A DNA stretch of 64,000 nucleotides from Undibacterium sp. CCC3.4 (GTDB taxonomy: Bacteria; Pseudomonadota; Gammaproteobacteria; Burkholderiales; Burkholderiaceae_D): the NCBI RefSeq assembly GCF_034347425.1, contig NZ_CP133779.1, positions 3,906,001 to 3,970,000 of the forward strand. The letters are read 5' to 3'. Both the position numbers and the translations under genes were made by a program. Numbering within the stretch: position 1 is the stretch's first letter; the number at the start of each line of letters is the position of its first letter. A model generated the notes under the pieces. It worked only from the letters and a program-made list of their open reading frames with translations. It had not been told where the DNA came from and searched no databases. Below, one piece after another: positions 1-64,000 of the stretch.

Positions 1-1
1 G

Positions 2-466
2 GTTGCGCTCGATCGCGCGCTCGATAACTCGCTCGCACTGCTGGAACAGCGTCTGCTGCAAGCCCATGTGACGGTGCGGCGCGATTGCCCGTTGCCGGCA
101 CCGGTGGCGCTGTGCGATGCCGATAGACTCGAACAAGTGTTGATCAACCTGATCGGCAATGCGCTCGATGCCATGGCAGGCCACGCCGCGCCGTGCATCG
201 AGCTCAGCTGTGAAGCGCTGGGCCAACTGGCCCGCCTGACGGTACGCGACCACGGCCCGGGGCTGACCGAAACGGTCATGAGCCAATTGTTTGTCGCATT
301 TTTTACTACCAAACAGGCCGGTGTCGGCTTGGGCTTGGGTCTGAGTATTTCTGCTGACATCATGCGCGATTTCGGTGGTACCTTGAATGCCAGTAACCAC
401 CCCGAAGGTGGTGCCGTATTTACCTTGGAAATCCCGCTTTCAGAAAAGGGCGCGCCACATGAGTGA
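2..466 (+). CDS. Sensor histidine kinase, C-terminal part (DctB-like), truncated by window start
   Basis: This is the 3' part of a two-component sensor kinase; the reading frame is open from base 2, so the sensor and most of the dimerisation region lie outside the window. What remains is the HATPase_c ATP-binding domain. The N box is LEQVLINLIGNALDAM, the G1 box is VRDHGPGL, and the G2 glycine-rich lid is GLGLGLSIS. It would phosphorylate the response regulator encoded next, which starts inside this gene's last codons (8-nt overlap), indicating translational coupling. The partner resembles DctD, so a DctB-type C4-dicarboxylate sensor is the best guess, but the ligand-binding domain is not visible. 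Confidence 0.9.
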   Translation, partial: VALDRALDNSLALLEQRLLQAHVTVRRDCPLPAPVALCDADRLEQVLINLIGNALDAMAGHAAPCIELSCEALGQLARLTVRDHGPGLTETVMSQLFVAFFTTKQAGVGLGLGLSISADIMRDFGGTLNASNHPEGGAVFTLEIPLSEKGAPHE

Positions 467-1790
467 AATTCTGACGGTACTGATCGTCGAAGACGACCCC
501 GACGTCGCGCTCGGTTGCGCGCAAGCCTTGCAACTCGAAGGTATCGCCGTTGACTGCGTCACCAGCGCCGAACAGGCACGCCGCCGGCTTGGCCGTGATT
601 TTTGCGGCATCGTGGTCAGTGATATTCGGCTGCCGAAATTGGATGGCATGAGCTTTCTGCGTGAAATATTACAGATCGACCCGGAATTGCCGGTAGTGCT
701 GATCACTGGTCATGGTGATATTTCTATGGCGGTACAGGCGATGAAAGATGGCGCGCACGATTTTATTCAAAAACCGTTCGCGCCTGAATACTTGGTTGAA
801 GTGGTGCGCCGAGCGCTGGAAAAACGCCGGCTCGTGCTGGAAGTGCGCACGCTGCGACGCCAGTTGGCGCAACGCGATCAGCTCGAAAGCCAAATGCTGG
901 GCCGCGCACCGAGCATGCAAAAAATTCGCACGATGGTCAGCTGCCTGGCCGACAGTGCCGCAGACGTATTGATTCATGGTGAAACCGGTACTGGCAAGGA
1001 ATTGGTTGCGCGCTGCTTGCATGAAGCCAGTTCGCGTAGCCAAGGCAATTTTGTGGCGATCAATTGCGGCGGTTTGCCGGAAACTTTGTTTGACAGTGAA
1101 ATTTTTGGGCATGAAGCCGGTGCCTATACCGGTGCCGCAAAAAAACGCATAGGCAAAATTGAACATGCCAGCGGCGGTACGCTGTTCCTCGACGAAATCG
1201 AGAGCATGCCGCTGGCGATGCAAATCAAGCTGCTGCGTGTATTACAAGAACGCAAGCTCGAGCGCCTCGGCTCCAACACCTTGATTCCTATCGACTGCCG
1301 CGTCATCGCCGCAACCAAAACCGATTTGGTCGAGCTATCGGCCAGGGGTGGCTTTCGCAGCGATCTGTATTATCGGCTCAGCGTCGCTACCGTCGATCTG
1401 CCACCACTACGCGAGCGGCGTGAAGATATCCCTCTGCTGTTCGAACATTTTTTACTGCTCGGCACGGCTCGCCATCAACGCGCACTGCCGGCCACCACGC
1501 CCGAGCGGATTCGCCAATTGCTCGGCTACGCGTGGCCCGGGAATATCCGCGAGCTGCGCAATGTTGCCGACCGCTGCGTGCTGGGCATAGAAAGTGGTTC
1601 ACCACCGTTTGGGCAGCCGCCGATCAACGGCCCGACAGCGCTGGCCGAAACGGTGGAAGCCTTTGAACGCGCCTTGATCGTCGATGCCCTGCATCGCCAC
1701 GGTAGCTTGGCGCGCACGGCCGAAGCGCTCGGTGTTGCCAAGACGACGCTGCATGACAAGATCAAAAAATATGGGCTCGACGGCGCTTAG
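459..1790 (+). CDS. Sigma-54-dependent response regulator, DctD-like
   Basis: A 443-residue NtrC-class activator. The N-terminal receiver domain has acidic residues EDD at 11-13, the phospho-acceptor D55 in SDIRLP, and the QKPF lysine near 106. The central AAA+ domain has Walker A GETGTGKE (from residue 174), the sigma-54-contacting loop as GAYTGA near 221 (Tyr instead of the usual Phe), Walker B TLFLDE, and the arginine-finger region LPPLRERREDIP. The C-terminal Fis-type helix-turn-helix is RTAEALGVAKTTLHDKI. The start at 459 is chosen because the domain begins at once and the ATG overlaps the kinase stop; a longer frame from 387 lies wholly inside the kinase gene. It likely activates sigma-54 promoters of transport genes. 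No target promoter was recognised nearby. Confidence 0.93.
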   Translation: MSEILTVLIVEDDPDVALGCAQALQLEGIAVDCVTSAEQARRRLGRDFCGIVVSDIRLPKLDGMSFLREILQIDPELPVVLITGHGDISMAVQAMKDGAHDFIQKPFAPEYLVEVVRRALEKRRLVLEVRTLRRQLAQRDQLESQMLGRAPSMQKIRTMVSCLADSAADVLIHGETGTGKELVARCLHEASSRSQGNFVAINCGGLPETLFDSEIFGHEAGAYTGAAKKRIGKIEHASGGTLFLDEIESMPLAMQIKLLRVLQERKLERLGSNTLIPIDCRVIAATKTDLVELSARGGFRSDLYYRLSVATVDLPPLRERREDIPLLFEHFLLLGTARHQRALPATTPERIRQLLGYAWPGNIRELRNVADRCVLGIESGSPPFGQPPINGPTALAETVEAFERALIVDALHRHGSLARTAEALGVAKTTLHDKIKKYGLDGA

Positions 1791-1837
1791 TCGCGTTATT
1801 CGGCCACACCTCCGCATCGTCGCTCCCGCATGTCGTT

Positions 1838-2002
1838 GAGCCTGTCGCAAAGCTGCGTGTAGTCGGCATCCTTACCCCAACCGCCCGCAACGTCGTTCCT
1901 GCGAGCTTTTGGCAGGAATCCAGCGACGTTCGCAGTTAACTGAAAATGGCAGAAATTGTGGCATTTTCAGTATAAAAAATGACGCCAGGTTCCTGCCAAA
2001 AC
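1838..2002 (+). repeat. Degenerate copy (D) of the dispersed 'ctgtcgcaaaag' repeat family
   Basis: This stretch of the 1791-2225 gap matches the order of blocks in the other copies at 28.7, 35.5, 39.2 and 55.1-55.9 kb. It has the end block gagcctgtcgcaaag, then the pairs 'ttcctgc...gcaggaa' and 'tggcag...gtggca', then 'ttttcag' and 'ccaggttcctgccaaaa'. It lacks the 24-bp tandem units seen in other copies and is the most diverged. It separates the two-component genes from the binding-protein gene. Nothing else gene-like is visible in the gap. Confidence 0.6.
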
Positions 2003-2043
2003 ATTTTAAGAAAATTCCGACAAAACTTTCAGAATTTTCTGAC

Positions 2044-2072
2044 TTGAGCCTCGCTGCAGGCGCGTCTACTAT
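2044..2072 (+). promoter_or_regulatory. Candidate sigma-70 promoter for the binding-protein gene
   Basis: TTGAGC at 2044-2049 and TACTAT at 2067-2072 are separated by 17 bases, an acceptable sigma-70 arrangement. Transcription would start near 2079, leaving a leader of about 147 nt. An inverted repeat ggtga/tcacc at about 2177-2193 in that leader could be an operator. No convincing -24/-12 sigma-54 element was seen, so control by the upstream regulator is not supported. Confidence 0.4.
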
Positions 2073-2225
2073 TCTATGTTACTGATACAAGCATGCCCAG
2101 TCACTGCTTGGAATCACTCCAGCGACGTTCAACGCGACGCTCAACGAGTAGACGCGTCCCTACGCCCTCTTTAAGAGGTGGTGACGCGTTTCACCTTACA
2201 TTCCAAAAACTATTGCGAGTAAATT

Positions 2226-3368
2226 ATGGCATTCAAATTAAGCATGGTCTCGCTGGCGATTGCCAGCACAGTTATCAGTTTTGCAGCGGCAGCACAGGAA
2301 GTACAGGTCAAGATTGGCCATGCTGGGCCAATTTCTGGCGGCATCGCACATATTGGAAAAGATAATGAAAACGGCGTCAGAATGGCGGTTGAACAGCTCA
2401 ATGCCAAGGGCGTCATGATCGGCGGTAAGAAAGCCCGTTTCAGCCTCTTGGCAGAAGACGATGCCGGCGACCCCAAGCAAGCCACTTCGGTAGCGCAGAA
2501 ACTGGTCGATGCCAAAGTCAGCGGCGTGATCGGCCACGTAACTTCCGGCGCCAGCATTCCAGCCTCACGCATTTACAATCACGCCGGCATTCCGGAGATC
2601 AGCGCCGGCACTTCGCACCCGAAATACACCTTGCAAGGCTTTCCGGTAACGTTTCGCGTCACAGCCAACGATGGCCAACTCGGCGCGGCAGTCGGGCGCT
2701 ATGCGGTAGAGGTTAGCAAGGCCAAAAAGATTGCCGTCATCGATGATAAAACCGCCTACGGCCAGGGTTTGGCAAACGAATTCATCAAGAGTGCCAAAGC
2801 AGCTGGCGGCGACGTGGTGGTGCGTGAACATACCACCGACAAGGCCACCGATTTTGCCGCGGTACTCACCTCGGTCAAAGCTAAAAAACCCGATATGATT
2901 TTCTTTGCCGGTTTGGAAAGCACGGCCGGGCCTATGCTGCGTCAAATGAAAGCCTTGGGCATGAATACCAAGTTCATGGGTGGCGACGCTATTTGTACAC
3001 CTAACTTGCCCAAGTTTGCCGGCGATAGCATGGCCGACGAACAAGTCGTCTGCGCCTCGGCCGGCGGCGTGCCTGCTGAGCAAAAGCCAGCCTATGATCA
3101 ATGGCGTGCCGATTACAAGAAAAGATTTGGTATAGAGACGCAACTTTACGCTGGACAAGCTTACGATGCCACCATGACCATGGTTCAAGCCATGCAAGAT
3201 GCCGGCTCATCCGAACCGGCCAAGTACTTGCCATTCTTAAAGAAAATCCATTATCGCGGCATCAGCGGCGATATCAGTTTCGATAACAATGGCGATCTCA
3301 ACCATGCCCCTATCACCTTGTACACTTACCGAGGTGGGAAGATCGAAGCGCTGAGCGTGACTAAATAA
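2226..3368 (+). CDS. Branched-chain amino acid type ABC transporter substrate-binding protein
   Basis: A 380-residue periplasmic binding protein of the LivJ/LivK class (Peripla_BP_6). A signal peptide is visible: basic start MAFKLS, hydrophobic core, and a cleavage site after FAAAA near residue 23, before QEVQVKIGH. The typical opening KIGHAGPISGG is followed by GVRMAVEQLNAKG and the hinge region VIGHVTSGASIPAS. It would bind leucine-like amino acids or a related ligand and deliver it to a LivHMGF-type permease. No permease or ATPase genes are adjacent, so it is an orphan or serves a transporter encoded elsewhere. The ligand cannot be read from the sequence. It lies downstream of a DctBD-like pair but is separated from it by a repeat. 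Confidence 0.92.
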   Translation: MAFKLSMVSLAIASTVISFAAAAQEVQVKIGHAGPISGGIAHIGKDNENGVRMAVEQLNAKGVMIGGKKARFSLLAEDDAGDPKQATSVAQKLVDAKVSGVIGHVTSGASIPASRIYNHAGIPEISAGTSHPKYTLQGFPVTFRVTANDGQLGAAVGRYAVEVSKAKKIAVIDDKTAYGQGLANEFIKSAKAAGGDVVVREHTTDKATDFAAVLTSVKAKKPDMIFFAGLESTAGPMLRQMKALGMNTKFMGGDAICTPNLPKFAGDSMADEQVVCASAGGVPAEQKPAYDQWRADYKKRFGIETQLYAGQAYDATMTMVQAMQDAGSSEPAKYLPFLKKIHYRGISGDISFDNNGDLNHAPITLYTYRGGKIEALSVTK

Positions 3369-3416
3369 ACGCCACGCCGCGCGATGACGATGTGCCATTG
3401 CGGCGCATCATCAGCA

Positions 3417-4478
3417 TTAATTTATCAGGTGATGCCTGAGCATGCGTGTGGCGATGACATATAAGCACCCTGCCGGTCCGGCCACGGAACGGTGGATCGT
3501 CTGTGCCGGCAGCAAGATGCGATCGCCGGGCTGACACACAAATACCTGCTCGATGGTGGCAAATTGCATGCTGCCTTCGATGACATGTAAGGTTTCATCG
3601 GTAGCATGGCTGTGCCAGGCGTGTTCGCGGTTCGGCGTATCGAATTGCACTTCGACCGAACCGGTCGGCGGTAAGAGTTCGCGTATCACTGTTTCGATGG
3701 CGTAGTGGCCGGTTTGCTGGAACAAGACGGCGCGCGGCGCGGCGGCGGCATGTTTGAATGGGCAACGTAGCGGCGCGCTGTTGTCGTCGCGCAGAAAGTA
3801 CTGGTGCCACTCGCGGTTCTCTGCTGCGCCAAAGCTGCCGAGGAAAGCTGTGATGGCGACCTCATCAAACTCATGCAGACGCTTCCTGATTTCACTTCTC
3901 ACTTTTTGCGCATTCGCTGCCGTCGGACCGATTACATCCTCGAACACCCAGCGCGGTTGAAAGCTCAGCATGAAATAAGGATGGTAGCGACTGTGTCTGC
4001 GACGATGCGAAGGCGTGTTGCAAACAACGAACATTGCTTGCCCTGCAAAAGAAAATTCCCAGCTGCTGTCGCTGGGATTGGTGGCGATGTCAGTTGGCCA
4101 CGGCCGACTGTCGAGGCGGTGCACGCCATTGAGCAAATTCCAAAAACACTGTTCGTAGTGCGGCACGCCCTGATCGCGGGTTTCATTGAAAAATACTACC
4201 AAGGACGTGTTTTTACCGAATAGTCGGGCATTCGGCAGGTAACTCTGCAGTGAGGCGGCCAGCTCCTGCAGCGCCGCTTCGTTGCCACCCTGCTCTACCA
4301 GCGGCGCGTGGTCGATGAAAGCGTAGCGCAACTGATCGTTATGCCAGCCGGCAATGCCAAGCGTGCACGGGAACGGTCGAGCATTGTCGTTCAGAATATG
4401 GGCGAACTCCGTGTAAGCTTGCATTTCCCAGCGTCCCGCGAAGCTGGTGTCAATTTCGGCTTTGGCATAATATCTCAT
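3417..4478 (-). CDS. YqcI/YcgG-family protein (heme N-hydroxylase-like) fused to a C-terminal cupin
   Basis: A 353-residue two-domain protein. Residues ~1-235 carry the conserved blocks of the YqcI/YcgG family: FPCTLGIAGW (36-45), YEQCFWNLL (~108), WEFSFAG (~140), NTPSHRRRHSR (~154-164), FQPRWVFE (~173) and EWHQYFLRDD (~223). From memory, this family includes the heme-dependent guanidine N-hydroxylases DcsA (cycloserine) and GntA (guanitoxin). Residues ~265-345 form a cupin with HSHATDE (H289, H291, E295) and a second-motif histidine H329 in LPAQTIHR. The fusion suggests an N-oxygenated product handled by the cupin metal site; the substrate is unknown. The start at 4478 has GGAG with 6-nt spacing. 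An in-frame ATG at 4490 directly abuts GGAG and is less likely. It stands alone, with no obvious pathway partners nearby. Confidence 0.82.
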   Translation of the reverse strand: MRYYAKAEIDTSFAGRWEMQAYTEFAHILNDNARPFPCTLGIAGWHNDQLRYAFIDHAPLVEQGGNEAALQELAASLQSYLPNARLFGKNTSLVVFFNETRDQGVPHYEQCFWNLLNGVHRLDSRPWPTDIATNPSDSSWEFSFAGQAMFVVCNTPSHRRRHSRYHPYFMLSFQPRWVFEDVIGPTAANAQKVRSEIRKRLHEFDEVAITAFLGSFGAAENREWHQYFLRDDNSAPLRCPFKHAAAAPRAVLFQQTGHYAIETVIRELLPPTGSVEVQFDTPNREHAWHSHATDETLHVIEGSMQFATIEQVFVCQPGDRILLPAQTIHRSVAGPAGCLYVIATRMLRHHLIN

Positions 4479-4631
4479 CTCCGTCTCCATCTCCGATCAG
4501 GAAAGTCCTTGTGCATGCGTCATGACGCCGCCATCTGCCCGCGGCCATGTCAAATCATACGGAACAAGGAGAGGTTTCGATACAATCTTTTAGGCAACTA
4601 ATTATCTGAATAATAATTATTGATGGCTGTT

Positions 4632-5540
4632 TCAAGCTGCATTGAACGCAGCGAGAAAGCGCGTGCAGCGCGCTGCCACGACGGCAGCCTGCTCAAGCAT
4701 GGGTAAATGGCCGCACTCAGGCACAATCAGCAGCGCGCTGCCGCTGATACGCGCATGCAGCAAGGCCGCGCCATCGACATGGCTGATTTTGTCATCGGCA
4801 CCCCAGATGATCAGGGTTGGCAGATGTAATTGCGCCAGTACGGCGCTTTGGTCAAGATCACGTCGCAGATCGGCGGCGATTTTCAGATCGATGGCATGGC
4901 GTGCTATTTTTTGCCGCGCCAATAAGTGCAGCAAGGGCCGCGGCAGGTAGGGCACACGGTACATGCTCAGTTCCAGCAAGAGTTTGAAATCATCGAGGCT
5001 GCCGATATCCATCAGTGGGTCTTTGCCACTCGTGCCGAGCACTGTCGTCAGAACAGAAGCCGGACCAGGCAGGCCGCCGACGTTGATAAGGATCAGCGAG
5101 ACGCATAGTTGTGGCCGCCAATGCGCCAAACGCAGGGCAATCGCGGATCCCAGTCCGTTGCCGATCAAATGCACTTGAGATAAGGATAATTGCTCGATGA
5201 ATTCGAGCACGCGCTCAGTTTGGCTATGCACATCGTATTCGAGTTCCAGATCGGCGCCACTGTCACCATGGCCGGGCAAATCGAGTATCAGCAAGCGCTG
5301 CCCGCGCCCGAACCGCGCCGCGCAAGCCAGCCAACTGTTTTTATCGGCACCGGCATCATGCAACAGCACGATGGCCGTGCCGGCGGCAGCATTATCGAGG
5401 TAGGCCACGCTACCGTAAGGCATCGGCATCGTCTGTTGCCGCAAACCGGCGCGCCGGCAGCGCGCCGCGATGGCGTGTCGAAACACTCGCGCCACCAGGT
5501 TTTCCCAGCTGTTTTTCAACATCGCAAACATCGTGAACAT
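4632..5540 (-). CDS. Alpha/beta-hydrolase fold protein lacking the nucleophile serine
   Basis: About 302 residues. The alpha/beta-hydrolase pattern is clear: IVLLHDAGADKNSW (oxyanion region), LDLPGHGDSG, IIWGADDKISHVD (acid) and VPECGHLPML (histidine). The nucleophile elbow, normally G-x-S-x-G, reads GNGLG (glycine codon GGA, near residue 129), so the catalytic serine is missing. It may be a non-catalytic fold, or use another residue such as the nearby serine in GSAIA. The start at 5540 has GGAAG seven bases upstream; a TTG 30 bases further up is possible. It is divergent from the deacetylase gene and downstream of nothing on its own strand, apart from the N-hydroxylase-like gene that follows after about 150 bases. 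Confidence 0.85.
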   Translation of the reverse strand: MFTMFAMLKNSWENLVARVFRHAIAARCRRAGLRQQTMPMPYGSVAYLDNAAAGTAIVLLHDAGADKNSWLACAARFGRGQRLLILDLPGHGDSGADLELEYDVHSQTERVLEFIEQLSLSQVHLIGNGLGSAIALRLAHWRPQLCVSLILINVGGLPGPASVLTTVLGTSGKDPLMDIGSLDDFKLLLELSMYRVPYLPRPLLHLLARQKIARHAIDLKIAADLRRDLDQSAVLAQLHLPTLIIWGADDKISHVDGAALLHARISGSALLIVPECGHLPMLEQAAVVAARCTRFLAAFNAA

Positions 5541-5730
5541 AGAGGGCTTCCGTAGCGCAATGACAAACAATCGGCCAGCATGCCACTGGCGTATTCAAAA
5601 AGCAACGACTGCGCAACAAAAGCCGCAACTGGCACGCCCACAACTTGATACAGCACAAAATCTGCCATCGCCCCTGCTCAAACGCGCTGCACTGGCCTAC
5701 TATGGGAAACCTTCGTCATTACGGAAAGCC

Positions 5731-6666
5731 ATGTTCGCCGCCTATATTACTCACAGCGATTGCCAAAAGCATGACATGGGCGATCAGCACCCGGAAAGTC
5801 CGCAACGACTCGGTGCCATCAACGATCAATTACTCATCAGCGGTTTGCTCGACCATATGCAGTGCTACGATGCGCCGCTGGTCAGCGCAGAGCAATTACT
5901 GCGCGCACATGACGCTGCCTATCTGGAGCAATTCGCCATGTCAGGTGCGAATGTGCCCGAAGATGCGTATACGCGCATCGACCCCGATACCCGTATCAAC
6001 CCCTACTCGTATCGCGCCGCGCAGCGTGCTGCCGGTGCGGCGGTGCTGGCGACCGACCTGGTGCTCAGTGGTCAGGCGCGCGTGGCATTTTGCAATGTGC
6101 GTCCGCCCGGCCACCATGCCGAGCGCGCTGCCGCCGGTGGATTTTGTTTTTTTAACAATGTTGCCATCGCCATCCGCCATGCCCAAGCCGTGTACGGCAT
6201 AGCCAGAATAGCCTTGGTCGATTTCGACGTCCATCATGGCAATGGCAGTGAAGATATTCTGCATGGCGATATGGGCGTGTTGATGTGCTCAAGCTTTGAA
6301 AAGGATATTTACCCGTTCAGCGGCGCTATTCCTCGTGGGCCGAATATGCTTAATATCGGCTTGCCGGCGCGTTCCGGTGGTGCGGTGTTTCGCGCGGCCG
6401 TCAGCAGCCATTGGCTGCCGGCATTGGAGGAATTTGCGCCGCAAATCGTGTTTATTTCGGCCGGCTTCGATGGCCACAAAGAAGATGACATGGGTAATCT
6501 AGGTTTGGTGGAAGCCGATTTCGCCTGGATCACGCGGCAATTGGTCGAACTGGCGGCACGCCACGCCGGCGGTCGCATCGTCTCTTGTCTGGAAGGCGGT
6601 TACGAACTCTCGCCCTTGGCGCGCAGCGTGGCCGCCCATGTACGGGTGTTAATCGGCGCGGACTGA
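5731..6666 (+). CDS. Histone deacetylase family protein (class II HDAC/acetylpolyamine amidohydrolase-like)
   Basis: 311 residues, the usual length for bacterial HDAC-family Zn amidohydrolases. The catalytic landmarks are intact: HPESPQR (20-26), RPPGHHAE with H128/H129, the zinc ligands in VDFDVHHGNG (D166, H168), SAGFDGH with D247, and the C-terminal LEGGYEL loop. It would remove acyl groups from lysines of proteins, or from polyamine-like small molecules. The next gene, 52 bases downstream on the same strand, encodes a protein lysine acetyltransferase of the Pat/PatZ type, so protein deacylation is a reasonable inference. The start at 5731 has GGAAAG upstream and fits the family N-terminus (YITHSDCQKHDMG). 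The open frame extends upstream to 5470 but overlaps the divergent hydrolase. Confidence 0.93.
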   Translation: MFAAYITHSDCQKHDMGDQHPESPQRLGAINDQLLISGLLDHMQCYDAPLVSAEQLLRAHDAAYLEQFAMSGANVPEDAYTRIDPDTRINPYSYRAAQRAAGAAVLATDLVLSGQARVAFCNVRPPGHHAERAAAGGFCFFNNVAIAIRHAQAVYGIARIALVDFDVHHGNGSEDILHGDMGVLMCSSFEKDIYPFSGAIPRGPNMLNIGLPARSGGAVFRAAVSSHWLPALEEFAPQIVFISAGFDGHKEDDMGNLGLVEADFAWITRQLVELAARHAGGRIVSCLEGGYELSPLARSVAAHVRVLIGAD

Positions 6667-6718
6667 ACGAAGTTCGCTGCGGGCAGTTTGGTGAATGATT
6701 TTTTATACGGGAAACAAG

Positions 6719-9361
6719 ATGGATAAGCATTATCTTTCGGCGCTGTTCGCGCCGCGTTCGCTGGTGGTCTTTGCCGGCACTGGCGAGGCCGAACAAACAC
6801 CGTTGGCGCGGGTACTGAGCGCCCATCTGGCGGCCGACAAATTTGCCGGTCAAGTCAGTTTTCTTGACATTGGCATGAGCGGCACCCACAGCGATTTAGT
6901 GGCGGCACGCGCCGATCTGGTACTCATCGCCCTGCCCGATGAACAATTATGCACGGCACTCGATTTTGCCGGACGTTTGCAATGTAAAGCCGTACTGATC
7001 ATTTCACACGGCGTAGCGGCGACAATGCGCACGACGCTGCATCAAATCGCCAGTCAGCATGGAATTTTTCTGCTCGGTCCCAACAGCATGGGTTTTCAGA
7101 TTCCGAAAAACCAACTCAATGCCAGCACCCTCGGTCGCCTCGCCAAACCCGGCGGCATCGCCGTGCTGTCGCAATCGGGCGCATTGGCGAGTTCGATACT
7201 CGACTGGGCCGCCAAGGGCGGCATTGGTTTTTCTGCCGTCATTTCACTCGGCCCCGACAGCGCGGTCGATTTGGCCGATGCCCTCGATTATCTGGCACAA
7301 GACCGGCATACTCAGAGCATCGTGGTCTATCTCGAAGGCATACGCAATGCGCGTCGCTTCATGAGTGCCTTGCGTGCCGCCGCCAATGCGAAACCGGTCA
7401 TCATCCTCAAAGCCAACCACAGCGGTGTCGATGCCGACAGTTTCGATGCCATTTTCGATACCGCTTTACAACGTGCCGGTGCGGTGCGGGTACGCTCGTT
7501 AGTACAATTATTCGCCGCCACCAAGTGTCTGTCGGCACGCCATCTGCCGATTGGACGGCGCTTGGCCATCATTTCCAATGGCGGCGGGCCGGCCGTGCTG
7601 GCACTCGATGCCGCGCACGCACTGGGTCTGCAACCGGTCGCCTTGGCGGCAGCAGCAGCACAAGCCTTGGCCGCGCAGCTTTCGCCGCTGGCCCAATTGA
7701 GTAACATCCTCGACCTCGGCCATGCCGCCGATGCCGGGCAATTTCGCGCCGCCCTCGAAGCCTGTGCCCACAGTAATGAAATCGATGGCATTTTAGTGAT
7801 CCTTTCCCCCACCCCCGGAACTGATGACAGCTTGATCGCCCATGCCTTGGCCGAGCACTATGCCACACTTGGCAAGCCGCTGCTGACGTGCTGGATGGGC
7901 GATGAACAAGTCGCCCAAGCACGCACGATTCTGCATCGCGCGGCAATTCCGAGTTTTCGCACGCCGGAAGCAGCGGTCGACGCCTTCCATCATATTTCGC
8001 GCTTCCATCAAAATCAGCAATTGCTGCGCCAAGTCCCCGCACCCTTATCGCAATTGGCGAAACCCGATCTCGAAGGCGCACGCATACTGATAGAAAGCGT
8101 GCTGGCCGAACGACGGCGCGTGCTGACCGAGATGGAGTCGAAAGCCTTGCTGTCGGCATTCCATATTCCCGTCACCAAAACGATCTTGGCGCGCTCGGCC
8201 AATGAAGCCATGTTAGTCGCCAATCAGCTCGCTTATCCGGTAGCCTTGAAGATCGATGCGCCCGATATAAGCCACAAATCGGAAGTACAAGGGGTAGCCT
8301 TGAATATTCTCAATGGTGCCGGCGTACGCGATACCTGGCAAACCATGATGGCGACCGTCAGCCGATTGCGTCCCGAAGCCCGCATCAATGGCGTGACGGT
8401 ACAAAATATGTCGGGCAAGCCGCTCGGTCGCGAACTCTATATCGGCATGCTCAGCGATCCCTTGTTCGGTCCGGTGATCGCTTTCGGTGCCGGCGGGGTG
8501 ATGAGTGATTTGATCGCCGACCGCGCACTCGAACTGCCACCGTTAAACCAATTCTTGGCACAAGGTTTGATCGCACGCGCACGCGCCGCCGCCATGCTCG
8601 GTCCTTGGCACGGTGCGGCGGCGGTGCAGCGCGAAGCGCTCGAGCAAATTTTATTGCGGGTGTCGGAAATGGTGTGCGCGCTGCCGCAGTTACGCGAGCT
8701 CGATATCAATCCGGTCATCGTCGATCACGATGGGGCCTTGGTGGTCGATGCCCGCATCGTGGTTGACCATGCGCCGGCCGAACCGGGCAATTATCAGCAT
8801 CTGGCGATTTCGCCGTATCCATCCGACCGCGAAACCGAATGGCCGCTGCGCGACGGCAGCCGTTATATTGTGCGTCCGTTGCATCCGCACGACGCCGATA
8901 TGCTGCAAGCGCTGGTGCGCGGTTTGTCGGAGGAGAGCCGGTATTTTCGCTTCGTCTCATCGATGCGCGAATTATCCGAGCGCATGCTGGCGCAATTCAC
9001 GCTGATCGATTACGACCGTGAAATGGCGCTGGTGGCGATTTACCCACAGCGCAGCGTCGATGAACATGGACGCATCAGCGAAAGCGAGTGCATCATTGGG
9101 GTATCGCGCTATGTTACCAACCCGGACAAGAGCAGTTGTGAATTTTCCCTGCTGATTGCCGACCAATTCAGCGGCCAAGGGCTGGGCTCACGCATGATGA
9201 TGTCCATCATTGATGTCGCGCGCAGCCGTGGTTTGAGTCAGATCGAAGGTTTGGTATTGAGTAATAACAGCGGCATGCTCAAGCTCATGCGCAGCCTCGG
9301 CTTTCGCGTCGGCGTGTATGAAGAAGATCGTGACTTCAAGCTCTGCGTGAAAACTTTGTAG
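6719..9361 (+). CDS. Protein lysine acetyltransferase, ADP-forming acyl-CoA synthetase-like plus GNAT (Pat/PatZ type)
   Basis: 880 residues. The order of domains is a CoA-binding Rossmann region (~1-130, opening LSALFAPRSLVV), a succinyl-CoA-ligase-like region (~150-300, AVLSQSGALASSILDWA), an ATP-grasp region (~480-700, YPVALKIDAPDISHKSEVQGV) and a C-terminal GNAT domain (~720-880) with the acetyl-CoA loop QFSGQGLGSRMM and the conserved glutamate in CEFSLLIAD. The phospho-histidine stretch of true ADP-forming acetyl-CoA synthetases (SHTGALAG type) is shortened and altered here (ILKANHSGVDAD), as in E. coli PatZ, so the synthetase part is probably regulatory rather than catalytic. It sits 52 bases after the deacetylase gene, giving a likely writer/eraser operon. 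Confidence 0.93.
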   Translation: MDKHYLSALFAPRSLVVFAGTGEAEQTPLARVLSAHLAADKFAGQVSFLDIGMSGTHSDLVAARADLVLIALPDEQLCTALDFAGRLQCKAVLIISHGVAATMRTTLHQIASQHGIFLLGPNSMGFQIPKNQLNASTLGRLAKPGGIAVLSQSGALASSILDWAAKGGIGFSAVISLGPDSAVDLADALDYLAQDRHTQSIVVYLEGIRNARRFMSALRAAANAKPVIILKANHSGVDADSFDAIFDTALQRAGAVRVRSLVQLFAATKCLSARHLPIGRRLAIISNGGGPAVLALDAAHALGLQPVALAAAAAQALAAQLSPLAQLSNILDLGHAADAGQFRAALEACAHSNEIDGILVILSPTPGTDDSLIAHALAEHYATLGKPLLTCWMGDEQVAQARTILHRAAIPSFRTPEAAVDAFHHISRFHQNQQLLRQVPAPLSQLAKPDLEGARILIESVLAERRRVLTEMESKALLSAFHIPVTKTILARSANEAMLVANQLAYPVALKIDAPDISHKSEVQGVALNILNGAGVRDTWQTMMATVSRLRPEARINGVTVQNMSGKPLGRELYIGMLSDPLFGPVIAFGAGGVMSDLIADRALELPPLNQFLAQGLIARARAAAMLGPWHGAAAVQREALEQILLRVSEMVCALPQLRELDINPVIVDHDGALVVDARIVVDHAPAEPGNYQHLAISPYPSDRETEWPLRDGSRYIVRPLHPHDADMLQALVRGLSEESRYFRFVSSMRELSERMLAQFTLIDYDREMALVAIYPQRSVDEHGRISESECIIGVSRYVTNPDKSSCEFSLLIADQFSGQGLGSRMMMSIIDVARSRGLSQIEGLVLSNNSGMLKLMRSLGFRVGVYEEDRDFKLCVKTL

Positions 9362-9382
9362 TCAGCGGTAACGGCGCTTGAC

Positions 9383-9970
9383 TCAGGCGCTGGTATCGAG
9401 AAAACTGCCCACTGCGACACTGCCCTGCACATTGGCTGCCACCAGTTTGAGAAATGATTGCAAACTGGTTTGGCTGGGGTTGCCGCCACTATCGGTGATC
9501 AGGCTGTTGAACGATTTTTGCAGGCTGCCGCTGGCTTCGCTGCTGCCATTGTCGAGCTGGGTAACGAGTTTTTGTAAGCTGCTTTGTAATTTGGCCGTCG
9601 GGCTCGAAGAGTCGAGTTGGACTGCGGCGACTGCCGCACTGTTGCTGGTAGAGTTAGTGGTCGACGCGGACAGGCCGGGCAGCGAAGAATACAAATTACT
9701 GAGAAAATCGGACGAAGACTGCTCAGTGGTCGAGGACAACAAGCTCGACAAGTCGGCACCGGAATTCACTTGTGCCAAGGCCTGCTGTAATGCGGCGGCA
9801 AGGCTGCTGCTGTTTCCCGAGCTGGCCGCCGAAGTGGCATTGCTATTGGTTGTGCCGGTCAACACGGCACTCAGTGCGCTGGCCGAAGTCGCCGCCGTGG
9901 CACCACTGCTGCTGCCGGTAAGCTTGCCGATAGCTTGGTAATTAGTTGCGCCCAACGAAGCGATGCTCAT
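9383..9970 (-). CDS. Ser/Thr/Ala-rich low-complexity protein of unknown function
   Basis: 195 residues, dominated by Ser, Thr, Ala, Leu, Asn and Gln, with no cysteine and few charged residues. No signal peptide or membrane helix is visible. The middle contains amphipathic stretches (LAAALQQALAQV, LQSSLQKLVTQLDN, LQSFLKLVAANVQGS). A strong ribosome binding site (GGGAGAA, 4 bases before ATG) and the flanking spacing argue for a real gene. The family was not recognised. The composition resembles secreted or flagellar-type substrates exported without a cleaved signal, which is only a suggestion. It converges with the acetyltransferase gene, 21 bases apart. Confidence 0.7.
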   Translation of the reverse strand: MSIASLGATNYQAIGKLTGSSSGATAATSASALSAVLTGTTNSNATSAASSGNSSSLAAALQQALAQVNSGADLSSLLSSTTEQSSSDFLSNLYSSLPGLSASTTNSTSNSAAVAAVQLDSSSPTAKLQSSLQKLVTQLDNGSSEASGSLQKSFNSLITDSGGNPSQTSLQSFLKLVAANVQGSVAVGSFLDTSA

Positions 9971-10083
9971 GATTTCTCCCGAATTGCATGCAGAATTACA
10001 TTCTCGGCCAGCTTGGCCGGCATGTCAATCGACGTTCGTGCGGGTTCATGCGAAAATAATGGCTGCGATGCGGGTGGCGAGCA

Positions 10084-11013
10084 TCAACTGACTGAAATTT
10101 GTAAACTTGGATCTGTTTCGCACGATCGAACAACTTCATTGTAGCGCTCCACCAGTCGCTCAACCGTGACTCTCCGCTCAGCAGTTTTGAATTGACTGAG
10201 CTCATAGACGTTGGTGGCAATGAATTGTTCTACTTCCAAGATATCAATGCGACCTGCGATACCTTGTATTTCAGCCAAGGATTCTGCTGCTGGCATACTC
10301 GCGTAGGTCGTGACGATGATGGGTCTGACACCAGAGTGAAGATTTCCTTCGCATTTACGCATGAGCGCCTCACCCGGAGCGCTGGTAACATGGATGACGA
10401 CCTCATCAATAATAAAATCACCACCGCGGGAACTCATTGCATCTGAAACAGAAAAACCATGGTTCTGCACAACGCTCTCAGCTAATACGAGACTGAGTTT
10501 GGCACCGACCAAATGCTGCATGACCGCCCCTGCATACATCGTCCCTGGATTTTCTTTTTGCCGTTTGATTGCTTGTTGCAGCAGGTCTCGTACTATCGCA
10601 CGCAAAGAGATGCTGGTATCGTATTTCAACACAAAAGGCTTGGCAGCAAAAAAATCTTTCACCCGCTCTACCCACCACGCTTCGATCACAGGCATATCAG
10701 CTAAATCATCTTGATGGAGTTGATTCAGAAAAGTAACATACTGCTGCATATTTCCCAAACTTCCACGACTGGTGCGGCCACCTTCCTCCGCCAGAACCCG
10801 CGATTCCCCATGTTCTTTCAGAATCGATTGCACCGCAGATTTTCCTAATCCCAGTACCTGCCCTTGACTATCTGTCAGCAACACCGACGAGTCAAGTGGC
10901 AAGCCTTCGTTTTTCGCAAGGCGGGTCACAAAGAGAATCGAGGCAAGTTTTCCTTTTGAAGTTAATTTATTGCTTTTTTGATACTCAACAAGTATTTCAA
11001 TGAGTTTGCTCAT
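10084..11013 (-). CDS. DUF4928-like protein, probable type II restriction endonuclease
   Basis: 309 residues (MSKLIEILVEYQKSNKLTSKGKLASIL...). The family resembles DUF4928, proteins found beside C5-cytosine methyltransferases and thought to be their restriction partners; this is recalled from memory. Candidate nuclease-core residues lie in the C-terminal half: GGDFIIDEVVIHV, then a long RPIIVTTYASM strand. The start is set by an ATGA overlap with the methyltransferase stop (4 nt) and not by the longer frame to 11067. The gene order, methyltransferase first and nuclease second, would let protection precede cutting. The recognition sequence cannot be inferred. Confidence 0.75.
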   Translation of the reverse strand: MSKLIEILVEYQKSNKLTSKGKLASILFVTRLAKNEGLPLDSSVLLTDSQGQVLGLGKSAVQSILKEHGESRVLAEEGGRTSRGSLGNMQQYVTFLNQLHQDDLADMPVIEAWWVERVKDFFAAKPFVLKYDTSISLRAIVRDLLQQAIKRQKENPGTMYAGAVMQHLVGAKLSLVLAESVVQNHGFSVSDAMSSRGGDFIIDEVVIHVTSAPGEALMRKCEGNLHSGVRPIIVTTYASMPAAESLAEIQGIAGRIDILEVEQFIATNVYELSQFKTAERRVTVERLVERYNEVVRSCETDPSLQISVS

Positions 11014-12131
11014 GCAATTACTTTCAGCAAGGGAGAAAGCAAAAATTCCGCAAGAAACCGGGCGCATGGTGCTGCTACAGCGTCACCCATTGCCATATAA
11101 CCATCGTTATACGATCCAGGAAGTTGGAAAGATTCCGGCGCACCCATAAGACGAGCCGTTTCACGTACCGTCAGCAGTCGTGTCAGAAGTTTTTTATTTT
11201 TTTTTATGACTAAAAACTGCCGACTACTGCCACCTTTCGGTGTGCGTAGACACCCCGCAACCCCATCAAAACGCAACTCGAGAACTTGCTTCGATGCCCG
11301 CGTTCGCTTATAGCCAGGCGCAGCGACAACGCTTGCATGGTCCAGCATTTTTCTGTGCTTATCAGGAATCAAGGCTATATTGCGTGCAGACTTTTCCTCA
11401 TCATCGCACTGCGCAGTCCATTCGATAATATCGTTGAGATGAATTTTTCGCGGCTCGGGTGCGGCCAGCTTCCACCACAACCAGCCATCAAGGTCTTTTG
11501 CCGCAGTGACGAAGGCTTTCGGATGCAGCCAAGTCGGGCCATCGGTCAAAAGCTGCGCTGGAATCACCAGCGCTTCTTTCACCGCAATGACAAAAACCCT
11601 TGGTCGAGAATGCGGCACCCAATGTACGGCATCCAACTGTATCGCACCAACGACATAGCCGCGCTTGCGCAGCGCTGCATGCAGCATGCGATACTGACTG
11701 CCACCGTCTACCGACATCAATCCGGTCACATTTTCAGCGACCAAAATTTCAGGCATTTCCGTCATTTCATCCATTACGCGCAACCACTCCCACACCAAAC
11801 CGCTGCGCTTACCATCTATTCCGGCAATGAGACCAGCCAAGGATAAATCCTGACAAGGAAAGCTGGCCCAAGAAAGCGGTGCCGCTGGCAGGCTTGCACC
11901 TTTAATATCGGCTATCGAGCCAAGGTGGAAATGCTGTTTGCCATGGTTGGCATGATAAACAGCAGCCTTTTTTTCGGAAATATCGTTTGCCCAGATCGCT
12001 GTGAAATTCTGTTTTAAAGCATAAGCAACCAGACCACTGCCGGCAAAAAATTCAAGATAGCCAGGCAGTACGCTTTTCCCATTTTTCATGGCGCGCCGCG
12101 GAAATGCTGCGGCACTTGCTTGTCGGTCCAT
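11010..12131 (-). CDS. DNA (cytosine-5-)-methyltransferase of a type II restriction-modification system
   Basis: 373 residues with the ordered C5-methyltransferase motifs: motif I LEFFAGSGLVAYAL (SAM binding), motif IV SFPCQDLSLAG with the catalytic cysteine, motif VI AENVTG, motif VIII region QLDAVHWVPHSRPRVFV, then a target-recognition region and motifs IX/X (ETARLMGAPESFQLPG, MAMGDAVAAP). It methylates cytosine in a specific DNA site and protects it from the coupled nuclease. GAGGAAA lies five bases before the ATG. It is the first gene of a two-gene operon. A MITE-like element sits 44 bases upstream, consistent with an acquired island. Confidence 0.93.
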   Translation of the reverse strand: MDRQASAAAFPRRAMKNGKSVLPGYLEFFAGSGLVAYALKQNFTAIWANDISEKKAAVYHANHGKQHFHLGSIADIKGASLPAAPLSWASFPCQDLSLAGLIAGIDGKRSGLVWEWLRVMDEMTEMPEILVAENVTGLMSVDGGSQYRMLHAALRKRGYVVGAIQLDAVHWVPHSRPRVFVIAVKEALVIPAQLLTDGPTWLHPKAFVTAAKDLDGWLWWKLAAPEPRKIHLNDIIEWTAQCDDEEKSARNIALIPDKHRKMLDHASVVAAPGYKRTRASKQVLELRFDGVAGCLRTPKGGSSRQFLVIKKNKKLLTRLLTVRETARLMGAPESFQLPGSYNDGYMAMGDAVAAPCARFLAEFLLSPLLKVIA

Positions 12132-12174
12132 TATATTTCCTCAGTATTTCGATTACACATGCGTGCCAAGCCAC

Positions 12175-12341
12175 TTAAGGAAGCGCAGATTTAATCCAAG
12201 TGGTTTGCCCGCCGCCACTGAGGCGCACTGCTGCGTTGCCTTTTGCTGTCAATAGCTCGCTATTGACAGCAAAAGACGCCTTGCATTGCATCCTCATTGG
12301 CAACGGACAATTCCACAGCGATTAAATCCGCGCTTCCTTAA
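12175..12341. mobile_element. MITE-like element: 22-bp terminal inverted repeats and a central perfect hairpin
   Basis: The ends ttaaggaagcgcagattta (from 12175) and the complement of taaatccgcgcttccttaa (to 12341) form near-perfect inverted repeats of about 22 bp with one mismatch. Each begins with TTAA, which might be a target site. In the middle, 12241-12255 and 12260-12274 form a perfect 15-bp stem with a 4-base loop. At 167 bp it has no coding capacity. It occupies most of the 328-base gap between the methyltransferase and the reductase gene. The parental transposase family was not identified. Confidence 0.6.
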
Positions 12342-12459
12342 CGTTTTTTTGCACTGTACACGCATACAGCTTTTCTGGTCAAGGTCGCGTTCCCTTTTCA
12401 GTTCATGTAATTAAGCCATACCTTCGACGAGGTATGAATGTTTTACCGCTCTGCATTTC

Positions 12460-13404
12460 TCAATACCCCAGCGCACGATCCACCGTCGCCGGCAAACTGC
12501 CATCGGCATGGTATTGCCGGATCGTGGCAGCGACGATGGCTGCGGCGCTGGCGCGGTCGGTTGGTGCCGAGCAATGCGGCAGCACGCTCACTGCCGGGTG
12601 CTGCCATTGCCAGGCCTCGGCTGGCAAGGGTTCGCTGCGAAATACATCGAGTACGGCATGGCTGAGGTGACCGTCGTCGAGTGCGGCACGCAAATCCTGA
12701 TCGACGACGATGGCACCGCGGGCGAAATTGATCAAGGATGCGCCGGTCGGCAGTTGCCGCAGCATGGATGCATCGAGCAAGTCGCGCGTGGCGGCTGTCA
12801 AAGGTAACAAGCACACGAGGATGTTGGTTTGCGCTAACAGCAGCGGCAATTCGGCGGCCCCGGCAAAGCAGCGCACGCCGCTTATTTGTTTGGTTTCACG
12901 ACTCCAGCCAGCTACTTTAAATCCGGCAGCGAGCAAACTGCGCGCCGCGGCCGCGCCGAGTGCACCCAAGCCCAATAAGCCGATGGTTTGACTGCCGGCG
13001 CTACGGTACGGCCGCGCCTGCCACAGGCCTTGTCGCTGTTGCCGCGCATAGGCCGGCATCTCGCGATGCAGGTACAAAGTCCAGGCCAGCACGGCTTCGG
13101 CCATGGTCGCCGCCAATTGCGGGTCAAGCAAACGCACCAGCGGCCACGCCTGCGGCCCGGCCTCCTGCAGCAAACGTTCGACGCCGGCCCAGACGCTGTG
13201 GACCCATTGCAATTGCGGCAGTTGCTGCAATTGGGCCGGTTCGGGATTAGCGACGATGGCGATGCGCACCGCCTTTTTTTCCGTTTCGCTGAGGGTAGAG
13301 AAAGCGACGATGCGCTGTTCGGGCAAGGCGGCCTGCAAGGCGGCGACCCAGTTGGCGGTGGTGGCGGCATCGCTGGCTAAAAAGGGAATGACAGAAGTCG
13401 GCAT
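12460..13404 (-). CDS. ghrA: Glyoxylate/hydroxypyruvate reductase A-like D-2-hydroxyacid dehydrogenase
   Basis: 314 residues, typical of GhrA. The NAD(P)-binding motif GLLGLGALG is in the centre, and the catalytic triad of the family is present: Arg in INFARGAIVV, Glu in VFRSEPLP, and His in LPHCSAPTD. It reduces glyoxylate and hydroxypyruvate to glycolate and glycerate with NADPH in the cytoplasm. The N-terminal domain is short and diverged, as usual for this subgroup. It is a single gene on the minus strand with no strong ribosome binding site. A short hairpin (cataccttcgacgaggtatg, 12417-12436) follows it and may act in termination. Substrate assignment is by family resemblance. Confidence 0.85.
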   Translation of the reverse strand: MPTSVIPFLASDAATTANWVAALQAALPEQRIVAFSTLSETEKKAVRIAIVANPEPAQLQQLPQLQWVHSVWAGVERLLQEAGPQAWPLVRLLDPQLAATMAEAVLAWTLYLHREMPAYARQQRQGLWQARPYRSAGSQTIGLLGLGALGAAAARSLLAAGFKVAGWSRETKQISGVRCFAGAAELPLLLAQTNILVCLLPLTAATRDLLDASMLRQLPTGASLINFARGAIVVDQDLRAALDDGHLSHAVLDVFRSEPLPAEAWQWQHPAVSVLPHCSAPTDRASAAAIVAATIRQYHADGSLPATVDRALGY

Positions 13405-13500
13405 AGGGAAAATCGATGAAGTAGTGGTCGCACAGCGCGTAACAGTGGTGATTTTACGCCGGAACGGCTAGCATGAGCGCTTGGAAAATCAGGAACGCCC

Positions 13501-13929
13501 ATGCCCAAAGCAGTAAACATACATGAAACCAGCGACTGGAATGCCTGGTTTGACGGCTCAGCCAAACCGAACCCCGGCGCATGCCTGCTCGCTTGCATCG
13601 TGCGCGGACCGGCCGGCGAAGTGCATCAGCAAACTCGCGCACTCGGTTATGGTGACAGCAGCGATGCCGAATACCAGGCGCTGATCGCGGCGCTGGAATT
13701 GCTGCTGGCTTTACTCGGCCCGGCACCGACCGTGAGCATACTGCTGCGCGGTGACAGCCAGGTGGTGATCAATGACGTGCTCGGCAGTAGCGCCGCGGCA
13801 GTGCGCCTGCAAGACTACCGCGCACGTGCCTGCACTCTGATGGCACAATTGCCCGGACTGCGCCTGAAATGGGTTCCACGACACAAGAATACCGAAGCCG
13901 ATGCCCTGCTGCGTGCGCCAAGCGTTTGA
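13501..13929 (+). CDS. Ribonuclease H-fold protein (RNase HI-like)
   Basis: 142 residues. It carries the four RNase H acidic residues: D18 in [12 protein letters not shown]57 in DAEYQAL, D85 in RGDSQVVI and D134 in NTEADAL. It would cut RNA in RNA-DNA hybrids. It is closer to the RVT_3/RnhA-like side group than to canonical E. coli RNase HI, which has a longer basic region. AGGAA precedes the ATG at good spacing. The C-terminus ends soon after the last active-site residue. The YgiQ gene starts 62 bases downstream. Confidence 0.85.
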
Positions 13930-13991
13930 TTCTTCAGCATAATTTATCAGCTCGCCGGCAAACGCGCGCAGATTCCGGTACAATCGCGCCC

Positions 13992-16280
13992 ATGAATCCT
14001 CAGCCTAAAAATCTTTTCTCGTTCCCGCGCTTTCGCACCGATGTCGGTGGCAGCCACACCGCGCCCTTCTTGCCTATGTCTCGCGCCGAAATGGATGTGC
14101 TGGGCTGGGACAGTTGCGATGTCATTTTAGTCACCGGCGACGCTTATATCGACCATCCGAGTTTCGGCATGGCGCTGATCGGCCGCTTGCTCGAGCATCA
14201 CGGTTTTCGCGTCGGAATCATCAGCCAACCGGATTGGCAATCGGCGGCGGCGTTTCGAGTGCTCGGTAAGCCGAATCTGTATTTCGGCGTCACCGCCGGG
14301 AATATGGATTCCATGGTCAACCGCTACACGGCCGATCGCAAAATCCGCTCGGAAGATGCCTACACCCCGGATGGCGACCGCAGCAAGCGGCCCGACCGCG
14401 CCTTGGTGGTGTATGCCCAGCGTGCACGCGAAGCCTTCCCCGATGCCAACATCGTCGTCGGCAGCATCGAAGCGAGCTTACGCCGGATTGCCCACTACGA
14501 TTATTGGTCGGATAAAGTACGTCGTTCGGTCTTACCCGATTCCAAGGCCGATATTTTATTGTTCGGCAATGCAGAACGCGCGCTGATCGATCTCAGCCAT
14601 CGTCTCGGTCAAGGCGAAGCGATAGAACAGATTCGCGATTTGCGTGGCACGGCTTTCATGGTGGCACGCGGTTGGCTGCCGGATGCGGAATGGAGCGAAA
14701 TTAACTCGATCAAGCTCGATACCCCGGGCAAGGTAGAAACGCATACCGATCCGTATGCGATGACGCCGGAAAAAGACGCCAAATGCGCCACCGACGGCAG
14801 TGCTGCAGCGGCACCGACCCCTGACGTGGTGGCACAACAAGCGATCCGCATCATGAGCCGCGAAGAGCGGCAACTGATGTTGCGCAATAAATTACATAAG
14901 TCGGTGATCCGCTTGCCCTCGTTTGATCAAGTCAAGGACGATGCCGTGATGTATGCGCATGCCTCGCGCGTGTTCCATCTGGAAGCCAATCCTGGCAATG
15001 CCAAGGCTTTGGTGCAGGGACACGGCGAGCGCGATGTCTGGCTCAATCCGCCGCCGCTGCCGCTGGCGATGGATGAAATGGATGGCGTGTACGACCGCGC
15101 GTATGCGCGTGCGCCGCATCCGGCCTATGGCAAGGCCAAGATTCCGGCTTGGGACATGATACGTTTCTCGGTCAATATCATGCGTGGCTGTTTCGGTGGC
15201 TGTACTTTCTGTTCGATCACCGAACATGAAGGACGCATCATTCAAAGCCGCTCGGAACCGTCGATTTTGCGTGAGATTGAAGAAATTCGCGACAAGGTCA
15301 AGGGCTTTACCGGCACCATTTCCGATCTTGGCGGCCCGACTGCAAATATGTATCGACTCGCTTGTAAAGATAAGAACATCGAAGAATCGTGCCGCCGCTT
15401 GTCGTGCGTGTATCCGTCGATTTGCTCGAATCTCGGTACCGACCACAGCAAATTGATTTCGATTTATCGTAAGGCGCGCGCCCTGCCCGGCATCAAGAAA
15501 ATTCTGATCAGCTCAGGCCTGCGCTACGATTTGGCCGTCCGTTCCCCCGAGTATGTGAAAGAATTGGTGACCCACCACGTCGGTGGTTTGTTGAAAATCG
15601 CACCGGAACATACTGAAGCCGATACACTGTCAAAGATGATGAAGCCGGGTATAGGCAGCTATGACGAGTTCAAACAAATGTTTGAAAAATATTCGAAAGA
15701 AGCCAATAAAGAACAGTACCTGATTCCTTACTTCATCGCCGCCCATCCGGGCTCGACCGATGAAGATATGGTCAATCTGGCGATCTGGCTGAAGAAAAAC
15801 GATTTCAAACTCGATCAGGTGCAAACCTTCATGCCCACGCCGATGGCACTGGCAACCACCATGTACCACACGCGTAAAAATCCGCTCAAGCGCGTCAGCG
15901 CCGATTCGGAAGCGGTGGAAACGGCTCGCTCGGGCAAGGTGCGCAAATTGCACAAGGCTTTGCTGCGCTATCATGCGCCGGAAAACTGGGAAATCATCCA
16001 TGAAGCCTTGGTACGTATGGGCCGACGCGATCTGATCGGCAGCGCGCCACGCCATTTGATTCCGGCCCGACAACCGGCAATCCCCGTCACTATCGATCAA
16101 AGCGGCGTCGCTAATGGTCGTCGTGTCGCGGCACCGAAGGTCAACACTTACGGTAATAAACCGCCGCCGCGCGATGGCATTCCTTTGGCAGCACCGGCCA
16201 AGCGCCCTGCCTTGTCCTACAACCGCGCCAAACCACAGGCTGCTGCCAAGCCGGCCGCGGCGAAATCCGGTCGCCGCTGA
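13992..16280 (+). CDS. YgiQ family radical SAM protein
   Basis: 762 residues. The N-terminal UPF0313 domain ([34 protein letters not shown]) is followed by a radical SAM core whose cluster cysteines are C400, C404 and C407 in [18 protein letters not shown]. The C-terminal tail is Ala/Pro/Lys-rich. The family binds a 4Fe-4S cluster and S-adenosylmethionine, but its reaction is not established. The start at 13992 is preferred because the family opens with this motif and the preceding frame from 13869 overlaps the RNase H-like gene. A rho-independent terminator follows at 16298. Confidence 0.93.
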
Positions 16281-16297
16281 GACGCGCCTGGCTGAGC

Positions 16298-16338
16298 AAA
16301 AAAGCTGCGTCCTGAATGGTTCAGAACGCAGCTTTTTT
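16298..16338 (+). terminator. Rho-independent terminator after the YgiQ gene
   Basis: aaaaaagctgcgt (16298-16310) pairs with acgcagctttttt (16326-16338), with further pairing inside (ctgaa/ttcag), and ends in a T run. It lies 17 bases after the stop codon. The A/T symmetry makes it potentially bidirectional. Confidence 0.85.
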
Positions 16339-16424
16339 ACATCAATTTGCTTTCCGGGAGGCAAGCTGAGGTAGAATCTTTGCAGCGATTCAGAGATTTT
16401 CCACAGCAAGCTCTCGGAGGCAGT

Positions 16425-16715
16425 ATGAAGCATATGAAAACCGTTCTCATTCTTGAACATAGCGAAGAAGTGTTCGACAAACTGACCTGCGACGTCTGCG
16501 GTGCCGAGTCGCACTGGGATGAAAACTGGAGCGATGCCGAGCACGAAAAGCTCATCACCACGATTTCTTTGGAAGAAGAAGAGTCACTGTCGAGCGGTGG
16601 CCATACGAAAATCACGCAATACCATATTTGCCCCAACTGTTTCAAACAACATTTGGCGAAATGGTTACACAGCCACCGTCAAGCCGAACCGACGATTGCC
16701 AGTTCAGTCTGGTAA
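16425..16715 (+). CDS. Small protein with two CxxC pairs (zinc-ribbon-like), unknown function
   Basis: 96 residues. Two cysteine pairs, C22-x-x-C25 (TCDVCGAE) and C69-x-x-C72 (ICPNCFKQ), are positioned to bind one zinc ion as in treble-clef or ribbon folds. Between them is an acidic stretch (EKLITTISLEEEESL). A strong CGGAGG site precedes the ATG by six bases, and terminators flank the gene on both sides, so it is an independently transcribed small gene. The family was not recognised. DNA, RNA or protein binding are all possible. Confidence 0.75.
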   Translation: MKHMKTVLILEHSEEVFDKLTCDVCGAESHWDENWSDAEHEKLITTISLEEEESLSSGGHTKITQYHICPNCFKQHLAKWLHSHRQAEPTIASSVW

Positions 16716-16722
16716 ATAGCGA

Positions 16723-16750
16723 GTAAAAGCCGCCACTGCGCGGCTTTTAC
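16723..16750 (+). terminator. Rho-independent terminator after the small zinc-ribbon-like gene
   Basis: gtaaaagccgc (16723-16733) pairs with gcggcttttac (16740-16750), an 11-bp stem with a short loop. It lies eight bases after the stop. The T-rich descending arm supports termination. Confidence 0.75.
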
Positions 16751-16811
16751 AAGACTAAGCACGGCAGCTCAGTTATAATGCAAGGTTTTATTGCATTAGA
16801 AAAGTGACATT

Positions 16812-17916
16812 ATGGAAGCCGAACGCCTCAACAGTCTCTCCGCCCTGCTGGCCGACCTGACGGTCCGTGAAGTCGAACTTCGGAGGTATCTTTGACTTCG
16901 ATATCAAGTCAGAGAAACTCGAACAAGTTAACGCCGAATTAGAAGACCCGAAAGTCTGGGATGACGCCAAGCGCGCCCAAGAACTCGGGAAAGAAAAAAA
17001 ATCGCTGGAAACCATCGTCAACACGCTGATCGCGGCCGATGCCGGTCTGCGCGACGCCAATGAGCTGTTTGCCATGGCCCGCGAAGAAGCCGATGACGAT
17101 ACCCTCGAAGCGGTAGAAGCCGATGCCGAGGTATTGCGCGCCACGGTAGAGGGCATGGAATTCCGTCGCATGTTCAATAATCCTATGGATCCGAACAATT
17201 GCTTCATCGATGTGCAAGCCGGTGCCGGTGGTACTGAGGCACAAGACTGGGCTTCGATGTTATTGCGTCAGTATTTGCGCTATTGCGAACGCAAGGGTTT
17301 CAAGGTCGAAATTCTGGAGCAATCCGATGGCGACATCGCCGGCATTAAAACCGCGACACTCAAAGTGACCGGTGAGTATGCCTACGGCTATCTGCGCACC
17401 GAAACCGGGGTGCATCGCTTGGTACGCAAATCGCCGTTCGATTCCAATAACGGCCGCCACACTTCGTTTTCGAGTCTGTTTGTGTATCCGGAAGTCGATG
17501 AGTCATTTGCCATCGATATCAATCCGGCCGATGTGCGTACCGATACCTATCGCGCCTCCGGTGCCGGTGGTCAGCATATTAATAAAACCGATTCGGCGGT
17601 ACGTCTCACGCATGGCCCATCGGGTATCGTGGTGCAGTGCCAGAATGATCGTAGCCAACACAGGAACCGCGCCGAAGCGTGGGAAATGCTGAAGGCAAAA
17701 TTGTTCGAGCTGGAATTACGCAAGCGCATGAGCGAGAAACAAAATCTGGAAGATTCCAAGACCGACGTCGGCTGGGGGCATCAGATCCGCTCCTATGTGC
17801 TCGATCAATCGCGTATCAAGGACTTGCGTACCGGTTTCGAAACCGGCAATACCAAGGCGGTGCTCGACGGTGACATCGATGAATTCATCGCTGCATCACT
17901 CAAGCAAGGCGTCTGA
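16812..17916 (+). CDS. prfB: Peptide chain release factor 2, with programmed +1 frameshift
   Basis: RF2 terminates translation at UGA and UAA. The gene starts at 16812 ([16 protein letters not shown]), reads 27 codons to an in-frame TGA at 16893-16895, and continues in the +1 frame from 16894, giving 367 residues, as in E. coli RF2. The recoding context tatctttgac is classical. The peptide anticodon SPF is present in [10 protein letters not shown], and the catalytic GGQ motif is in [18 protein letters not shown]. lysS follows 88 bases downstream on the same strand, the common prfB-lysS arrangement. Expression should be autoregulated: scarce RF2 favours the shift. Confidence 0.97.
16881..16896 (+). 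promoter_or_regulatory. RF2 programmed frameshift site
   Basis: The sequence cggaggtatctttgac contains a Shine-Dalgarno-like ggagg, the slippery CTT codon at 16890-16892 and the TGA stop at 16893-16895 followed by C, a weak stop context. Ribosomes shift +1 on CTT-T and read on. This is a well-known element of bacterial prfB genes. Confidence 0.95.
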
Positions 17917-18004
17917 GTTCCCGGTGCCGGCGCGCGCAGCGCCGGTACCTCGCATGCCACAACAAATCAGGCGGACTCCGGGTTCGCCGCATTGAGAGAA
18001 ATCT

Positions 18005-19537
18005 ATGTCAGAAATCCAGCATCCTGCCACCGAACTGCCGGTCGATGAACATTCCATCATCGCTGAACGGCGCGCCAAACTCGCGGCGATCCGTGCCAAG
18101 GGAATCGCCTTCCCCAACGATTTCCGCCCGCAATTCAACGCCGCTGAGCTGCAAGAAAAATACAGTGGCTTAGACCGTGAAGCGCTGGAAGCTTTGAACA
18201 TTGAAGTCAGCGTGGCTGGTCGTATGATGCTCAAGCGCGAAGCCGGTAAAAAAGCCGCCTTTGCTACCCTGCAGGATGCCTCGGGGATTCGCGCCGATGG
18301 CCGCATTCAACTCTACATCACCGCCGACAAAACCGGCGTCGATGAAATGGAAGCGTTTCGTCACTATGACCTCGGCGATATTCTCGGCATCGTCGGTGTA
18401 CTGTTCAAAACCAAAACCGACGAATTGACCATCAAGGTGACGACGCTGCGCATGCTGACCAAATCGCTGCGCCCCTTGCCGGACAAATTTCACGGTTTGG
18501 CAAATCAAGAAACCAAATACCGTCAACGCTATGTCGACCTGATCATGAGCGAAGAAACGCGCCGGACTTTTAAAGCGCGTACTGCAGCGATGACGTCGAT
18601 TCGCAATTTCATGGCCGGCCATGACTTCATGGAAGTCGAAACGCCGATGTTGCACGTGATTCCAGGCGGTGCCGCGGCCAAGCCTTTCATCACTCACCAC
18701 AATGCGCTCGATATGGAAATGTATCTGCGCATCGCGCCGGAGCTGTATTTGAAACGTCTGGTCGTGGGCGGTTTCAATCGCGTGTTTGAAGTCAATCGCA
18801 ATTTCCGTAATGAGGGCGTATCACCACGTCATAATCCGGAATTCACGATGATGGAATTTTATGCCGCCTATGTCGATTACACCTGGCTCATGGGTTTCAC
18901 CGAACAAGTGATACGCAAAGCGGCCATTGATGCGCACGGCACCGCGGTGCTGACTTATCAAGGGCGCGAGCTCGATTTGTCGCAAGCCTTCGAACGCCTG
19001 ACCATCGTCGGTGCCATCAATAAATATGCACCGGCATACACGCAGGAACAATTGCATGATGCCGAATTCATCAAAACCGAATTGCTGAAATTCGGCGTCA
19101 AGCCGTTTGCCACCGCCGGTCTCGGTGCCTTGCAATTGGCCTTGTTTGAAGAAACTGCCGAAGCGCAGTTGTGGAACCCGACCTACATCATCGATTACCC
19201 GGTCGAAGTCTCGCCATTGGCGCGCGCCTCGGATACGACAGCCGGCATTACCGAACGCTTCGAGTTGTTCATGACCGGGCGCGAAATTGCCAACGGTTTT
19301 TCGGAATTGAACGATTCCGAAGACCAAGCCGCCCGCTTCCAGGCGCAAGTGGCCAATAAAGATGCCGGCGATGAAGAAGCCATGTATTACGATGCCGATT
19401 ACATCCGCGCACTCGAATACGGTTTGCCACCGACCGGCGGTTGCGGCATCGGTATCGATCGTTTGATGATGTTGATCACCGATTCACCGAACATCCGTGA
19501 TGTGATTTTGTTCCCGCATCTGCGTCGCGAAGATTAA
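18005..19537 (+). CDS. lysS: Lysine--tRNA ligase, class II
   Basis: 510 residues, standard for bacterial class II LysRS. An N-terminal OB-fold anticodon-binding domain (~60-170, [24 protein letters not shown]) is followed by the catalytic core with motif 1 around [20 protein letters not shown], motif 2 [20 protein letters not shown] and motif 3 [12 protein letters not shown]. It charges tRNA-Lys with lysine in the cytoplasm. It probably shares a transcript with prfB and ends at a clear terminator 35 bases downstream. Confidence 0.97.
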
Positions 19538-19571
19538 TTCTGCGCATCTTTGATCACACATAGCAACACCT

Positions 19572-19602
19572 GGGGACTGTCAAATTTTGCAGTCCCCTTT
19601 TT
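19572..19602 (+). terminator. Rho-independent terminator after lysS
   Basis: ggggactg (19572-19579) pairs with cagtcccc (19590-19597), followed by a TTTTT run. This also argues against the upstream TTG start (19587) for the next gene, since that codon lies inside the hairpin. Confidence 0.9.
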
Positions 19603-19613
19603 CATTGACTATC

Positions 19614-21407
19614 ATGCCTACCCTACACCCACTCAAAAAATTACTGCATTACGCCAGCGCTTACCGGCGCGACTTCCGTTTGGCCATGCTGTACTCGGTA
19701 CTCAATAAATTCTTTGATGTCTTGCCGGAAGTATTGATCGGCGTGGCGGTCGACATCGTCGTCAATGGCGAAAAAAGTTTTCTCGCCAAACGCGTGCTCG
19801 GCGGTTTCGGCATCGTCGATACCTGGCACCAGTTGATCTTTCTCGGCGTGGTGAATGCCTTGATCTGGGGTGGCGAATCGTGGTTTGAATATTTACTCTC
19901 ACTGAAATGGCGCAAGCTGGCGCAAAATTTACAGCATGATTTGCGCCTCGATACCTATGACCATGTACAAAAGCTCGACATGGCATATTTTGAAAATCAA
20001 CGCACCGGCAATCTGATGTCGATTCTCAATGAAGACATCAATCAAATGGAACGCTTTCTCAATGGTGGGGCCAACCAAATTTTACAAGTGCTGTGCTCTT
20101 CGATCATGGTCAGCGCCGTGTTTTTCGCCTTGCAACCGGCGCTGGCCGTGATTGCCCTCTTGCCCGTACCGGCTATTCTGTTCGGGGCCTTTTGGTTTCA
20201 ACGCCGCTTGGCACCGCGCTATGCCGAAGTACGCGAAGCGGCCGGCGATGTCAGTGCTCGTCTCAATAATAATTTGCTCGGTCTGGCCACCATCAAAGCC
20301 TATGCCACCGAAGCCTTTGAAACGGCCCATATCGCCGAGGCCAGCAACACCTACCGCGAGGCCAATGCGCGCGCCATTGCCGTCAGTGCCGCCATCACCC
20401 CGGTGATACGCATGGCGATTCTGGCCGGCTTCAGCGCCACGCTGGTGTATGGCGGTTGGTTGACTTTGCACGGTGAGCTGGCGGTCGGCGCGTATTCGGT
20501 GTTGGTGTATCTGACGCAGCGTCTGCTCTGGCCCATGACCGGGCTGGCCGATGTGGCCGATATGTATCAGCGCTCGATGTCGGCGATCGCGCGCACCATG
20601 AACCTGCTCGATACCAAAATCAGCATTCCTTACGAGGGGCAGCACTTGCCGGCCAATCAAGTACGTGGCGAGCTGCGTTTTGAAGCGCTCAGTTTCGCCT
20701 ACGGAGAGCAAGCCACGCTCACAGCAATCGACTTGCACATCCCGGCCGGCCATACCGTGGCCTTTGTCGGCGCTACCGGCTCGGGCAAATCGACGCTGGT
20801 GAAATTGTTATTGCGCTTTTATGCGCCGCAATCCGGCCGCATTTTGCTCGATGGCTGCGCCACCGATAGTTTGAATTTGCAGGATTTACGCCGCGCCATC
20901 GCCTATGTGGCGCAAGATAGTTTTCTGACCGATGGCAGCATCGCTGAGAATATCGCCTACGGTGTCGAGGGTGCCAGCGATGCCGCCATTGCCGCCGCCG
21001 CCGAAGCGGCCGAAGCCTTAGAGTTCATTCAGCGTTTGCCACTCGGTTTTGCCACGCGCATCGGTGAGCGCGGCCAGAAACTCTCGGGTGGACAACGCCA
21101 ACGCCTGGCCTTGGCGCGGGCGATTTTGAAAAATCCGGCCATCCTGATACTCGATGAAGCCACCAGCGCGGTCGACAATGAAACCGAAGCGGCGATCCAG
21201 CGCAGCCTCGATGTCATCAGCCGCGACCGTACTACCCTGATCATCGCACACCGACTCTCGACGGTGCGCCATGCCGATTGCATTTACGTGTTGGAAGCGG
21301 GAAGCATCATCGAAAGCGGCAGTCATCAAACCCTGCTTGATGCCAACGGTGCCTATGCGGCGCTGTGGCGTTTGCAAACCGGTCAGCGTGACGGGGAGTT
21401 AACATGA
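19614..21407 (+). CDS. ABC exporter half-transporter (MsbA/HlyB-like, fused TMD-NBD)
   Basis: 597 residues. An N-terminal six-helix exporter domain (~20-330) is fused to a nucleotide-binding domain with Walker A GATGSGKST (from ~386), signature LSGGQRQRLALARAI, Walker B ILILDEATSAVD and the H-loop IIAHRLSTV. It should work as a homodimer in the inner membrane and export a lipid or small molecule; the substrate is not deducible. The ATG at 19614 is chosen because an upstream TTG frame runs into the lysS terminator. There is no strong ribosome binding site. The last codons overlap the next gene by four bases (ATGA). Confidence 0.93.
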   Translation: MPTLHPLKKLLHYASAYRRDFRLAMLYSVLNKFFDVLPEVLIGVAVDIVVNGEKSFLAKRVLGGFGIVDTWHQLIFLGVVNALIWGGESWFEYLLSLKWRKLAQNLQHDLRLDTYDHVQKLDMAYFENQRTGNLMSILNEDINQMERFLNGGANQILQVLCSSIMVSAVFFALQPALAVIALLPVPAILFGAFWFQRRLAPRYAEVREAAGDVSARLNNNLLGLATIKAYATEAFETAHIAEASNTYREANARAIAVSAAITPVIRMAILAGFSATLVYGGWLTLHGELAVGAYSVLVYLTQRLLWPMTGLADVADMYQRSMSAIARTMNLLDTKISIPYEGQHLPANQVRGELRFEALSFAYGEQATLTAIDLHIPAGHTVAFVGATGSGKSTLVKLLLRFYAPQSGRILLDGCATDSLNLQDLRRAIAYVAQDSFLTDGSIAENIAYGVEGASDAAIAAAAEAAEALEFIQRLPLGFATRIGERGQKLSGGQRQRLALARAILKNPAILILDEATSAVDNETEAAIQRSLDVISRDRTTLIIAHRLSTVRHADCIYVLEAGSIIESGSHQTLLDANGAYAALWRLQTGQRDGELT

Positions 21408-21886
21408 AAAACAAAATTCTTGCGCTCGCCTGCGGAGTCGCCCTAAGCCTGGCCGGCGTGACCGCGTTGATCGCCTATCAGGCTGGCCGCCATGTAGCGG
21501 CGACTCCAGCAGCGAGCCAAGCCGCGGCACCCCTGAGCTTGCTACCGTTCGCGGTCAATCCGAACTGGGTATTGGCCGGCACCCCGAATTTTCGGGCCGC
21601 TGAATTTTTTCAATCCAGCGATGGTAAAACCCGCTCCGGCATTTTTGAATGCGATGCCGCGAAATTTGAATGGCACTATCAATTTGATGAAGCCATTTAC
21701 ATTCTCGACGGCAGCGTTGAGATCGATTATCTGGGCCACCACTTCCACCTGAAAGCCGGGGATAGCGCACTGTTTCGCGCCGGTACCACGGCAATCTGGG
21801 AAGTTCCTACGCATCTTAAAAAATCGTGGACCATCCACGATGCCGGCGCACCGGCGCGCAGCTTGGCGCGCCTGATGCAACGCTGA
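21404..21886 (+). CDS. Membrane-anchored or exported cupin-domain protein
   Basis: 160 residues. An N-terminal hydrophobic segment (residues ~5-26, ILALACGVALSLAGVTALIAYQ) acts as signal anchor or signal peptide. It is followed by a cupin of the DUF861/Cupin_3 type: AAKFEWHYQFDEAIYILDGSVEIDY and KAGDSALFRAGTTAIWEVP. That group includes ureidoglycolate-type and other small-molecule enzymes. Only one of the usual metal histidines is obvious (WHYQFDE). Translational coupling to the ABC exporter through an ATGA overlap suggests a joint role, perhaps handling the exported compound in the periplasm. Confidence 0.8.
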   Translation: MKNKILALACGVALSLAGVTALIAYQAGRHVAATPAASQAAAPLSLLPFAVNPNWVLAGTPNFRAAEFFQSSDGKTRSGIFECDAAKFEWHYQFDEAIYILDGSVEIDYLGHHFHLKAGDSALFRAGTTAIWEVPTHLKKSWTIHDAGAPARSLARLMQR

Positions 21887-22879
21887 TCACGGCAACTGCT
21901 GAGCCAGCGCCAAGGCGCTGAGGAAGGCATTTTCCACCCGCCCGCCGCCTTCGAGGCCGGCGGCAAACCAATCACCGCACACGCCTATACCTTGTTTGCC
22001 ATCCCACAGGCAATCGGCGGCGACCGGGTGCTCGGCCTGGGCAAAGCGCCAGCGATGGACCACGGCATGAATCGGCTGTATCCAACTGCCGGTGGCTTCA
22101 TGGAAGGCTTTCAGCAGTTTTTCTTTGGCGCGCTCCGGATCTTCTTCCAGATGTTCGAGGCTCCAAGCCGGTGTGGCCTGCGCGACCCAGCGCTCGCCCA
22201 CTCTATGCAAGGGCTTCGAGGTGTCACGCGCAATCCAAGCCAGGCGCGACTGTTCGACCCAGGCACCGCCGTAAGGCAGTTCCAGCGAGGTTTGAAAACC
22301 AAGCATCAGAGTCCAGCACGGTGCCAGCTTGGCCGCTTCGGCTTGGGCCGCAAAGGCTGGTAAGGGTGCCAGCAAGGGTGCGGCTTGATCGGCCGGTACG
22401 GCCAGTATCACGGCATCGAAGGGCCCGGCCGAGGCGGCAATCGCCACCGCATCGCTCTTGATGTTCAACAGCCATTGCGTGCCATACGCTTCCAAGGAGG
22501 TAACTTGCTGTTCTTTACGGACATCGAGACCATGCGCCAGTTGTTTGCCCAGTGCGCTCATGCCAGGTACGGCCACATAGCGCTTGCCGGATTGGCCGGC
22601 AGCTTTACTCACAGCATGATCGAGCTTGACCAACTTCTCATCCCACTGGGCGACCCAACCGAGTTTTTTCCAATCATTCACTTCTTTCTTGAAGCGCTCT
22701 GAGCTGGCAGTGAAATACTGCGCGCCATGATCAAAGCCACCTAATTCGGTCTGGCGCGTGCTCATGCGTCCGCTGACGCCCATGCTTTTCTCATAAACGG
22801 TCACGACATGTCCTTGCGCTTGCAGTTGACGGGCTGCGGTCAATCCGGACAAACCTGCTCCTACGACGGCGATATGCAT
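21887..22879 (-). CDS. Renalase-like FAD-dependent oxidoreductase
   Basis: About 330 residues. The N-terminal dinucleotide motif VVGAGLSGLTAARQLQAQG is followed by VYEKSMGVSGRMSTRQ, then GGFDHGAQYFTAS, the pattern of the renalase/NAD(P)-binding FAD amine-oxidase-like family. A second FAD region is GVCGDWFAAGLEGGGRVENAFLSA at the C-terminus. It likely oxidises a small reduced substrate in the cytoplasm. The start at 22879 has AGG six bases upstream; the ATG at 22885 directly abuts it. The gene converges with the cupin gene with no gap. Confidence 0.88.
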   Translation of the reverse strand: MHIAVVGAGLSGLTAARQLQAQGHVVTVYEKSMGVSGRMSTRQTELGGFDHGAQYFTASSERFKKEVNDWKKLGWVAQWDEKLVKLDHAVSKAAGQSGKRYVAVPGMSALGKQLAHGLDVRKEQQVTSLEAYGTQWLLNIKSDAVAIAASAGPFDAVILAVPADQAAPLLAPLPAFAAQAEAAKLAPCWTLMLGFQTSLELPYGGAWVEQSRLAWIARDTSKPLHRVGERWVAQATPAWSLEHLEEDPERAKEKLLKAFHEATGSWIQPIHAVVHRWRFAQAEHPVAADCLWDGKQGIGVCGDWFAAGLEGGGRVENAFLSALALAQQLP

Positions 22880-22903
22880 ATACATCCTTGTATTCGTATA
22901 ATG

Positions 22904-22943
22904 AAAAACGCCCGCATTCTGATCACAGAAACCGGCGGGCGTT
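22904..22943 (-). terminator. Rho-independent terminator after the CBS-domain gene
   Basis: Read on the minus strand, aacgcccgc (22943-22935) and gcgggcgtt (22915-22907) form a 9-bp stem followed by a T run. It follows the CBS gene by 50 bases and lies just before the flavoprotein gene, so the two minus-strand genes are probably separate transcripts. Confidence 0.8.
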
Positions 22944-22993
22944 ACGGGCCTTACATGTTGCGGGCATCTTAAGCCCTTATCCGCCTCATGTTA

Positions 22994-23443
22994 TTACTCT
23001 TCGTTCTGCTCTGCCGGCCAATCGCGGATATAGGCCTTGAGCATTTTATTTTCAAAACTTTGCGCTTCGAGTACGGCTTTGGCAACGTCATAAAATGAAA
23101 TCACGCCCATGAGAGTTTTGGCGTCCATCACCGGCAGATAGCGCGAGTGTTTTTCCAACATCATGCGGCGCACTTCATTGACTTCCGTTTCCGGCGTCAC
23201 CGTCATCGGGTGATCATCCATGTATTTGCGCACCGTGCCGTTACCGATCGAGCCTTGATGCGTATGAATCGCGCGGATCACTTCGCGAAAGGTCAAGATA
23301 CCGACGAGGTCGCCGTATTCCATCACAACTAATGAGCCGATATCTTTTTCTTCCATGAAGCTGACGGCTTCGACGATCGATGTGTCGGGCGTAATCGTAA
23401 ACAGGATATTGCCCTTGACCTGGAGTATTTCTGAAACTTTCAT
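22994..23443 (-). CDS. Tandem CBS-domain protein
   Basis: 149 residues made almost wholly of two CBS motifs: ~8-65 (TPDTSIVEAVSFMEEKDIGSLVV) and ~75-135 (VTPETEVNEVRRMMLEKHSRYLPVMD). Such proteins bind adenosine nucleotides as a Bateman module and often act as free-standing energy sensors. No fused effector domain is present, so the partner is unknown. A good GAGGGGG site precedes the ATG. It has its own terminator and is a single-gene unit. Confidence 0.92.
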   Translation of the reverse strand: MKVSEILQVKGNILFTITPDTSIVEAVSFMEEKDIGSLVVMEYGDLVGILTFREVIRAIHTHQGSIGNGTVRKYMDDHPMTVTPETEVNEVRRMMLEKHSRYLPVMDAKTLMGVISFYDVAKAVLEAQSFENKMLKAYIRDWPAEQNEE

Positions 23444-23606
23444 CGTGTGTCCCCCTCTGTTATCTGTATTTTTCCACCACTACTGTTCAATGTATCGCAA
23501 GCGCTTGAAAAAATCCAGCGCCTTCGCCGATTTTCCAGTGTAAAACATATTCCGCAGTGAAGCTTAATGGTAGCATTGCTACATCAAAATATGGAGACAG
23601 CAGTCT

Positions 23607-24917
23607 ATGAGCGGACCACATTACCCCGGCTTCGATACCTTAGCCTTGCATGCCGGTGCCACGCCAGATCCGGCAACCGGCGCCAGAGCAACACCGATTT
23701 ATCTCAGTTCTTCGTTTGTATTTAACGATACCGACCACGCTGCCGCCCTGTTCAATATGGAACGCGCCGGCCATGTGTATTCCCGCATTTCGAATCCGAC
23801 CAATGCGGTACTCGAAGAGCGGATTGCCGCACTCGAAGGCGGTGTCGCCGGGATCGCCGTAGCCAGCGGCCAAGCAGCACTGCATTTGGCGATCGCAACG
23901 ATTGCCGGCTGTGGCTCGCACATCGTCGCCTCGCGCGCGATTTACGGTGGCTCGCAGAATTTACTCGCGTATACGATGAAACGTTTCGGCATAGAAACCA
24001 GTTTCGTCGATCCGCGCGATCTCGATGCCTGGCGTGGCGCGATCCGCCCTAACACCAAGGCCTTGTTCGCTGAAACTTTGGGCAACCCCGGTCTTGATGT
24101 GCTCAATATCGCCGCCGTCAGTGAGCTGGCACATGAGCATTATTTACCGCTGTTGTTAGATGCCACCTTCACCACTCCGTATTTATTACGGCCGTTCGAA
24201 CACGGTGCCGACCTGATCTGTCATTCGGCTACGAAATTTCTGTGCGGTCATGGCACCGCCATCGGTGGTTTGCTGGTTGACGGCGGCGTATTTGATTGGC
24301 AACAGGCCTACGCACAAAGCGGCCGTTTCGAAGAACTCTGCGCACCCTACGACGGTTTTCACGGCATGGTCTTTGCCGAGGAATCGAGTGTGGCACCGTT
24401 CGCCTTACGCGCACGACGCGAAGGTTTGCGCGACTTCGGCGCTTGCATGAGCCCGCACAATGCGTTTGCGATTTTACAGGGCATAGAAACCCTGGGCCTG
24501 CGCATGGACCGGCATGTCGCCAATACCCGTAAGGTAGTGGAATTTTTACTCAGCCATCCGGCGGTGGCATCGATCGCTTATCCGGAACTAGCCAGCCATC
24601 CCGATTACGAGTTGGCCAAGACCCTGCTGCCAAAAGGTGCGGGGGCAGTGTTTTCTTTCAACCTCAAAGGCGATCGCGCCGCGGGCCGCCGCTTTGTCGA
24701 AGCACTGCAGTTGTTTTCACACTTAGCCAATGTCGGCGATGCCAAGTCCTTGGTAATCCACCCGGCCTCGACCACGCATTTCCGCGTACCGGCAGAACAA
24801 TTGGCCGCCTCGGGCATCAGCGAAGGCACCATGCGCTTATCAATCGGGCTGGAAGACCCCGATGATTTGATCGAAGACTTGGCGCGTGGCTTGAAAGCCG
24901 CCATGAAGGGGGCTTGA
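23607..24917 (+). CDS. metY: O-acetylhomoserine/O-succinylhomoserine sulfhydrylase
   Basis: 436 residues of the Cys/Met-metabolism PLP enzyme family. The PLP lysine is near K209 in CHSATKFLCGHG. Family landmarks include YSRISNPTNAVLEERIAALEGG near the N-terminus and VASGQAALHLAIATIA. The length and the opening FDTLALHAG fit MetY rather than the shorter MetZ/MetB forms. It makes homocysteine from an activated homoserine and sulfide. GGAGA precedes the start by about ten bases. An alpha/beta hydrolase and a LysE exporter follow closely, forming a likely three-gene operon. Confidence 0.9.
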   Translation: MSGPHYPGFDTLALHAGATPDPATGARATPIYLSSSFVFNDTDHAAALFNMERAGHVYSRISNPTNAVLEERIAALEGGVAGIAVASGQAALHLAIATIAGCGSHIVASRAIYGGSQNLLAYTMKRFGIETSFVDPRDLDAWRGAIRPNTKALFAETLGNPGLDVLNIAAVSELAHEHYLPLLLDATFTTPYLLRPFEHGADLICHSATKFLCGHGTAIGGLLVDGGVFDWQQAYAQSGRFEELCAPYDGFHGMVFAEESSVAPFALRARREGLRDFGACMSPHNAFAILQGIETLGLRMDRHVANTRKVVEFLLSHPAVASIAYPELASHPDYELAKTLLPKGAGAVFSFNLKGDRAAGRRFVEALQLFSHLANVGDAKSLVIHPASTTHFRVPAEQLAASGISEGTMRLSIGLEDPDDLIEDLARGLKAAMKGA

Positions 24918-24918
24918 C

Positions 24919-25725
24919 ATGATGTACACAGTACAACACCAGCAAGCCTACTGCTACAGCGGCGGCAAGGCGATCAATCCGGCACTAGCGAGCGTGGTGT
25001 TCCTTCACGGCGCGCAAAACGACCATTCCGTCTGGGCTTTGCAAAGCCGTTACCTGGCCCATCATGGTTACAATGTGTTGGCGCTCGATTTACCGGCGCA
25101 TGGCCGCAGCGGCGGCAGCGCGCTCACCAGTGTCGAACAGATGGCCGACTGGGTGCTGGCCGTGCTCGATGCCGCCGGTGTGGAACAAGCCGCATTGATA
25201 GGCCACAGCATGGGTTCGCTGATTGCCCTCGAAGTATGTGCGCGCGCGCCGCAGCGCGTGACGCATCTGGGCTTGCTCGGCAGTGCCTGGCCAATGAAAG
25301 TGTCAGACAGCCTGCTCAATGCCGCGCGCGATGAGGTACAAAGCGCGATCGACATGGTCAATATTTGGTCACACAGCGCAATGACGCATAAACCGTCTTG
25401 CCCCGGACCCGGTTTTTCCATTCTGGGCGGCAGCCGCCGCTTGATGCAGAAAATTGCCGCCGGCAGCAGCGAAGCGATTTTTCATATCGATTTTTCCGCT
25501 TGCAATGCCTATGCCAACGGTGCTGCAGCAGCACACAGCGTGCGTTGCCCGACCTTGCTATTGAGTGGAAAAAAAGATCAGATGACGCCACCGAAAGCCG
25601 CCGCCCTGCTGCATCAACAGATCGCTCACAGCCGCTTCGTGCTGCTCGATCAGTGCGGCCATGCGCTGATGGCTGAACAAGCCGACCAAGTGCTCGATGC
25701 CTTGCGCGCATTTCTGCAAGAATAA
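24919..25725 (+). CDS. Alpha/beta-fold hydrolase
   Basis: 268 residues with an intact catalytic set: nucleophile elbow GHSMGSL (Ser near 95), acid in LLSGKKDQMTPPK, and histidine in LDQCGHALM. The oxyanion region is VVFLHGAQNDHSVW, and LDLPAHGRSGG is typical of the family. It probably hydrolyses an ester or thioester; the substrate is unknown. It starts two bases after metY and ends six bases before the LysE-type gene, so it is expressed with them. A role in a sulfur or amino acid side reaction is only an inference from position. Confidence 0.88.
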   Translation: MMYTVQHQQAYCYSGGKAINPALASVVFLHGAQNDHSVWALQSRYLAHHGYNVLALDLPAHGRSGGSALTSVEQMADWVLAVLDAAGVEQAALIGHSMGSLIALEVCARAPQRVTHLGLLGSAWPMKVSDSLLNAARDEVQSAIDMVNIWSHSAMTHKPSCPGPGFSILGGSRRLMQKIAAGSSEAIFHIDFSACNAYANGAAAAHSVRCPTLLLSGKKDQMTPPKAAALLHQQIAHSRFVLLDQCGHALMAEQADQVLDALRAFLQE

Positions 25726-25731
25726 AACGCA

Positions 25732-26349
25732 ATGGATTGGCATAATCTGGCATTGTTTACCGCCACCGAAGCCGCGCTGTCGCTCTCGCCGGGACCCGCG
25801 GTAATGGTGGTGATAGCGTGCGCGATGGCACGTGGCTGGCGCACTTCGCTCTGGGCCGCGGCCGGCATCTTGAGCGGCAATGCGGTGTATTTCGCGCTCT
25901 CAGCCAGCGGTATCGGCGCACTATTGTTAACCGCCCCCCTTTTATTTCATACACTCAGATACGGCGGAGCGGCGTATCTGATTTATCTCGGTGCCTGCGC
26001 CTTGCTCGGCCGCCCCTCGGCGCTGACGCTGCCGCGTGCCGCGGATACCCCGCGCACGTCCATGCAGATTTATCGCGCTGCCATGCTGCTGCAATTGAGC
26101 AATCCCAAGGGCTTGCTGATGTTTGTCTCAATCCTGCCGCAATTCATCGACCCACAAGCCGCACTGGCCGGGCAAATGCTCATTTTGGCAGCGTGCTCGA
26201 TGATACCGGAATTTTTTATCTTACTCGCGTACGGCATGCTGGCCGGCAAACTCGGCCAACATGCCACCGCGCCACGCTATGCGCTGATCACTGAACGTAT
26301 TGCCGGCACACTGGTCTTGACGGCCGGGGTAGTGGTCGCGCTGCTGTGA
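25732..26349 (+). CDS. LysE/RhtB family amino acid exporter
   Basis: 205 residues with the typical six hydrophobic segments and the N-terminal signature ALSLSPGPAVMVVIACAMARGWR. The mid-region LLQLSNPKGLLMFVSILPQFID is the second family hallmark. It exports amino acids or homoserine-type compounds across the inner membrane. Following metY, it may relieve accumulation of homoserine, methionine or related metabolites. Confidence 0.9.
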   Translation: MDWHNLALFTATEAALSLSPGPAVMVVIACAMARGWRTSLWAAAGILSGNAVYFALSASGIGALLLTAPLLFHTLRYGGAAYLIYLGACALLGRPSALTLPRAADTPRTSMQIYRAAMLLQLSNPKGLLMFVSILPQFIDPQAALAGQMLILAACSMIPEFFILLAYGMLAGKLGQHATAPRYALITERIAGTLVLTAGVVVALL

Positions 26350-26367
26350 ACGCGCGGGCAAGTATGC

Positions 26368-26459
26368 CTAGGAGCCTGAGCGGCAGAACGGAGTCGGCTG
26401 CAAAATCACCTGAGCGGTCCATATTTCGCTTCGACTCGTTCTGCCGCTCAGGCTCCTAG
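26368..26459. repeat. Perfect 23-bp inverted repeat flanking a 46-bp spacer
   Basis: 26368-26390 (ctaggagcctgagcggcag...) is exactly complementary to 26437-26459. The whole is 92 bp, without coding potential, just downstream of the LysE-type gene and 80 bases before the toxin-antitoxin genes. One arm recurs imperfectly at about 28393 (gctcaggctcctgg). It may act as a strong terminator or be a MITE/REP-like mobile remnant. No T run follows. Confidence 0.7.
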
Positions 26460-26538
26460 CTGATGTGAGCATAGGCATTGCATAGGTCTTAACGGACTGC
26501 TATAGTAAGCTGTGTTAAACAGATGCAGGAGTAAGATT

Positions 26539-26769
26539 ATGCGGACTGTCGCAATTTTTAAGAACGGTAAGAATCAAGCAATTCGCTTCCCGACTGACAT
26601 GTCTTATGAAGGGCTCAGTGAGCTGGAAATTACCCGCAGCGGTGACACCATCACCCTACGCCCGGTTCGTCCGAGCTGGATATCGCTGACTGAATTACCC
26701 AAAGTTGATGCAGACTTTCTGCAAGATCGTCAAAGCCTGATCAGCGATGAAGGCAGGTTTACTTTGTGA
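26539..26769 (+). CDS. vapB: VapB-type antitoxin (AbrB/SpoVT fold)
   Basis: 76 residues. The N-terminal swapped-hairpin DNA-binding domain has the VapB pattern VAIFKNGKNQAIRFP, then LEITRSGDTITLRPVRPSW. The C-terminal tail (LPKVDADFLQDRQ) would wrap the toxin. It neutralises the PIN toxin encoded next and represses the operon promoter. AGGAG sits seven bases before the ATG. Its stop overlaps the toxin's GTG start by four bases, the usual coupling in such modules. Confidence 0.92.
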   Translation: MRTVAIFKNGKNQAIRFPTDMSYEGLSELEITRSGDTITLRPVRPSWISLTELPKVDADFLQDRQSLISDEGRFTL

Positions 26770-27179
26770 CGACGTACATGCTCGATACCTGCATTTGCTC
26801 GTTCATTATGCGCGAGCACCCTTTGTCGGTTTTGCAGCGATTAGCTAAGGAGGTTGCGCAAAATAATCGAATTGTAATTTCTGCAATTACCTATGCTGAA
26901 ATGCGTTACGGACAGATCGGCAAAAAGGCATCGCCCAAGCACAAAACGCTGATTGATGAATTCGTGAAACGCCTCGATGCGGTCTTGCCGTGGGACCAAG
27001 CCGCGGTTGACGCGACGATAGCGGTGAAGATTCAACTCACTACGGCAGGCTTGGTAATTGGCGAGAACGACAGCGCGATTGCAGGTCATGCGATGGCTTC
27101 GAGCTGCGTGCTGGTCACAAACAATGTGCGTGAATTTGCCCGCGTTTCTGGTCTGCCTTACGAAGATTGGGTTCGCTGA
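26766..27179 (+). CDS. vapC: VapC-type PIN-domain ribonuclease toxin
   Basis: 137 residues, GTG start. PIN acidic residues are present: D7 in YMLDTCICSF, E45 in TYAEMRYG and D102 in GENDSAIAGHA. The C-terminal VTNNVREFARV matches the MvpT/VapC subgroup that cuts initiator tRNA. It is expressed with the antitoxin through a GTGA overlap. The MLDTC opening differs from the common MLDTN at the residue after the first aspartate, a mild change. The module lies between a perfect inverted repeat and a repeat-rich gap, so acquisition by transfer is plausible. Confidence 0.93.
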   Translation: MTTYMLDTCICSFIMREHPLSVLQRLAKEVAQNNRIVISAITYAEMRYGQIGKKASPKHKTLIDEFVKRLDAVLPWDQAAVDATIAVKIQLTTAGLVIGENDSAIAGHAMASSCVLVTNNVREFARVSGLPYEDWVR

Positions 27180-27266
27180 GAAGAACGACGATGCGCCTTT
27201 GGTGTCTCACACATTGCAGCGACTCAATTGACTATGGGAACGACAAAGCGAAGACTTGGGTGTGCT

Positions 27267-28253
27267 TCACAGTGCAATAAAGTAGGCAAAGAAACGGGCA
27301 AAAAAATCATCAACGTCAGCCGACTCAAGGTGATTAATGCCGGCCGCCAGTTGCCGCCCACCGCCGCCGGGGAAGCCCTCACAAAAGCGGCTGGCTGCTT
27401 GCCGCTCCGGCTGCGCCGAGCGCACACTGACAACATAACCACCGCCACGCTTAGGCGTGAGGACGGCAAACGACTGCTCACGACGTTCTTCATGCAATTT
27501 ATTGGCCAGCAAGCCAGAAATGCGGCGTGCCCACGAGACGTCAGGCAAGATGTAGATTGCCCCCCAGACATTGTTACTGGCTGGCTTGAGGCCGGCCAGA
27601 TAGGTCGATTCTTCTGCATACGCATACTGCAGGGCAAGGAAATGTGGTGAGCTTTGAATGAAGTCGAAAGGATTGGCGTAATGCTGGACTTCGCGATACA
27701 GCTCAGCCGGGTGCAGGTGTAAGTCTTCGACTTGTTCGCCATAGGCATTGTAATTGAGCAGTTTGCCGAGCTCTTGCAATTGCGAACGATCGGCCCAACT
27801 CAAACTCTGTTGCATCGCCATGCCATTGGCGACGGCGTTGAGGTTGTCGCCATAGGCAGCCACCATCGCCCACATCACATAGCGACCGCCAAGATAACGG
27901 TCGACCAAAATACTGGTGCAAACATCGCGTGCCTCGCTCCAGTGAAACTGCAACTGCGGATGGGTAAAGACGGTATTGGCGCTGTGATGATCGAAATACC
28001 TCACTTCCGCCCCGGCGGCCAAGTGGCGCTGCAAAGCTGCATTATTGGCATCGAAGGAAATATCGAGTACCGTCAGACGATCGCCAGCCTTGGGCGAGAT
28101 TTTTTCCAACAGGGCAATATCACGCTTCACCCCGGTGACTTCGATGGCCTTCTGCGGAAAGGCCATGCGCAACTGATGCAAGGCGCAAATACCATCGGCA
28201 TCGCCGTTAAAGATATCAAAACAACGCGCTTGCGTATCGGGAATGACATCCAT
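27267..28253 (-). CDS. DHH-family phosphoesterase-like protein
   Basis: About 328 residues. The DHH-superfamily motifs appear in order: DIFNGDADGICAL (first aspartates), LDISFDANN, the signature FDHHSANTV, and AAYGDNLNAVANG. The C-terminal DHHA1-like part ends with EGFPGGGGRQLAAGINHL. These enzymes use Mn to split phosphodiesters, for example nanoRNA or cyclic dinucleotides. The subgroup was not identified. The start is uncertain: the ATG at 28253 fits the domain start but has a weak ribosome site, and the frame is open to 28346. The gene lies alone on the minus strand, converging with vapC. Confidence 0.82.
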   Translation of the reverse strand: MDVIPDTQARCFDIFNGDADGICALHQLRMAFPQKAIEVTGVKRDIALLEKISPKAGDRLTVLDISFDANNAALQRHLAAGAEVRYFDHHSANTVFTHPQLQFHWSEARDVCTSILVDRYLGGRYVMWAMVAAYGDNLNAVANGMAMQQSLSWADRSQLQELGKLLNYNAYGEQVEDLHLHPAELYREVQHYANPFDFIQSSPHFLALQYAYAEESTYLAGLKPASNNVWGAIYILPDVSWARRISGLLANKLHEERREQSFAVLTPKRGGGYVVSVRSAQPERQAASRFCEGFPGGGGRQLAAGINHLESADVDDFFARFFAYFIAL

Positions 28254-28605
28254 GCTGAGCTCTTTCGAAAAGCGCGTGTGGGCAAAGGCTAAATTAACTG
28301 TCTTGGCAGTCTTATTAATGTAGCCTAAACAGCACGATAATGCCAATCAGTGTTTTTCAACCAAGTTGCTTCATAACAACGATCATACGGAAATCTGCTC
28401 AGGCTCCTGGGACTACTCGCCACCAGCCCTCGTCGGACTGCTGGCACTGCCCACTATATTGCTATGACGTCTCCTCGTCGCTACACCTCGCGCAAATTGC
28501 CAAAACTTACTAAAGTAATCAGAAATTGCTTGTCGCGAATTTCGCAAATCATGCGTCAGTTGCCGACACGGTATTTCCAGAATTCGCCCAATTGGCTTCC
28601 TTTTA

Positions 28606-28640
28606 AAAAAGAAAAGCCCGGAGGCTATGCCTCCGAGCTC
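28606..28640 (-). terminator. Hairpin with T-rich tail on the minus strand
   Basis: Stem cggaggc/gcctccg (28620-28626 with 28630-28636) extended by agcc/agct-type pairs. Read on the minus strand it is followed by cttttcttttttaaaa. It could end transcription arriving from the lipid-catabolism operon 480 bases upstream. No gene was recognised around it. Confidence 0.55.
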
Positions 28641-28657
28641 TCCATCTCCGACCTGAA

Positions 28658-29078
28658 GAGGCTGTCGCAAAAGGGTTTTCAGTCGGTATCATTACTCCAA
28701 CTGGCAGACATGTCATTCGCCCGTGCTCTCGCCTCGTCATTCCTGCGTAGGCAGGAATCGAGTGGCACCTTAGTGCCTTCAGGCTGGGAGGGTCGATCAA
28801 GGGCACTTTTTTCTGTTAAATCAACACGGCCTGCTGCGCCTGAGCAGCACAGAGATAAAAGGCACCTGCGCGGCAATGACGAATTGGACGGCTGGGTGGA
28901 TGCGCAATCGACCTGACTTGTGGGTAATGCTCAGCGCGCTTTTGGCGGGAACCTGGTGGAGTTCGTGCTTAACTGAACATACCAGAAATGATGGTGTTTT
29001 CAGTGCCAAAAACGATACTGGGTAACAGCCAACAGCATGCGGGACTGACGAGGTATACGGTGTTTCAGGTATAAAAAT
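28658..29078. repeat. Dispersed repeat family, copy C (with internal extra sequence)
   Basis: The left end agaggctgtcgcaaaag (28658-28674) is identical to the terminal repeat of copy B. The order that follows mirrors copies A and B in inverted orientation: cggtatcattactcc, cgcgcttttggcgggaacc, gtgcttaactgaa, gcatgcgggactgacgaggtat, cggtgtttcaggt. Extra sequence at about 28735-28915, related to the fragment at 41.4 kb, separates the blocks. The right terminal repeat is eroded. With the hairpin before it, this fills the 28254-29120 gap; open frames inside it look like chance. Confidence 0.65.
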
Positions 29079-29120
29079 GCGGTTGCGCTGCTTCAAGCAC
29101 AATGGCAACCGAGCAGCCTG

Positions 29121-29567
29121 CTATGACCTGGGGAAGCGATGCTGCATACCAATATGCGCAATCCCGGCTTCCATGAAAATTTCACCGTCGCGGGCGAAGC
29201 CGGCGCGGGAGTAAAAAGTTTCTGCTGCTTGCTGGGCATTGAGACGCACCGACACATCGCCGCGCAAGCGCGCCTGTTCCATCAGCAAACGCAGAATTTG
29301 CGCACCGACGCCAGTATTGCGCGCACTCGCCAACACCGCCATGCGACCGATATGTCCATCCGGCAGTAAGCGGCCGGTACCGACCGGCTCTTGTTGCTCG
29401 TTATACGCGACAGCATGCAGGCATTGCGCATCCATGGCATCCCACTCGAGTTCGACCGGTATTTGTTGCTCAACGACAAATACGGCATGGCGCACGGCAT
29501 ACGCATCAGTTTCCAAGGTGGCCCAATCGCCAAGCACGATGCGGGTAGTGGCAGGTAAAGTAGTCAT
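29121..29567 (-). CDS. GNAT family N-acetyltransferase (ElaA-like)
   Basis: 148 residues. The acetyl-CoA site is IGRMAVLASARNTGVGAQILRLLM, with the usual C-terminal block RLNAQQAAETFYSRAGFARDG. The opening RHAVFVVEQQIPVELEWDAMD matches ElaA-type small acetyltransferases. The substrate is unknown. It is the last gene of the minus-strand operon, four bases after the thioesterase gene, but its reaction is not obviously part of lipid catabolism. Confidence 0.9.
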   Translation of the reverse strand: MTTLPATTRIVLGDWATLETDAYAVRHAVFVVEQQIPVELEWDAMDAQCLHAVAYNEQQEPVGTGRLLPDGHIGRMAVLASARNTGVGAQILRLLMEQARLRGDVSVRLNAQQAAETFYSRAGFARDGEIFMEAGIAHIGMQHRFPRS

Positions 29568-29571
29568 AGTC

Positions 29572-30003
29572 TCAGGCTGGTGCCAAGGTTTCGAAGTTCA
29601 TAATTATCGCACGCCAAGCCGGATTCACCGTCACAGCCCGGCGGGCGGCGGTGTCGGCATACACATACACGAGTTCGCCGCTGACGAGCAAATCGGTGTC
29701 GCGATAGATTTCTATCAAGAATTGCATAGAGGAGTTGCCGATACGGCCACAGCGCATGCCTATCGTCAAGACATCATCAAAGCGCGCCGGTGCCAGATAT
29801 TCGAGACCGGCTTTGCGCGCATACAACTCCTGCCCTTCCCTCGCCTGTTGCTGCGCATTCGGTAAGCCGGTGGCGCGCCAGTATTCGGTAAAGGCGACAT
29901 CGACATAATTGAGGTAATTGCCGTTGAATACCACGGCCTGCATGTCGACTTCCGACCAGCGCACCCGCAGCGCGTGAAAAAAAGTAAAGTCTTGGCGTGC
30001 CAT
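29572..30003 (-). CDS. Acyl-CoA thioesterase, 4-hydroxybenzoyl-CoA thioesterase/YbgC-like hot-dog protein
   Basis: 143 residues, a single hot-dog domain. The catalytic aspartate is D20 in VRWSEVDMQAVVFNGNYLNY, the hallmark of the 4HBT/YbgC/FadM group. It hydrolyses acyl-CoA to free acid and CoA. It lies ten bases after the epoxide-hydrolase-like gene and four before the GNAT gene, so it belongs to the operon. Chain-length preference cannot be read. Confidence 0.9.
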   Translation of the reverse strand: MARQDFTFFHALRVRWSEVDMQAVVFNGNYLNYVDVAFTEYWRATGLPNAQQQAREGQELYARKAGLEYLAPARFDDVLTIGMRCGRIGNSSMQFLIEIYRDTDLLVSGELVYVYADTAARRAVTVNPAWRAIIMNFETLAPA

Positions 30004-30013
30004 GCGAGCTCTC

Positions 30014-30910
30014 CTATTCGCTCAAGAAGCGCCGTATCAGCGTGTTGACGCGCTGCGGCTGCTCATGAATGATCCAATGACTGCCTTCGGGAATCCGCTC
30101 GACCTGCAGGTCGGCGACAAATTCTTCCAAACCATCGAGCAAAGTGACCGGTAAGGCCTGATCATTTTCACCCCAAATCACGCGGGTCGGCACGCGAACT
30201 TGAAAGTCGTCCCGATTCAAATTCAATTGCAAGGGGCCACGCTGCCCGGCCGTTGGTGGATGCAGTGGCGAGGCGCGGTAATAATTGACTCCGCCATGCA
30301 GTCCGCGCGCCCAGCAGGCGTGGTAGCGCGCCTTGGTGGCGGCATCAAACCAAGCCGCTGCGGGCTGCCCCATGCCGTTAAAGAAACCATCGAGCAAAGC
30401 AAAATCATTGTTGGCCAGTGCTTGTTCCGAACCTTCGGCGCGCAGCCAGTTCATGTATTCGCTGGCAGCTTGCTGGCTGCCAGTTTGCGCCAGCGCTTGC
30501 GTAAACAAATACGGATGCGGAGAATTGATGATAATCAGCTTTTCCACCATCTGTGGCAGAGCGATGGCCATATTCCAGCACACGGCCCCACCCCAATCAT
30601 GCGCGACGATCACGGCACGCTGATAACCGCTGGCTAAAATCAGCAAGCGCAAATCGTCGACGATGTGGCGCGCCTTGTAAGCGGCCAAATCGGTCGGCAT
30701 GTCGGACAGATTAAAACCGCGCAAATCGGGCGCGAGCGCATAGTAATCGCGCCCGAACTCGGGCAATTGCGCCACCCATTCGTACCAGAATTCCGGAAAG
30801 CCGTGCACAAACAGCAGCAGCGGCCGGCCTTTTTCACCGGCTGAAGCGAAATGCAAGCGCGTGCCGTTGTCGAGCGTGAGATATTGATCAGTCTGTATGG
30901 CTGCAGTCAT
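30014..30910 (-). CDS. Alpha/beta hydrolase with Asp nucleophile (epoxide hydrolase/dehalogenase-like)
   Basis: 298 residues. The oxyanion motif HGFPEFWYEW (36-45) and nucleophile D105 in VAHDWGG are those of epoxide hydrolases and haloalkane or fluoroacetate dehalogenases, which attack through aspartate. The acid is in WGENDQALP and the histidine in GSHWIIHEQP. LAPDLRGFNLSD is typical. Within this operon, opening an epoxide or cleaving an activated intermediate is plausible. Confidence 0.9.
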   Translation of the reverse strand: MTAAIQTDQYLTLDNGTRLHFASAGEKGRPLLLFVHGFPEFWYEWVAQLPEFGRDYYALAPDLRGFNLSDMPTDLAAYKARHIVDDLRLLILASGYQRAVIVAHDWGGAVCWNMAIALPQMVEKLIIINSPHPYLFTQALAQTGSQQAASEYMNWLRAEGSEQALANNDFALLDGFFNGMGQPAAAWFDAATKARYHACWARGLHGGVNYYRASPLHPPTAGQRGPLQLNLNRDDFQVRVPTRVIWGENDQALPVTLLDGLEEFVADLQVERIPEGSHWIIHEQPQRVNTLIRRFLSE

Positions 30911-30933
30911 GGGAACTCCTGGCGGTGGCGGAA

Positions 30934-31836
30934 TCAGGCTTTGAGTTTTTCGCGCAGCATAGCGCGGATATGCGGTGCCGCCTTGTACGGGTCGCCGGGA
31001 TTGCGTTGCATGACGATGTCTTCCATGCGTTCCTGTACATTCGCCAAAGCCGATGGGTGCGAGTAAATATAAAATTGTTCGGCATCGATGGCGTTGAAGG
31101 TATTCTGCGCCACTTCCTGCGCCGTCACTTTACCGGAATTAACGGCTTTATCCGACATCGCTTGCGCCGCACGTTGGCTGGCGGTTGGTGCGAGGCTGCC
31201 TTTGACATCGTCGGGACGGTTGCGATGCGATTGCGAAATCCCGGTCGGCACAAAATACGGGCACAGTACCGAAGCACCGATAGGAGCGCCGACCAATTGC
31301 AAATCTTGGTACAGCGACTCAGACAAGGATACCACTGCATGCTTGGAGACATTGTAGACGCCCATGGTAGGGGCATTGAGCAAACCGGCCATCGAGGCGG
31401 TATTGACGATGTGACCTTCATAATCGGCATCGCGCTTGGCGCAAGCCAGCATCAGGTTGGTGAAAATCCGCACGCCGTGAATCACACCCCACAGATTAAC
31501 GCCGAGTACCCATTCCCAATCGGCTTCGGTATTTTCCCACACCAAGCCACCGGAACCGACGCCGGCATTATTGAATACCAAATGAACCGCAGCGTAACGC
31601 TGCATGGCGGCATCGGCCAAAGCCTGTACTTGCGCAGCATGACGCACATCGCACAGCATGGCCAGCACTTCTGCGCCCTGTGCTGTGAGTTCGGCTGCGG
31701 TACGATCGAGTGCATCTTGCTGCACATCGGCGAGTACCAATTTCATGCCGCGCGCGGCGGCGATCAAGGCAAATTCACGGCCGAAACCACTGGCGGCACC
31801 GGTGATGACGGCGACGCGATCTTTAAATATTTTCAT
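30934..31836 (-). CDS. Short-chain dehydrogenase/reductase (SDR)
   Basis: 300 residues, a classical SDR with an extra C-terminal part. The cofactor motif is VITGAASGFGREFAL, the structural NNAG is in VFNNAGVGSGG, and the catalytic pair is YNVSK. The LVLADVQ segment after beta-2 suggests NAD(H) preference. It oxidises or reduces a hydroxyl/keto group of an operon substrate. It is 31 bases from the MDR gene and 23 from the hydrolase gene. The C-terminus (FYIYSHPSALANVQERMEDIVMQRNP) matches a subfamily often found in such catabolic clusters. Confidence 0.92.
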   Translation of the reverse strand: MKIFKDRVAVITGAASGFGREFALIAAARGMKLVLADVQQDALDRTAAELTAQGAEVLAMLCDVRHAAQVQALADAAMQRYAAVHLVFNNAGVGSGGLVWENTEADWEWVLGVNLWGVIHGVRIFTNLMLACAKRDADYEGHIVNTASMAGLLNAPTMGVYNVSKHAVVSLSESLYQDLQLVGAPIGASVLCPYFVPTGISQSHRNRPDDVKGSLAPTASQRAAQAMSDKAVNSGKVTAQEVAQNTFNAIDAEQFYIYSHPSALANVQERMEDIVMQRNPGDPYKAAPHIRAMLREKLKA

Positions 31837-31867
31837 TTTTTGTCTCCTGCTTATTTTTATGGAAAAA

Positions 31868-32866
31868 TTAAACTAATTTAACTAACTGCTTGCCGAAATT
31901 CTGCCCCTTGAGCAAACCGATGAAGGCTTGCGGTGCAGCGGCGATGCCATCGGCCACCGATTCGCGAAATTTCAAACTGCCACTGGCGACTTGCGTACCG
32001 AGTTCTTGCAAACCTTGTGGCCACAGGTCCATGTGTTCAGAGACGATAAAGCCGCGCAGCGTCAAGCGCATAGTCAAAAAAGCGCGCGCATTGCGAATGC
32101 TGATCGCTTCGCCGTTATAACCGGCGATCATGCCGCACAAAGCGATACGACCAAACGGATTCATGCGTGCCAAGCTGGCATCAAAAATTTCACCGCCGAC
32201 GTTTTCAAACACGGCATCAATACCATTCGGTGTCGCAGCGGCCAAATCGTCGTGCAACTGACCGGCTTTGTAATCGACGCAGGCATCAAAGCCGAGTTCA
32301 TCGACCACATAGGCGCATTTTTCCGCACCGCCGGCAATCCCGACCACGCGACAGCCTTTTTGTTTGGCCAACTGCCCAACCACGCTGCCCACCGCACCGC
32401 TGGCCGCCGAGACCACCACGGTTTCACCGGCTTTGACATGCATGATTTGGGTCAAACCATACCAAGCGGTCAGGCCCGGCATGCCGACGGCACCGAGATA
32501 GGCCGACAAGGGAATGTGGCTGGTATCGAGTTTGCGCAGCATAAGACCGTCTGAGATCGCCATTTCGGTCCAACCGAGCATGCCAATGACTTGGTCGCCA
32601 ACGGCGAAGCGGGCATTATTGCTGGCTGCGACCACGCCGACCGTGCCGCCTATCATGGTTTCATTGAGTGGCTGCGGGGCGGCGTAACTTTTACTCTCTT
32701 CCATACGGCCGCGCATATACGGATCGAGCGACATGTAATGATTGCGTACCAAGACGTCGCCGGCGCCGAGAACCGGAATACCGACCGTTTCGAGACGGAA
32801 GTTGTCGAGCGTGACTTGGCCTTGTGGACGGGAGGCGAGGACGATACGTTGAAAAGTATTATTCAT
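31868..32866 (-). CDS. NADP-dependent medium-chain oxidoreductase (zinc-independent MDR, CurA/leukotriene-dehydrogenase-like)
   Basis: 332 residues. The opening RIVLASRPQGQVTLDNFRLE and SLDPYMRGRM are hallmarks of the PTGR/CurA group of MDR enzymes. The NADPH site is AASGAVGSVVGQLAKQKG. Members reduce the double bond of alpha,beta-unsaturated ketones or aldehydes. No zinc ligands are seen. It lies seven bases after the serine hydrolase gene. In the operon it could reduce an enone or enoyl intermediate. Confidence 0.92.
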   Translation of the reverse strand: MNNTFQRIVLASRPQGQVTLDNFRLETVGIPVLGAGDVLVRNHYMSLDPYMRGRMEESKSYAAPQPLNETMIGGTVGVVAASNNARFAVGDQVIGMLGWTEMAISDGLMLRKLDTSHIPLSAYLGAVGMPGLTAWYGLTQIMHVKAGETVVVSAASGAVGSVVGQLAKQKGCRVVGIAGGAEKCAYVVDELGFDACVDYKAGQLHDDLAAATPNGIDAVFENVGGEIFDASLARMNPFGRIALCGMIAGYNGEAISIRNARAFLTMRLTLRGFIVSEHMDLWPQGLQELGTQVASGSLKFRESVADGIAAAPQAFIGLLKGQNFGKQLVKLV

Positions 32867-32873
32867 AAGAGAC

Positions 32874-34178
32874 TCATTTCATCAGTGCGTTAGCCAGTGC
32901 TTGAAAAGCACGGTACGTGATAGGATCGCTGGCGCCATTGGCGGCCAGCGGGTGGGAAGAAAATTTCACAATAACGAGTTGCGCGGCCGGATCGATGTAA
33001 ATCCGTTGACCGTGAATACCGCGCGCTTCAAACGGGTGATGCCCGGCATGCCCGACCCACCACATATTGCGATACGAATAGCCGGGCAAGCTAGTGTAAC
33101 CGGCCGGCGCAAATTTAGCTGGATCGCCGCCCTTGCGGATATCGGCGACTACGGCCGCCGGCACGATTTGCTGTCCATTGAATTTGCCATTGAGTCGCAA
33201 CATTTCACCGAAGCGTGCCATATCGCGCAGCGTCAGGTTCAAGCCACCGCCACCTTGTTCGGTGCCGATGCTGTCGACAGAAAAATAGGCGTCATTTTCG
33301 GTGCCGAGTTTTTGCCAAATGCGTTGCGATAACAAATCGGCCAAGGAAACGCCGCTGGCGCGCCTGACTATCCACGCCAACACTTCGGCGTTAGCAGTTT
33401 TATACGCAAATACTTGGCCATGTTCGCCCTGTTTTTTCAGCTTGACCAAGAATTCATAAAAACTATGCGGCCCTGCATAGTCTGGCTTGGTCGGCAACAA
33501 ACCGCCGGCGCGCGCGTAATCCCAGACTTCGGCTTTCGGGTCGGCATAGGCTTCCGAATACTGCACGCCTATGGTCATGTCCATCACCTGGCGTACCGTG
33601 GCGTCGCCATAGGCACTGTCTTTCAACTCCGGCACATAGTCGGTGACCGGCGCATCGGCTGACAATTTACCTTCTTCGACCAACATGGCGGCCAAGGTAC
33701 CGACAAACGATTTAGTAACCGACATGGCGATATGCGGCAGGTATGGCTTTGTGATGCCGAAATATTTTTCGTAAATTACTTTCCCTTGATGTAGCACCAG
33801 TATGCTGTCGGTATAGGTGGCGCTCTCCATGTCGCTCCAGCTGACCGCGACATCGTTGGTATCGCGTAAGGGCAGCGCAGCGAGATCGCGCAAAGCTTGC
33901 GGCAGCACCGAGACCGGGCCGGCACCGTGCCAAACGTTCGCAGTCGGACCCAGCTCGCGGCCATGTGAGAATGACCAGCGGGTGCGTGGGAATTGATAAT
34001 TACTGCCGTTGGAAAATTTCACCAGCTTATCGGCCGGCGGTGGAAAGCCTTGCATCCAGCCGAGTTGTTGTGGATCGCTGGCGGCCGCATCGGCTATGCT
34101 GCTTTGGGCGACCGCATGGGTGGACAGAGTCAGACAAAAAAAACTACTCAGGAATAGCGCAATCGGGGTTTGCTGCAT
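32874..34178 (-). CDS. Exported serine hydrolase, class C beta-lactamase/esterase fold
   Basis: 434 residues. An N-terminal signal peptide (QTPIALFLSSFFCLTLSTHAVAQ, cut near residue 25) sends it to the periplasm. The catalytic S153-x-x-K156 is in MSVTKSFVG, and the conserved tyrosine is likely in VQYSEAYAD near 216. Such proteins are esterases, lipases or peptidases rather than resistance enzymes. It may release a fatty or ester substrate for uptake into the pathway encoded around it. GGAGAC precedes the ATG at 34178. An upstream ATG at 34202 would break the signal peptide. Confidence 0.9.
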   Translation of the reverse strand: MQQTPIALFLSSFFCLTLSTHAVAQSSIADAAASDPQQLGWMQGFPPPADKLVKFSNGSNYQFPRTRWSFSHGRELGPTANVWHGAGPVSVLPQALRDLAALPLRDTNDVAVSWSDMESATYTDSILVLHQGKVIYEKYFGITKPYLPHIAMSVTKSFVGTLAAMLVEEGKLSADAPVTDYVPELKDSAYGDATVRQVMDMTIGVQYSEAYADPKAEVWDYARAGGLLPTKPDYAGPHSFYEFLVKLKKQGEHGQVFAYKTANAEVLAWIVRRASGVSLADLLSQRIWQKLGTENDAYFSVDSIGTEQGGGGLNLTLRDMARFGEMLRLNGKFNGQQIVPAAVVADIRKGGDPAKFAPAGYTSLPGYSYRNMWWVGHAGHHPFEARGIHGQRIYIDPAAQLVIVKFSSHPLAANGASDPITYRAFQALANALMK

Positions 34179-34213
34179 TTTGTCTCCTTGAATTTTCGGC
34201 AAACTGAAACAAT

Positions 34214-34678
34214 TCAGTCACTACCGTACAATTTCTTCATATTGTCGCCCGATTTCAAGCGGCGCAGATATTTGAAGGTCCCCATCGCCTTGGCGACCAA
34301 GCGTTCACCATTCCAAATTTCACCTTCACAAAAACACATGGTGGTGGATTGATAAAAGGCTTTGCCACGCGCTTCGATGCTGCCGCCGACTACGCCACCC
34401 GGTTGCAAAAAACTGGTTTTCATTTCCACCGTAACCACACCTTTGAGATCAGCATGCAGCGAGCGTCCGGCCATCGCCATGACCACATCAAGCATAGTCA
34501 TCAGCACACCGCCATGCGTGATTTGCCAACTGTTCATATGGCGTTCGGACAGATCCAGCGCGAGCCGCGCCTGACCGTTTTCCATCTCCAAAAATTCGAC
34601 TCCGAGATCATGCAAGAAAGGATTGAGGTCGGCGCTCGGTTGCGCGATCGTGGCTGAGGCGGATTTGCTCGCTTCCAT
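34214..34678 (-). CDS. PaaI family thioesterase
   Basis: 154 residues, a single hot-dog domain of the PaaI/hydroxyphenylacetyl-CoA thioesterase type. The characteristic HGGVLMTMLDVVMAMAG helix follows MNSWQITHGG, and VVTVEMKTSFLQPG is the central strand. It hydrolyses acyl- or aryl-CoA thioesters. It starts two bases after the SDR gene, so the two are probably translationally coupled. Confidence 0.9.
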   Translation of the reverse strand: MEASKSASATIAQPSADLNPFLHDLGVEFLEMENGQARLALDLSERHMNSWQITHGGVLMTMLDVVMAMAGRSLHADLKGVVTVEMKTSFLQPGGVVGGSIEARGKAFYQSTTMCFCEGEIWNGERLVAKAMGTFKYLRRLKSGDNMKKLYGSD

Positions 34679-34680
34679 CG

Positions 34681-35472
34681 TTACACCGCCGAGACGCCGC
34701 CGTCAACCGCCAAAGTTTGGCCGGTGATGTGTTTGCCGGCGTCGGAAGCGAACAGCAAGGCCACGCCTTTCAAGTCTTCATCATCACCGATGCGCTGCAG
34801 TGGCGCGTCTTTGGACAATTGTTCTTCTCCCAGTTGTTCGAGTATGCCTTTGGTCATCTTCGATGGAAAAAACCCCGGTGCGATGGCATTGACGGTAATG
34901 CCGTGCACGCCCCATTCACCGGCTAAAGTGCGGGTGAAATTGATCACGGCCGCTTTCGAAGTGTTATAGGCGATGGTCTGCATGGTGCCGGGGCCATTGC
35001 CAGCCAAGCCGGCAATCGAGGCGATGTTAATGATGCGACCGCTGCGGCGCGGTATCATCGAACGCTTGCCGACCGCTTGGGCCAACAGAAAAATGCTGCG
35101 AATATTGAGGTTCATGACCTTATCCCAGGCTTCCAGCGGATAATCTTCAGCCGGCGCGCCCCAAGTCGCACCGGCATTATTAATCAGGATGTCGATATGA
35201 CCGAGCCGTGCCAGCGCTTCATCGACCAGCGGCGTGACGGCATCGGCACGCGCCAGGTCGGCCACGATGGCGCTGGCAGTAATACCGCGACTATGTAAAT
35301 GAGCGACGGCTTCATCGAGATCGGCTTGTTTGCGCGCCGACAGAACCACCGTCGCACCCTGCTCACCCAAGGCTTCGGCCATTTGCAAGCCGAGGCCGCG
35401 CGAGCCGCCGGTAATGAGTGCGGTCTTGCCGCTCAAATCGAATAATTGTGCTGCTGTACGTACAGTTTTCAT
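34681..35472 (-). CDS. Short-chain dehydrogenase/reductase (FabG-like SDR)
   Basis: 263 residues. The cofactor motif is ALITGGSRGLGLQMAEAL, with LINNAGATWGAP, the YNTSKAAV catalytic pair, and the FabG-like end GQTLAVDGGVSAV. It would interconvert a 3-hydroxyacyl and 3-ketoacyl group or another alcohol/ketone. It is the first gene of the compact eight-gene run down to 29121. Upstream of it lies repeat copy A, which separates it from the acyl-CoA dehydrogenase. Confidence 0.93.
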   Translation of the reverse strand: MKTVRTAAQLFDLSGKTALITGGSRGLGLQMAEALGEQGATVVLSARKQADLDEAVAHLHSRGITASAIVADLARADAVTPLVDEALARLGHIDILINNAGATWGAPAEDYPLEAWDKVMNLNIRSIFLLAQAVGKRSMIPRRSGRIINIASIAGLAGNGPGTMQTIAYNTSKAAVINFTRTLAGEWGVHGITVNAIAPGFFPSKMTKGILEQLGEEQLSKDAPLQRIGDDEDLKGVALLFASDAGKHITGQTLAVDGGVSAV

Positions 35473-35500
35473 ACATAGTCTCCGGTAGTTTTATATTAGC

Positions 35501-35856
35501 AACTTAATAGATCGTCGCAAAAGCCTGATGGACGCTTTTTTACATCTGAAACACCGCATACCTCGTCATTCCCGCATGCCGAAGCCTCGTCATTCCCGCA
35601 TGCCGCAGCCTCGTCATTCCCGCATGCCGCAGCCTCGTCATTCCCGCATGCTTTTGGCGGGAACCCAGTGTCGTTTTCAGCGCTGAAAACACGATCATCT
35701 CTGGCATTTTCAGTTAAGCACGAACGCCGCTGGGTTCCTGCCAAAAGCGCGCAGGAATGACGTGGCCACCAGTTGGGGTAATGATACCGACTCACTACCC
35801 TTTTGCGACAGCCTCTGAAGGCCGGGGTTTCAAACCCTAGTCAGATTTTTGATGAA
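35501..35856. repeat. Dispersed repeat family, copy A (three full 24-bp units plus a partial one)
   Basis: This copy fills most of the 404-base gap between the SDR and acyl-CoA dehydrogenase genes. From about 35564 it carries three tandem 24-bp units of the type cctcgtcattcccgcatgcc plus four bases (gaag or gcag), and a partial fourth. Then come paired blocks (ggcgggaaccc/gggttcctgcc, gtgtcgttttcagcgctgaa) and the end cccttttgcgacagcctct (35798-35816). It shares both outer flanks with copy B (aacttaat at the left, tcaaaccctagtcagattttt at the right), but lacks 90 bases that copy B has between two gtcgcaa repeats. Confidence 0.8.
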
Positions 35857-35876
35857 CGAGGTCAAACTCAGGCGCA

Positions 35877-37694
35877 TCAAAACCACTTATCTTGCATCTC
35901 TTGGGTAGTACTGTCCAAGGCGGCGAGCAAATCGAGTTGCGGATAAATTTTCGGTAATTCCCAGTGGTAGAAATATTTACACGCCTGCAGTTTGCCGGCA
36001 TAAAAATCGGCATCATGGCGCGCTTGTTTGGCCGTGCATAATAATGCTTGCTCGAGCCAAACCCAGGCTACCACCGCATGACCGAAGGCTTCCAGATAGG
36101 CCGAGGCATTGGCCAGTGTACGATTGAGATCGCCGGCTGCGTGCAACTGCGCGGTCACGCTGATGACACGCTGCCAGGCTTGTGCCAGCGCGCTGCCGTA
36201 ATCGGCCAAGGCCGCCTGTTCGGCCGCAGCCAGCCAGGTTTTTTGCATGATTTGGCCAAGTAAAACCAAGGCAGCACCGTCGTGCATGACGACTTTGCGG
36301 CCTAATAAATCCTGCCCCTGTATGCCGTGCGTACCTTCATGAATAGGGTTGAGACGGTTATCGCGATAAAATTGTTCGACATTATATTCGCGCGTATAGC
36401 CATAACCACCATGCACTTGGATGGCCAGGTTATTCGCTTCCAGACACCATTGCGAGGGCCAGGATTTTGCTACCGGGGTGAGGATTTCCAATAACAGCGA
36501 GGCCTGCTGACGTGCCGCTTCACTGTCGGCGGTGCGCTCTTCATCGACCAAACGCGCGCAATACAGCGTCAGCGCCAAGCCACCCTCGACATAGGCTTTC
36601 TGCGCCAATAACATGCGTTTGACATCGGTATGACCGATGATAGGAATCTGCGCTGCAGCCGCGTCTTTATTCAGCGGCGGCCGGCCTTGCGGGCGATTCC
36701 GAGCGTAATCGAGCGCGTGCAAATAACCGGTATAGCCGAGCATGACGGCACCGAGACCGACACCGATGCGCGCCTCATTCATCATGTGAAACATATTCGC
36801 CAGGCCGCGATGCACAGTGCCAACCAGATAGCCGACCGCACCGGCTTGGCCACCCGGTTGAAATTTACCTTCACCGAAATTGAGCAGGCAATTGGTGGTG
36901 CCGCGATAACCCATTTTGTGATTCAGGCCGGCCAGCACGACATCGTTGCGCTCGCCGCAAGAACCATCGGCCTTGAGTAAAAATTTAGGCACGATGAAGA
37001 GGGAAATGCCTTTCACACCGGGTATCAGCTTACCGTGTTCATCGGGTACTTTGGCCAACACCAGATGAATGATGTTTTCCGACAGTTCATGTTCACCGGC
37101 GGAAATCCACATCTTATTACCGGTCAAGCGGTAGCTGCCATCGGGCTGTGCTTGCGCGCGCGTGACGATATCGGAGAGGCTGGAGCCGGCCTGCGGTTCC
37201 GACAAACACATGGTGCCAAAAAAACGCCCTTCCAACATCGGCCGTACATACGACTCGATTTGTTCCGGCGTACCGCATTTCAGCAGGGTATTGGCATTGC
37301 CTATGGTGAGAAATGGGTAGGATGCGGTGCCGACATTGGCACCTTTAAAGTAAGCGAAACCAGCCTTCTCGACCACACACGGCAATTGCATGCCGCCGTA
37401 TTCGTAATCTTGTCCGGCCGCCAGCAAACCGGCTTGGCAAAAGGCTTGCAGCGCGGTTTTGACTTCCGGGATCATGTGTACGTGTTCACCGTCGAAATGC
37501 GGTTCATTCTGATCGCTTTTCTTATTGTGCGTGGCGAACAGATCGGTGGCGATGTTTTCGCAGGTGTCGAGTGCCGCGGTGAAGGTTTCGCGGCTATGGT
37601 CGGCAAAGCGCGGACGTTGATTGAGGCTTTCGACCTGTAGCCATTCGAACAGCAAAAAATCGAGGTCGCGACGAACGAGAATGGTAGATTGCAT
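35877..37694 (-). CDS. Acyl-CoA dehydrogenase
   Basis: 605 residues, the long acyl-CoA dehydrogenase class with an extra C-terminal domain (DUF-type ~470-605). The FAD-binding blocks are MCLSEPQAGSSLSDI and KMWISAGEHEL, with the C-terminal GGYGYTREYNVEQFYRDNRLNPIHEGTHGIQGQDLLG segment supplying the catalytic base region. It introduces the alpha,beta double bond in acyl-CoA and passes electrons to ETF. The thiolase gene lies 80 bases upstream on the same strand. The ATG at 37694 is chosen; a TTG eight codons upstream is possible. Neither has a strong ribosome site. Confidence 0.92.
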   Translation of the reverse strand: MQSTILVRRDLDFLLFEWLQVESLNQRPRFADHSRETFTAALDTCENIATDLFATHNKKSDQNEPHFDGEHVHMIPEVKTALQAFCQAGLLAAGQDYEYGGMQLPCVVEKAGFAYFKGANVGTASYPFLTIGNANTLLKCGTPEQIESYVRPMLEGRFFGTMCLSEPQAGSSLSDIVTRAQAQPDGSYRLTGNKMWISAGEHELSENIIHLVLAKVPDEHGKLIPGVKGISLFIVPKFLLKADGSCGERNDVVLAGLNHKMGYRGTTNCLLNFGEGKFQPGGQAGAVGYLVGTVHRGLANMFHMMNEARIGVGLGAVMLGYTGYLHALDYARNRPQGRPPLNKDAAAAQIPIIGHTDVKRMLLAQKAYVEGGLALTLYCARLVDEERTADSEAARQQASLLLEILTPVAKSWPSQWCLEANNLAIQVHGGYGYTREYNVEQFYRDNRLNPIHEGTHGIQGQDLLGRKVVMHDGAALVLLGQIMQKTWLAAAEQAALADYGSALAQAWQRVISVTAQLHAAGDLNRTLANASAYLEAFGHAVVAWVWLEQALLCTAKQARHDADFYAGKLQACKYFYHWELPKIYPQLDLLAALDSTTQEMQDKWF

Positions 37695-37774
37695 GGTATC
37701 GGCGTTAAAGAGTAGCAAGGAAATGGCACTGCACGCAGTGCCACGATTCGATCAGTTAGCGCGAGCGCGGTAAC

Positions 37775-38953
37775 TCAGACGACTTCAAACAAACCGGCCG
37801 CGCCCTGACCGCCACCGATACACATGGTGACGACCACATACTTAACGCCGCGCCGCTTGCCTTCGATCAGCGCATGGCCGGTCAAGCGTGCGCCGGAGAC
37901 GCCATAAGGATGACCAACGGCGATCGCACCGCCGTTAACATTGAGCCGGTCCATCGGGATTCCCAGCTTCTCGGCGCAATACAAGACTTGCACGGCGAAC
38001 GCTTCATTGAGCTCCCATAAGCCGATGTCGGCCACGCTGAGTCCGGCCTTTTTCAACAGCTTAGGAATTGCATACACAGGGCCGATACCCATTTCATCAG
38101 GCTCGCAGCCGGCCACGGCAAAGCCGCGGAAAATTCCCAGTGGCTGCAGGCCGCGCGCTTGCGCCAGTTTGCTGCTCATCAGTACGGCCACCGAGGCACC
38201 ATCAGAAAATTGGCTGGCATTGCCGGCCGAAATGACCCCACCCGGCACGGCCGAGCGAATTTTTGCCACCGCTTCGAGGGTGGTATCGGCACGAATGCCT
38301 TCATCGGCAGAAATCGTCACTTCGCGGCTGACCAGCATGCCGGTGTTTTTATCGGCCACGCCCATGATGGTGGTCATCGGCACGATTTCGGCGTCGAACA
38401 AGCCGGCCGCCTGCGCCGCTGCCGCACGTTGCTGGCTCTGCACACCGTAGGCATCTTGCCGTTCGCGCGAGATGTTGTAGCGTTTGGCGACGGTCTCGGC
38501 CGTTTGCAACATCGGCCAGTAGACTTCCGGTTTGTGTTGTTTCAACCACGGATCGACCAACATATGGGTATTGGCTTCATTCTGTACGCAAGAAATGGAT
38601 TCGACCCCGCCGGCGGCGTAGATTTCGCCTTCGCCGGCGATGATGCGTTGCGCGGCCAAGGCGATGGTTTGCAAGCCGGAAGAACAAAAGCGATTCACCG
38701 TCATACCACCGGTGCTGACCGGGCAGCCGGCACGCAAAGCGATTTGCCGCGCGATATTGCTGCCGGTAGCGCCTTCCGGCGTGGCACAGCCGATGATGAC
38801 ATCTTCAATTTCACCCGCCTCGATGCCGGCCCGGGAAATCGCTGCAGCCAGCGCATGGCCACCGAGCGTGGCACCATGCGTCATATTGAAAGCGCCTTTC
38901 CAAGATTTGGCCAGAGCGGTACGTGCGGTAGAAACGATGACTGCATCAAACAT
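37775..38953 (-). CDS. Acetyl-CoA C-acyltransferase (thiolase)
   Basis: 392 residues. The nucleophile C90 is in [15 protein letters not shown], the catalytic histidine is in [14 protein letters not shown], and the second cysteine is in [11 protein letters not shown]. It cleaves 3-ketoacyl-CoA to acetyl-CoA and a shortened acyl-CoA, the last beta-oxidation step. It is the first gene of the catabolic set. TATCAGGAGACACCCTC precedes the ATG, a good ribosome site. No enoyl-CoA hydratase is present in the window, so the cycle needs one from elsewhere. Confidence 0.94.
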
Positions 38954-39018
38954 GAGGGTGTCTCCTGATAGCTGAATGGATGGATTAATGAGCGAAGAAC
39001 TACGATACCATAATATAG

Positions 39019-39032
39019 TACGACCGTTCGCA
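39019..39032. promoter_or_regulatory. Possible operator upstream of the thiolase gene
   Basis: tacgaccgttcgca is an imperfect palindrome next to AT-rich promoter-like sequence (tactatattatgg on the minus strand). TetR-type repressors of acyl-CoA catabolism often bind sites of this style. No regulator gene is adjacent. This is a weak suggestion. Confidence 0.25.
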
Positions 39033-39076
39033 AAATGTGAGAAGTTATTTCAGCTGTCTTTTTTATGTCAAGTAAC

Positions 39077-39473
39077 AACTTAATGGATCGTCGCAAGCGA
39101 CGATGGAAAAGACTCTGGAAGGGGTTTGCATCCCCTCCCATCGGGTCGCTCCTTCGTCGCTCACCGGCCAAAAGAGGCTGTCGCAAAAGCCTGATGGACG
39201 TTTTTTACACCTGAAACACCGCATACCTCGTCATTCCCGCATGCCGCAGCCTCGTCATTCCCGCATGCTTTTAGCGGGAACCCAGTGTCGTTTTCAGCGC
39301 TGAAAACACGATCATCTCTGGCATTTTCAGTTAACCACGAACGCCGCTGGGTTCCTGCCAAAAGCGCGCAGGAATGACGTGGCCACCAGTTAGGGTAATG
39401 ATACCGACTCAATACCCTTTTGCAACAGCCTCTGAAGGCCGGGGTTTCAAACCCTAGTCAGATTTTTGATGAA
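39077..39473. repeat. Dispersed repeat family, copy B with intact terminal inverted repeats
   Basis: The core element is 39173-39433 (261 bp). Its ends agaggctgtcgcaaaag and cttttgcaacagcctct are 17-bp inverted repeats with one mismatch. It has one full and one partial 24-bp cctcgtcattcccgcatgcc-type unit. The wider block shared with copy A starts at aacttaat (39077) and ends at gatgaa (39473). Together with the candidate operator and the phased direct repeats it fills the 38954-39635 gap. Copies A and B are in the same orientation and bracket the thiolase and acyl-CoA dehydrogenase genes. Confidence 0.8.
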
Positions 39474-39490
39474 TTTTTCCGTGCGCGATT

Positions 39491-39530
39491 GTAAGTTTCT
39501 GTAAGTTTCAAGAAAGCCTGCCGTAAGTTT
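39491..39530 (+). promoter_or_regulatory. Three phased GTAAGTTT direct repeats upstream of the MFS gene
   Basis: GTAAGTTT occurs at 39491-39498, 39501-39508 and 39523-39530. The start-to-start distances are 10 and 22 bases, close to one and two helical turns. Such phased direct repeats are typical of activator sites for response regulators or similar proteins. They lie about 105-145 bases before the MFS start codon. Confidence 0.45.
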
Positions 39531-39635
39531 AGGCTCGCACACTCAAAGCGTGCAAAAAATGTCAGCCTATTTAAAAATCCAGCTGACCTGCTTTGCCAAG
39601 AAACTTTTACATAAAATATAAATCAGGAGACAAGC

Positions 39636-41300
39636 ATGGCGACAGCACCTATTGCAACGTCAAGCGGCATGACAGCTGAAGAACGCAAAGTTATTTTTGC
39701 TTCTTCTCTGGGAACCGTTTTTGAATGGTACGACTTTTATCTGTACGGCTCGTTGGCCGCCATCATCGCCAAGCAATTTTTTGCTGGTACCGATCCGAAT
39801 ACCGGCTTCATCTTTGCCTTGCTCGCCTTCGCTGCCGGTTTCATCGTGCGACCGTTCGGCGCGCTGGTGTTCGGTCGTCTCGGCGATATGATAGGTCGCA
39901 AGTACACCTTCTTGGTCACTATCCTGATCATGGGTGCCTCAACCTTCTGCGTCGGTCTGTTACCGAACTTTGCCACCATCGGCATCGCCGCCCCAATCAT
40001 CTTGGTATCGCTGCGGATTCTCCAAGGCTTGGCCTTGGGTGGTGAGTACGGCGGCGCGGCGACTTATGTAGCCGAGCATGCACCACACGACAAACGCGGT
40101 GCTTACACGGCCTGGATACAAACCACGGCAACGCTGGGCTTGTTTCTGTCTTTGTTAGTCATCCTCGGTACCCGCCAAGCCATCGGCGAAGAAGAATTCG
40201 CTTCCTGGGGCTGGCGCGTGCCTTTCCTGGTGTCGGTATTCTTGCTCGCGGTATCGGTTTGGATTCGTTTGTCCATGCATGAATCGCCGGCTTTCGCCAA
40301 GATGAAAGCAGAAGGAAAAACCTCCAAAGCACCGTTGACCGAATCCTTCGGCCAATGGAAAAACTTGAAAATCGTTATTCTGGCTTTGGTTGGCCTGACT
40401 GCCGGTCAAGCCGTGGTTTGGTACACCGGTCAATTCTATGCTTTGTTCTTCCTGCAGCAAACCTTGAAAGTCGACGGTGCCACGGCCAATCTGTTGATCG
40501 CCGCTTCACTCGTGATCGGCACACCGTTCTTCATCATCTTCGGTACCTTGTCAGATAAAATCGGCCGCAAGCCTATCATTCTGGCCGGTTGCCTGATTGC
40601 TGCGCTGACTTACTTCCCTATCTTCAGCGGCCTGACCCATTATGCCAATCCTGCTCTTGAAGCAGCCTTGAAAAATGCGCCGGTGGTGGTAACAGCTGAT
40701 CCGGCTGACTGCCAATTCCAGTTCAACCCTACCGGCACGAAGAAATTCAATTCTTCTTGCGACATCGTGAAAGCGAAATTGGCTGCCGCTTCGGTCAATT
40801 ACTCCAATGAAGTCGCGGCACCGGGTAGCATCGCCACCGTTAAAGTCGGCGACAAGCTGATCACTTCTTACAGTTCGGCAACCTTGCCGAAAGAAGAAGC
40901 CGCAGCTAAAGACAAAGCCTTCTCGAAAGAGCTGGGCGACGCCATCAAAGCAGCCGGCTATCCACCGAAAGCCGACAGCGCGCAAATCAACAAACCGATG
41001 GTCTTGCTGTTATTGGTCATCTTGGTGATTTATGTGACCATGGTGTACGGCCCGATCGCGGCGATGTTGGTAGAAATGTTCCCTACCCGCATCCGCTACA
41101 CCTCGATGTCGTTGCCCTACCATATCGGTAACGGTTGGTTCGGCGGTTTGTTGCCGACTACTGCGTTTGCACTGGTGGCATTTAAAGGCGATATCTATTA
41201 CGGTCTGTGGTATCCAATCGTGATCGCCTTGGCCACCTTCGTGATCGGTGCCTTGTTCATCCGTGAAACCAAGGATAACGATATTTACGCCGACGACTGA
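39636..41300 (+). CDS. MFS transporter, metabolite:H+ symporter type
   Basis: 554 residues. The metabolite:H+ symporter signature is clear: FEWYDFYLYGSLAAIIAKQFF near the N-terminus, GRLGDMIGRKYTF in loop 2-3 and RILQGLALGGEYGGAATYVAEHAP. GTLSDKIGRKP marks the second half. An unusual hydrophilic loop of about 110 residues (~335-450) separates two helices in the C-terminal half and holds two cysteines (DPADCQF, NSSCDIV). It probably imports an organic acid or osmolyte with protons; the substrate is not known. A good AGGAGA site precedes the ATG, and a strong terminator follows. Confidence 0.93.
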   Translation: MATAPIATSSGMTAEERKVIFASSLGTVFEWYDFYLYGSLAAIIAKQFFAGTDPNTGFIFALLAFAAGFIVRPFGALVFGRLGDMIGRKYTFLVTILIMGASTFCVGLLPNFATIGIAAPIILVSLRILQGLALGGEYGGAATYVAEHAPHDKRGAYTAWIQTTATLGLFLSLLVILGTRQAIGEEEFASWGWRVPFLVSVFLLAVSVWIRLSMHESPAFAKMKAEGKTSKAPLTESFGQWKNLKIVILALVGLTAGQAVVWYTGQFYALFFLQQTLKVDGATANLLIAASLVIGTPFFIIFGTLSDKIGRKPIILAGCLIAALTYFPIFSGLTHYANPALEAALKNAPVVVTADPADCQFQFNPTGTKKFNSSCDIVKAKLAAASVNYSNEVAAPGSIATVKVGDKLITSYSSATLPKEEAAAKDKAFSKELGDAIKAAGYPPKADSAQINKPMVLLLLVILVIYVTMVYGPIAAMLVEMFPTRIRYTSMSLPYHIGNGWFGGLLPTTAFALVAFKGDIYYGLWYPIVIALATFVIGALFIRETKDNDIYADD

Positions 41301-41317
41301 TACGGCTGTGCCGGTTT

Positions 41318-41357
41318 AAAAAAAAGCCGTCCGAACTTGGTTCGGGCGGTTTTTTTT
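41318..41357. terminator. Bidirectional rho-independent terminator
   Basis: Ten-base stem ccgtccgaac/gttcgggcgg with a short loop, flanked by an A run on the left and a T run on the right. It ends the MFS transcript and may also stop the efflux operon from the other side. Confidence 0.88.
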
Positions 41358-41362
41358 CGTTC

Positions 41363-41475
41363 CTTAGGTCGATTCCGCGTCCACCGAGCCGCGCAATTCG
41401 TCATTGCCGCCCGATTCGTCATTGCCGCGCAGGCGGCAATCGAGTGGCGCGCACGCGCCTTTTATGTCAACTGCA
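41363..41475. repeat. Fragment E, related to the inner part of repeat copy C
   Basis: It contains aattcgtcattgccg twice and the inverted pair cattgccgcgcaggcggcaat, followed by cgagtggc and ccttttatgtca. The complement of this order occurs at about 28845-28915 inside copy C. It lies just after the MFS terminator and ends near the stop of the outer membrane protein gene. Confidence 0.5.
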
Positions 41476-41485
41476 ATGAGCACTA

Positions 41486-42871
41486 TTACCAACGCCCTCC
41501 AAGCGCGGCAATCAAGGCCACACTGTTCGTATATTGACGGTTCAGCACAGTCCACAGATTGGCTTCGGCGCTGATGCGCGTCGTTTGTGCCGCCAATACA
41601 TTGAGGTAGGCCACGGTACCGGCCGCATACTGGTTGCGCGTGATGGTTTCGGCTCGCTGTGCCGCCACCAGCGCCAGCGTTTGCCGTTGTGCTTGCTGTT
41701 CGAGCAGGCTTTGTGCAACCAAAGTATCTTCCACATTCTGGAAGGCGGCCAGCACCGCCAAGCGGTACGCGGCCACGCTGGCGTCATATACGGCCACGGC
41801 TTGCGCCGTTTGTGCTTTGCGTAAGCCGGCGTCAAATACGGTGGCCGCCAATTGCGGGCCGATCGCCCAAATCCGGTTCGGTGCCGAGAGCAAATCGCTT
41901 AAGCCGGTGCCCTTGTAGCCACCACTGGCAGTCAAGCTCAAGCTGGGAAAGAACGCCGCTTCGGCCAGCCCGATTTGGGCATTCGCTTGCGCCATATTGC
42001 GTTCGGCGACGGCGATATCAGGCCGCCGTTCGAGCAAAGCCGAAGGCAGCAGCGCCGGCAATTGCGGCAAATGGGGTACGGTCACAGCCGCCGGCAAGCT
42101 GAAGTCAGCCGGGGCGACGCCGATAGCGGCGGCGACGGCATGTTCCAATTGTGCCAGTTGTAACTGCTTGTCTAATGTCGCTGCGCGGGCGCTTTGATAC
42201 TGGCTGTCGGCCAAGTTCAAGCTGGCTTCAGAAACCGTACCGGCCCGATATTGGTTACGCGTGAGCGTGACGGTTTCACTCAAGGCCGCTTCACTGCTAC
42301 GCAGTTGTTCGAGTTGCTTGTCGCTCACTACCAACTGCAGATAGGCCGAGACCAACTGGGCCTGCGCACTTAATTTAATCGCTGCCAATTGCGCGGCACT
42401 GCTGGCTTGCTTCGCTTCGCCAGCTTCAATCGCGCGCCGCACGCTGCCCCACATATCGAGCTCCCAACTGGCACTGAGATTGAGGTTAGATTGCCGCGTT
42501 ACCGGCGCACCGGCGGCGCTGACGGTGCGGCTGCTGCCGGCGCTGGCCGTCAGCGATGGGAACAAGCTGGCCTCGGCTTGCGCCAATAATTGTTGGGTTT
42601 GACGATATTGTGCTTCGGCTTGCGCAATGCTCGGGCTCGCTTGTGCCTGAGTCAGCATCAAGCCATTGAGGCGAGCATCTTGATACACTTCCCACCAGGC
42701 ACCACGCGGCAAAATATCGAGCGGCTCGGCCGATTTCCAACGCCCATCTTCTTTGAAGGCAGCCGCCAGCGGCACGGCCGGTTTATGATAATCGGGCCCG
42801 ATCGCACAAGCCGATAAACTCAAAGCCAGGACAGTCACGGCCAAGTTGGGGCGAAACAGGAATTTTTTCAT
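41486..42871 (-). CDS. Outer membrane efflux lipoprotein, NodT/OprM family
   Basis: 461 residues. A lipoprotein signal peptide ends in the lipobox LSAC near residue 22, before AIGPDYHKP, the family opening. Two repeated OEP domains follow, with the hallmark [33 protein letters not shown]. As a trimer it forms the outer membrane exit duct for the RND pump encoded upstream. Its start overlaps the pump gene's stop by four bases, completing a four-gene tripartite efflux operon. Confidence 0.94.
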
Positions 42872-45800
42872 AGCGAATTACTTTGCGGTTGGGCCGGCAG
42901 TGGCGTGCGCTGGAACAGCGTGCCGCACCATAAACGGAATCGATCTAAATACACGTACACGACCGGGGTCGTATATAAGGTCAGCAATTGGCTCAGGATC
43001 AGCCCGCCGACGATGGAAATACCGAGTGGCGTGCGCATTTCCGAACCATCGCCATGACCTAGCGCCAGCGGCAAGGCACCGAACAAGGCGGCCAGTGTAG
43101 TCATCAAGATAGGCCGGAAGCGCAGCAGACAAGCTTGCAAAATCGCCTCGCTCGGGCTCAGATGTTGTTCGCGTTCGGCCGTCAATGCCACGTCTATCAT
43201 CATGATGGCGTTTTTCTTGACTATCCCTATCAGCAACAAGACACCGATCAAGGCGATGATATTGAATTCGGCATCGACCGCCATCAAGGCCAACAGGGCA
43301 CCGACTCCGGCCGATGGCAAGGTCGACAGAATAGTCAGAGGATGCACCAGACTCTCATACAAAATACCGAGCACCAGATACACCGCCACCAGCGCGGCTA
43401 AAATCAACAACGGTTGGTTGCTGAGCGAATCTTGAAAGCTCTTGGCACTGCCTTGAAAACTACCGCGCACCGAACTCGGCAAACCGATTTCGGCCAAGGC
43501 ACTGTCAATCGCAATCGTCGCGGCCGAGAGCGAGACACCAAGCGGCAAATTGAAAGAAATCGTGGTGGCAGCAAACTGGCTTTGATGATTGACACCGAGC
43601 GAGGTATTGCTCGCTTCCCAGCGCGCGAAGGCCGCTACCGGTATCGGTTTTCCGGCTGGAGTTTGCAAGTAAATACTGGCGAGTCCCTGCGGGCTTTGCC
43701 AAAATTGCGGTGCCACTTCGAGTACCACATGGTACTGATTAAGCGCATTGTAAATAGTCGATACCTGGCGCTGACCGAAAGCATCATTGAGTACCGAGTC
43801 GACCTGATTTTGCGTCAACCCTAGCCGCGCCATGGCATCGCGATCAAACACCAGCGAGGTTTGCAAGCCCTTGGTTTCCTGATCACTGTTGACATCGGTC
43901 AGCATGCTGAGCTTACTCATCGCTTGCTGTACCTTGGGTGCCCAAGCCCGCAATTCTTCGAGGTCATCGCCTTGCAAGGTGTACTGGTATTGAGCATTGC
44001 TGGCCCGACCGCCGATCCGAATATCTTGCGCCGCTTGTAAAAACAGGGTCGCGCCGGGTTCATTGGACAAGGTTTTGCGTAAGCGGCCGATGATTTTTTC
44101 GGCATTTTCTTTGCGCACATTCAGAGGTTTCAGCGTTACAAACATATTGGCCGTATTGCGCTGACCGCCGCCGGTAAAGCCGACCACTTTATCGACCGCC
44201 GGATCGGCTGCGACGACATTGATGAAGCGCTGTAATTTTTCCTGCATGGCTTGAAACGAAATGCTTTGATCAGCCTTGATCATGCCCATCATGCGACCGG
44301 TATCTTGCTGAGGGAAAAAACCCTTGGGAACGATGATATACAAATACACATTCAGGATCACGGTGGCCAGCAGTAAAACCATCATCAATGGGCCGTGCGC
44401 TAAAGCCCAATGCAAAGAGCGACGATACCCCTCAAGCAAGCGCGCAAACACGCGCTCACTGAATTGAAACAGCCGACCCGGCGGCGCTTCGGCATGCATC
44501 GGCTTGAGCCAGCGCGCGCACAGCATCGGTGTGGTAGTCAGCGATACCACTAAGGACACCAAGATGGCAACCGATAAGGTAACGGCAAATTCGCGGAACA
44601 AGCGGCCGATGATGCCACCCATGAGCAGGATAGGAATGAACACGGCGATCAAGGAAATCGACATCGACAACACGGTGAAACCGACTTCGCGTGCACCGCG
44701 CAAGGCGGCATCAACCGGCCGCATACCGTTTTCGATATGGCGCATGATGTTTTCCAGCACCACGATGGTATCGTCGACTACAAAGCCGGTGGCAATCGTG
44801 AGCGCCATCAAACTCAGATTATTGAGCGAAAAACCGCATAAATACATCACTGCAAAGGTGGCTACCAAGGAGACCGGCACGGTAATCGCCGGTATCGCGG
44901 TGGCGCGACCATTGCGCAAAAAGATGAATACCACCAGAATCACCAAGGCAATCGAGATCACCAGCGAGCGCTCAACTTCGGTGAGCGAGGCACGGATAGT
45001 TGGGGTGCGATCCATTACCACTTCCATCTTGATGGCGGCCGGAATCGAGGCTTGCAAATTCGGTAGCAAGGCTTTCACCCGATCTACCGTTTCGATGATA
45101 TTCGCACCAGGCTGACGAAACAGGATCAGCATCACCGCCGGCTGATTGCCAACCATGCCGGCATTGCGTACATCGACCACCGAATCTTTTACTTCGGCAA
45201 TATCGGCAATCCTGACCGCACTGCCGTTCTTGTAACTGACAATGAGCGGTAAATAATCTTGCGCCAATTTGGCTTGGTCATTGGCTTGCACTTGCCATTG
45301 ACGTTGGCCATCTTCGATGAAGCCCTTGGGCCGATTGGCATTAGTGCTAGTAATCGCAGCGCGTACGGTTTCGAGGCCGATGCCATAATTATTCAGTTGC
45401 ATGGGATTAACTTCTATCCGCACCGCCGGCTGCGAACCGCCGCCGACGACAACATTGCCGATACCATTTACCTGAGCCAGTTTTTGCCCGAGTATGGTGT
45501 CGGCGGCATCGTACATTTGTCCACGCGTGAGCGAATCGGAAGACAGCGCAATGATCATGATCGGCGCATCGGCCGGATTGACTTTGCGATAGGTCGGGCT
45601 CGATGGCATGCCGCTCGGTAAGATCGCACGCGCCGCATTGATGGCCGCTTGCACATCGCGCGCGGCACCGTTGATATCGCGGTCCAGATCGAATTGCAAG
45701 GTCACATTGCTGGAACCGAGCGCACTTGAGGAAGTGATTTCCGATACCCCGGCGATACGCCCGAGCGCCCGTTCCAGCGGCGTGGCGACGGTGGCGGCCA

Positions 45801-45975
45801 TGGTTTCCGGGCTGGCACCCGGCAATTTGGCACTCACCGAAATAGTCGGAAAATCGACTTGCGGCAGCGGTGAGACCGGCAGCAAACGGAAGGCCAAGAT
45901 GCCGGCCAGCAGTATCGCCAGCGTCAACAAGGTGGTGGCGATAGGACGGCGGATAAACGGTGCGGAAGAAAACAT
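42868..45975 (-). CDS. mdtC: RND efflux pump subunit, MdtC-like
   Basis: 1035 residues, a full HAE1-type RND transporter. The opening [30 protein letters not shown] is typical. The TM4 proton-relay aspartates are in [14 protein letters not shown], and the second half has [15 protein letters not shown]. Compared with the neighbour it is a paralogue, and the pair resembles MdtB/MdtC, which form a heterotrimer that exports bile salts, novobiocin and related compounds. The assignment to C rather than B is by order, downstream of the B-like gene (2-base gap). Confidence 0.93.
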
Positions 45976-45977
45976 GC

Positions 45978-48900
45978 TTAGCCTTCCTGCTTGGCCAGAT
46001 CAACCGCATCGCTGCCGCTGCCAAAGCGCTTGGCCAAGCGCCGTGCCAAGCGATCGAAGGCTAAGTAAATCACCGGGGTGGTAAACAAGGTCAACACCTG
46101 ACTGACCAGCAAACCACCGACCATGGTAATCCCCAGCGGTGAGCGCAGTTCCGAACCCATGCCGCCGCCTAACATCAACGGCAAGGCACCGAGCAAGGCC
46201 GCCATGGTGGTCATCAAGATCGGTCGAAAGCGCAGCAGGCAAGCCTGATAAATCGCATCGGCCGGGGCCATGCCATGATCGCGTTCGGCTTCGAGGGCGA
46301 AATCGATCATCATGATGGCGTTTTTCTTGACGATGCCGATCAAGAGGATGATGCCGATGATGGCAATCACACTCAAATCGCTGCCGCTGACCAGCAGGGC
46401 CAGCAAGGCACCGATGCCGGCCGATGGCAGGGTCGATAAGATGGTAATCGGGTGAATATAACTTTCATACAGCACGCCGAGCACGATGTACATGGTTACG
46501 ATGGCAGCTAAAATCAGCCACAAGGTATTGCTGAGCGAAGCTTGAAACGCCATCGCCGCTCCTTGAAAGCGGGTTTCTATACTGGCCGGCAAACCCAACT
46601 GCGCTTCAGTTTCATGTACCGCATCGACCGCCGTGCCGAGCGAAGCACCTTTGGCCAGATTAAAGGAAATCGTCGCCGTCGGGAATTGTCCGAGATGGTT
46701 GATGGTCAATGCCGCCGGCCGCTGACTGACGCTGGCCACGGTATCAAGCGCCACCGGGCCGCCGGCCAAGGTGGCGACGTAAATCCCTTTGAGCGACAGC
46801 AGTCCATTCTGCGCTTCCGGTGCCGATTCCAGCACCACCCGATATTGATTGGTCTGGGTGTAGATCGTCGAAATCAAACGCTGACCGTAGGCATCATAGA
46901 GGGCATTGTCGATCGCCGCCGTAGTCACGCCTAAGCGTGAGGCCGTATCGCGGTTGATTTCTACATAGGCTTGCAAGCCCTTGTCTTGCAAATCGCTGGT
47001 GACATCCGCCAGTGCCTCGATTTGCTGCAAGCGTTCGACTAATTTCGGCGTCCACTCCGACAATTCCTCGGGGCTGCTGGCTTGCAAAGTGAATTGATAC
47101 TGGGTGCGGCTGACGCGCGCATCGATGCTCAAGTCTTGCACCGGCTGCAAATACAGGGACAAGCCCGGCACATCGGTGACACTCTGCTGCAAGCGCGCCA
47201 GCACGGTACGGATATCGCCGCGTTCTTCCTTGGGTTTCAAGTTAATCAGCAAACGCCCGTTATTGAGTGAGGTATTAGTACCGTCGACACCGATGAAAGA
47301 CGACAAACTTTCGACTGCCGGATCGCGCAATAAGGCCTTCGCCAGCGTTTCCTGTTGCGCCGCCATGGCGGGGAAAGAAATCGACTGCGACGCTGCGCTG
47401 ATGCCTTGAATCGCACCGGTGTCTTGCAAGGGAAAGAAACCTTTCGGTACGAATAAATACAGCACCACCGTCAAGACCAGCGTCCCGAGTGCCACCAGCA
47501 GTGTCACACCCTGATGTCGCAAAACCCAACGCAACTGCGTGCCGTAAAAGGCGATGATGCGATCAAAAAATGCGCCGCTGACATGATAAAAACGACTTTG
47601 TTTCTGTTCCGGCACGTGTTTCAACAAGCGCGCGCACATCATCGGCGTGAGGGTCAGCGAAATGAAGGCGGAAATTAAAATCGACACCGCCAGGGTGACG
47701 GCGAATTCGCGGAACAAGCGCCCGACTACATCGCCCATGAACAGCAGCGGAATCAACACGGCGATGAGCGAAAAAGTTAAAGAAATGATGGTAAAACCGA
47801 TTTGCTTCGAGCCTTTCAAGGCCGCTTCCATCGGGCTGTCGCCAGCCTCGATGTAGCGCGAAATATTTTCTATCATCACAATCGCATCATCGACCACGAA
47901 GCCGGTGGCAATCGTCAAGGCCATCAGGGTCAGATTATTGATCGAGAAGCCGGACAAATACATGATGCCGAAAGTACCCACCAAGGACAACGGAACCGCC
48001 ACGGCTGGAATGATGGTGGCGGCCAGATTGCGCAAGAAAATAAAGATCACCATCACCACCAACGCTACCGACAGCATCAATTCAAATTCCACATCCTCCA
48101 CCGAGGCGCGAATCGTCAGCGTGCGATCGGTCAGGACCTTGACATCGACCGCCGCAGGCAAGCTGGTTTTCAATTGCGGCAGCAAGGCTTTGATTTTATC
48201 GGTGACTTTAATGACATTGGCACCGGGTTGGCGCTGCACATTTAAAATCACGGCCGGGGTGCTGCCAGCCCAAGCAGCCAGGCGCAGGTTTTCCGCGCCA
48301 TCGACCACCTTGGCAACATCGCGTACCCGTACCGGTGCACCGTTTTGATAGGCGATCACGACATCGCGGTATTCTTCAGCCGATTTCAATTGATCATTGC
48401 CATCGATGGTCGAGGCTTGCAAGGGGCCGTCAAAACTACCCTTGGCTTGATTAACATTGGCATTGCTGATGCCGGTACGAATATCGGCCAAAGTTAGACC
48501 GCGTGCTGCCAGCGCCTGGGTATTGCTTTGTATGCGCACGGCGGGACGTTGTCCGCCGCTGATGCTGACCAAACCGACGCCCGGTACTTGCGAAATTTTC
48601 TGCGCCAAACGGGTATCGACCAAGTCTTCTACTTTGGTCAGTGGCAGCGTATCGGAACTGATGGCAATCGTCATGATCGGCGTATCGGCCGGATTGACTT
48701 TATTGTAGATGGGCGGATTCGGCAAATCGCTGGGCAGCAGATTGACTGCACCGTTGATCGCGGCTTGCACTTCCTGTTCGGCCACATCAAGCGTGAGTTC
48801 GAGGCCAAACTGCAGCGTGATCACCGAAGCGCCGCCGGAACTGGACGAAGACATTTGCGACAAGCCCGGCATTTGACCGAACTGACGCTCGAGTGGTGCC

Positions 48901-49091
48901 GTCACCGATGAAGTCATCACATCCGGGCTGGCCCCCGGATACAGAGTGACGACTTGTATCGTCGGATAATCGACTTCGGGTAAGGCCGACACCGGCAACA
49001 AGCGCCAAGCCAGCAAACCGACCAGCAAAATGGCGAGCATGAGCAAACTGGTCGCGACAGGCCGCAGAATAAACGGACGGGAGGGGTTCAT
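45978..49091 (-). CDS. mdtB: RND efflux pump subunit, MdtB-like
   Basis: 1037 residues with the HAE1 architecture: N-terminal [36 protein letters not shown], two large periplasmic loops, the relay aspartates in [14 protein letters not shown], and [15 protein letters not shown] in the second half. It lies between the adaptor and the second pump subunit, as mdtB does in mdtABC operons. It uses the proton gradient to export drugs or other amphiphiles. Spacing to the adaptor is 15 bases. Confidence 0.93.
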
Positions 49092-49106
49092 GCGCAGTCC
49101 TTGCGT

Positions 49107-50330
49107 TTACTGTGGAGCGGAAGCTGAGGTGGAAGCCGCAGCGCGGCGAGCAGCACCAGCGGCAGGCTTAGCCGAACGCTCAATCAGCTTGATCTTGGCA
49201 CCATCCCGCAATTTATCCAAACCATCGATGACGACCTTCTGCCCTGCTTCCAAACCTTCTTCGACGATGGTGTTGTCACCGCTCACCGCGCCAAGCTTGA
49301 GCTTACGTATCGTCACCGTTTCATCGGCATTAACCAAGTAGACGTAATTACCGACTTTACCAAGCTGCAGCGCCGCCGTTGCCACCGTCAAAACATCTTT
49401 ACGCACACCTAACTGCAAATGGATATTGACGAATTGATTGGGAAATAAAGTTTGATTCGCATTGGCGAATTTGGCTTTGATATTCACCGTGCCGGTAGTG
49501 GCATTGAGTTGATTATCGATCGCCAGCAGCACACCATCACTGATCTTGTTGCGATTATCACGATCCCAAGCTTCTACCTTCAAGGGTGTTTTACCGACCG
49601 CGGCGGCTTGCAAAACTTGTGTCAGATTATTTTCCGGCACGGCAAACACCACGTTGATAGGATCGGTCTGGGTAATCACCAGCAAGCCGTTGGTATCACT
49701 GGCATGCACGATATTCCCGAGATCAACCTGACGTAAACCGATGCGACCGGCCAGCGGTGCGCTGATACGGCTGTAACTCAACTGTAAGCGCGCATTATCG
49801 AGCGTACCTTGGTCTATCTTTACCGTTCCCTGGTACTGACGTTCCAAGGCTTCTTGCGTATCAAGCTGTTGCTGGGCGATGGAATTCTGACTCAATAACA
49901 AGCGATAACGTTGCAAATCGATTTGGGCATTTTTCAGTAAAGCTTGATCGCGCAATAACTGGCCTTCGGCTTGCAGCACCAAGGCTTGATATGGGCGCGG
50001 GTCTAATTCGGCCAGCAATTGGCCTTGCTTAACCATTTGCCCTTCGCTGAAATAAATTTTTTCCAGTTGACCATCGACCCGGCTGCGTAAGGTCACCGTC
50101 GCCGTCGCCGCCACGGTGCCCAAGGCCGTCAACTGCAATGGGGCATCCTGACGCTGCACCACACTCACGCCTACCGATTGCGCACCGCCTTTACGGCTAG
50201 GGCCAGCCTCGTTGGCTGCGGCACTCGGCTTGTGCGTAATCCACCAAATGCCGGAACCGGCGGCGGCCAGCAAGACCGCGAGCACGGCATAGCGCAAATA
50301 CGGAGTAGAAGTTTTTTTCAAATCAGGCAT
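49107..50330 (-). CDS. mdtA: RND efflux periplasmic adaptor, MdtA-like
   Basis: 407 residues. An N-terminal membrane segment (YAVLAVLLAAAGSGIWWI) is followed by the barrel-sandwich/lipoyl region (TVTLRSRVDGQLEKIYFSEGQMVKQGQLLAELDPRPY), an alpha-hairpin, and the second half LSYSRISAPLAGRIGLRQVDLGNIV. It links the pump to the outer membrane channel. The C-terminus is Ala/Ser-rich. It is the first gene of the efflux operon, and its promoter probably lies in the 264-base gap before 50595. No regulator gene is adjacent. Confidence 0.94.
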   Translation of the reverse strand: MPDLKKTSTPYLRYAVLAVLLAAAGSGIWWITHKPSAAANEAGPSRKGGAQSVGVSVVQRQDAPLQLTALGTVAATATVTLRSRVDGQLEKIYFSEGQMVKQGQLLAELDPRPYQALVLQAEGQLLRDQALLKNAQIDLQRYRLLLSQNSIAQQQLDTQEALERQYQGTVKIDQGTLDNARLQLSYSRISAPLAGRIGLRQVDLGNIVHASDTNGLLVITQTDPINVVFAVPENNLTQVLQAAAVGKTPLKVEAWDRDNRNKISDGVLLAIDNQLNATTGTVNIKAKFANANQTLFPNQFVNIHLQLGVRKDVLTVATAALQLGKVGNYVYLVNADETVTIRKLKLGAVSGDNTIVEEGLEAGQKVVIDGLDKLRDGAKIKLIERSAKPAAGAARRAAASTSASAPQ

Positions 50331-50594
50331 GATGATTTATTTTTCAGAAAAGATGCGAACAGGGTGCGGCGCGAGCGTGCGGATACACGGCAAACAAAGC
50401 GCGTGTGGTGCGATGGGGATGGTAGAGCAGCGTGGAGAAGATGTGGTCAATATTCATTACAGAGCATGATAATTTATCCGCGCCGCAATTAGCAAACCCT
50501 GCTTTGTATAAAGTTGTTTCCTTAAGCCACAGGCGTGCTACATGCGCAGCGCTGCGCCTGTAAGCTTGCACCACGCCGGCACGCCAACATGAGA

Positions 50595-52232
50595 TCAAGC
50601 CAGACGTTGGTACTTATTTTGCTGCGCCGGCGCAGCGCGCAATCCAAGGCTTGGCACTTGCACAAGGGCGGCAACATGATGTTGATCGAGCTTAAACACC
50701 CCCACCGTGACCACCAAGTCTTGCGCCTGCCCCTTGAGCAAACTGGCCGCCGCCGCCATTTGCTCTACCAAGGCAGCATTTTGCTGGGTATTTTGATCCA
50801 TTTGCGTCAGCGCTTGACCGATTTGACCGATGCCCAAGGCTTGTTCATGGCTGGCCGCATTGATTTCAGCTATCAAATCCGTCACTTTTTGTATCGAGTT
50901 AACCACTTCAGCGATAGTCTCACCGGCTTCATCGACCAAGTTCGTTCCTTGCTGTACCCGGTCGACACTGGTTGTAATCAAGGTCTTGATCTCTTTGGCG
51001 GCCTCGGCACTGCGTCCGGCCAAGCTGCGCACTTCCGAGGCGACGACGGCAAAGCCGCGCCCTTGTTCACCAGCCCGTGCCGCTTCAACCGCCGCATTTA
51101 AAGCCAGAATATTGGTCTGAAACGCGATGCCATCGATGACACCGATAATGTCGGCGATTTTGCGCGAGGCTTGGTTGATTTCTTTCATGGTGTCGACCAC
51201 TTGGCTGACCACCGCCCCACCCTTGTTGGCAAAGCTCTGCGCACTCATCGCCAACTGGTTCGCTTGACGTACATTATCGGCATTTTGTTTCACCGTCGAA
51301 CCCAATTCTTCCATCGAGGCCGCCGTCTGTTCCAGCGCGCTGGCTTGGTTTTCGGTGCGGGCCGATAAATCGTGGTTACCTTGTGCAATCTCGGCACTGG
51401 CGGCAGCAATACTTTCACTGCCCAAACGCACATTCCCCACCACCACGACCAAACTCTCTTGCATGGTCTTGAGTTGCGCCATCATGCTGGCGGCGTCGCC
51501 GTTTTCCAGCACGATCGCTTGCGACAGATCGCCGGCGGCAACCCGCCTGGCCAAACCGGCTGCCTCGCCCGGCTCAGCACCGAGTTCATGACCGATGTCG
51601 CGCACCAGCTTACTGCCGAAGACAGCGGCAAACAGTACACCTAAGGCAATGGCCGCAAGCGACAGCGTACGGATGAAGCCATAGTTAGCCACGGCCACGT
51701 CATATTCGCTTTTTGATACATCCAGTTGCAATTGATTTAATTTTTGCGAGGCCAGGTTCACCGCCGGTGCCAGCACACTGATCTTGCCGGTGTAAATAGC
51801 CAGTGCGGCGTCGTTTTGACCGGCCAGCATCGCATCGGCGGCTGGCAGCAAAGCTTCTTGCACATACGGCAAGCGCAATGCATCAAAGTTCTTTGCCAAC
51901 ACTTGCTCGTCAGGCGTCAGGTAAGTCGCCATATACTCAGCCCACACCTTGGAAGCTTGCACTACGTTACTGCGCAACTCAGTATTACGCTTGGCGACAT
52001 GTTCTGGCGCTGGCTGCAACAGCATATCCATCACCAAGACGCGATTGCGCTGTAGCAAATAATTAACTTCCGCCAGTTGACCCAAGCAAATTACCCGGTC
52101 TTCATACACCGTCTTCAAAGAATTATTCGACTTATTCACCCCATACAAACCGATCAGGCCAACCGCGAGCAGTAGTAAGGCCAACAGCCCGTTCAAGATA
52201 TGCAGACGGGTGGAAACTTTGAGCTGAGTCAT
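50595..52232 (-). CDS. Methyl-accepting chemotaxis protein
   Basis: 545 residues. TM1 is at ~10-30 ([17 protein letters not shown]), then a four-helix-bundle periplasmic sensor (4HB_MCP, ~35-185), TM2 at ~187-210, a HAMP segment, and the cytoplasmic signalling hairpin with the tip [31 protein letters not shown]. It signals through CheW/CheA to control swimming. The C-terminus (NKYQRLA) lacks the NWETF-type pentapeptide that tethers CheR, so methylation probably depends on other receptors. It stands alone on the minus strand. Confidence 0.95.
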
Positions 52233-52324
52233 TTGCGCCTTTTTGATTTGCTTTCAATCAATAATAGCAAGCTAAAAGACAACTGCGGCGATTTAACATT
52301 CTTTTACGGACAAATACACAACAC

Positions 52325-53865
<1,541 letters not shown>

Positions 53866-54309
53866 TCAGCCGTCGATCTCGGCCCAGCAATTCGGCGTTT
53901 CATACAGCGTCACTTTGGTGAGCGCCAAGCTACGGCCGTAGCGGTCGTGGTAAACAGGTTTGAGTATATCGAAAGCTATTTTGGCTAAATTTTCTACCGT
54001 CGGCACACGATCGATGACCACGGTTTTATGCCCCGGCAATTGATCGAGAAAATTCTTGATCAGGTAATCTTTTTCGTAAACAATAAAGGAATGGTCCCAC
54101 AGATTGACCAGGTGTTCATTGGCCAGCGCTTTGATATCGCCGAAATCCATGATCATGCCGTTATCGGACTCGCCATCTTGCTGCACCACTTCGCCAGTCA
54201 GGGTGATTTGCAAGGTATAGCGGTGGCCGTGCAGGTTGCGGCACTGACTGCTGTGGTCGGGAATCCGATGACCGGCATCGAATTCCATTTTTCGGGTAAT
54301 CGTTAACAT
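53866..54309 (-). CDS. queD: 6-carboxytetrahydropterin synthase
   Basis: 147 residues of the PTPS fold. The zinc ligands are H14, H27 and H29 (DAGHRIPDH, NLHGHRY), and the catalytic cysteine is C23 in SQCRNLHGH. The C-terminal LYETPNCWAEI closes the active site. It converts dihydroneopterin triphosphate to 6-carboxytetrahydropterin in queuosine biosynthesis. The start at 54309 (MLTITRKMEFDAGHR) is preferred to the longer frame, because that frame overlaps queE. It starts seven bases after queE. Confidence 0.95.
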   Translation of the reverse strand: MLTITRKMEFDAGHRIPDHSSQCRNLHGHRYTLQITLTGEVVQQDGESDNGMIMDFGDIKALANEHLVNLWDHSFIVYEKDYLIKNFLDQLPGHKTVVIDRVPTVENLAKIAFDILKPVYHDRYGRSLALTKVTLYETPNCWAEIDG

Positions 54310-54316
54310 GTCGCGC

Positions 54317-54964
54317 TTAAGGAATGTGTAAAAGTTTATGGGTCTGCACACTGAGCTTCCAATGCGGATGCTGCTTGCAGAAATCGACGGCAAGGCGCAG
54401 ATTATCCTCTCTCAGAGGGCCATCCATGGCTTGAACAAAGTAATGTTCAAAATCAAGATCGGCATATGTTGCCATGTTTTGGCCGATTTGCGGCATCACC
54501 ACCTTGATTTCATTACCCTTGCGCACTACCAGCTCAGCCCCCATTTTTGGGCTCACGCACACCCAATCGACGCCAACCGGCACCGGCAAAGTACCATTGG
54601 TTTCAATGGCAATGGTAAATCCGACGGCATGCAAGGCCGCGATCAAGCCGGCATCGAGCTGCATCAGCGGTTCGCCGCCGGTCAGCACAACATACTTACT
54701 GGCCGGGTAAGCCGATGGCCACAGCGCATTGATCACCGCCGCCAAAGCCTCGGGCGTCTTGAATTTACCGCCGCCCAAGCCATCGGTGCCGACAAAATCG
54801 GTATCGCAAAACTGGCAAATCGCCGTAGCGCGGTCTTGCTCGCGCCCTGACCACAAATTACAGCCGGCGAAACGACAAAACACCGCCGGGCGCCCGGCAT
54901 GATTGCCCTCGCCCTGCAAGGTGTAAAAAATTTCTTTGACACTATAGGTCACGAGGTATTCCAT
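54317..54964 (-). CDS. queE: 7-carboxy-7-deazaguanine synthase
   Basis: 215 residues. This radical SAM enzyme has the QueE-type expanded cluster motif: first cysteine in FAGCNLWSG, then after a 14-residue insert the pair in CQFCDTDFVG. The substrate loop YTLQGEGNHAGRPAVFCRF and TGGEPLMQLD are family hallmarks. It turns 6-carboxytetrahydropterin into 7-carboxy-7-deazaguanine, the step after QueD. It is the first gene of the operon. Confidence 0.95.
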   Translation of the reverse strand: MEYLVTYSVKEIFYTLQGEGNHAGRPAVFCRFAGCNLWSGREQDRATAICQFCDTDFVGTDGLGGGKFKTPEALAAVINALWPSAYPASKYVVLTGGEPLMQLDAGLIAALHAVGFTIAIETNGTLPVPVGVDWVCVSPKMGAELVVRKGNEIKVVMPQIGQNMATYADLDFEHYFVQAMDGPLREDNLRLAVDFCKQHPHWKLSVQTHKLLHIP

Positions 54965-55135
54965 TCATTGATCGATCAGCTCGATGCCGACGCGCCATTT
55001 GGCAGACTGCCAAGCGGAGCGCGAAGGATACAGCACTTTAGCCATGGCTTCAATATACGAGAAAATCGGCTGGCGTGCTGGGGTCGGTGATATTAGTGAT
55101 AAAAAATTACTAAAATACCACGTGAGTTCGAAGCT

Positions 55136-55861
55136 GTCGCTAAAGAGTTTGCAATCGGCATCACTACCCCAAGCGGCAACCCCGTCATTCCTGCGCGCTT
55201 TTGGCAGGAACCCCGTGGCGTTCGTGCTTAACTGCAAATGCCAGAAATCATGGCATTCGCAGCGCTGAAAACGACACTGGGTTCCCGCCAAAGGCATGCG
55301 GGAATGACGAGGTTGCGGCATGCGAAAATAACGAGGCTACGGCATGCGGGAATGTCGCTAAAGGGTTTGCAATCAGCATCACTACCCCAACCGGCAAACT
55401 CGTCATTCCTGCGCGCTTTTGGCAGGAACCCCGCGGCGTTCGTGCTTAACTGCAAATGCCAGAAATCATGGCATTCGCAGCGCTGAAAACGACACTGGGT
55501 TCCCGCCAAAGGCATGCGGGAATGACGAGGCTACGGCATGCGGGAATGACGAGGCTACGGCATGCGGAAATAATGAGACTGCGACATGCGGGAATGTCGC
55601 TAAAGGGTTTGCAATCAGCATCACTATCCCAACCGGCAAACTCGTCATTCCTGCGCGCTTTTGGCAGGAACCCCGTGGCGTTCGTGCCTAACTGCGAATG
55701 CCAGAAAGCATGGCATTTGCAGCGCTGAAAACGACACTGGGTTCCCGCCAAAGGCATGCGGGAATGACGAGGTTGCGGCATGCGGGAATGACGAGGCTGC
55801 GGCATGCGGAAATAACGAGGCTGCGGCATGCGGGAATGACGAGGCTGCGGCATGTGAGAAT
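55136..55861. repeat. Nested tandem repeat array: three copies with 2, 3 and 4 internal 24-bp units
   Basis: Three consecutive copies of the dispersed repeat run in the same direction: 55136-55353 (218 bp), 55354-55595 (242 bp) and 55596-55861 (266 bp). Each opens with gtcgctaaag, passes through ttcctgcgcgcttttggcag, tgccagaaa..tggcatt and gcgctgaaaacgacactgg, and ends in 24-bp units of the type catgcgggaatgacgaggct. The copies carry 2, 3 and 4 full units plus a partial one, which accounts exactly for the 24-bp length steps. The array fills most of the 54965-55871 gap and ends 10 bases from the GIY-YIG gene. There are no spacers, so it is not CRISPR. Confidence 0.9.
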
Positions 55862-55871
55862 GTTGGTGTCG

Positions 55872-56165
55872 TTACGCTTTCAATGCGAAGTACAAATCAT
55901 TCCAATAGGGATTAGTCGTTTCGATTTTCCGAATCTTCCATGCCCGCTTCCATTTTTTGATTTGTTTTTCGCGAAGAATGGCTGACTCAATCGATTCGTG
56001 CTGCTCAAACCAGACCAGCTTATCAATATTGTGTTGCTTAGAAAACCCATCGACAAATTTATTCTTGTGCTCGTACACACGCTTCAACAAATCGCTTGTT
56101 ACACCCACATACAAGCTACCGTTTCGATGGCTGGCTAGCAGGTACACGTAAGAATATTTAGTCAT
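55872..56165 (-). CDS. Single-domain GIY-YIG endonuclease
   Basis: 97 residues, essentially one GIY-YIG domain. The motif halves are YVYLL (6-10) and LYVGVT (18-23). The catalytic arginine is R29 in LLKRVYEHK, the metal glutamate is E66 in AILREKQIKKWKR, and an asparagine follows in NPYWNDLY. It should nick or cut DNA. It is the small YhbQ/UvrC-N-like type common in beta- and gammaproteobacteria. Its upstream neighbour on the same strand is an HTH regulator whose gene overlaps it by eight bases. Its 3' end is 10 bases from a nested repeat array, suggesting the repeats may be its targets. Confidence 0.93.
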   Translation of the reverse strand: MTKYSYVYLLASHRNGSLYVGVTSDLLKRVYEHKNKFVDGFSKQHNIDKLVWFEQHESIESAILREKQIKKWKRAWKIRKIETTNPYWNDLYFALKA

Positions 56166-56376
56166 GGCTAAAATACGAAAAAAGCGCGTAGGAATGCAAA
56201 CCCAGTGCCAACAAAATTCTCGTCAATCGTGAAAATCTGATATCGGCTTCTCCAGCCTCTATTGTAATAATTGTTCGCCGAGAAACGCGAGCAGATTGAA
56301 CAAGTTGATCTTGCGTTATTTTCATCTGTTTGCGGGCATCCGCGATTTTTTGGGCTATGTTTAACGAATTGAGCAA
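56158..56376 (-). CDS. Small XRE-type helix-turn-helix protein
   Basis: 72 residues, nearly all one HTH_3 domain: IAQKIADARKQMKITQDQLVQSARVSRRTIITIEAGEADI, then RLTRILLALGL. This resembles HipB-like and other small DNA-binding regulators. The start appears to be TTG at 56376 with AGGTG about seven bases upstream; no ATG is available before the domain. It overlaps the GIY-YIG gene by eight bases, so the two are co-translated. No HipA-type toxin is adjacent, so regulation of the nuclease, or recruitment of it to DNA, is an open possibility. Confidence 0.85.
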   Translation of the reverse strand: MLNSLNIAQKIADARKQMKITQDQLVQSARVSRRTIITIEAGEADIRFSRLTRILLALGLHSYALFSYFSHD

Positions 56377-56436
56377 TTTATTGCACCTTCAAGCTGACTG
56401 TAAACCGAATTCAGCCATCTGGTGTACCATCTTGCT

Positions 56437-56610
56437 ATGAAGAAAGCAGACAGCCACTCCGAGCACCGCGGCAACAAATCCAGTTTACCGAGCAAGCCTT
56501 GTGTCAGCTGTGGTTTGACGATGACTTGGCGACGCAGTTGGGCCAAGAATTGGGCCGAAGTGAAATATTGCTCGCAAGCATGCCGCCGCAACAAGCCAGC
56601 CCAGCCATGA
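56437..56610 (+). CDS. DUF2256 small zinc-finger-like protein
   Basis: 57 residues. The DUF2256 pattern is present: KPCVSCGLTMTWRRSWAKNWAEVKYCSQACRR, with two CxxC-type pairs (CVSC and CSQAC) that likely bind zinc. The function of the family is unknown. The stop overlaps the next gene's ATG by four bases. It is divergent from the HTH gene. Confidence 0.85.
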   Translation: MKKADSHSEHRGNKSSLPSKPCVSCGLTMTWRRSWAKNWAEVKYCSQACRRNKPAQP

Positions 56611-57053
56611 GTTCGGGCCTCACTGACACCGATAGAAAAGCAAAATCCATGCACACTCCGACTGACGACACGGCGGTACCGGCCCTGACGGTTTTATACG
56701 ACGGCGCCTGCCCTTTATGCAAGCGTGAAATTGCCATGTACCAAGGCATGGAAGCGCGTGAAAGCCTGTGTTTTGCCGATATCAGCGCGGCTGACACGGC
56801 GCTGCCACCCGGCACCACGCGCCAACAATTACTGCAGCGTTTTCATGTACGCAGCGCCGATGGCGTATTGCACAGCGGCGCGGCAGCCTTCGTCTTGCTG
56901 TGGGCCACCCTGCCCGGCTGGCGCTGGCTGGCGCGGCTGGCGCGCTGGCCCGGCATGCTGTGGTTGATGGAACGTGGCTACCGGTTTTTTTTGCGCTTCC
57001 GGCCGCAGTTGCAAAAATTGGCCGCACGTGCAGAACGTCGCCAAACACGCTGA
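56607..57053 (+). CDS. DCC family (DUF393) thiol-disulfide oxidoreductase-like protein
   Basis: 148 residues from the overlapping ATG at 56607; an alternative start at 56649 would give 134. The family motif is VLYDGACPLCKREIAMYQ, with the C-x-x-C (CPLC) redox pair. A later hydrophobic region (LLWATLPGWRWLARLARWPGMLWLM) may contact the membrane. Such proteins are thought to act in thiol-disulfide exchange. The ATGA overlap suggests co-expression with DUF2256. The strength of the two starts cannot be separated by ribosome sites. Confidence 0.85.
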   Translation: MSSGLTDTDRKAKSMHTPTDDTAVPALTVLYDGACPLCKREIAMYQGMEARESLCFADISAADTALPPGTTRQQLLQRFHVRSADGVLHSGAAAFVLLWATLPGWRWLARLARWPGMLWLMERGYRFFLRFRPQLQKLAARAERRQTR

Positions 57054-57058
57054 GTACT

Positions 57059-57901
57059 TCAGCGTCGCCCTTGTTGCAACAGTAATTTACCGATTTCTCT
57101 GATGCGCTGATGACTGGCAGCCAAAGACATGGCATTCGTATGCACCGAGCCATTGCCTATCACTAAATCATGGCTATGCCGTTTGGCCGAGCCGAAGACG
57201 ATACGAGCGCCGGCAGCGCCAGCTTGGAAGTTGACGCTTTGGCCGGCACCAAAACTGAGTAATTCCAAAGATTCCGCTACCCCATCGAGCAAGATATTGC
57301 CGGCAAACGGAAAAGCCCAGCAGACATCGTGCTGGGCCGGCACGTCATAGCGCCAACTGGCGCGCGGCTGCAGGTTTAAGACCAAATAATTCATATCTTG
57401 CTGAGTATCAATAACGCTACGTAAGCGCTGGCTCGGCAAGCTTATCTGGCCTGAGAGTAAGCGCAGCTCGCCGCCCGGCACTTGTGCCACTGGCACCTGA
57501 TGCGGTGCAACATACTGTGCCAAGGCCGCCGCTTCTTCGGCCTCAGGCGGCAGCGCCACCCATAATTGAAAACCGCTGGCCCAGCCGTCGGTTTCAAACT
57601 TAGCTTGATGCCAAACCCCACCACCGGCTTGCAAGCATTCGAGGCCGCCGGCTGGCAATACCCCAGATTGACCGATGCTGTCTTGGTAGGCGATATCCGA
57701 ATCGGGTTGCCAGGTCAGGGTGGCGATACCGGAATGCGGGTGCATGCCAAAGCTGAAACCTCGCTGCACCGGCGCATTAAAAAAATCCAAAAAGATAAAT
57801 GGCTTCAGTTGCTCACCGAGTGTAGCCGGATCAATCAGGCGCGTAATCGGGCCATGTTTACTGCCGCGATAGCGCGCAGTAAGGGGTTTCTCTTCGCTCA
57901 T
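57059..57901 (-). CDS. Pirin family protein
   Basis: 280 residues, two cupin domains of the pirin type. The N-terminal metal site is in FSFGMHPHSGIATLTW with the HxH pair, followed by GGLECLQAGGGVWHQ, another family hallmark. Bacterial pirins are Fe-binding proteins, some acting as quercetin dioxygenases, others as regulators of pyruvate metabolism. GGGGAAG precedes the ATG. It converges with the DCC gene, five bases apart. Confidence 0.92.
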   Translation of the reverse strand: MSEEKPLTARYRGSKHGPITRLIDPATLGEQLKPFIFLDFFNAPVQRGFSFGMHPHSGIATLTWQPDSDIAYQDSIGQSGVLPAGGLECLQAGGGVWHQAKFETDGWASGFQLWVALPPEAEEAAALAQYVAPHQVPVAQVPGGELRLLSGQISLPSQRLRSVIDTQQDMNYLVLNLQPRASWRYDVPAQHDVCWAFPFAGNILLDGVAESLELLSFGAGQSVNFQAGAAGARIVFGSAKRHSHDLVIGNGSVHTNAMSLAASHQRIREIGKLLLQQGRR

Positions 57902-58546
57902 TTTTTCTTCCCCAGGTGGTACTGCAAATCGATGCCTGAGCGCGGCTTTTTCTTGCGCTTTTTTTAATATAGTTCAGGCATTGAAATCGCACAAAACAAT
58001 CTGCTCAAGCGCGCCTTTTTTTGCGCATATTTTTGCGCAGTATTTTTTGGGAGAAATCTTTTTCAGGCGCGATCAGAGAGAACGTTGTTTTTACATCCAT
58101 GCGCGTGGGCGTGAAATAAAAAAACATGGATTTCAGAAATGTTTCGCAACTGAATTAATTTCGATTCAGCTTTTTTTTCAGCATTATTTCGCACCGGAAA
58201 GTCGCCGTTTTCTGCGCGTTGTTTACTTGAATTAAATTCACAAAATAGCTTAACAAAAATTAAAAAATGCTTGGAAAGCCTTGCTGGGGATAGATTTACA
58301 AAAAAATGACAAATCGATTGCATTTTGCTCGCACCAAAAAAATGCCTGCCAGAACGCAGACTAATTACGGCATTTACTAAGGGCATGATTTCTCAATAAA
58401 AACAAAATATTTTCTTGCCGAATTCGTGTTTGGAAAAATTTATTTTCAGCTGGAATTTGCTTGAGAAAAAAAATAATAGCTTGCACATTTACCTTGAATT
58501 TTTAACAAGTTGCATCTTTAATACAAACAAGCTTGAGTAAAAAGTA
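57902..58546. other. AT-rich intergenic region, no gene recognised
   Basis: This stretch is much richer in A+T than the flanks, with many T and A runs. No convincing gene was found; a minus-strand frame at 58063-58386 lacks a ribosome site and any family pattern. The low GC and its position before the adhesin gene suggest a promoter/regulatory region of horizontally acquired type, perhaps silenced by H-NS-like proteins. Confidence 0.5.
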
Positions 58547-58822
58547 GTGAGATTTTCGTCTCTTTTCCAAGCAGAAATTTCCGTCAAGAATGATTCAAAA
58601 AATTTGCGCAAGGACGCGAAAGCACTTATGAAACCTGGCCCATTCCACCACGCTGATGCAGCGAAAAAACGCTACTACGCCGAGCCGCTTGCCATGCTGC
58701 TTGAGGGCGCAAAACAGCAGCGCTTTTCCAGCAAACTTCCTCTGCTCTTGAAGCCGCAATACTGCCCGGCTTGCACTCTCTCCGATAACGACCACTCCGC
58801 CACCGAACTGGAAAAATCATGA
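58547..58822 (+). CDS. Possible small protein overlapping the adhesin start
   Basis: 91 residues from a GTG start, or 64 from the ATG at 58628 (MKPGPFHHADAAKKRYY). It ends in TGA that overlaps the adhesin ATG by four bases, the usual sign of translational coupling. No family was recognised, and no strong ribosome site precedes either start. It contains CPACTLSD near the end. It may be a real leader gene or a chance frame whose translation sets the level of the adhesin. Confidence 0.35.
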   Translation: MRFSSLFQAEISVKNDSKNLRKDAKALMKPGPFHHADAAKKRYYAEPLAMLLEGAKQQRFSSKLPLLLKPQYCPACTLSDNDHSATELEKS

Positions 58823-61800
58823 ACCACATCTTTCGCTTAATCTGGAACAAACTCACTGCATCCTTGGTGGCGGTGGCTGAAAATTGTAAATCGCAAGGCA
58901 AGGGCCGGCGCACGGTGCGCAGCCTGAAGACACCGCGCCTGGCCAATTTACAGCTACGCAGTGTGGGGCTATTAGCTTTACTGTTTATCAGTGCACCGGC
59001 TACGTCGATCACCGTTAATTGGACTACGCGCGGCGGGCCTTGGGATACCACGACACCGATTTGGCTCAGCGGTACCACGTTGGTGCCTTGGGATAATACG
59101 GCTAACAATGGCGTCGGCTATGATGCCAATTTTCCCGGGCTCGCGGGTTCATTAGGCAAGACCATCACGGTAACCGGCACGATCAAATTAAAAAATTTGA
59201 CTCTCACAGCACCCTATCCCACTCTCATCACCGGCGGGCAGTTACAGTTACAAAATGTAGGCGGAGACAGTAGCAGCATTATTTCCAATTCAGGCAACCT
59301 CACCATCAGCAGTGAACTCAGCGGCACCGGCACCAGCAGCAGCAACAACGGCACCGGCCTCGCCGGGCTTAACGTGGATATGCGGAACAATGGCACGTTG
59401 ACCTTGACCGCTACCAATACTTTCGCAGGACCGGTTCAAATTAAAAGCGGCACCTTGCAGATTGGCAATGGCGGCACGACCGGGACGCTCGGTGACGTGT
59501 CCAGAAACGCCCTTGGCGGCGGCGGCGGCGGCAGCGTCATTCTTAATCGTGGCACACTGATCTTCAATCATAGTAATGATGTGACGATGGACAGACTCTT
59601 AGTAGGCGGCAACCTGGTCCAAGCCGGCAGCGGTACCCTTACCATGAACTTGAGTTCGATTTCTCAGGTATATGGTTACCCTGGCAACCAATTCTTTCTT
59701 AAAAACGGCAATATTCTGTTCGATTTTACCGCTCCGAAAGGAGTGAGAAGCGATATGACTACTTGGGGTACCGGATTCTTCATGGATAATGTCGGCTCTT
59801 CCTTTATTGTGAAGGGAGGCCCTCTCGAAGTGCTTAATGGCAGCAGCGCACAGAGTTTTCAATCCATGGTGACAGAGAGTGGTTACGGTGGCACATTTCA
59901 GCTCATCGCCAACCCCAGCGCCAACATGAATGTCTTTATTCAGAGTTTGCTTCCAAACGTCATCACGAATTTTGTCGGAGCGACGGGCACGACCCCTGGT
60001 GCGCGCATTGTCACACTCAGCAGTGCCGGTGCCAACGATGGCCAGACTCAACTCGCAGGTGGCGCTTTATGGAATGGCAGTAATTTTGCATCCATTCAAA
60101 AATTGGGTATCGCAAATTATGTCGTCCCTCTTGCTGCAGCTCAAACACTGGTGACACCAGGCGGCAGCGCCGGTGCCGGTGCGATACCGAGTAAGCCGGG
60201 GCAAAATGTCATCATTAATCTGCAAAATCCCACCGGTGCCGGTGGCCCGGTCATCCTTGGTGCCGCATCGGCCTTCGTCCAATCGATACTCAGCAGTGCC
60301 ACGACCGCGCCCACCGTGATCGCCCTCAACACGAATTCGGCCAACGACACACTGTCCGTAGGCGCTAGTAACACCGGGTACAGCCAAAACGGTGCCATTG
60401 CCATTACCACGACAGGACAATCGCTGACTATCGGCCAAACGCCGAATCAAGGTGTGCTGACGGCCGGCGCAGGCAGCGGCGGAATCCTCAATCTGATCAA
60501 TGCCAGCCCCACGGCAACGATGACGATCAATGCCGCGATTAAAAATGCGAGCGGCCCGGTTTCTGTCGGCATTGCCAACCTCGCCAACGGCACGACGATA
60601 CTGGCCGGCGATAACACTTACACGGGCGGCACCATTATCGGCGGCAGCAGCATGGTCGGGGCCAGCAATGTCGGCACCGTGCAAGTCGGCAACGGCGGCA
60701 CCACTGGCAGCCTCGGCAGCGGCAATGTCCTCAACTATGCCAATCTGGTTTTAAAGCGCAGCGACACGGTCAACCTGACCGGCACCATCAGTGGTTCCGG
60801 CTCGCTGAATCAAAATGGCAGCGGTGCGCTGATCATGAATGGTAACAATACTTATACCGGCAATACCATCATCAGCAACGGCAGCATACGCGCCGGCATT
60901 GCCAATGCTTTCAGCCCGACTTCAGCGATACAGTTTTTATCGCCCTCGGCCATCCTCGATCTTGGTGGTTTCAATCAAACCCTGGCCGCCTTGTCGGGCA
61001 GTCTGGGCATTATCACCAATAACGGTGCCAATAATGCCGTGTTGACCACCGGCGGTGATAACAATGACAGCAGCTTCGGTGGCACGATGATTGATGGCAG
61101 CAACCCTGCCAATGGTAGCAAGACCAGTTTGTCGCTGACCAAGGCTGGCGGCGGCACGATGACCTTGGCTGGCGTCAATACCTATACCGGTGCCACGACC
61201 ATCAGTGGCGGCGTGCTCAAGGCGGCCGTGGCGAATGCTTTCGGTGTCAATTCTGCCGTCAGCTTGACGAATAACACCTTGCTCGATTTGGGTGGCAAGG
61301 ATCAGGCCATCGGTTCTTTGTCGGGGGCTGGCACGGTCGGCACGACGGTTGCCAAGGCTGCGACGCTGACCACCGGCGGCGACAACAGTTCGAGTACTTT
61401 TGCCGGCATCATTAAAGATATTGCTGCGCCTGTGTCCTTGGTGAAAACCGGTAGTGGCACGCAAATTTTGAGCGGTGCCAATACTTACAGCGGCAGCACC
61501 ACGATTGCGGCGGGTACCTTGCAAATAGGTACGGGCAGCTACACCGGCAGTCTCGGAACCAATACCGGCCCGATTATCAACAATGGCACACTGACGATTG
61601 CCCGCGGCGACGCGTTTACGCTCAGCAATGCGATCATCGGTACCGGCAACCTGATACAGAAAACCGGCGGCACCACTACTCTTACCGGTGCCAACACCTA
61701 TACCGGCACCACCACTGTCGAGACCGCCCTCGTTGCCGGTGCCGACAACGTTCTCGGCACCAATTCAGCCGTTACCGTGTTGGGGACGTTGTATTTGAAT

Positions 61801-64000
61801 GGCAAGAATCAAAGCATAGGCTCGCTCGAAGGCAGCGGCTATGTCAATACCAATACGGCGGCAACACTGATAACGGGAAGCAACAATACTTCCACGTTGT
61901 TTAACGGCCACATCCAGGATGGAGGGAGCGGGCTGGCGCTGACCAAGATCGGCAGCGGCACACTGATACTCGGCTCTGATAACCAATACAGTGGACCGAC
62001 CACAATCACCTCAGGAACACTGCAAATAGGCGCTAACGTGCCGAATGGATCTGCCACAATTGGTACTGGCACCATCATCAATAACAGCGCACTGGTTTTC
62101 AAAAATCCCAATTATATTACCCTTAGTCAGCTGATCACCGGCAGCGGCAGCATGACACAGAACGGCGCGGGCACGATTTATATAGGTAACAGCAATAACG
62201 ACTTTACCGGCCCGACCAACGTCCTCAGTGGGATCTTACAAGCAGGGGTAAGCAATGTTCTTGGTAAAAATTCGGCGTTCACCCTTAGCAGCGGCGCGAC
62301 CATTGAATTGTTCGGCACGAATCAAAGTCTTGGTTCTCTGGCCGGCACTGGTGGTGTCGTGCACAGCGACGCCTTCAATAGCCCGTCTGTGCTGACCATC
62401 GGCGGCGACAACACCAACACCGCTTACGCTGGCACCATTACCGGTGGACGATCAATCTTTTCTGTTAACAAAGTTGGTACTGGAACGCTTATTCTCAGTG
62501 GCAATAATACTTACGCTAACGGCACTGTTAGCACTGCCGGCACGACCACGATCACGGCAGGCACGCTGCAAGTCGGCAATGGCGGCACCAGTGGGACGCT
62601 AGGTGACAAAGGTGCTGTCGTCAATAACGGCACCTTAATCTTGAGCCGCAGCGACGACAGCATTTTTAACAACCCGATTTCCGGCAGCGGCACCCTGACC
62701 CACAGCGGCAGCGGCGACACCCGACTCGGTGGCGTCAATACCTATACCGGTGCAACCACGCTCAAAGACGGCAGCTTTTCGGCCGGTGTGGTGAATGCCT
62801 TCGGCAATAATTCGGCCGTCAACATGGCCATCGATACCACGATCGATTTGCATGGCTTCAACCAAACCGTAGGCAGCTTGGCGGGGGCCGGTGGCATCGT
62901 TACCAACAAGGGCACGGCGGCGGCGACGCTCAATACTGGCGGCGATAATACCAGTGCCAGTTTCGCCGGCGCGATACAGGATGGCAGCGCTAAAACTGCC
63001 TTGACCAAGTCTGGCAGCGGCACGCAAACCATGGCCGGCATCAATACCTACAGCGGTGCCACCACCTTGAGCGGCGGCACCTTGGCAGCCGGTGCCGTGA
63101 ATGCCCTGTCGGCCAATTCGGCACTGAGCATGGCCAGCGGTAGCACTTTGGACTTGGTTGGCTTCAATCAAAACATCGCTTCCCTGTCAGGCACAGCCGG
63201 CACGGTGACCAACAGCGGGGCCAGGTCGGCGCGTCTGTTTACCGGTAGCGACAACAGCAACACCAGCTTTGGCGGCATCATTCAGGATGGCGTGTCGGCT
63301 ACTGGCTTGCTCAAGACCGGTACCGGCACCCAAACTCTGACAAATGCCAATACCTACAGCGGCTCGACCACGGTGAATGGCGGCACCTTGTTGCTCGACT
63401 ATTCGGCACCCGGTGCCGTGGCCAGTAATATCATTGCCGCCAGCTCGAAATTATCACTTGGTGGCGGTACCTTGGCGGTGAAAGGCAGGACTGGTCAAAA
63501 TGGCTTGGTGCAATCATTCCAAAGCCTTAACGGCGCTGCCGGTGCGGTGCAGTTGATACAAAATGGGGCCACCGACATTGATGTCAATATCGGCATCATC
63601 ACCAGCAAAGGCGGCCTGAATTTCCTCGGCGCTACCGGCGTGGCCAGCGGCGCGCGCTTCATTACCAGCAGCAGTGCCGGTGCCAACAATGGACAAACCC
63701 AGTTGGCCGGCGGCTCGCTGTGGAATGGCGACAGCTTTGCGTCTATTCAAACTTCGGGTGGCATCAATTATGTGGTGGCACTGACGACACCGCAACAAAA
63801 CATCTTTACCAATACGGCTAACGGTAGCATCGCCGTGCCGAATATTGCGGCACAAAATGCCATCGTCACGATCAAGAATAGCAGCGGTGTCGTCATGCCT
63901 AACTATTTGGCTGCCAGTACAACGACTCTGCAATCGCTGTTAATGGATTCCAGCACCGGTGCGGCCACCATCGCCATGAACCACAATACGCCCAACGATA
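58819..64000 (+). CDS. Giant autotransporter-type adhesin with ESPR signal peptide and PATR repeats, truncated by window end
   Basis: The frame stays open from 58819 to the edge, at least 1727 residues. The N-terminus MNHIFRLIWNKLTASLVAVAE is an extended signal peptide region (ESPR) of type V secretion proteins, followed by a hydrophobic core (SVGLLALLFISAPATS). The rest is Gly/Thr/Asn/Ser-rich autotransporter-associated beta-strand repeats with the recurring pattern NTYTGATTISGGVLKA and a unit of roughly 75-80 residues. A module with SAGANDGQTQLAGGALWNG (~60020) recurs as SAGANNGQTQLAGGSLWNG (~63670). It should form a long beta-helix on the cell surface; the translocator barrel would lie beyond the window. 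Minus-strand frames within it are shadows of the repeats. Confidence 0.92.
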   Translation, partial: MNHIFRLIWNKLTASLVAVAENCKSQGKGRRTVRSLKTPRLANLQLRSVGLLALLFISAPATSITVNWTTRGGPWDTTTPIWLSGTTLVPWDNTANNGVGYDANFPGLAGSLGKTITVTGTIKLKNLTLTAPYPTLITGGQLQLQNVGGDSSSIISNSGNLTISSELSGTGTSSSNNGTGLAGLNVDMRNNGTLTLTATNTFAGPVQIKSGTLQIGNGGTTGTLGDVSRNALGGGGGGSVILNRGTLIFNHSNDVTMDRLLVGGNLVQAGSGTLTMNLSSISQVYGYPGNQFFLKNGNILFDFTAPKGVRSDMTTWGTGFFMDNVGSSFIVKGGPLEVLNGSSAQSFQSMVTESGYGGTFQLIANPSANMNVFIQSLLPNVITNFVGATGTTPGARIVTLSSAGANDGQTQLAGGALWNGSNFASIQKLGIANYVVPLAAAQTLVTPGGSAGAGAIPSKPGQNVIINLQNPTGAGGPVILGAASAFVQSILSSATTAPTVIALNTNSANDTLSVGASNTGYSQNGAIAITTTGQSLTIGQTPNQGVLTAGAGSGGILNLINASPTATMTINAAIKNASGPVSVGIANLANGTTILAGDNTYTGGTIIGGSSMVGASNVGTVQVGNGGTTGSLGSGNVLNYANLVLKRSDTVNLTGTISGSGSLNQNGSGALIMNGNNTYTGNTIISNGSIRAGIANAFSPTSAIQFLSPSAILDLGGFNQTLAALSGSLGIITNNGANNAVLTTGGDNNDSSFGGTMIDGSNPANGSKTSLSLTKAGGGTMTLAGVNTYTGATTISGGVLKAAVANAFGVNSAVSLTNNTLLDLGGKDQAIGSLSGAGTVGTTVAKAATLTTGGDNSSSTFAGIIKDIAAPVSLVKTGSGTQILSGANTYSGSTTIAAGTLQIGTGSYTGSLGTNTGPIINNGTLTIARGDAFTLSNAIIGTGNLIQKTGGTTTLTGANTYTGTTTVETALVAGADNVLGTNSAVTVLGTLYLNGKNQSIGSLEGSGYVNTNTAATLITGSNNTSTLFNGHIQDGGSGLALTKIGSGTLILGSDNQYSGPTTITSGTLQIGANVPNGSATIGTGTIINNSALVFKNPNYITLSQLITGSGSMTQNGAGTIYIGNSNNDFTGPTNVLSGILQAGVSNVLGKNSAFTLSSGATIELFGTNQSLGSLAGTGGVVHSDAFNSPSVLTIGGDNTNTAYAGTITGGRSIFSVNKVGTGTLILSGNNTYANGTVSTAGTTTITAGTLQVGNGGTSGTLGDKGAVVNNGTLILSRSDDSIFNNPISGSGTLTHSGSGDTRLGGVNTYTGATTLKDGSFSAGVVNAFGNNSAVNMAIDTTIDLHGFNQTVGSLAGAGGIVTNKGTAAATLNTGGDNTSASFAGAIQDGSAKTALTKSGSGTQTMAGINTYSGATTLSGGTLAAGAVNALSANSALSMASGSTLDLVGFNQNIASLSGTAGTVTNSGARSARLFTGSDNSNTSFGGIIQDGVSATGLLKTGTGTQTLTNANTYSGSTTVNGGTLLLDYSAPGAVASNIIAASSKLSLGGGTLAVKGRTGQNGLVQSFQSLNGAAGAVQLIQNGATDIDVNIGIITSKGGLNFLGATGVASGARFITSSSAGANNGQTQLAGGSLWNGDSFASIQTSGGINYVVALTTPQQNIFTNTANGSIAVPNIAAQNAIVTIKNSSGVVMPNYLAASTTTLQSLLMDSSTGAATIAMNHNTPND

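Follow-up and report, generated by a model that had tools for sequence, protein, structure and literature searches.

The 97-aa single-domain GIY-YIG nuclease encoded beside a tandem repeat array in Undibacterium sp. CCC3.4 is, on balance, probably the dedicated enzyme of a CGTC-tagged repeat, and is predicted to nick the single-stranded hairpin of this repeat and to promote its copying. A wider proposal, put forward tentatively and at slightly less than even strength, is that CGTC-tagged repeats owe their mobilisation to single-domain GIY-YIG nucleases, which would be the enzymes so far missing for them. They would represent a REPtron built on a second, unrelated fold, with each nuclease co-evolving with its own hairpin variant, nicking it in single-stranded DNA and multiplying inverted pairs across bacterial phyla. 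The CGTC repeats are tied to a widespread single-domain GIY-YIG nuclease by matched flanks, matched variants and an effect on copy number, and the open question of their mobilisation becomes a direct biochemical one, namely whether each nuclease cuts its own hairpin and not another's. If the proposal is true, two unrelated nuclease folds have reached the same REP-tending arrangement.

A nuclease gene beside an array of hairpin pairs

The window is the whole stretch of 64,000 nucleotides analysed, corresponding to bases 3906001-3970000 of a one-contig 4.59-Mb genome. An initial annotation had described three tandem copies of a repeat ending about 10 bases from the gene of the 97-aa nuclease, with the same repeat at four or more other places in the window. 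The array was confirmed and four further places were found, as listed here.

1863..2000, + strand: diverged dispersed copy, 77-78% identity (sequence comparison)
28658..29081, + strand: dispersed element with the GAGGCTGTCGCAAAAG end at its left and a core at 28934-29053, the core split by hairpin sequence including GTCATTGCC
35564..35803, - strand: dispersed copy, without a counterpart at the corresponding position of the relatives G002 and G009
39226..39420, - strand: dispersed copy, likewise lacking a counterpart in G002 and G009 at the corresponding position
55141..55353, + strand: array copy 1, core hairpin pair at 55183-55309 (sequence comparison)
55359..55600, + strand: array copy 2, core hairpin pair at 55401-55527 (sequence comparison, folding)
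55601..55841, + strand: array copy 3, core hairpin pair at 55643-55769 (sequence comparison)
55753..55862, + strand: 24-bp sub-repeats GGCATGCGGGAATGACGAGGCTGC, 4.6 copies, with more runs at 55293-55348 and 55511-55596
55872..56165, - strand: single-domain GIY-YIG nuclease gene, 97 aa (PF01541, E 9.3e-15)
56158..56376, - strand: small helix-turn-helix (HTH, HipB-like) ORF, 72 aa, TTG start (HTH_19, HTH_3)

The repeat unit of the array measures 218-242 bp, the outer two copies being 94-95% identical to the middle one, and its final stretch of 24-bp units stops at 55862, about 10 bases short of the nuclease stop. A 127-bp core, CGTCATTCC...GGAATGACG, is present in each copy and is built from two inverted hairpins; behind it come 24-bp units, varying in number, that look like the end of the second hairpin. 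Folded as single-stranded DNA, the core reached -37.4 kcal/mol (z -5.24), and 0 of 200 shuffles were as good. The core copies begin with CGTC and finish with GACG, as expected for an unpaired CGTC foot, and all 30 aligned cores, which were chosen by a two-ended pattern, are inverted pairs. The stem ATTCCTGC/GCAGGAAC in this genome is mismatched at its first position and carries a 9-nt loop; copies in genomes G003, G006 and G024 have a 4-nt loop form. The repeat matches are beyond chance: the pattern GTCATTCCN{10,24}GGAANCC gave 212 matches in the genome (112 forward and 100 reverse) vs 0+0 for its reversed control, and CGTCATTCCTGCGCG with up to 3 mismatches gave 23 matches vs 5.0 expected. 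A structured RNA was considered and rejected, the lone Rfam match being to a microRNA family at 34 bits vs a gathering score of 88 and taken as a long-hairpin artefact. The number of 24-bp sub-repeats differs among the copies and is a possible strain-typing marker.

The PF01541 score of the nuclease lies above the cut-off and places the protein in the GIY-YIG superfamily. Residues Y18, G20, R28, E65 and N84 are invariant across 22 aligned nuclease sequences, and we take these to be the catalytic positions. The best fold matches of its AlphaFold model (pLDDT 77.7) were UPF0213, Slx1 and UvrC GIY-YIG domains, none at E <= 0.001, and 3810 relatives were found at E <= 1e-3. Comparison with the homologue in genome G024 gave dN 0.25 and dS 1.70, dS being saturated for most other pairs, and indicates that the window nuclease is under purifying selection relative to that copy. 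A phage origin was rejected, as the nuclease had no match in 50,697 phage records, and a defence system was likewise set aside, PADLOC matching the nuclease weakly and in part (E 0.003) and giving generic HTH hits for the neighbouring ORF. In a plasmid collection, 31 of 72,556 records matched the nuclease, all at less than 60% identity.

Hairpins around homologous nuclease genes

In order to examine the surroundings of related nucleases, the loci of the best 80 among 582 confirmed relatives, which include several contigs from one assembly, were taken together with flanks of up to 10 kb. A motif-free count showed that, among the 8-mers enriched more than 2.5-fold, GTCATTCC was the one near the gene in most loci. 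It occurred in 55 of the 80, with 136 occurrences within 700 bp vs 9.6 expected from the distal flanks. The density of GTCATTCC/GGAATGAC fell from 5.08/kb in the first 100 bp around the 80 genes to 2.45/kb in the next 100 bp and 0.41/kb at 200-400 bp; further out it was 0.04-0.18/kb, with 0.15/kb at 400-700 bp and 0.04-0.14/kb beyond 2 kb. The initial annotation had anticipated a repeat density above background beside homologous nucleases, and had mentioned 'cgtcattcc' repeats close to small GIY-YIG genes of other proteobacteria; both were borne out, and the association of nuclease and repeat is general across the homologous loci.

A [CT]GTC-footed hairpin lies within 300 bp at 72 of the 80 loci; among 606 control ORFs located on the same contigs, 82 have one. 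An inverted bracket, with a forward hairpin upstream and a reverse hairpin downstream, was found at 45 of the 80 loci vs 4 of the 606 control ORFs. The window gene itself has repeats on one side only. Where GTCATTCC is missing in range (24 loci), a variant such as GTCATACC, GTCATCCC, GTCGTTCC or GTCATTTC is present at 17, and the other 7 have none. The two flanks share one or more identical 8-nt stems in 42 of 52 two-sided loci vs 15% when the downstream sides were shuffled. Stem-variant distance correlates weakly with protein distance (Mantel r 0.17, p 0.014), and an account of hairpin specificity from protein distance alone was dropped on the weakness of this correlation. Arrays beside the nuclease also occur elsewhere, with four hairpins in series in genome G232 and runs on both sides of the gene in G119, and the Neisseria gonorrhoeae homologue (54% identity over 93%) lies inside a dense GTCATTCC cluster.

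A second nuclease-repeat pair is present in the same genome. Two paralogous single-domain GIY-YIG nucleases are encoded near 2.7087 and 2.7119 Mb (locus L201, genome positions 2705948-2712127), and GTCATTCC is absent within 1.5 kb on either side of both. They are instead surrounded by GTCATTGCC hairpins, of which 12 of the 37 matches in the genome fall between 2705948 and 2711759, within 6 kb around the paralogues; the 42 other genus genomes hold 5 single matches, whose stems are at most one base longer than the pattern demands. The hairpin of the window nuclease can be written as CGTCATTCCTGC... and that of the paralogues as CGTCATTGCC.... As judged from these sequences, cognate specificity shows most clearly in this pairing of one nuclease type with one hairpin type inside a single genome.

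Copy number was then compared with the presence of the gene. A nuclease was counted as present upon a profile match, intact or not, with a threshold of E 1e-20 at order level, and the hairpin pattern scores the GTCATTCC variant alone, so that other variants are missed. Among 43 genomes of the genus, the 14 with a nuclease match, some of them broken or partial, have a median of 21 hairpins vs 2 in the 29 without (p 4.5e-5). Across 349 genomes of the order, the medians are 10 in the 57 with the nuclease and 0 in the 292 without. A nuclease gene itself contributes a few hairpins to the count, and for this reason the comparison was also made at thresholds of 10 and 20. At least 10 matches were found in 29 of the 57 nuclease-positive vs 27 of the 292 nuclease-negative genomes, and of 24 mixed genera, 20 had the larger counts in the positives and 4 in the negatives (permutation p 2e-4).

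The initial annotation had asked whether nuclease-free genomes lack the repeat; a minority of them are rich in it. At least 20 matches occur in 17 nuclease-negative genomes, 12 of which have no nuclease even at E 0.01 and 5 of which have weak or partial matches. A strict requirement of the nuclease for the repeats is rejected by these repeat-rich genomes; many repeat-bearing genomes without the gene, which had been named as evidence against the idea, were thus found in part, alongside the positive density and copy-number results. Within the genus, 12 of the 14 positives hold 7-27 hairpin matches, and the negatives G006, G015 and G032 hold 26, 25 and 48. Since several positives have low counts, no more than some negatives, the gene is also not sufficient alone. 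Repeat-rich, nuclease-free genomes may reflect loss of the gene after spread of the repeats, independence being another reading; for RAYTs, gene loss after REP spread is described in the available text of PMC6006769.

Relation to known repeat systems

CGTC-tagged palindromes are one of two large super-families of REPs and were described without a dedicated transposase, the available text of that work leaving open the mobilising enzyme, if any (Di Nocera, De Gregorio and Rocco 2013, PMC3733652). Members have a CGTC or TGTC foot, an 8-9 bp stem starting with paired AT and a loop of 4-5 nt, and are mostly organised as inverted HH dimers (PMC3733652). From their sequence, the repeats studied here fit this super-family: they share with its members, including Neisseria dRS3, the CGTC foot, the ATTCC... 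stem, the CCA tail and the inverted 'HH' dimers, although the copies of this genome differ in their 9-nt loop and in an A.C mismatch at the stem base. In Halothiobacillus neapolitanus, CGTC dimers are described within longer palindromes (PMC3733652), which resemble the nested copies found here.

The comparison with REP and RAYT that had been drawn at the outset is apt. In REPtrons, a small nuclease gene, RAYT (TnpA-REP), is flanked by its own REP family, several types coexist per genome each with its own REP, distribution is patchy and REPs outlast the gene, as far as described in the available text of PMC6006769 and PMC8266576. Bracketing by cognate repeats is seen in the counts given above, with the window locus flanked on one side, and a separate repeat for each enzyme type in GTCATTCC at the window gene and GTCATTGCC at the two paralogues. 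The enzyme of REPtrons is an HUH tyrosine transposase and the REP foot is GTAG, whereas the enzyme here is a GIY-YIG nuclease and the foot is CGTC. Because the gene encodes a GIY-YIG and not an HUH protein, the system is REPtron-like but no REPtron. It is likely that in this REPtron-like arrangement the GIY-YIG nuclease nicks its cognate hairpin, and we infer that it spreads the repeats. A word search of the accessible text of a 2025 REP survey (PMC12306157) returned neither GIY nor nuclease.

According to the proposed mechanism, the nuclease would recognise the foot and stem of the hairpin in single-stranded DNA, on the lagging strand or in incoming DNA, and would cut near the CGTC foot. Repair or replication restart after the cut could then duplicate the inverted hairpin pair locally, giving tandem arrays, and rarely elsewhere. 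In this genome, the pair also came to lie inside an element bounded by 16-bp inverted ends, and most of the sites where it now stands may have been reached with that element.

A study said to have appeared in Nature Communications in 2025 reportedly concerns the GIY-YIG family Ssn, whose Neisseria enzyme cleaves single-stranded DNA at repeats named NTS and affects transformation. This enzyme is reported to have a single GIY-YIG domain and hundreds of cognate repeats, with various cognate specificities outside Neisseria, and the emphasis of the study is said to be on natural transformation and tools for single-stranded DNA. The N. gonorrhoeae homologue is presumably the published Ssn, and we assume that the Ssn family already covers the enzyme class of the window. 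The location of this homologue in a dense cluster of the same repeat agrees with that work as reported. Both accounts have a single-domain GIY-YIG enzyme with cognate repeats; the present one argues in addition that the enzyme helps to spread the repeats and that these belong with the CGTC REPs. If the Ssn work covers cleavage, the CGTC REP link, the bracket geometry and the question of spread would still be new.

Dispersed copies and alternative explanations

The dispersed copies are nested, the hairpin pair lying within an element GAGGCTGTCGCAAAAG...CTTTTGCGACAGCCTC that is often itself inside outer arms. The 16-mer GAGGCTGTCGCAAAAG, with up to 2 mismatches, has 129+129 matches in the genome vs 1+2 for a control, and 244 matches with up to 1 mismatch vs 0-7 in each of the 42 other genus genomes. 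Among the GAGGCTGTCGCAAAAG end matches listed, 11 of 12 places picked contain GTCATTCC. Genomes G002 and G009 hold just 1 and 2 matches to the hairpin pattern in total; since two window copies are missing there and these genomes are near repeat-free, the burst looks recent and lineage-specific. Sequence identity is 97.4% within the array, 93.4% among 27 dispersed copies and 89.6% between the two sets. The array therefore forms a separate, tighter group, and its role as a recent source of the dispersed copies is disfavoured. An exact target site or target duplication was not obtained by empty-site comparison, as the flanking intergenic DNA is too diverged, and a third compared site was ambiguous. 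At 28658-29081 and at loci L236, L239, L240 and L241, hairpin sequence containing GTCATTGCC breaks the left part of the GTCATTCC core, and one repeat family seems to have inserted into another at a similar place.

The burst in this genome could have been driven by the nuclease or by a transposase acting on the 16-bp ends. Because the dispersed copies lie inside an element with such ends, another transposase may have amplified them; the element would then be a MITE, moved in trans by a conventional enzyme, the hairpin pair would be carried along passively, and the nuclease would have had no part in the burst. We regard this as a real possibility, somewhat short of even, and it is compatible with the preferred explanation in other genomes. 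The resemblance to MITEs lies in the terminal inverted repeats, whose abundance is peculiar to this genome, and in most of the copies read the core lies between these ends, with TTCA or TGAA parting neighbouring copies. However, TTCA or TGAA stands on both sides, as matching 4-bp duplications, in few copies only, and no autonomous parent of the 16-bp ends is known, nor did one turn up incidentally. Moreover, G024 has 120 hairpin matches and zero 16-bp ends, and five of its copies that were read are hairpin pairs without them, which argues that the pairs multiply without the 16-bp-ended element elsewhere.

In another reading, the nuclease and the repeat are a cognate pair that may control DNA uptake or genome exchange, with the nuclease cutting incoming single-stranded DNA at the repeats and the spread of the repeats having other causes. 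The Neisseria homologue amid GTCATTCC repeats, the purifying selection and the fixed sites of the genes in relatives are in line with it, and the reported Ssn work on Neisseria and NTS sites points the same way. Alone, uptake control leaves unaccounted for the link between copy number and gene presence across genera, the separate hairpin variant around each nuclease and the local arrays, and we consider it rather unlikely. Regarding the fixed sites, 11 of 19 nuclease loci in the genus (11 genomes) lie in the purH-ruvC spacer (L119-L125, L128-L130, L132) and 3 in the sucC-sucD spacer, which also holds the gene in Cupriavidus (sucC-sucD loci L117, L118, L126, L038). The copies inspected in these two housekeeping spacers are mostly hairpin-bracketed, and an internal stop is present in three nuclease copies (L117, L130, L132). 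The sucC-sucD spacer holds diverged nucleases with different hairpin variants. This recurrence in Undibacterium and Cupriavidus, together with the occurrence of repeats without the gene, might suggest a homing-like nuclease gene that inserts into existing hairpin repeats, the association then reflecting target preference for repeats of other origin. That reading is improbable, since the two flanks share a stem variant, which differs between paralogues of one genome, and 45 of the 57 nuclease-positive genomes of the order have a single match. With the same two spacers recurring in the genus and mostly single matches, the gene does not scatter among available repeats; it seems mostly to stay put, not moving as a unit with the repeats, as described for REPtrons. 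A toxin-antitoxin-like or guided pair formed by the HTH protein and the nuclease draws on the 8-base overlap between the end of the HTH ORF and the nuclease start, from which co-translation is suggested, and on the top NCBIfam match of the HTH ORF, the HipB-like Y4mF antitoxin family (couple_hipB), which is below cut-off. Unlike in HipBA-type systems, there is no HipA beside the ORF, and the pairing is not conserved. A phmmer search of ORFs of at least 40 aa within 700 bp of the nuclease, covering the 80 loci and 19 genus loci (6 of the 80 repeat genus loci), gave the HTH at the window's own locus only and no homologue in the 98 further records, which include the 6 duplicates. A protein homologue search requiring shared exact words returned the HTH protein alone. 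The earlier idea that the HTH protein guides the nuclease was therefore abandoned, and a paired function is very improbable.

For the preferred explanation, in which the nuclease acts as the dedicated enzyme of its hairpin, the HTH ORF is thus probably an accidental or relic neighbour outside the mechanism. A hipBA-like pair, with hipA and hipB named by eye, lies between the two paralogues near 2.709-2.711 Mb; it is a point in favour of the toxin-antitoxin reading and may bear on the HipB-like HTH ORF preceding the window nuclease. The nuclease, the HTH ORF and GTCATTCC are all absent upstream of queE (up to 1.5 kb) in 29 other genus genomes. The alignment with the compared stretches of G002 and G009 ends at window position 55000, just upstream of queE and beside the repeat array, and most of window positions 41300-52400 is missing from the matching place in both genomes.
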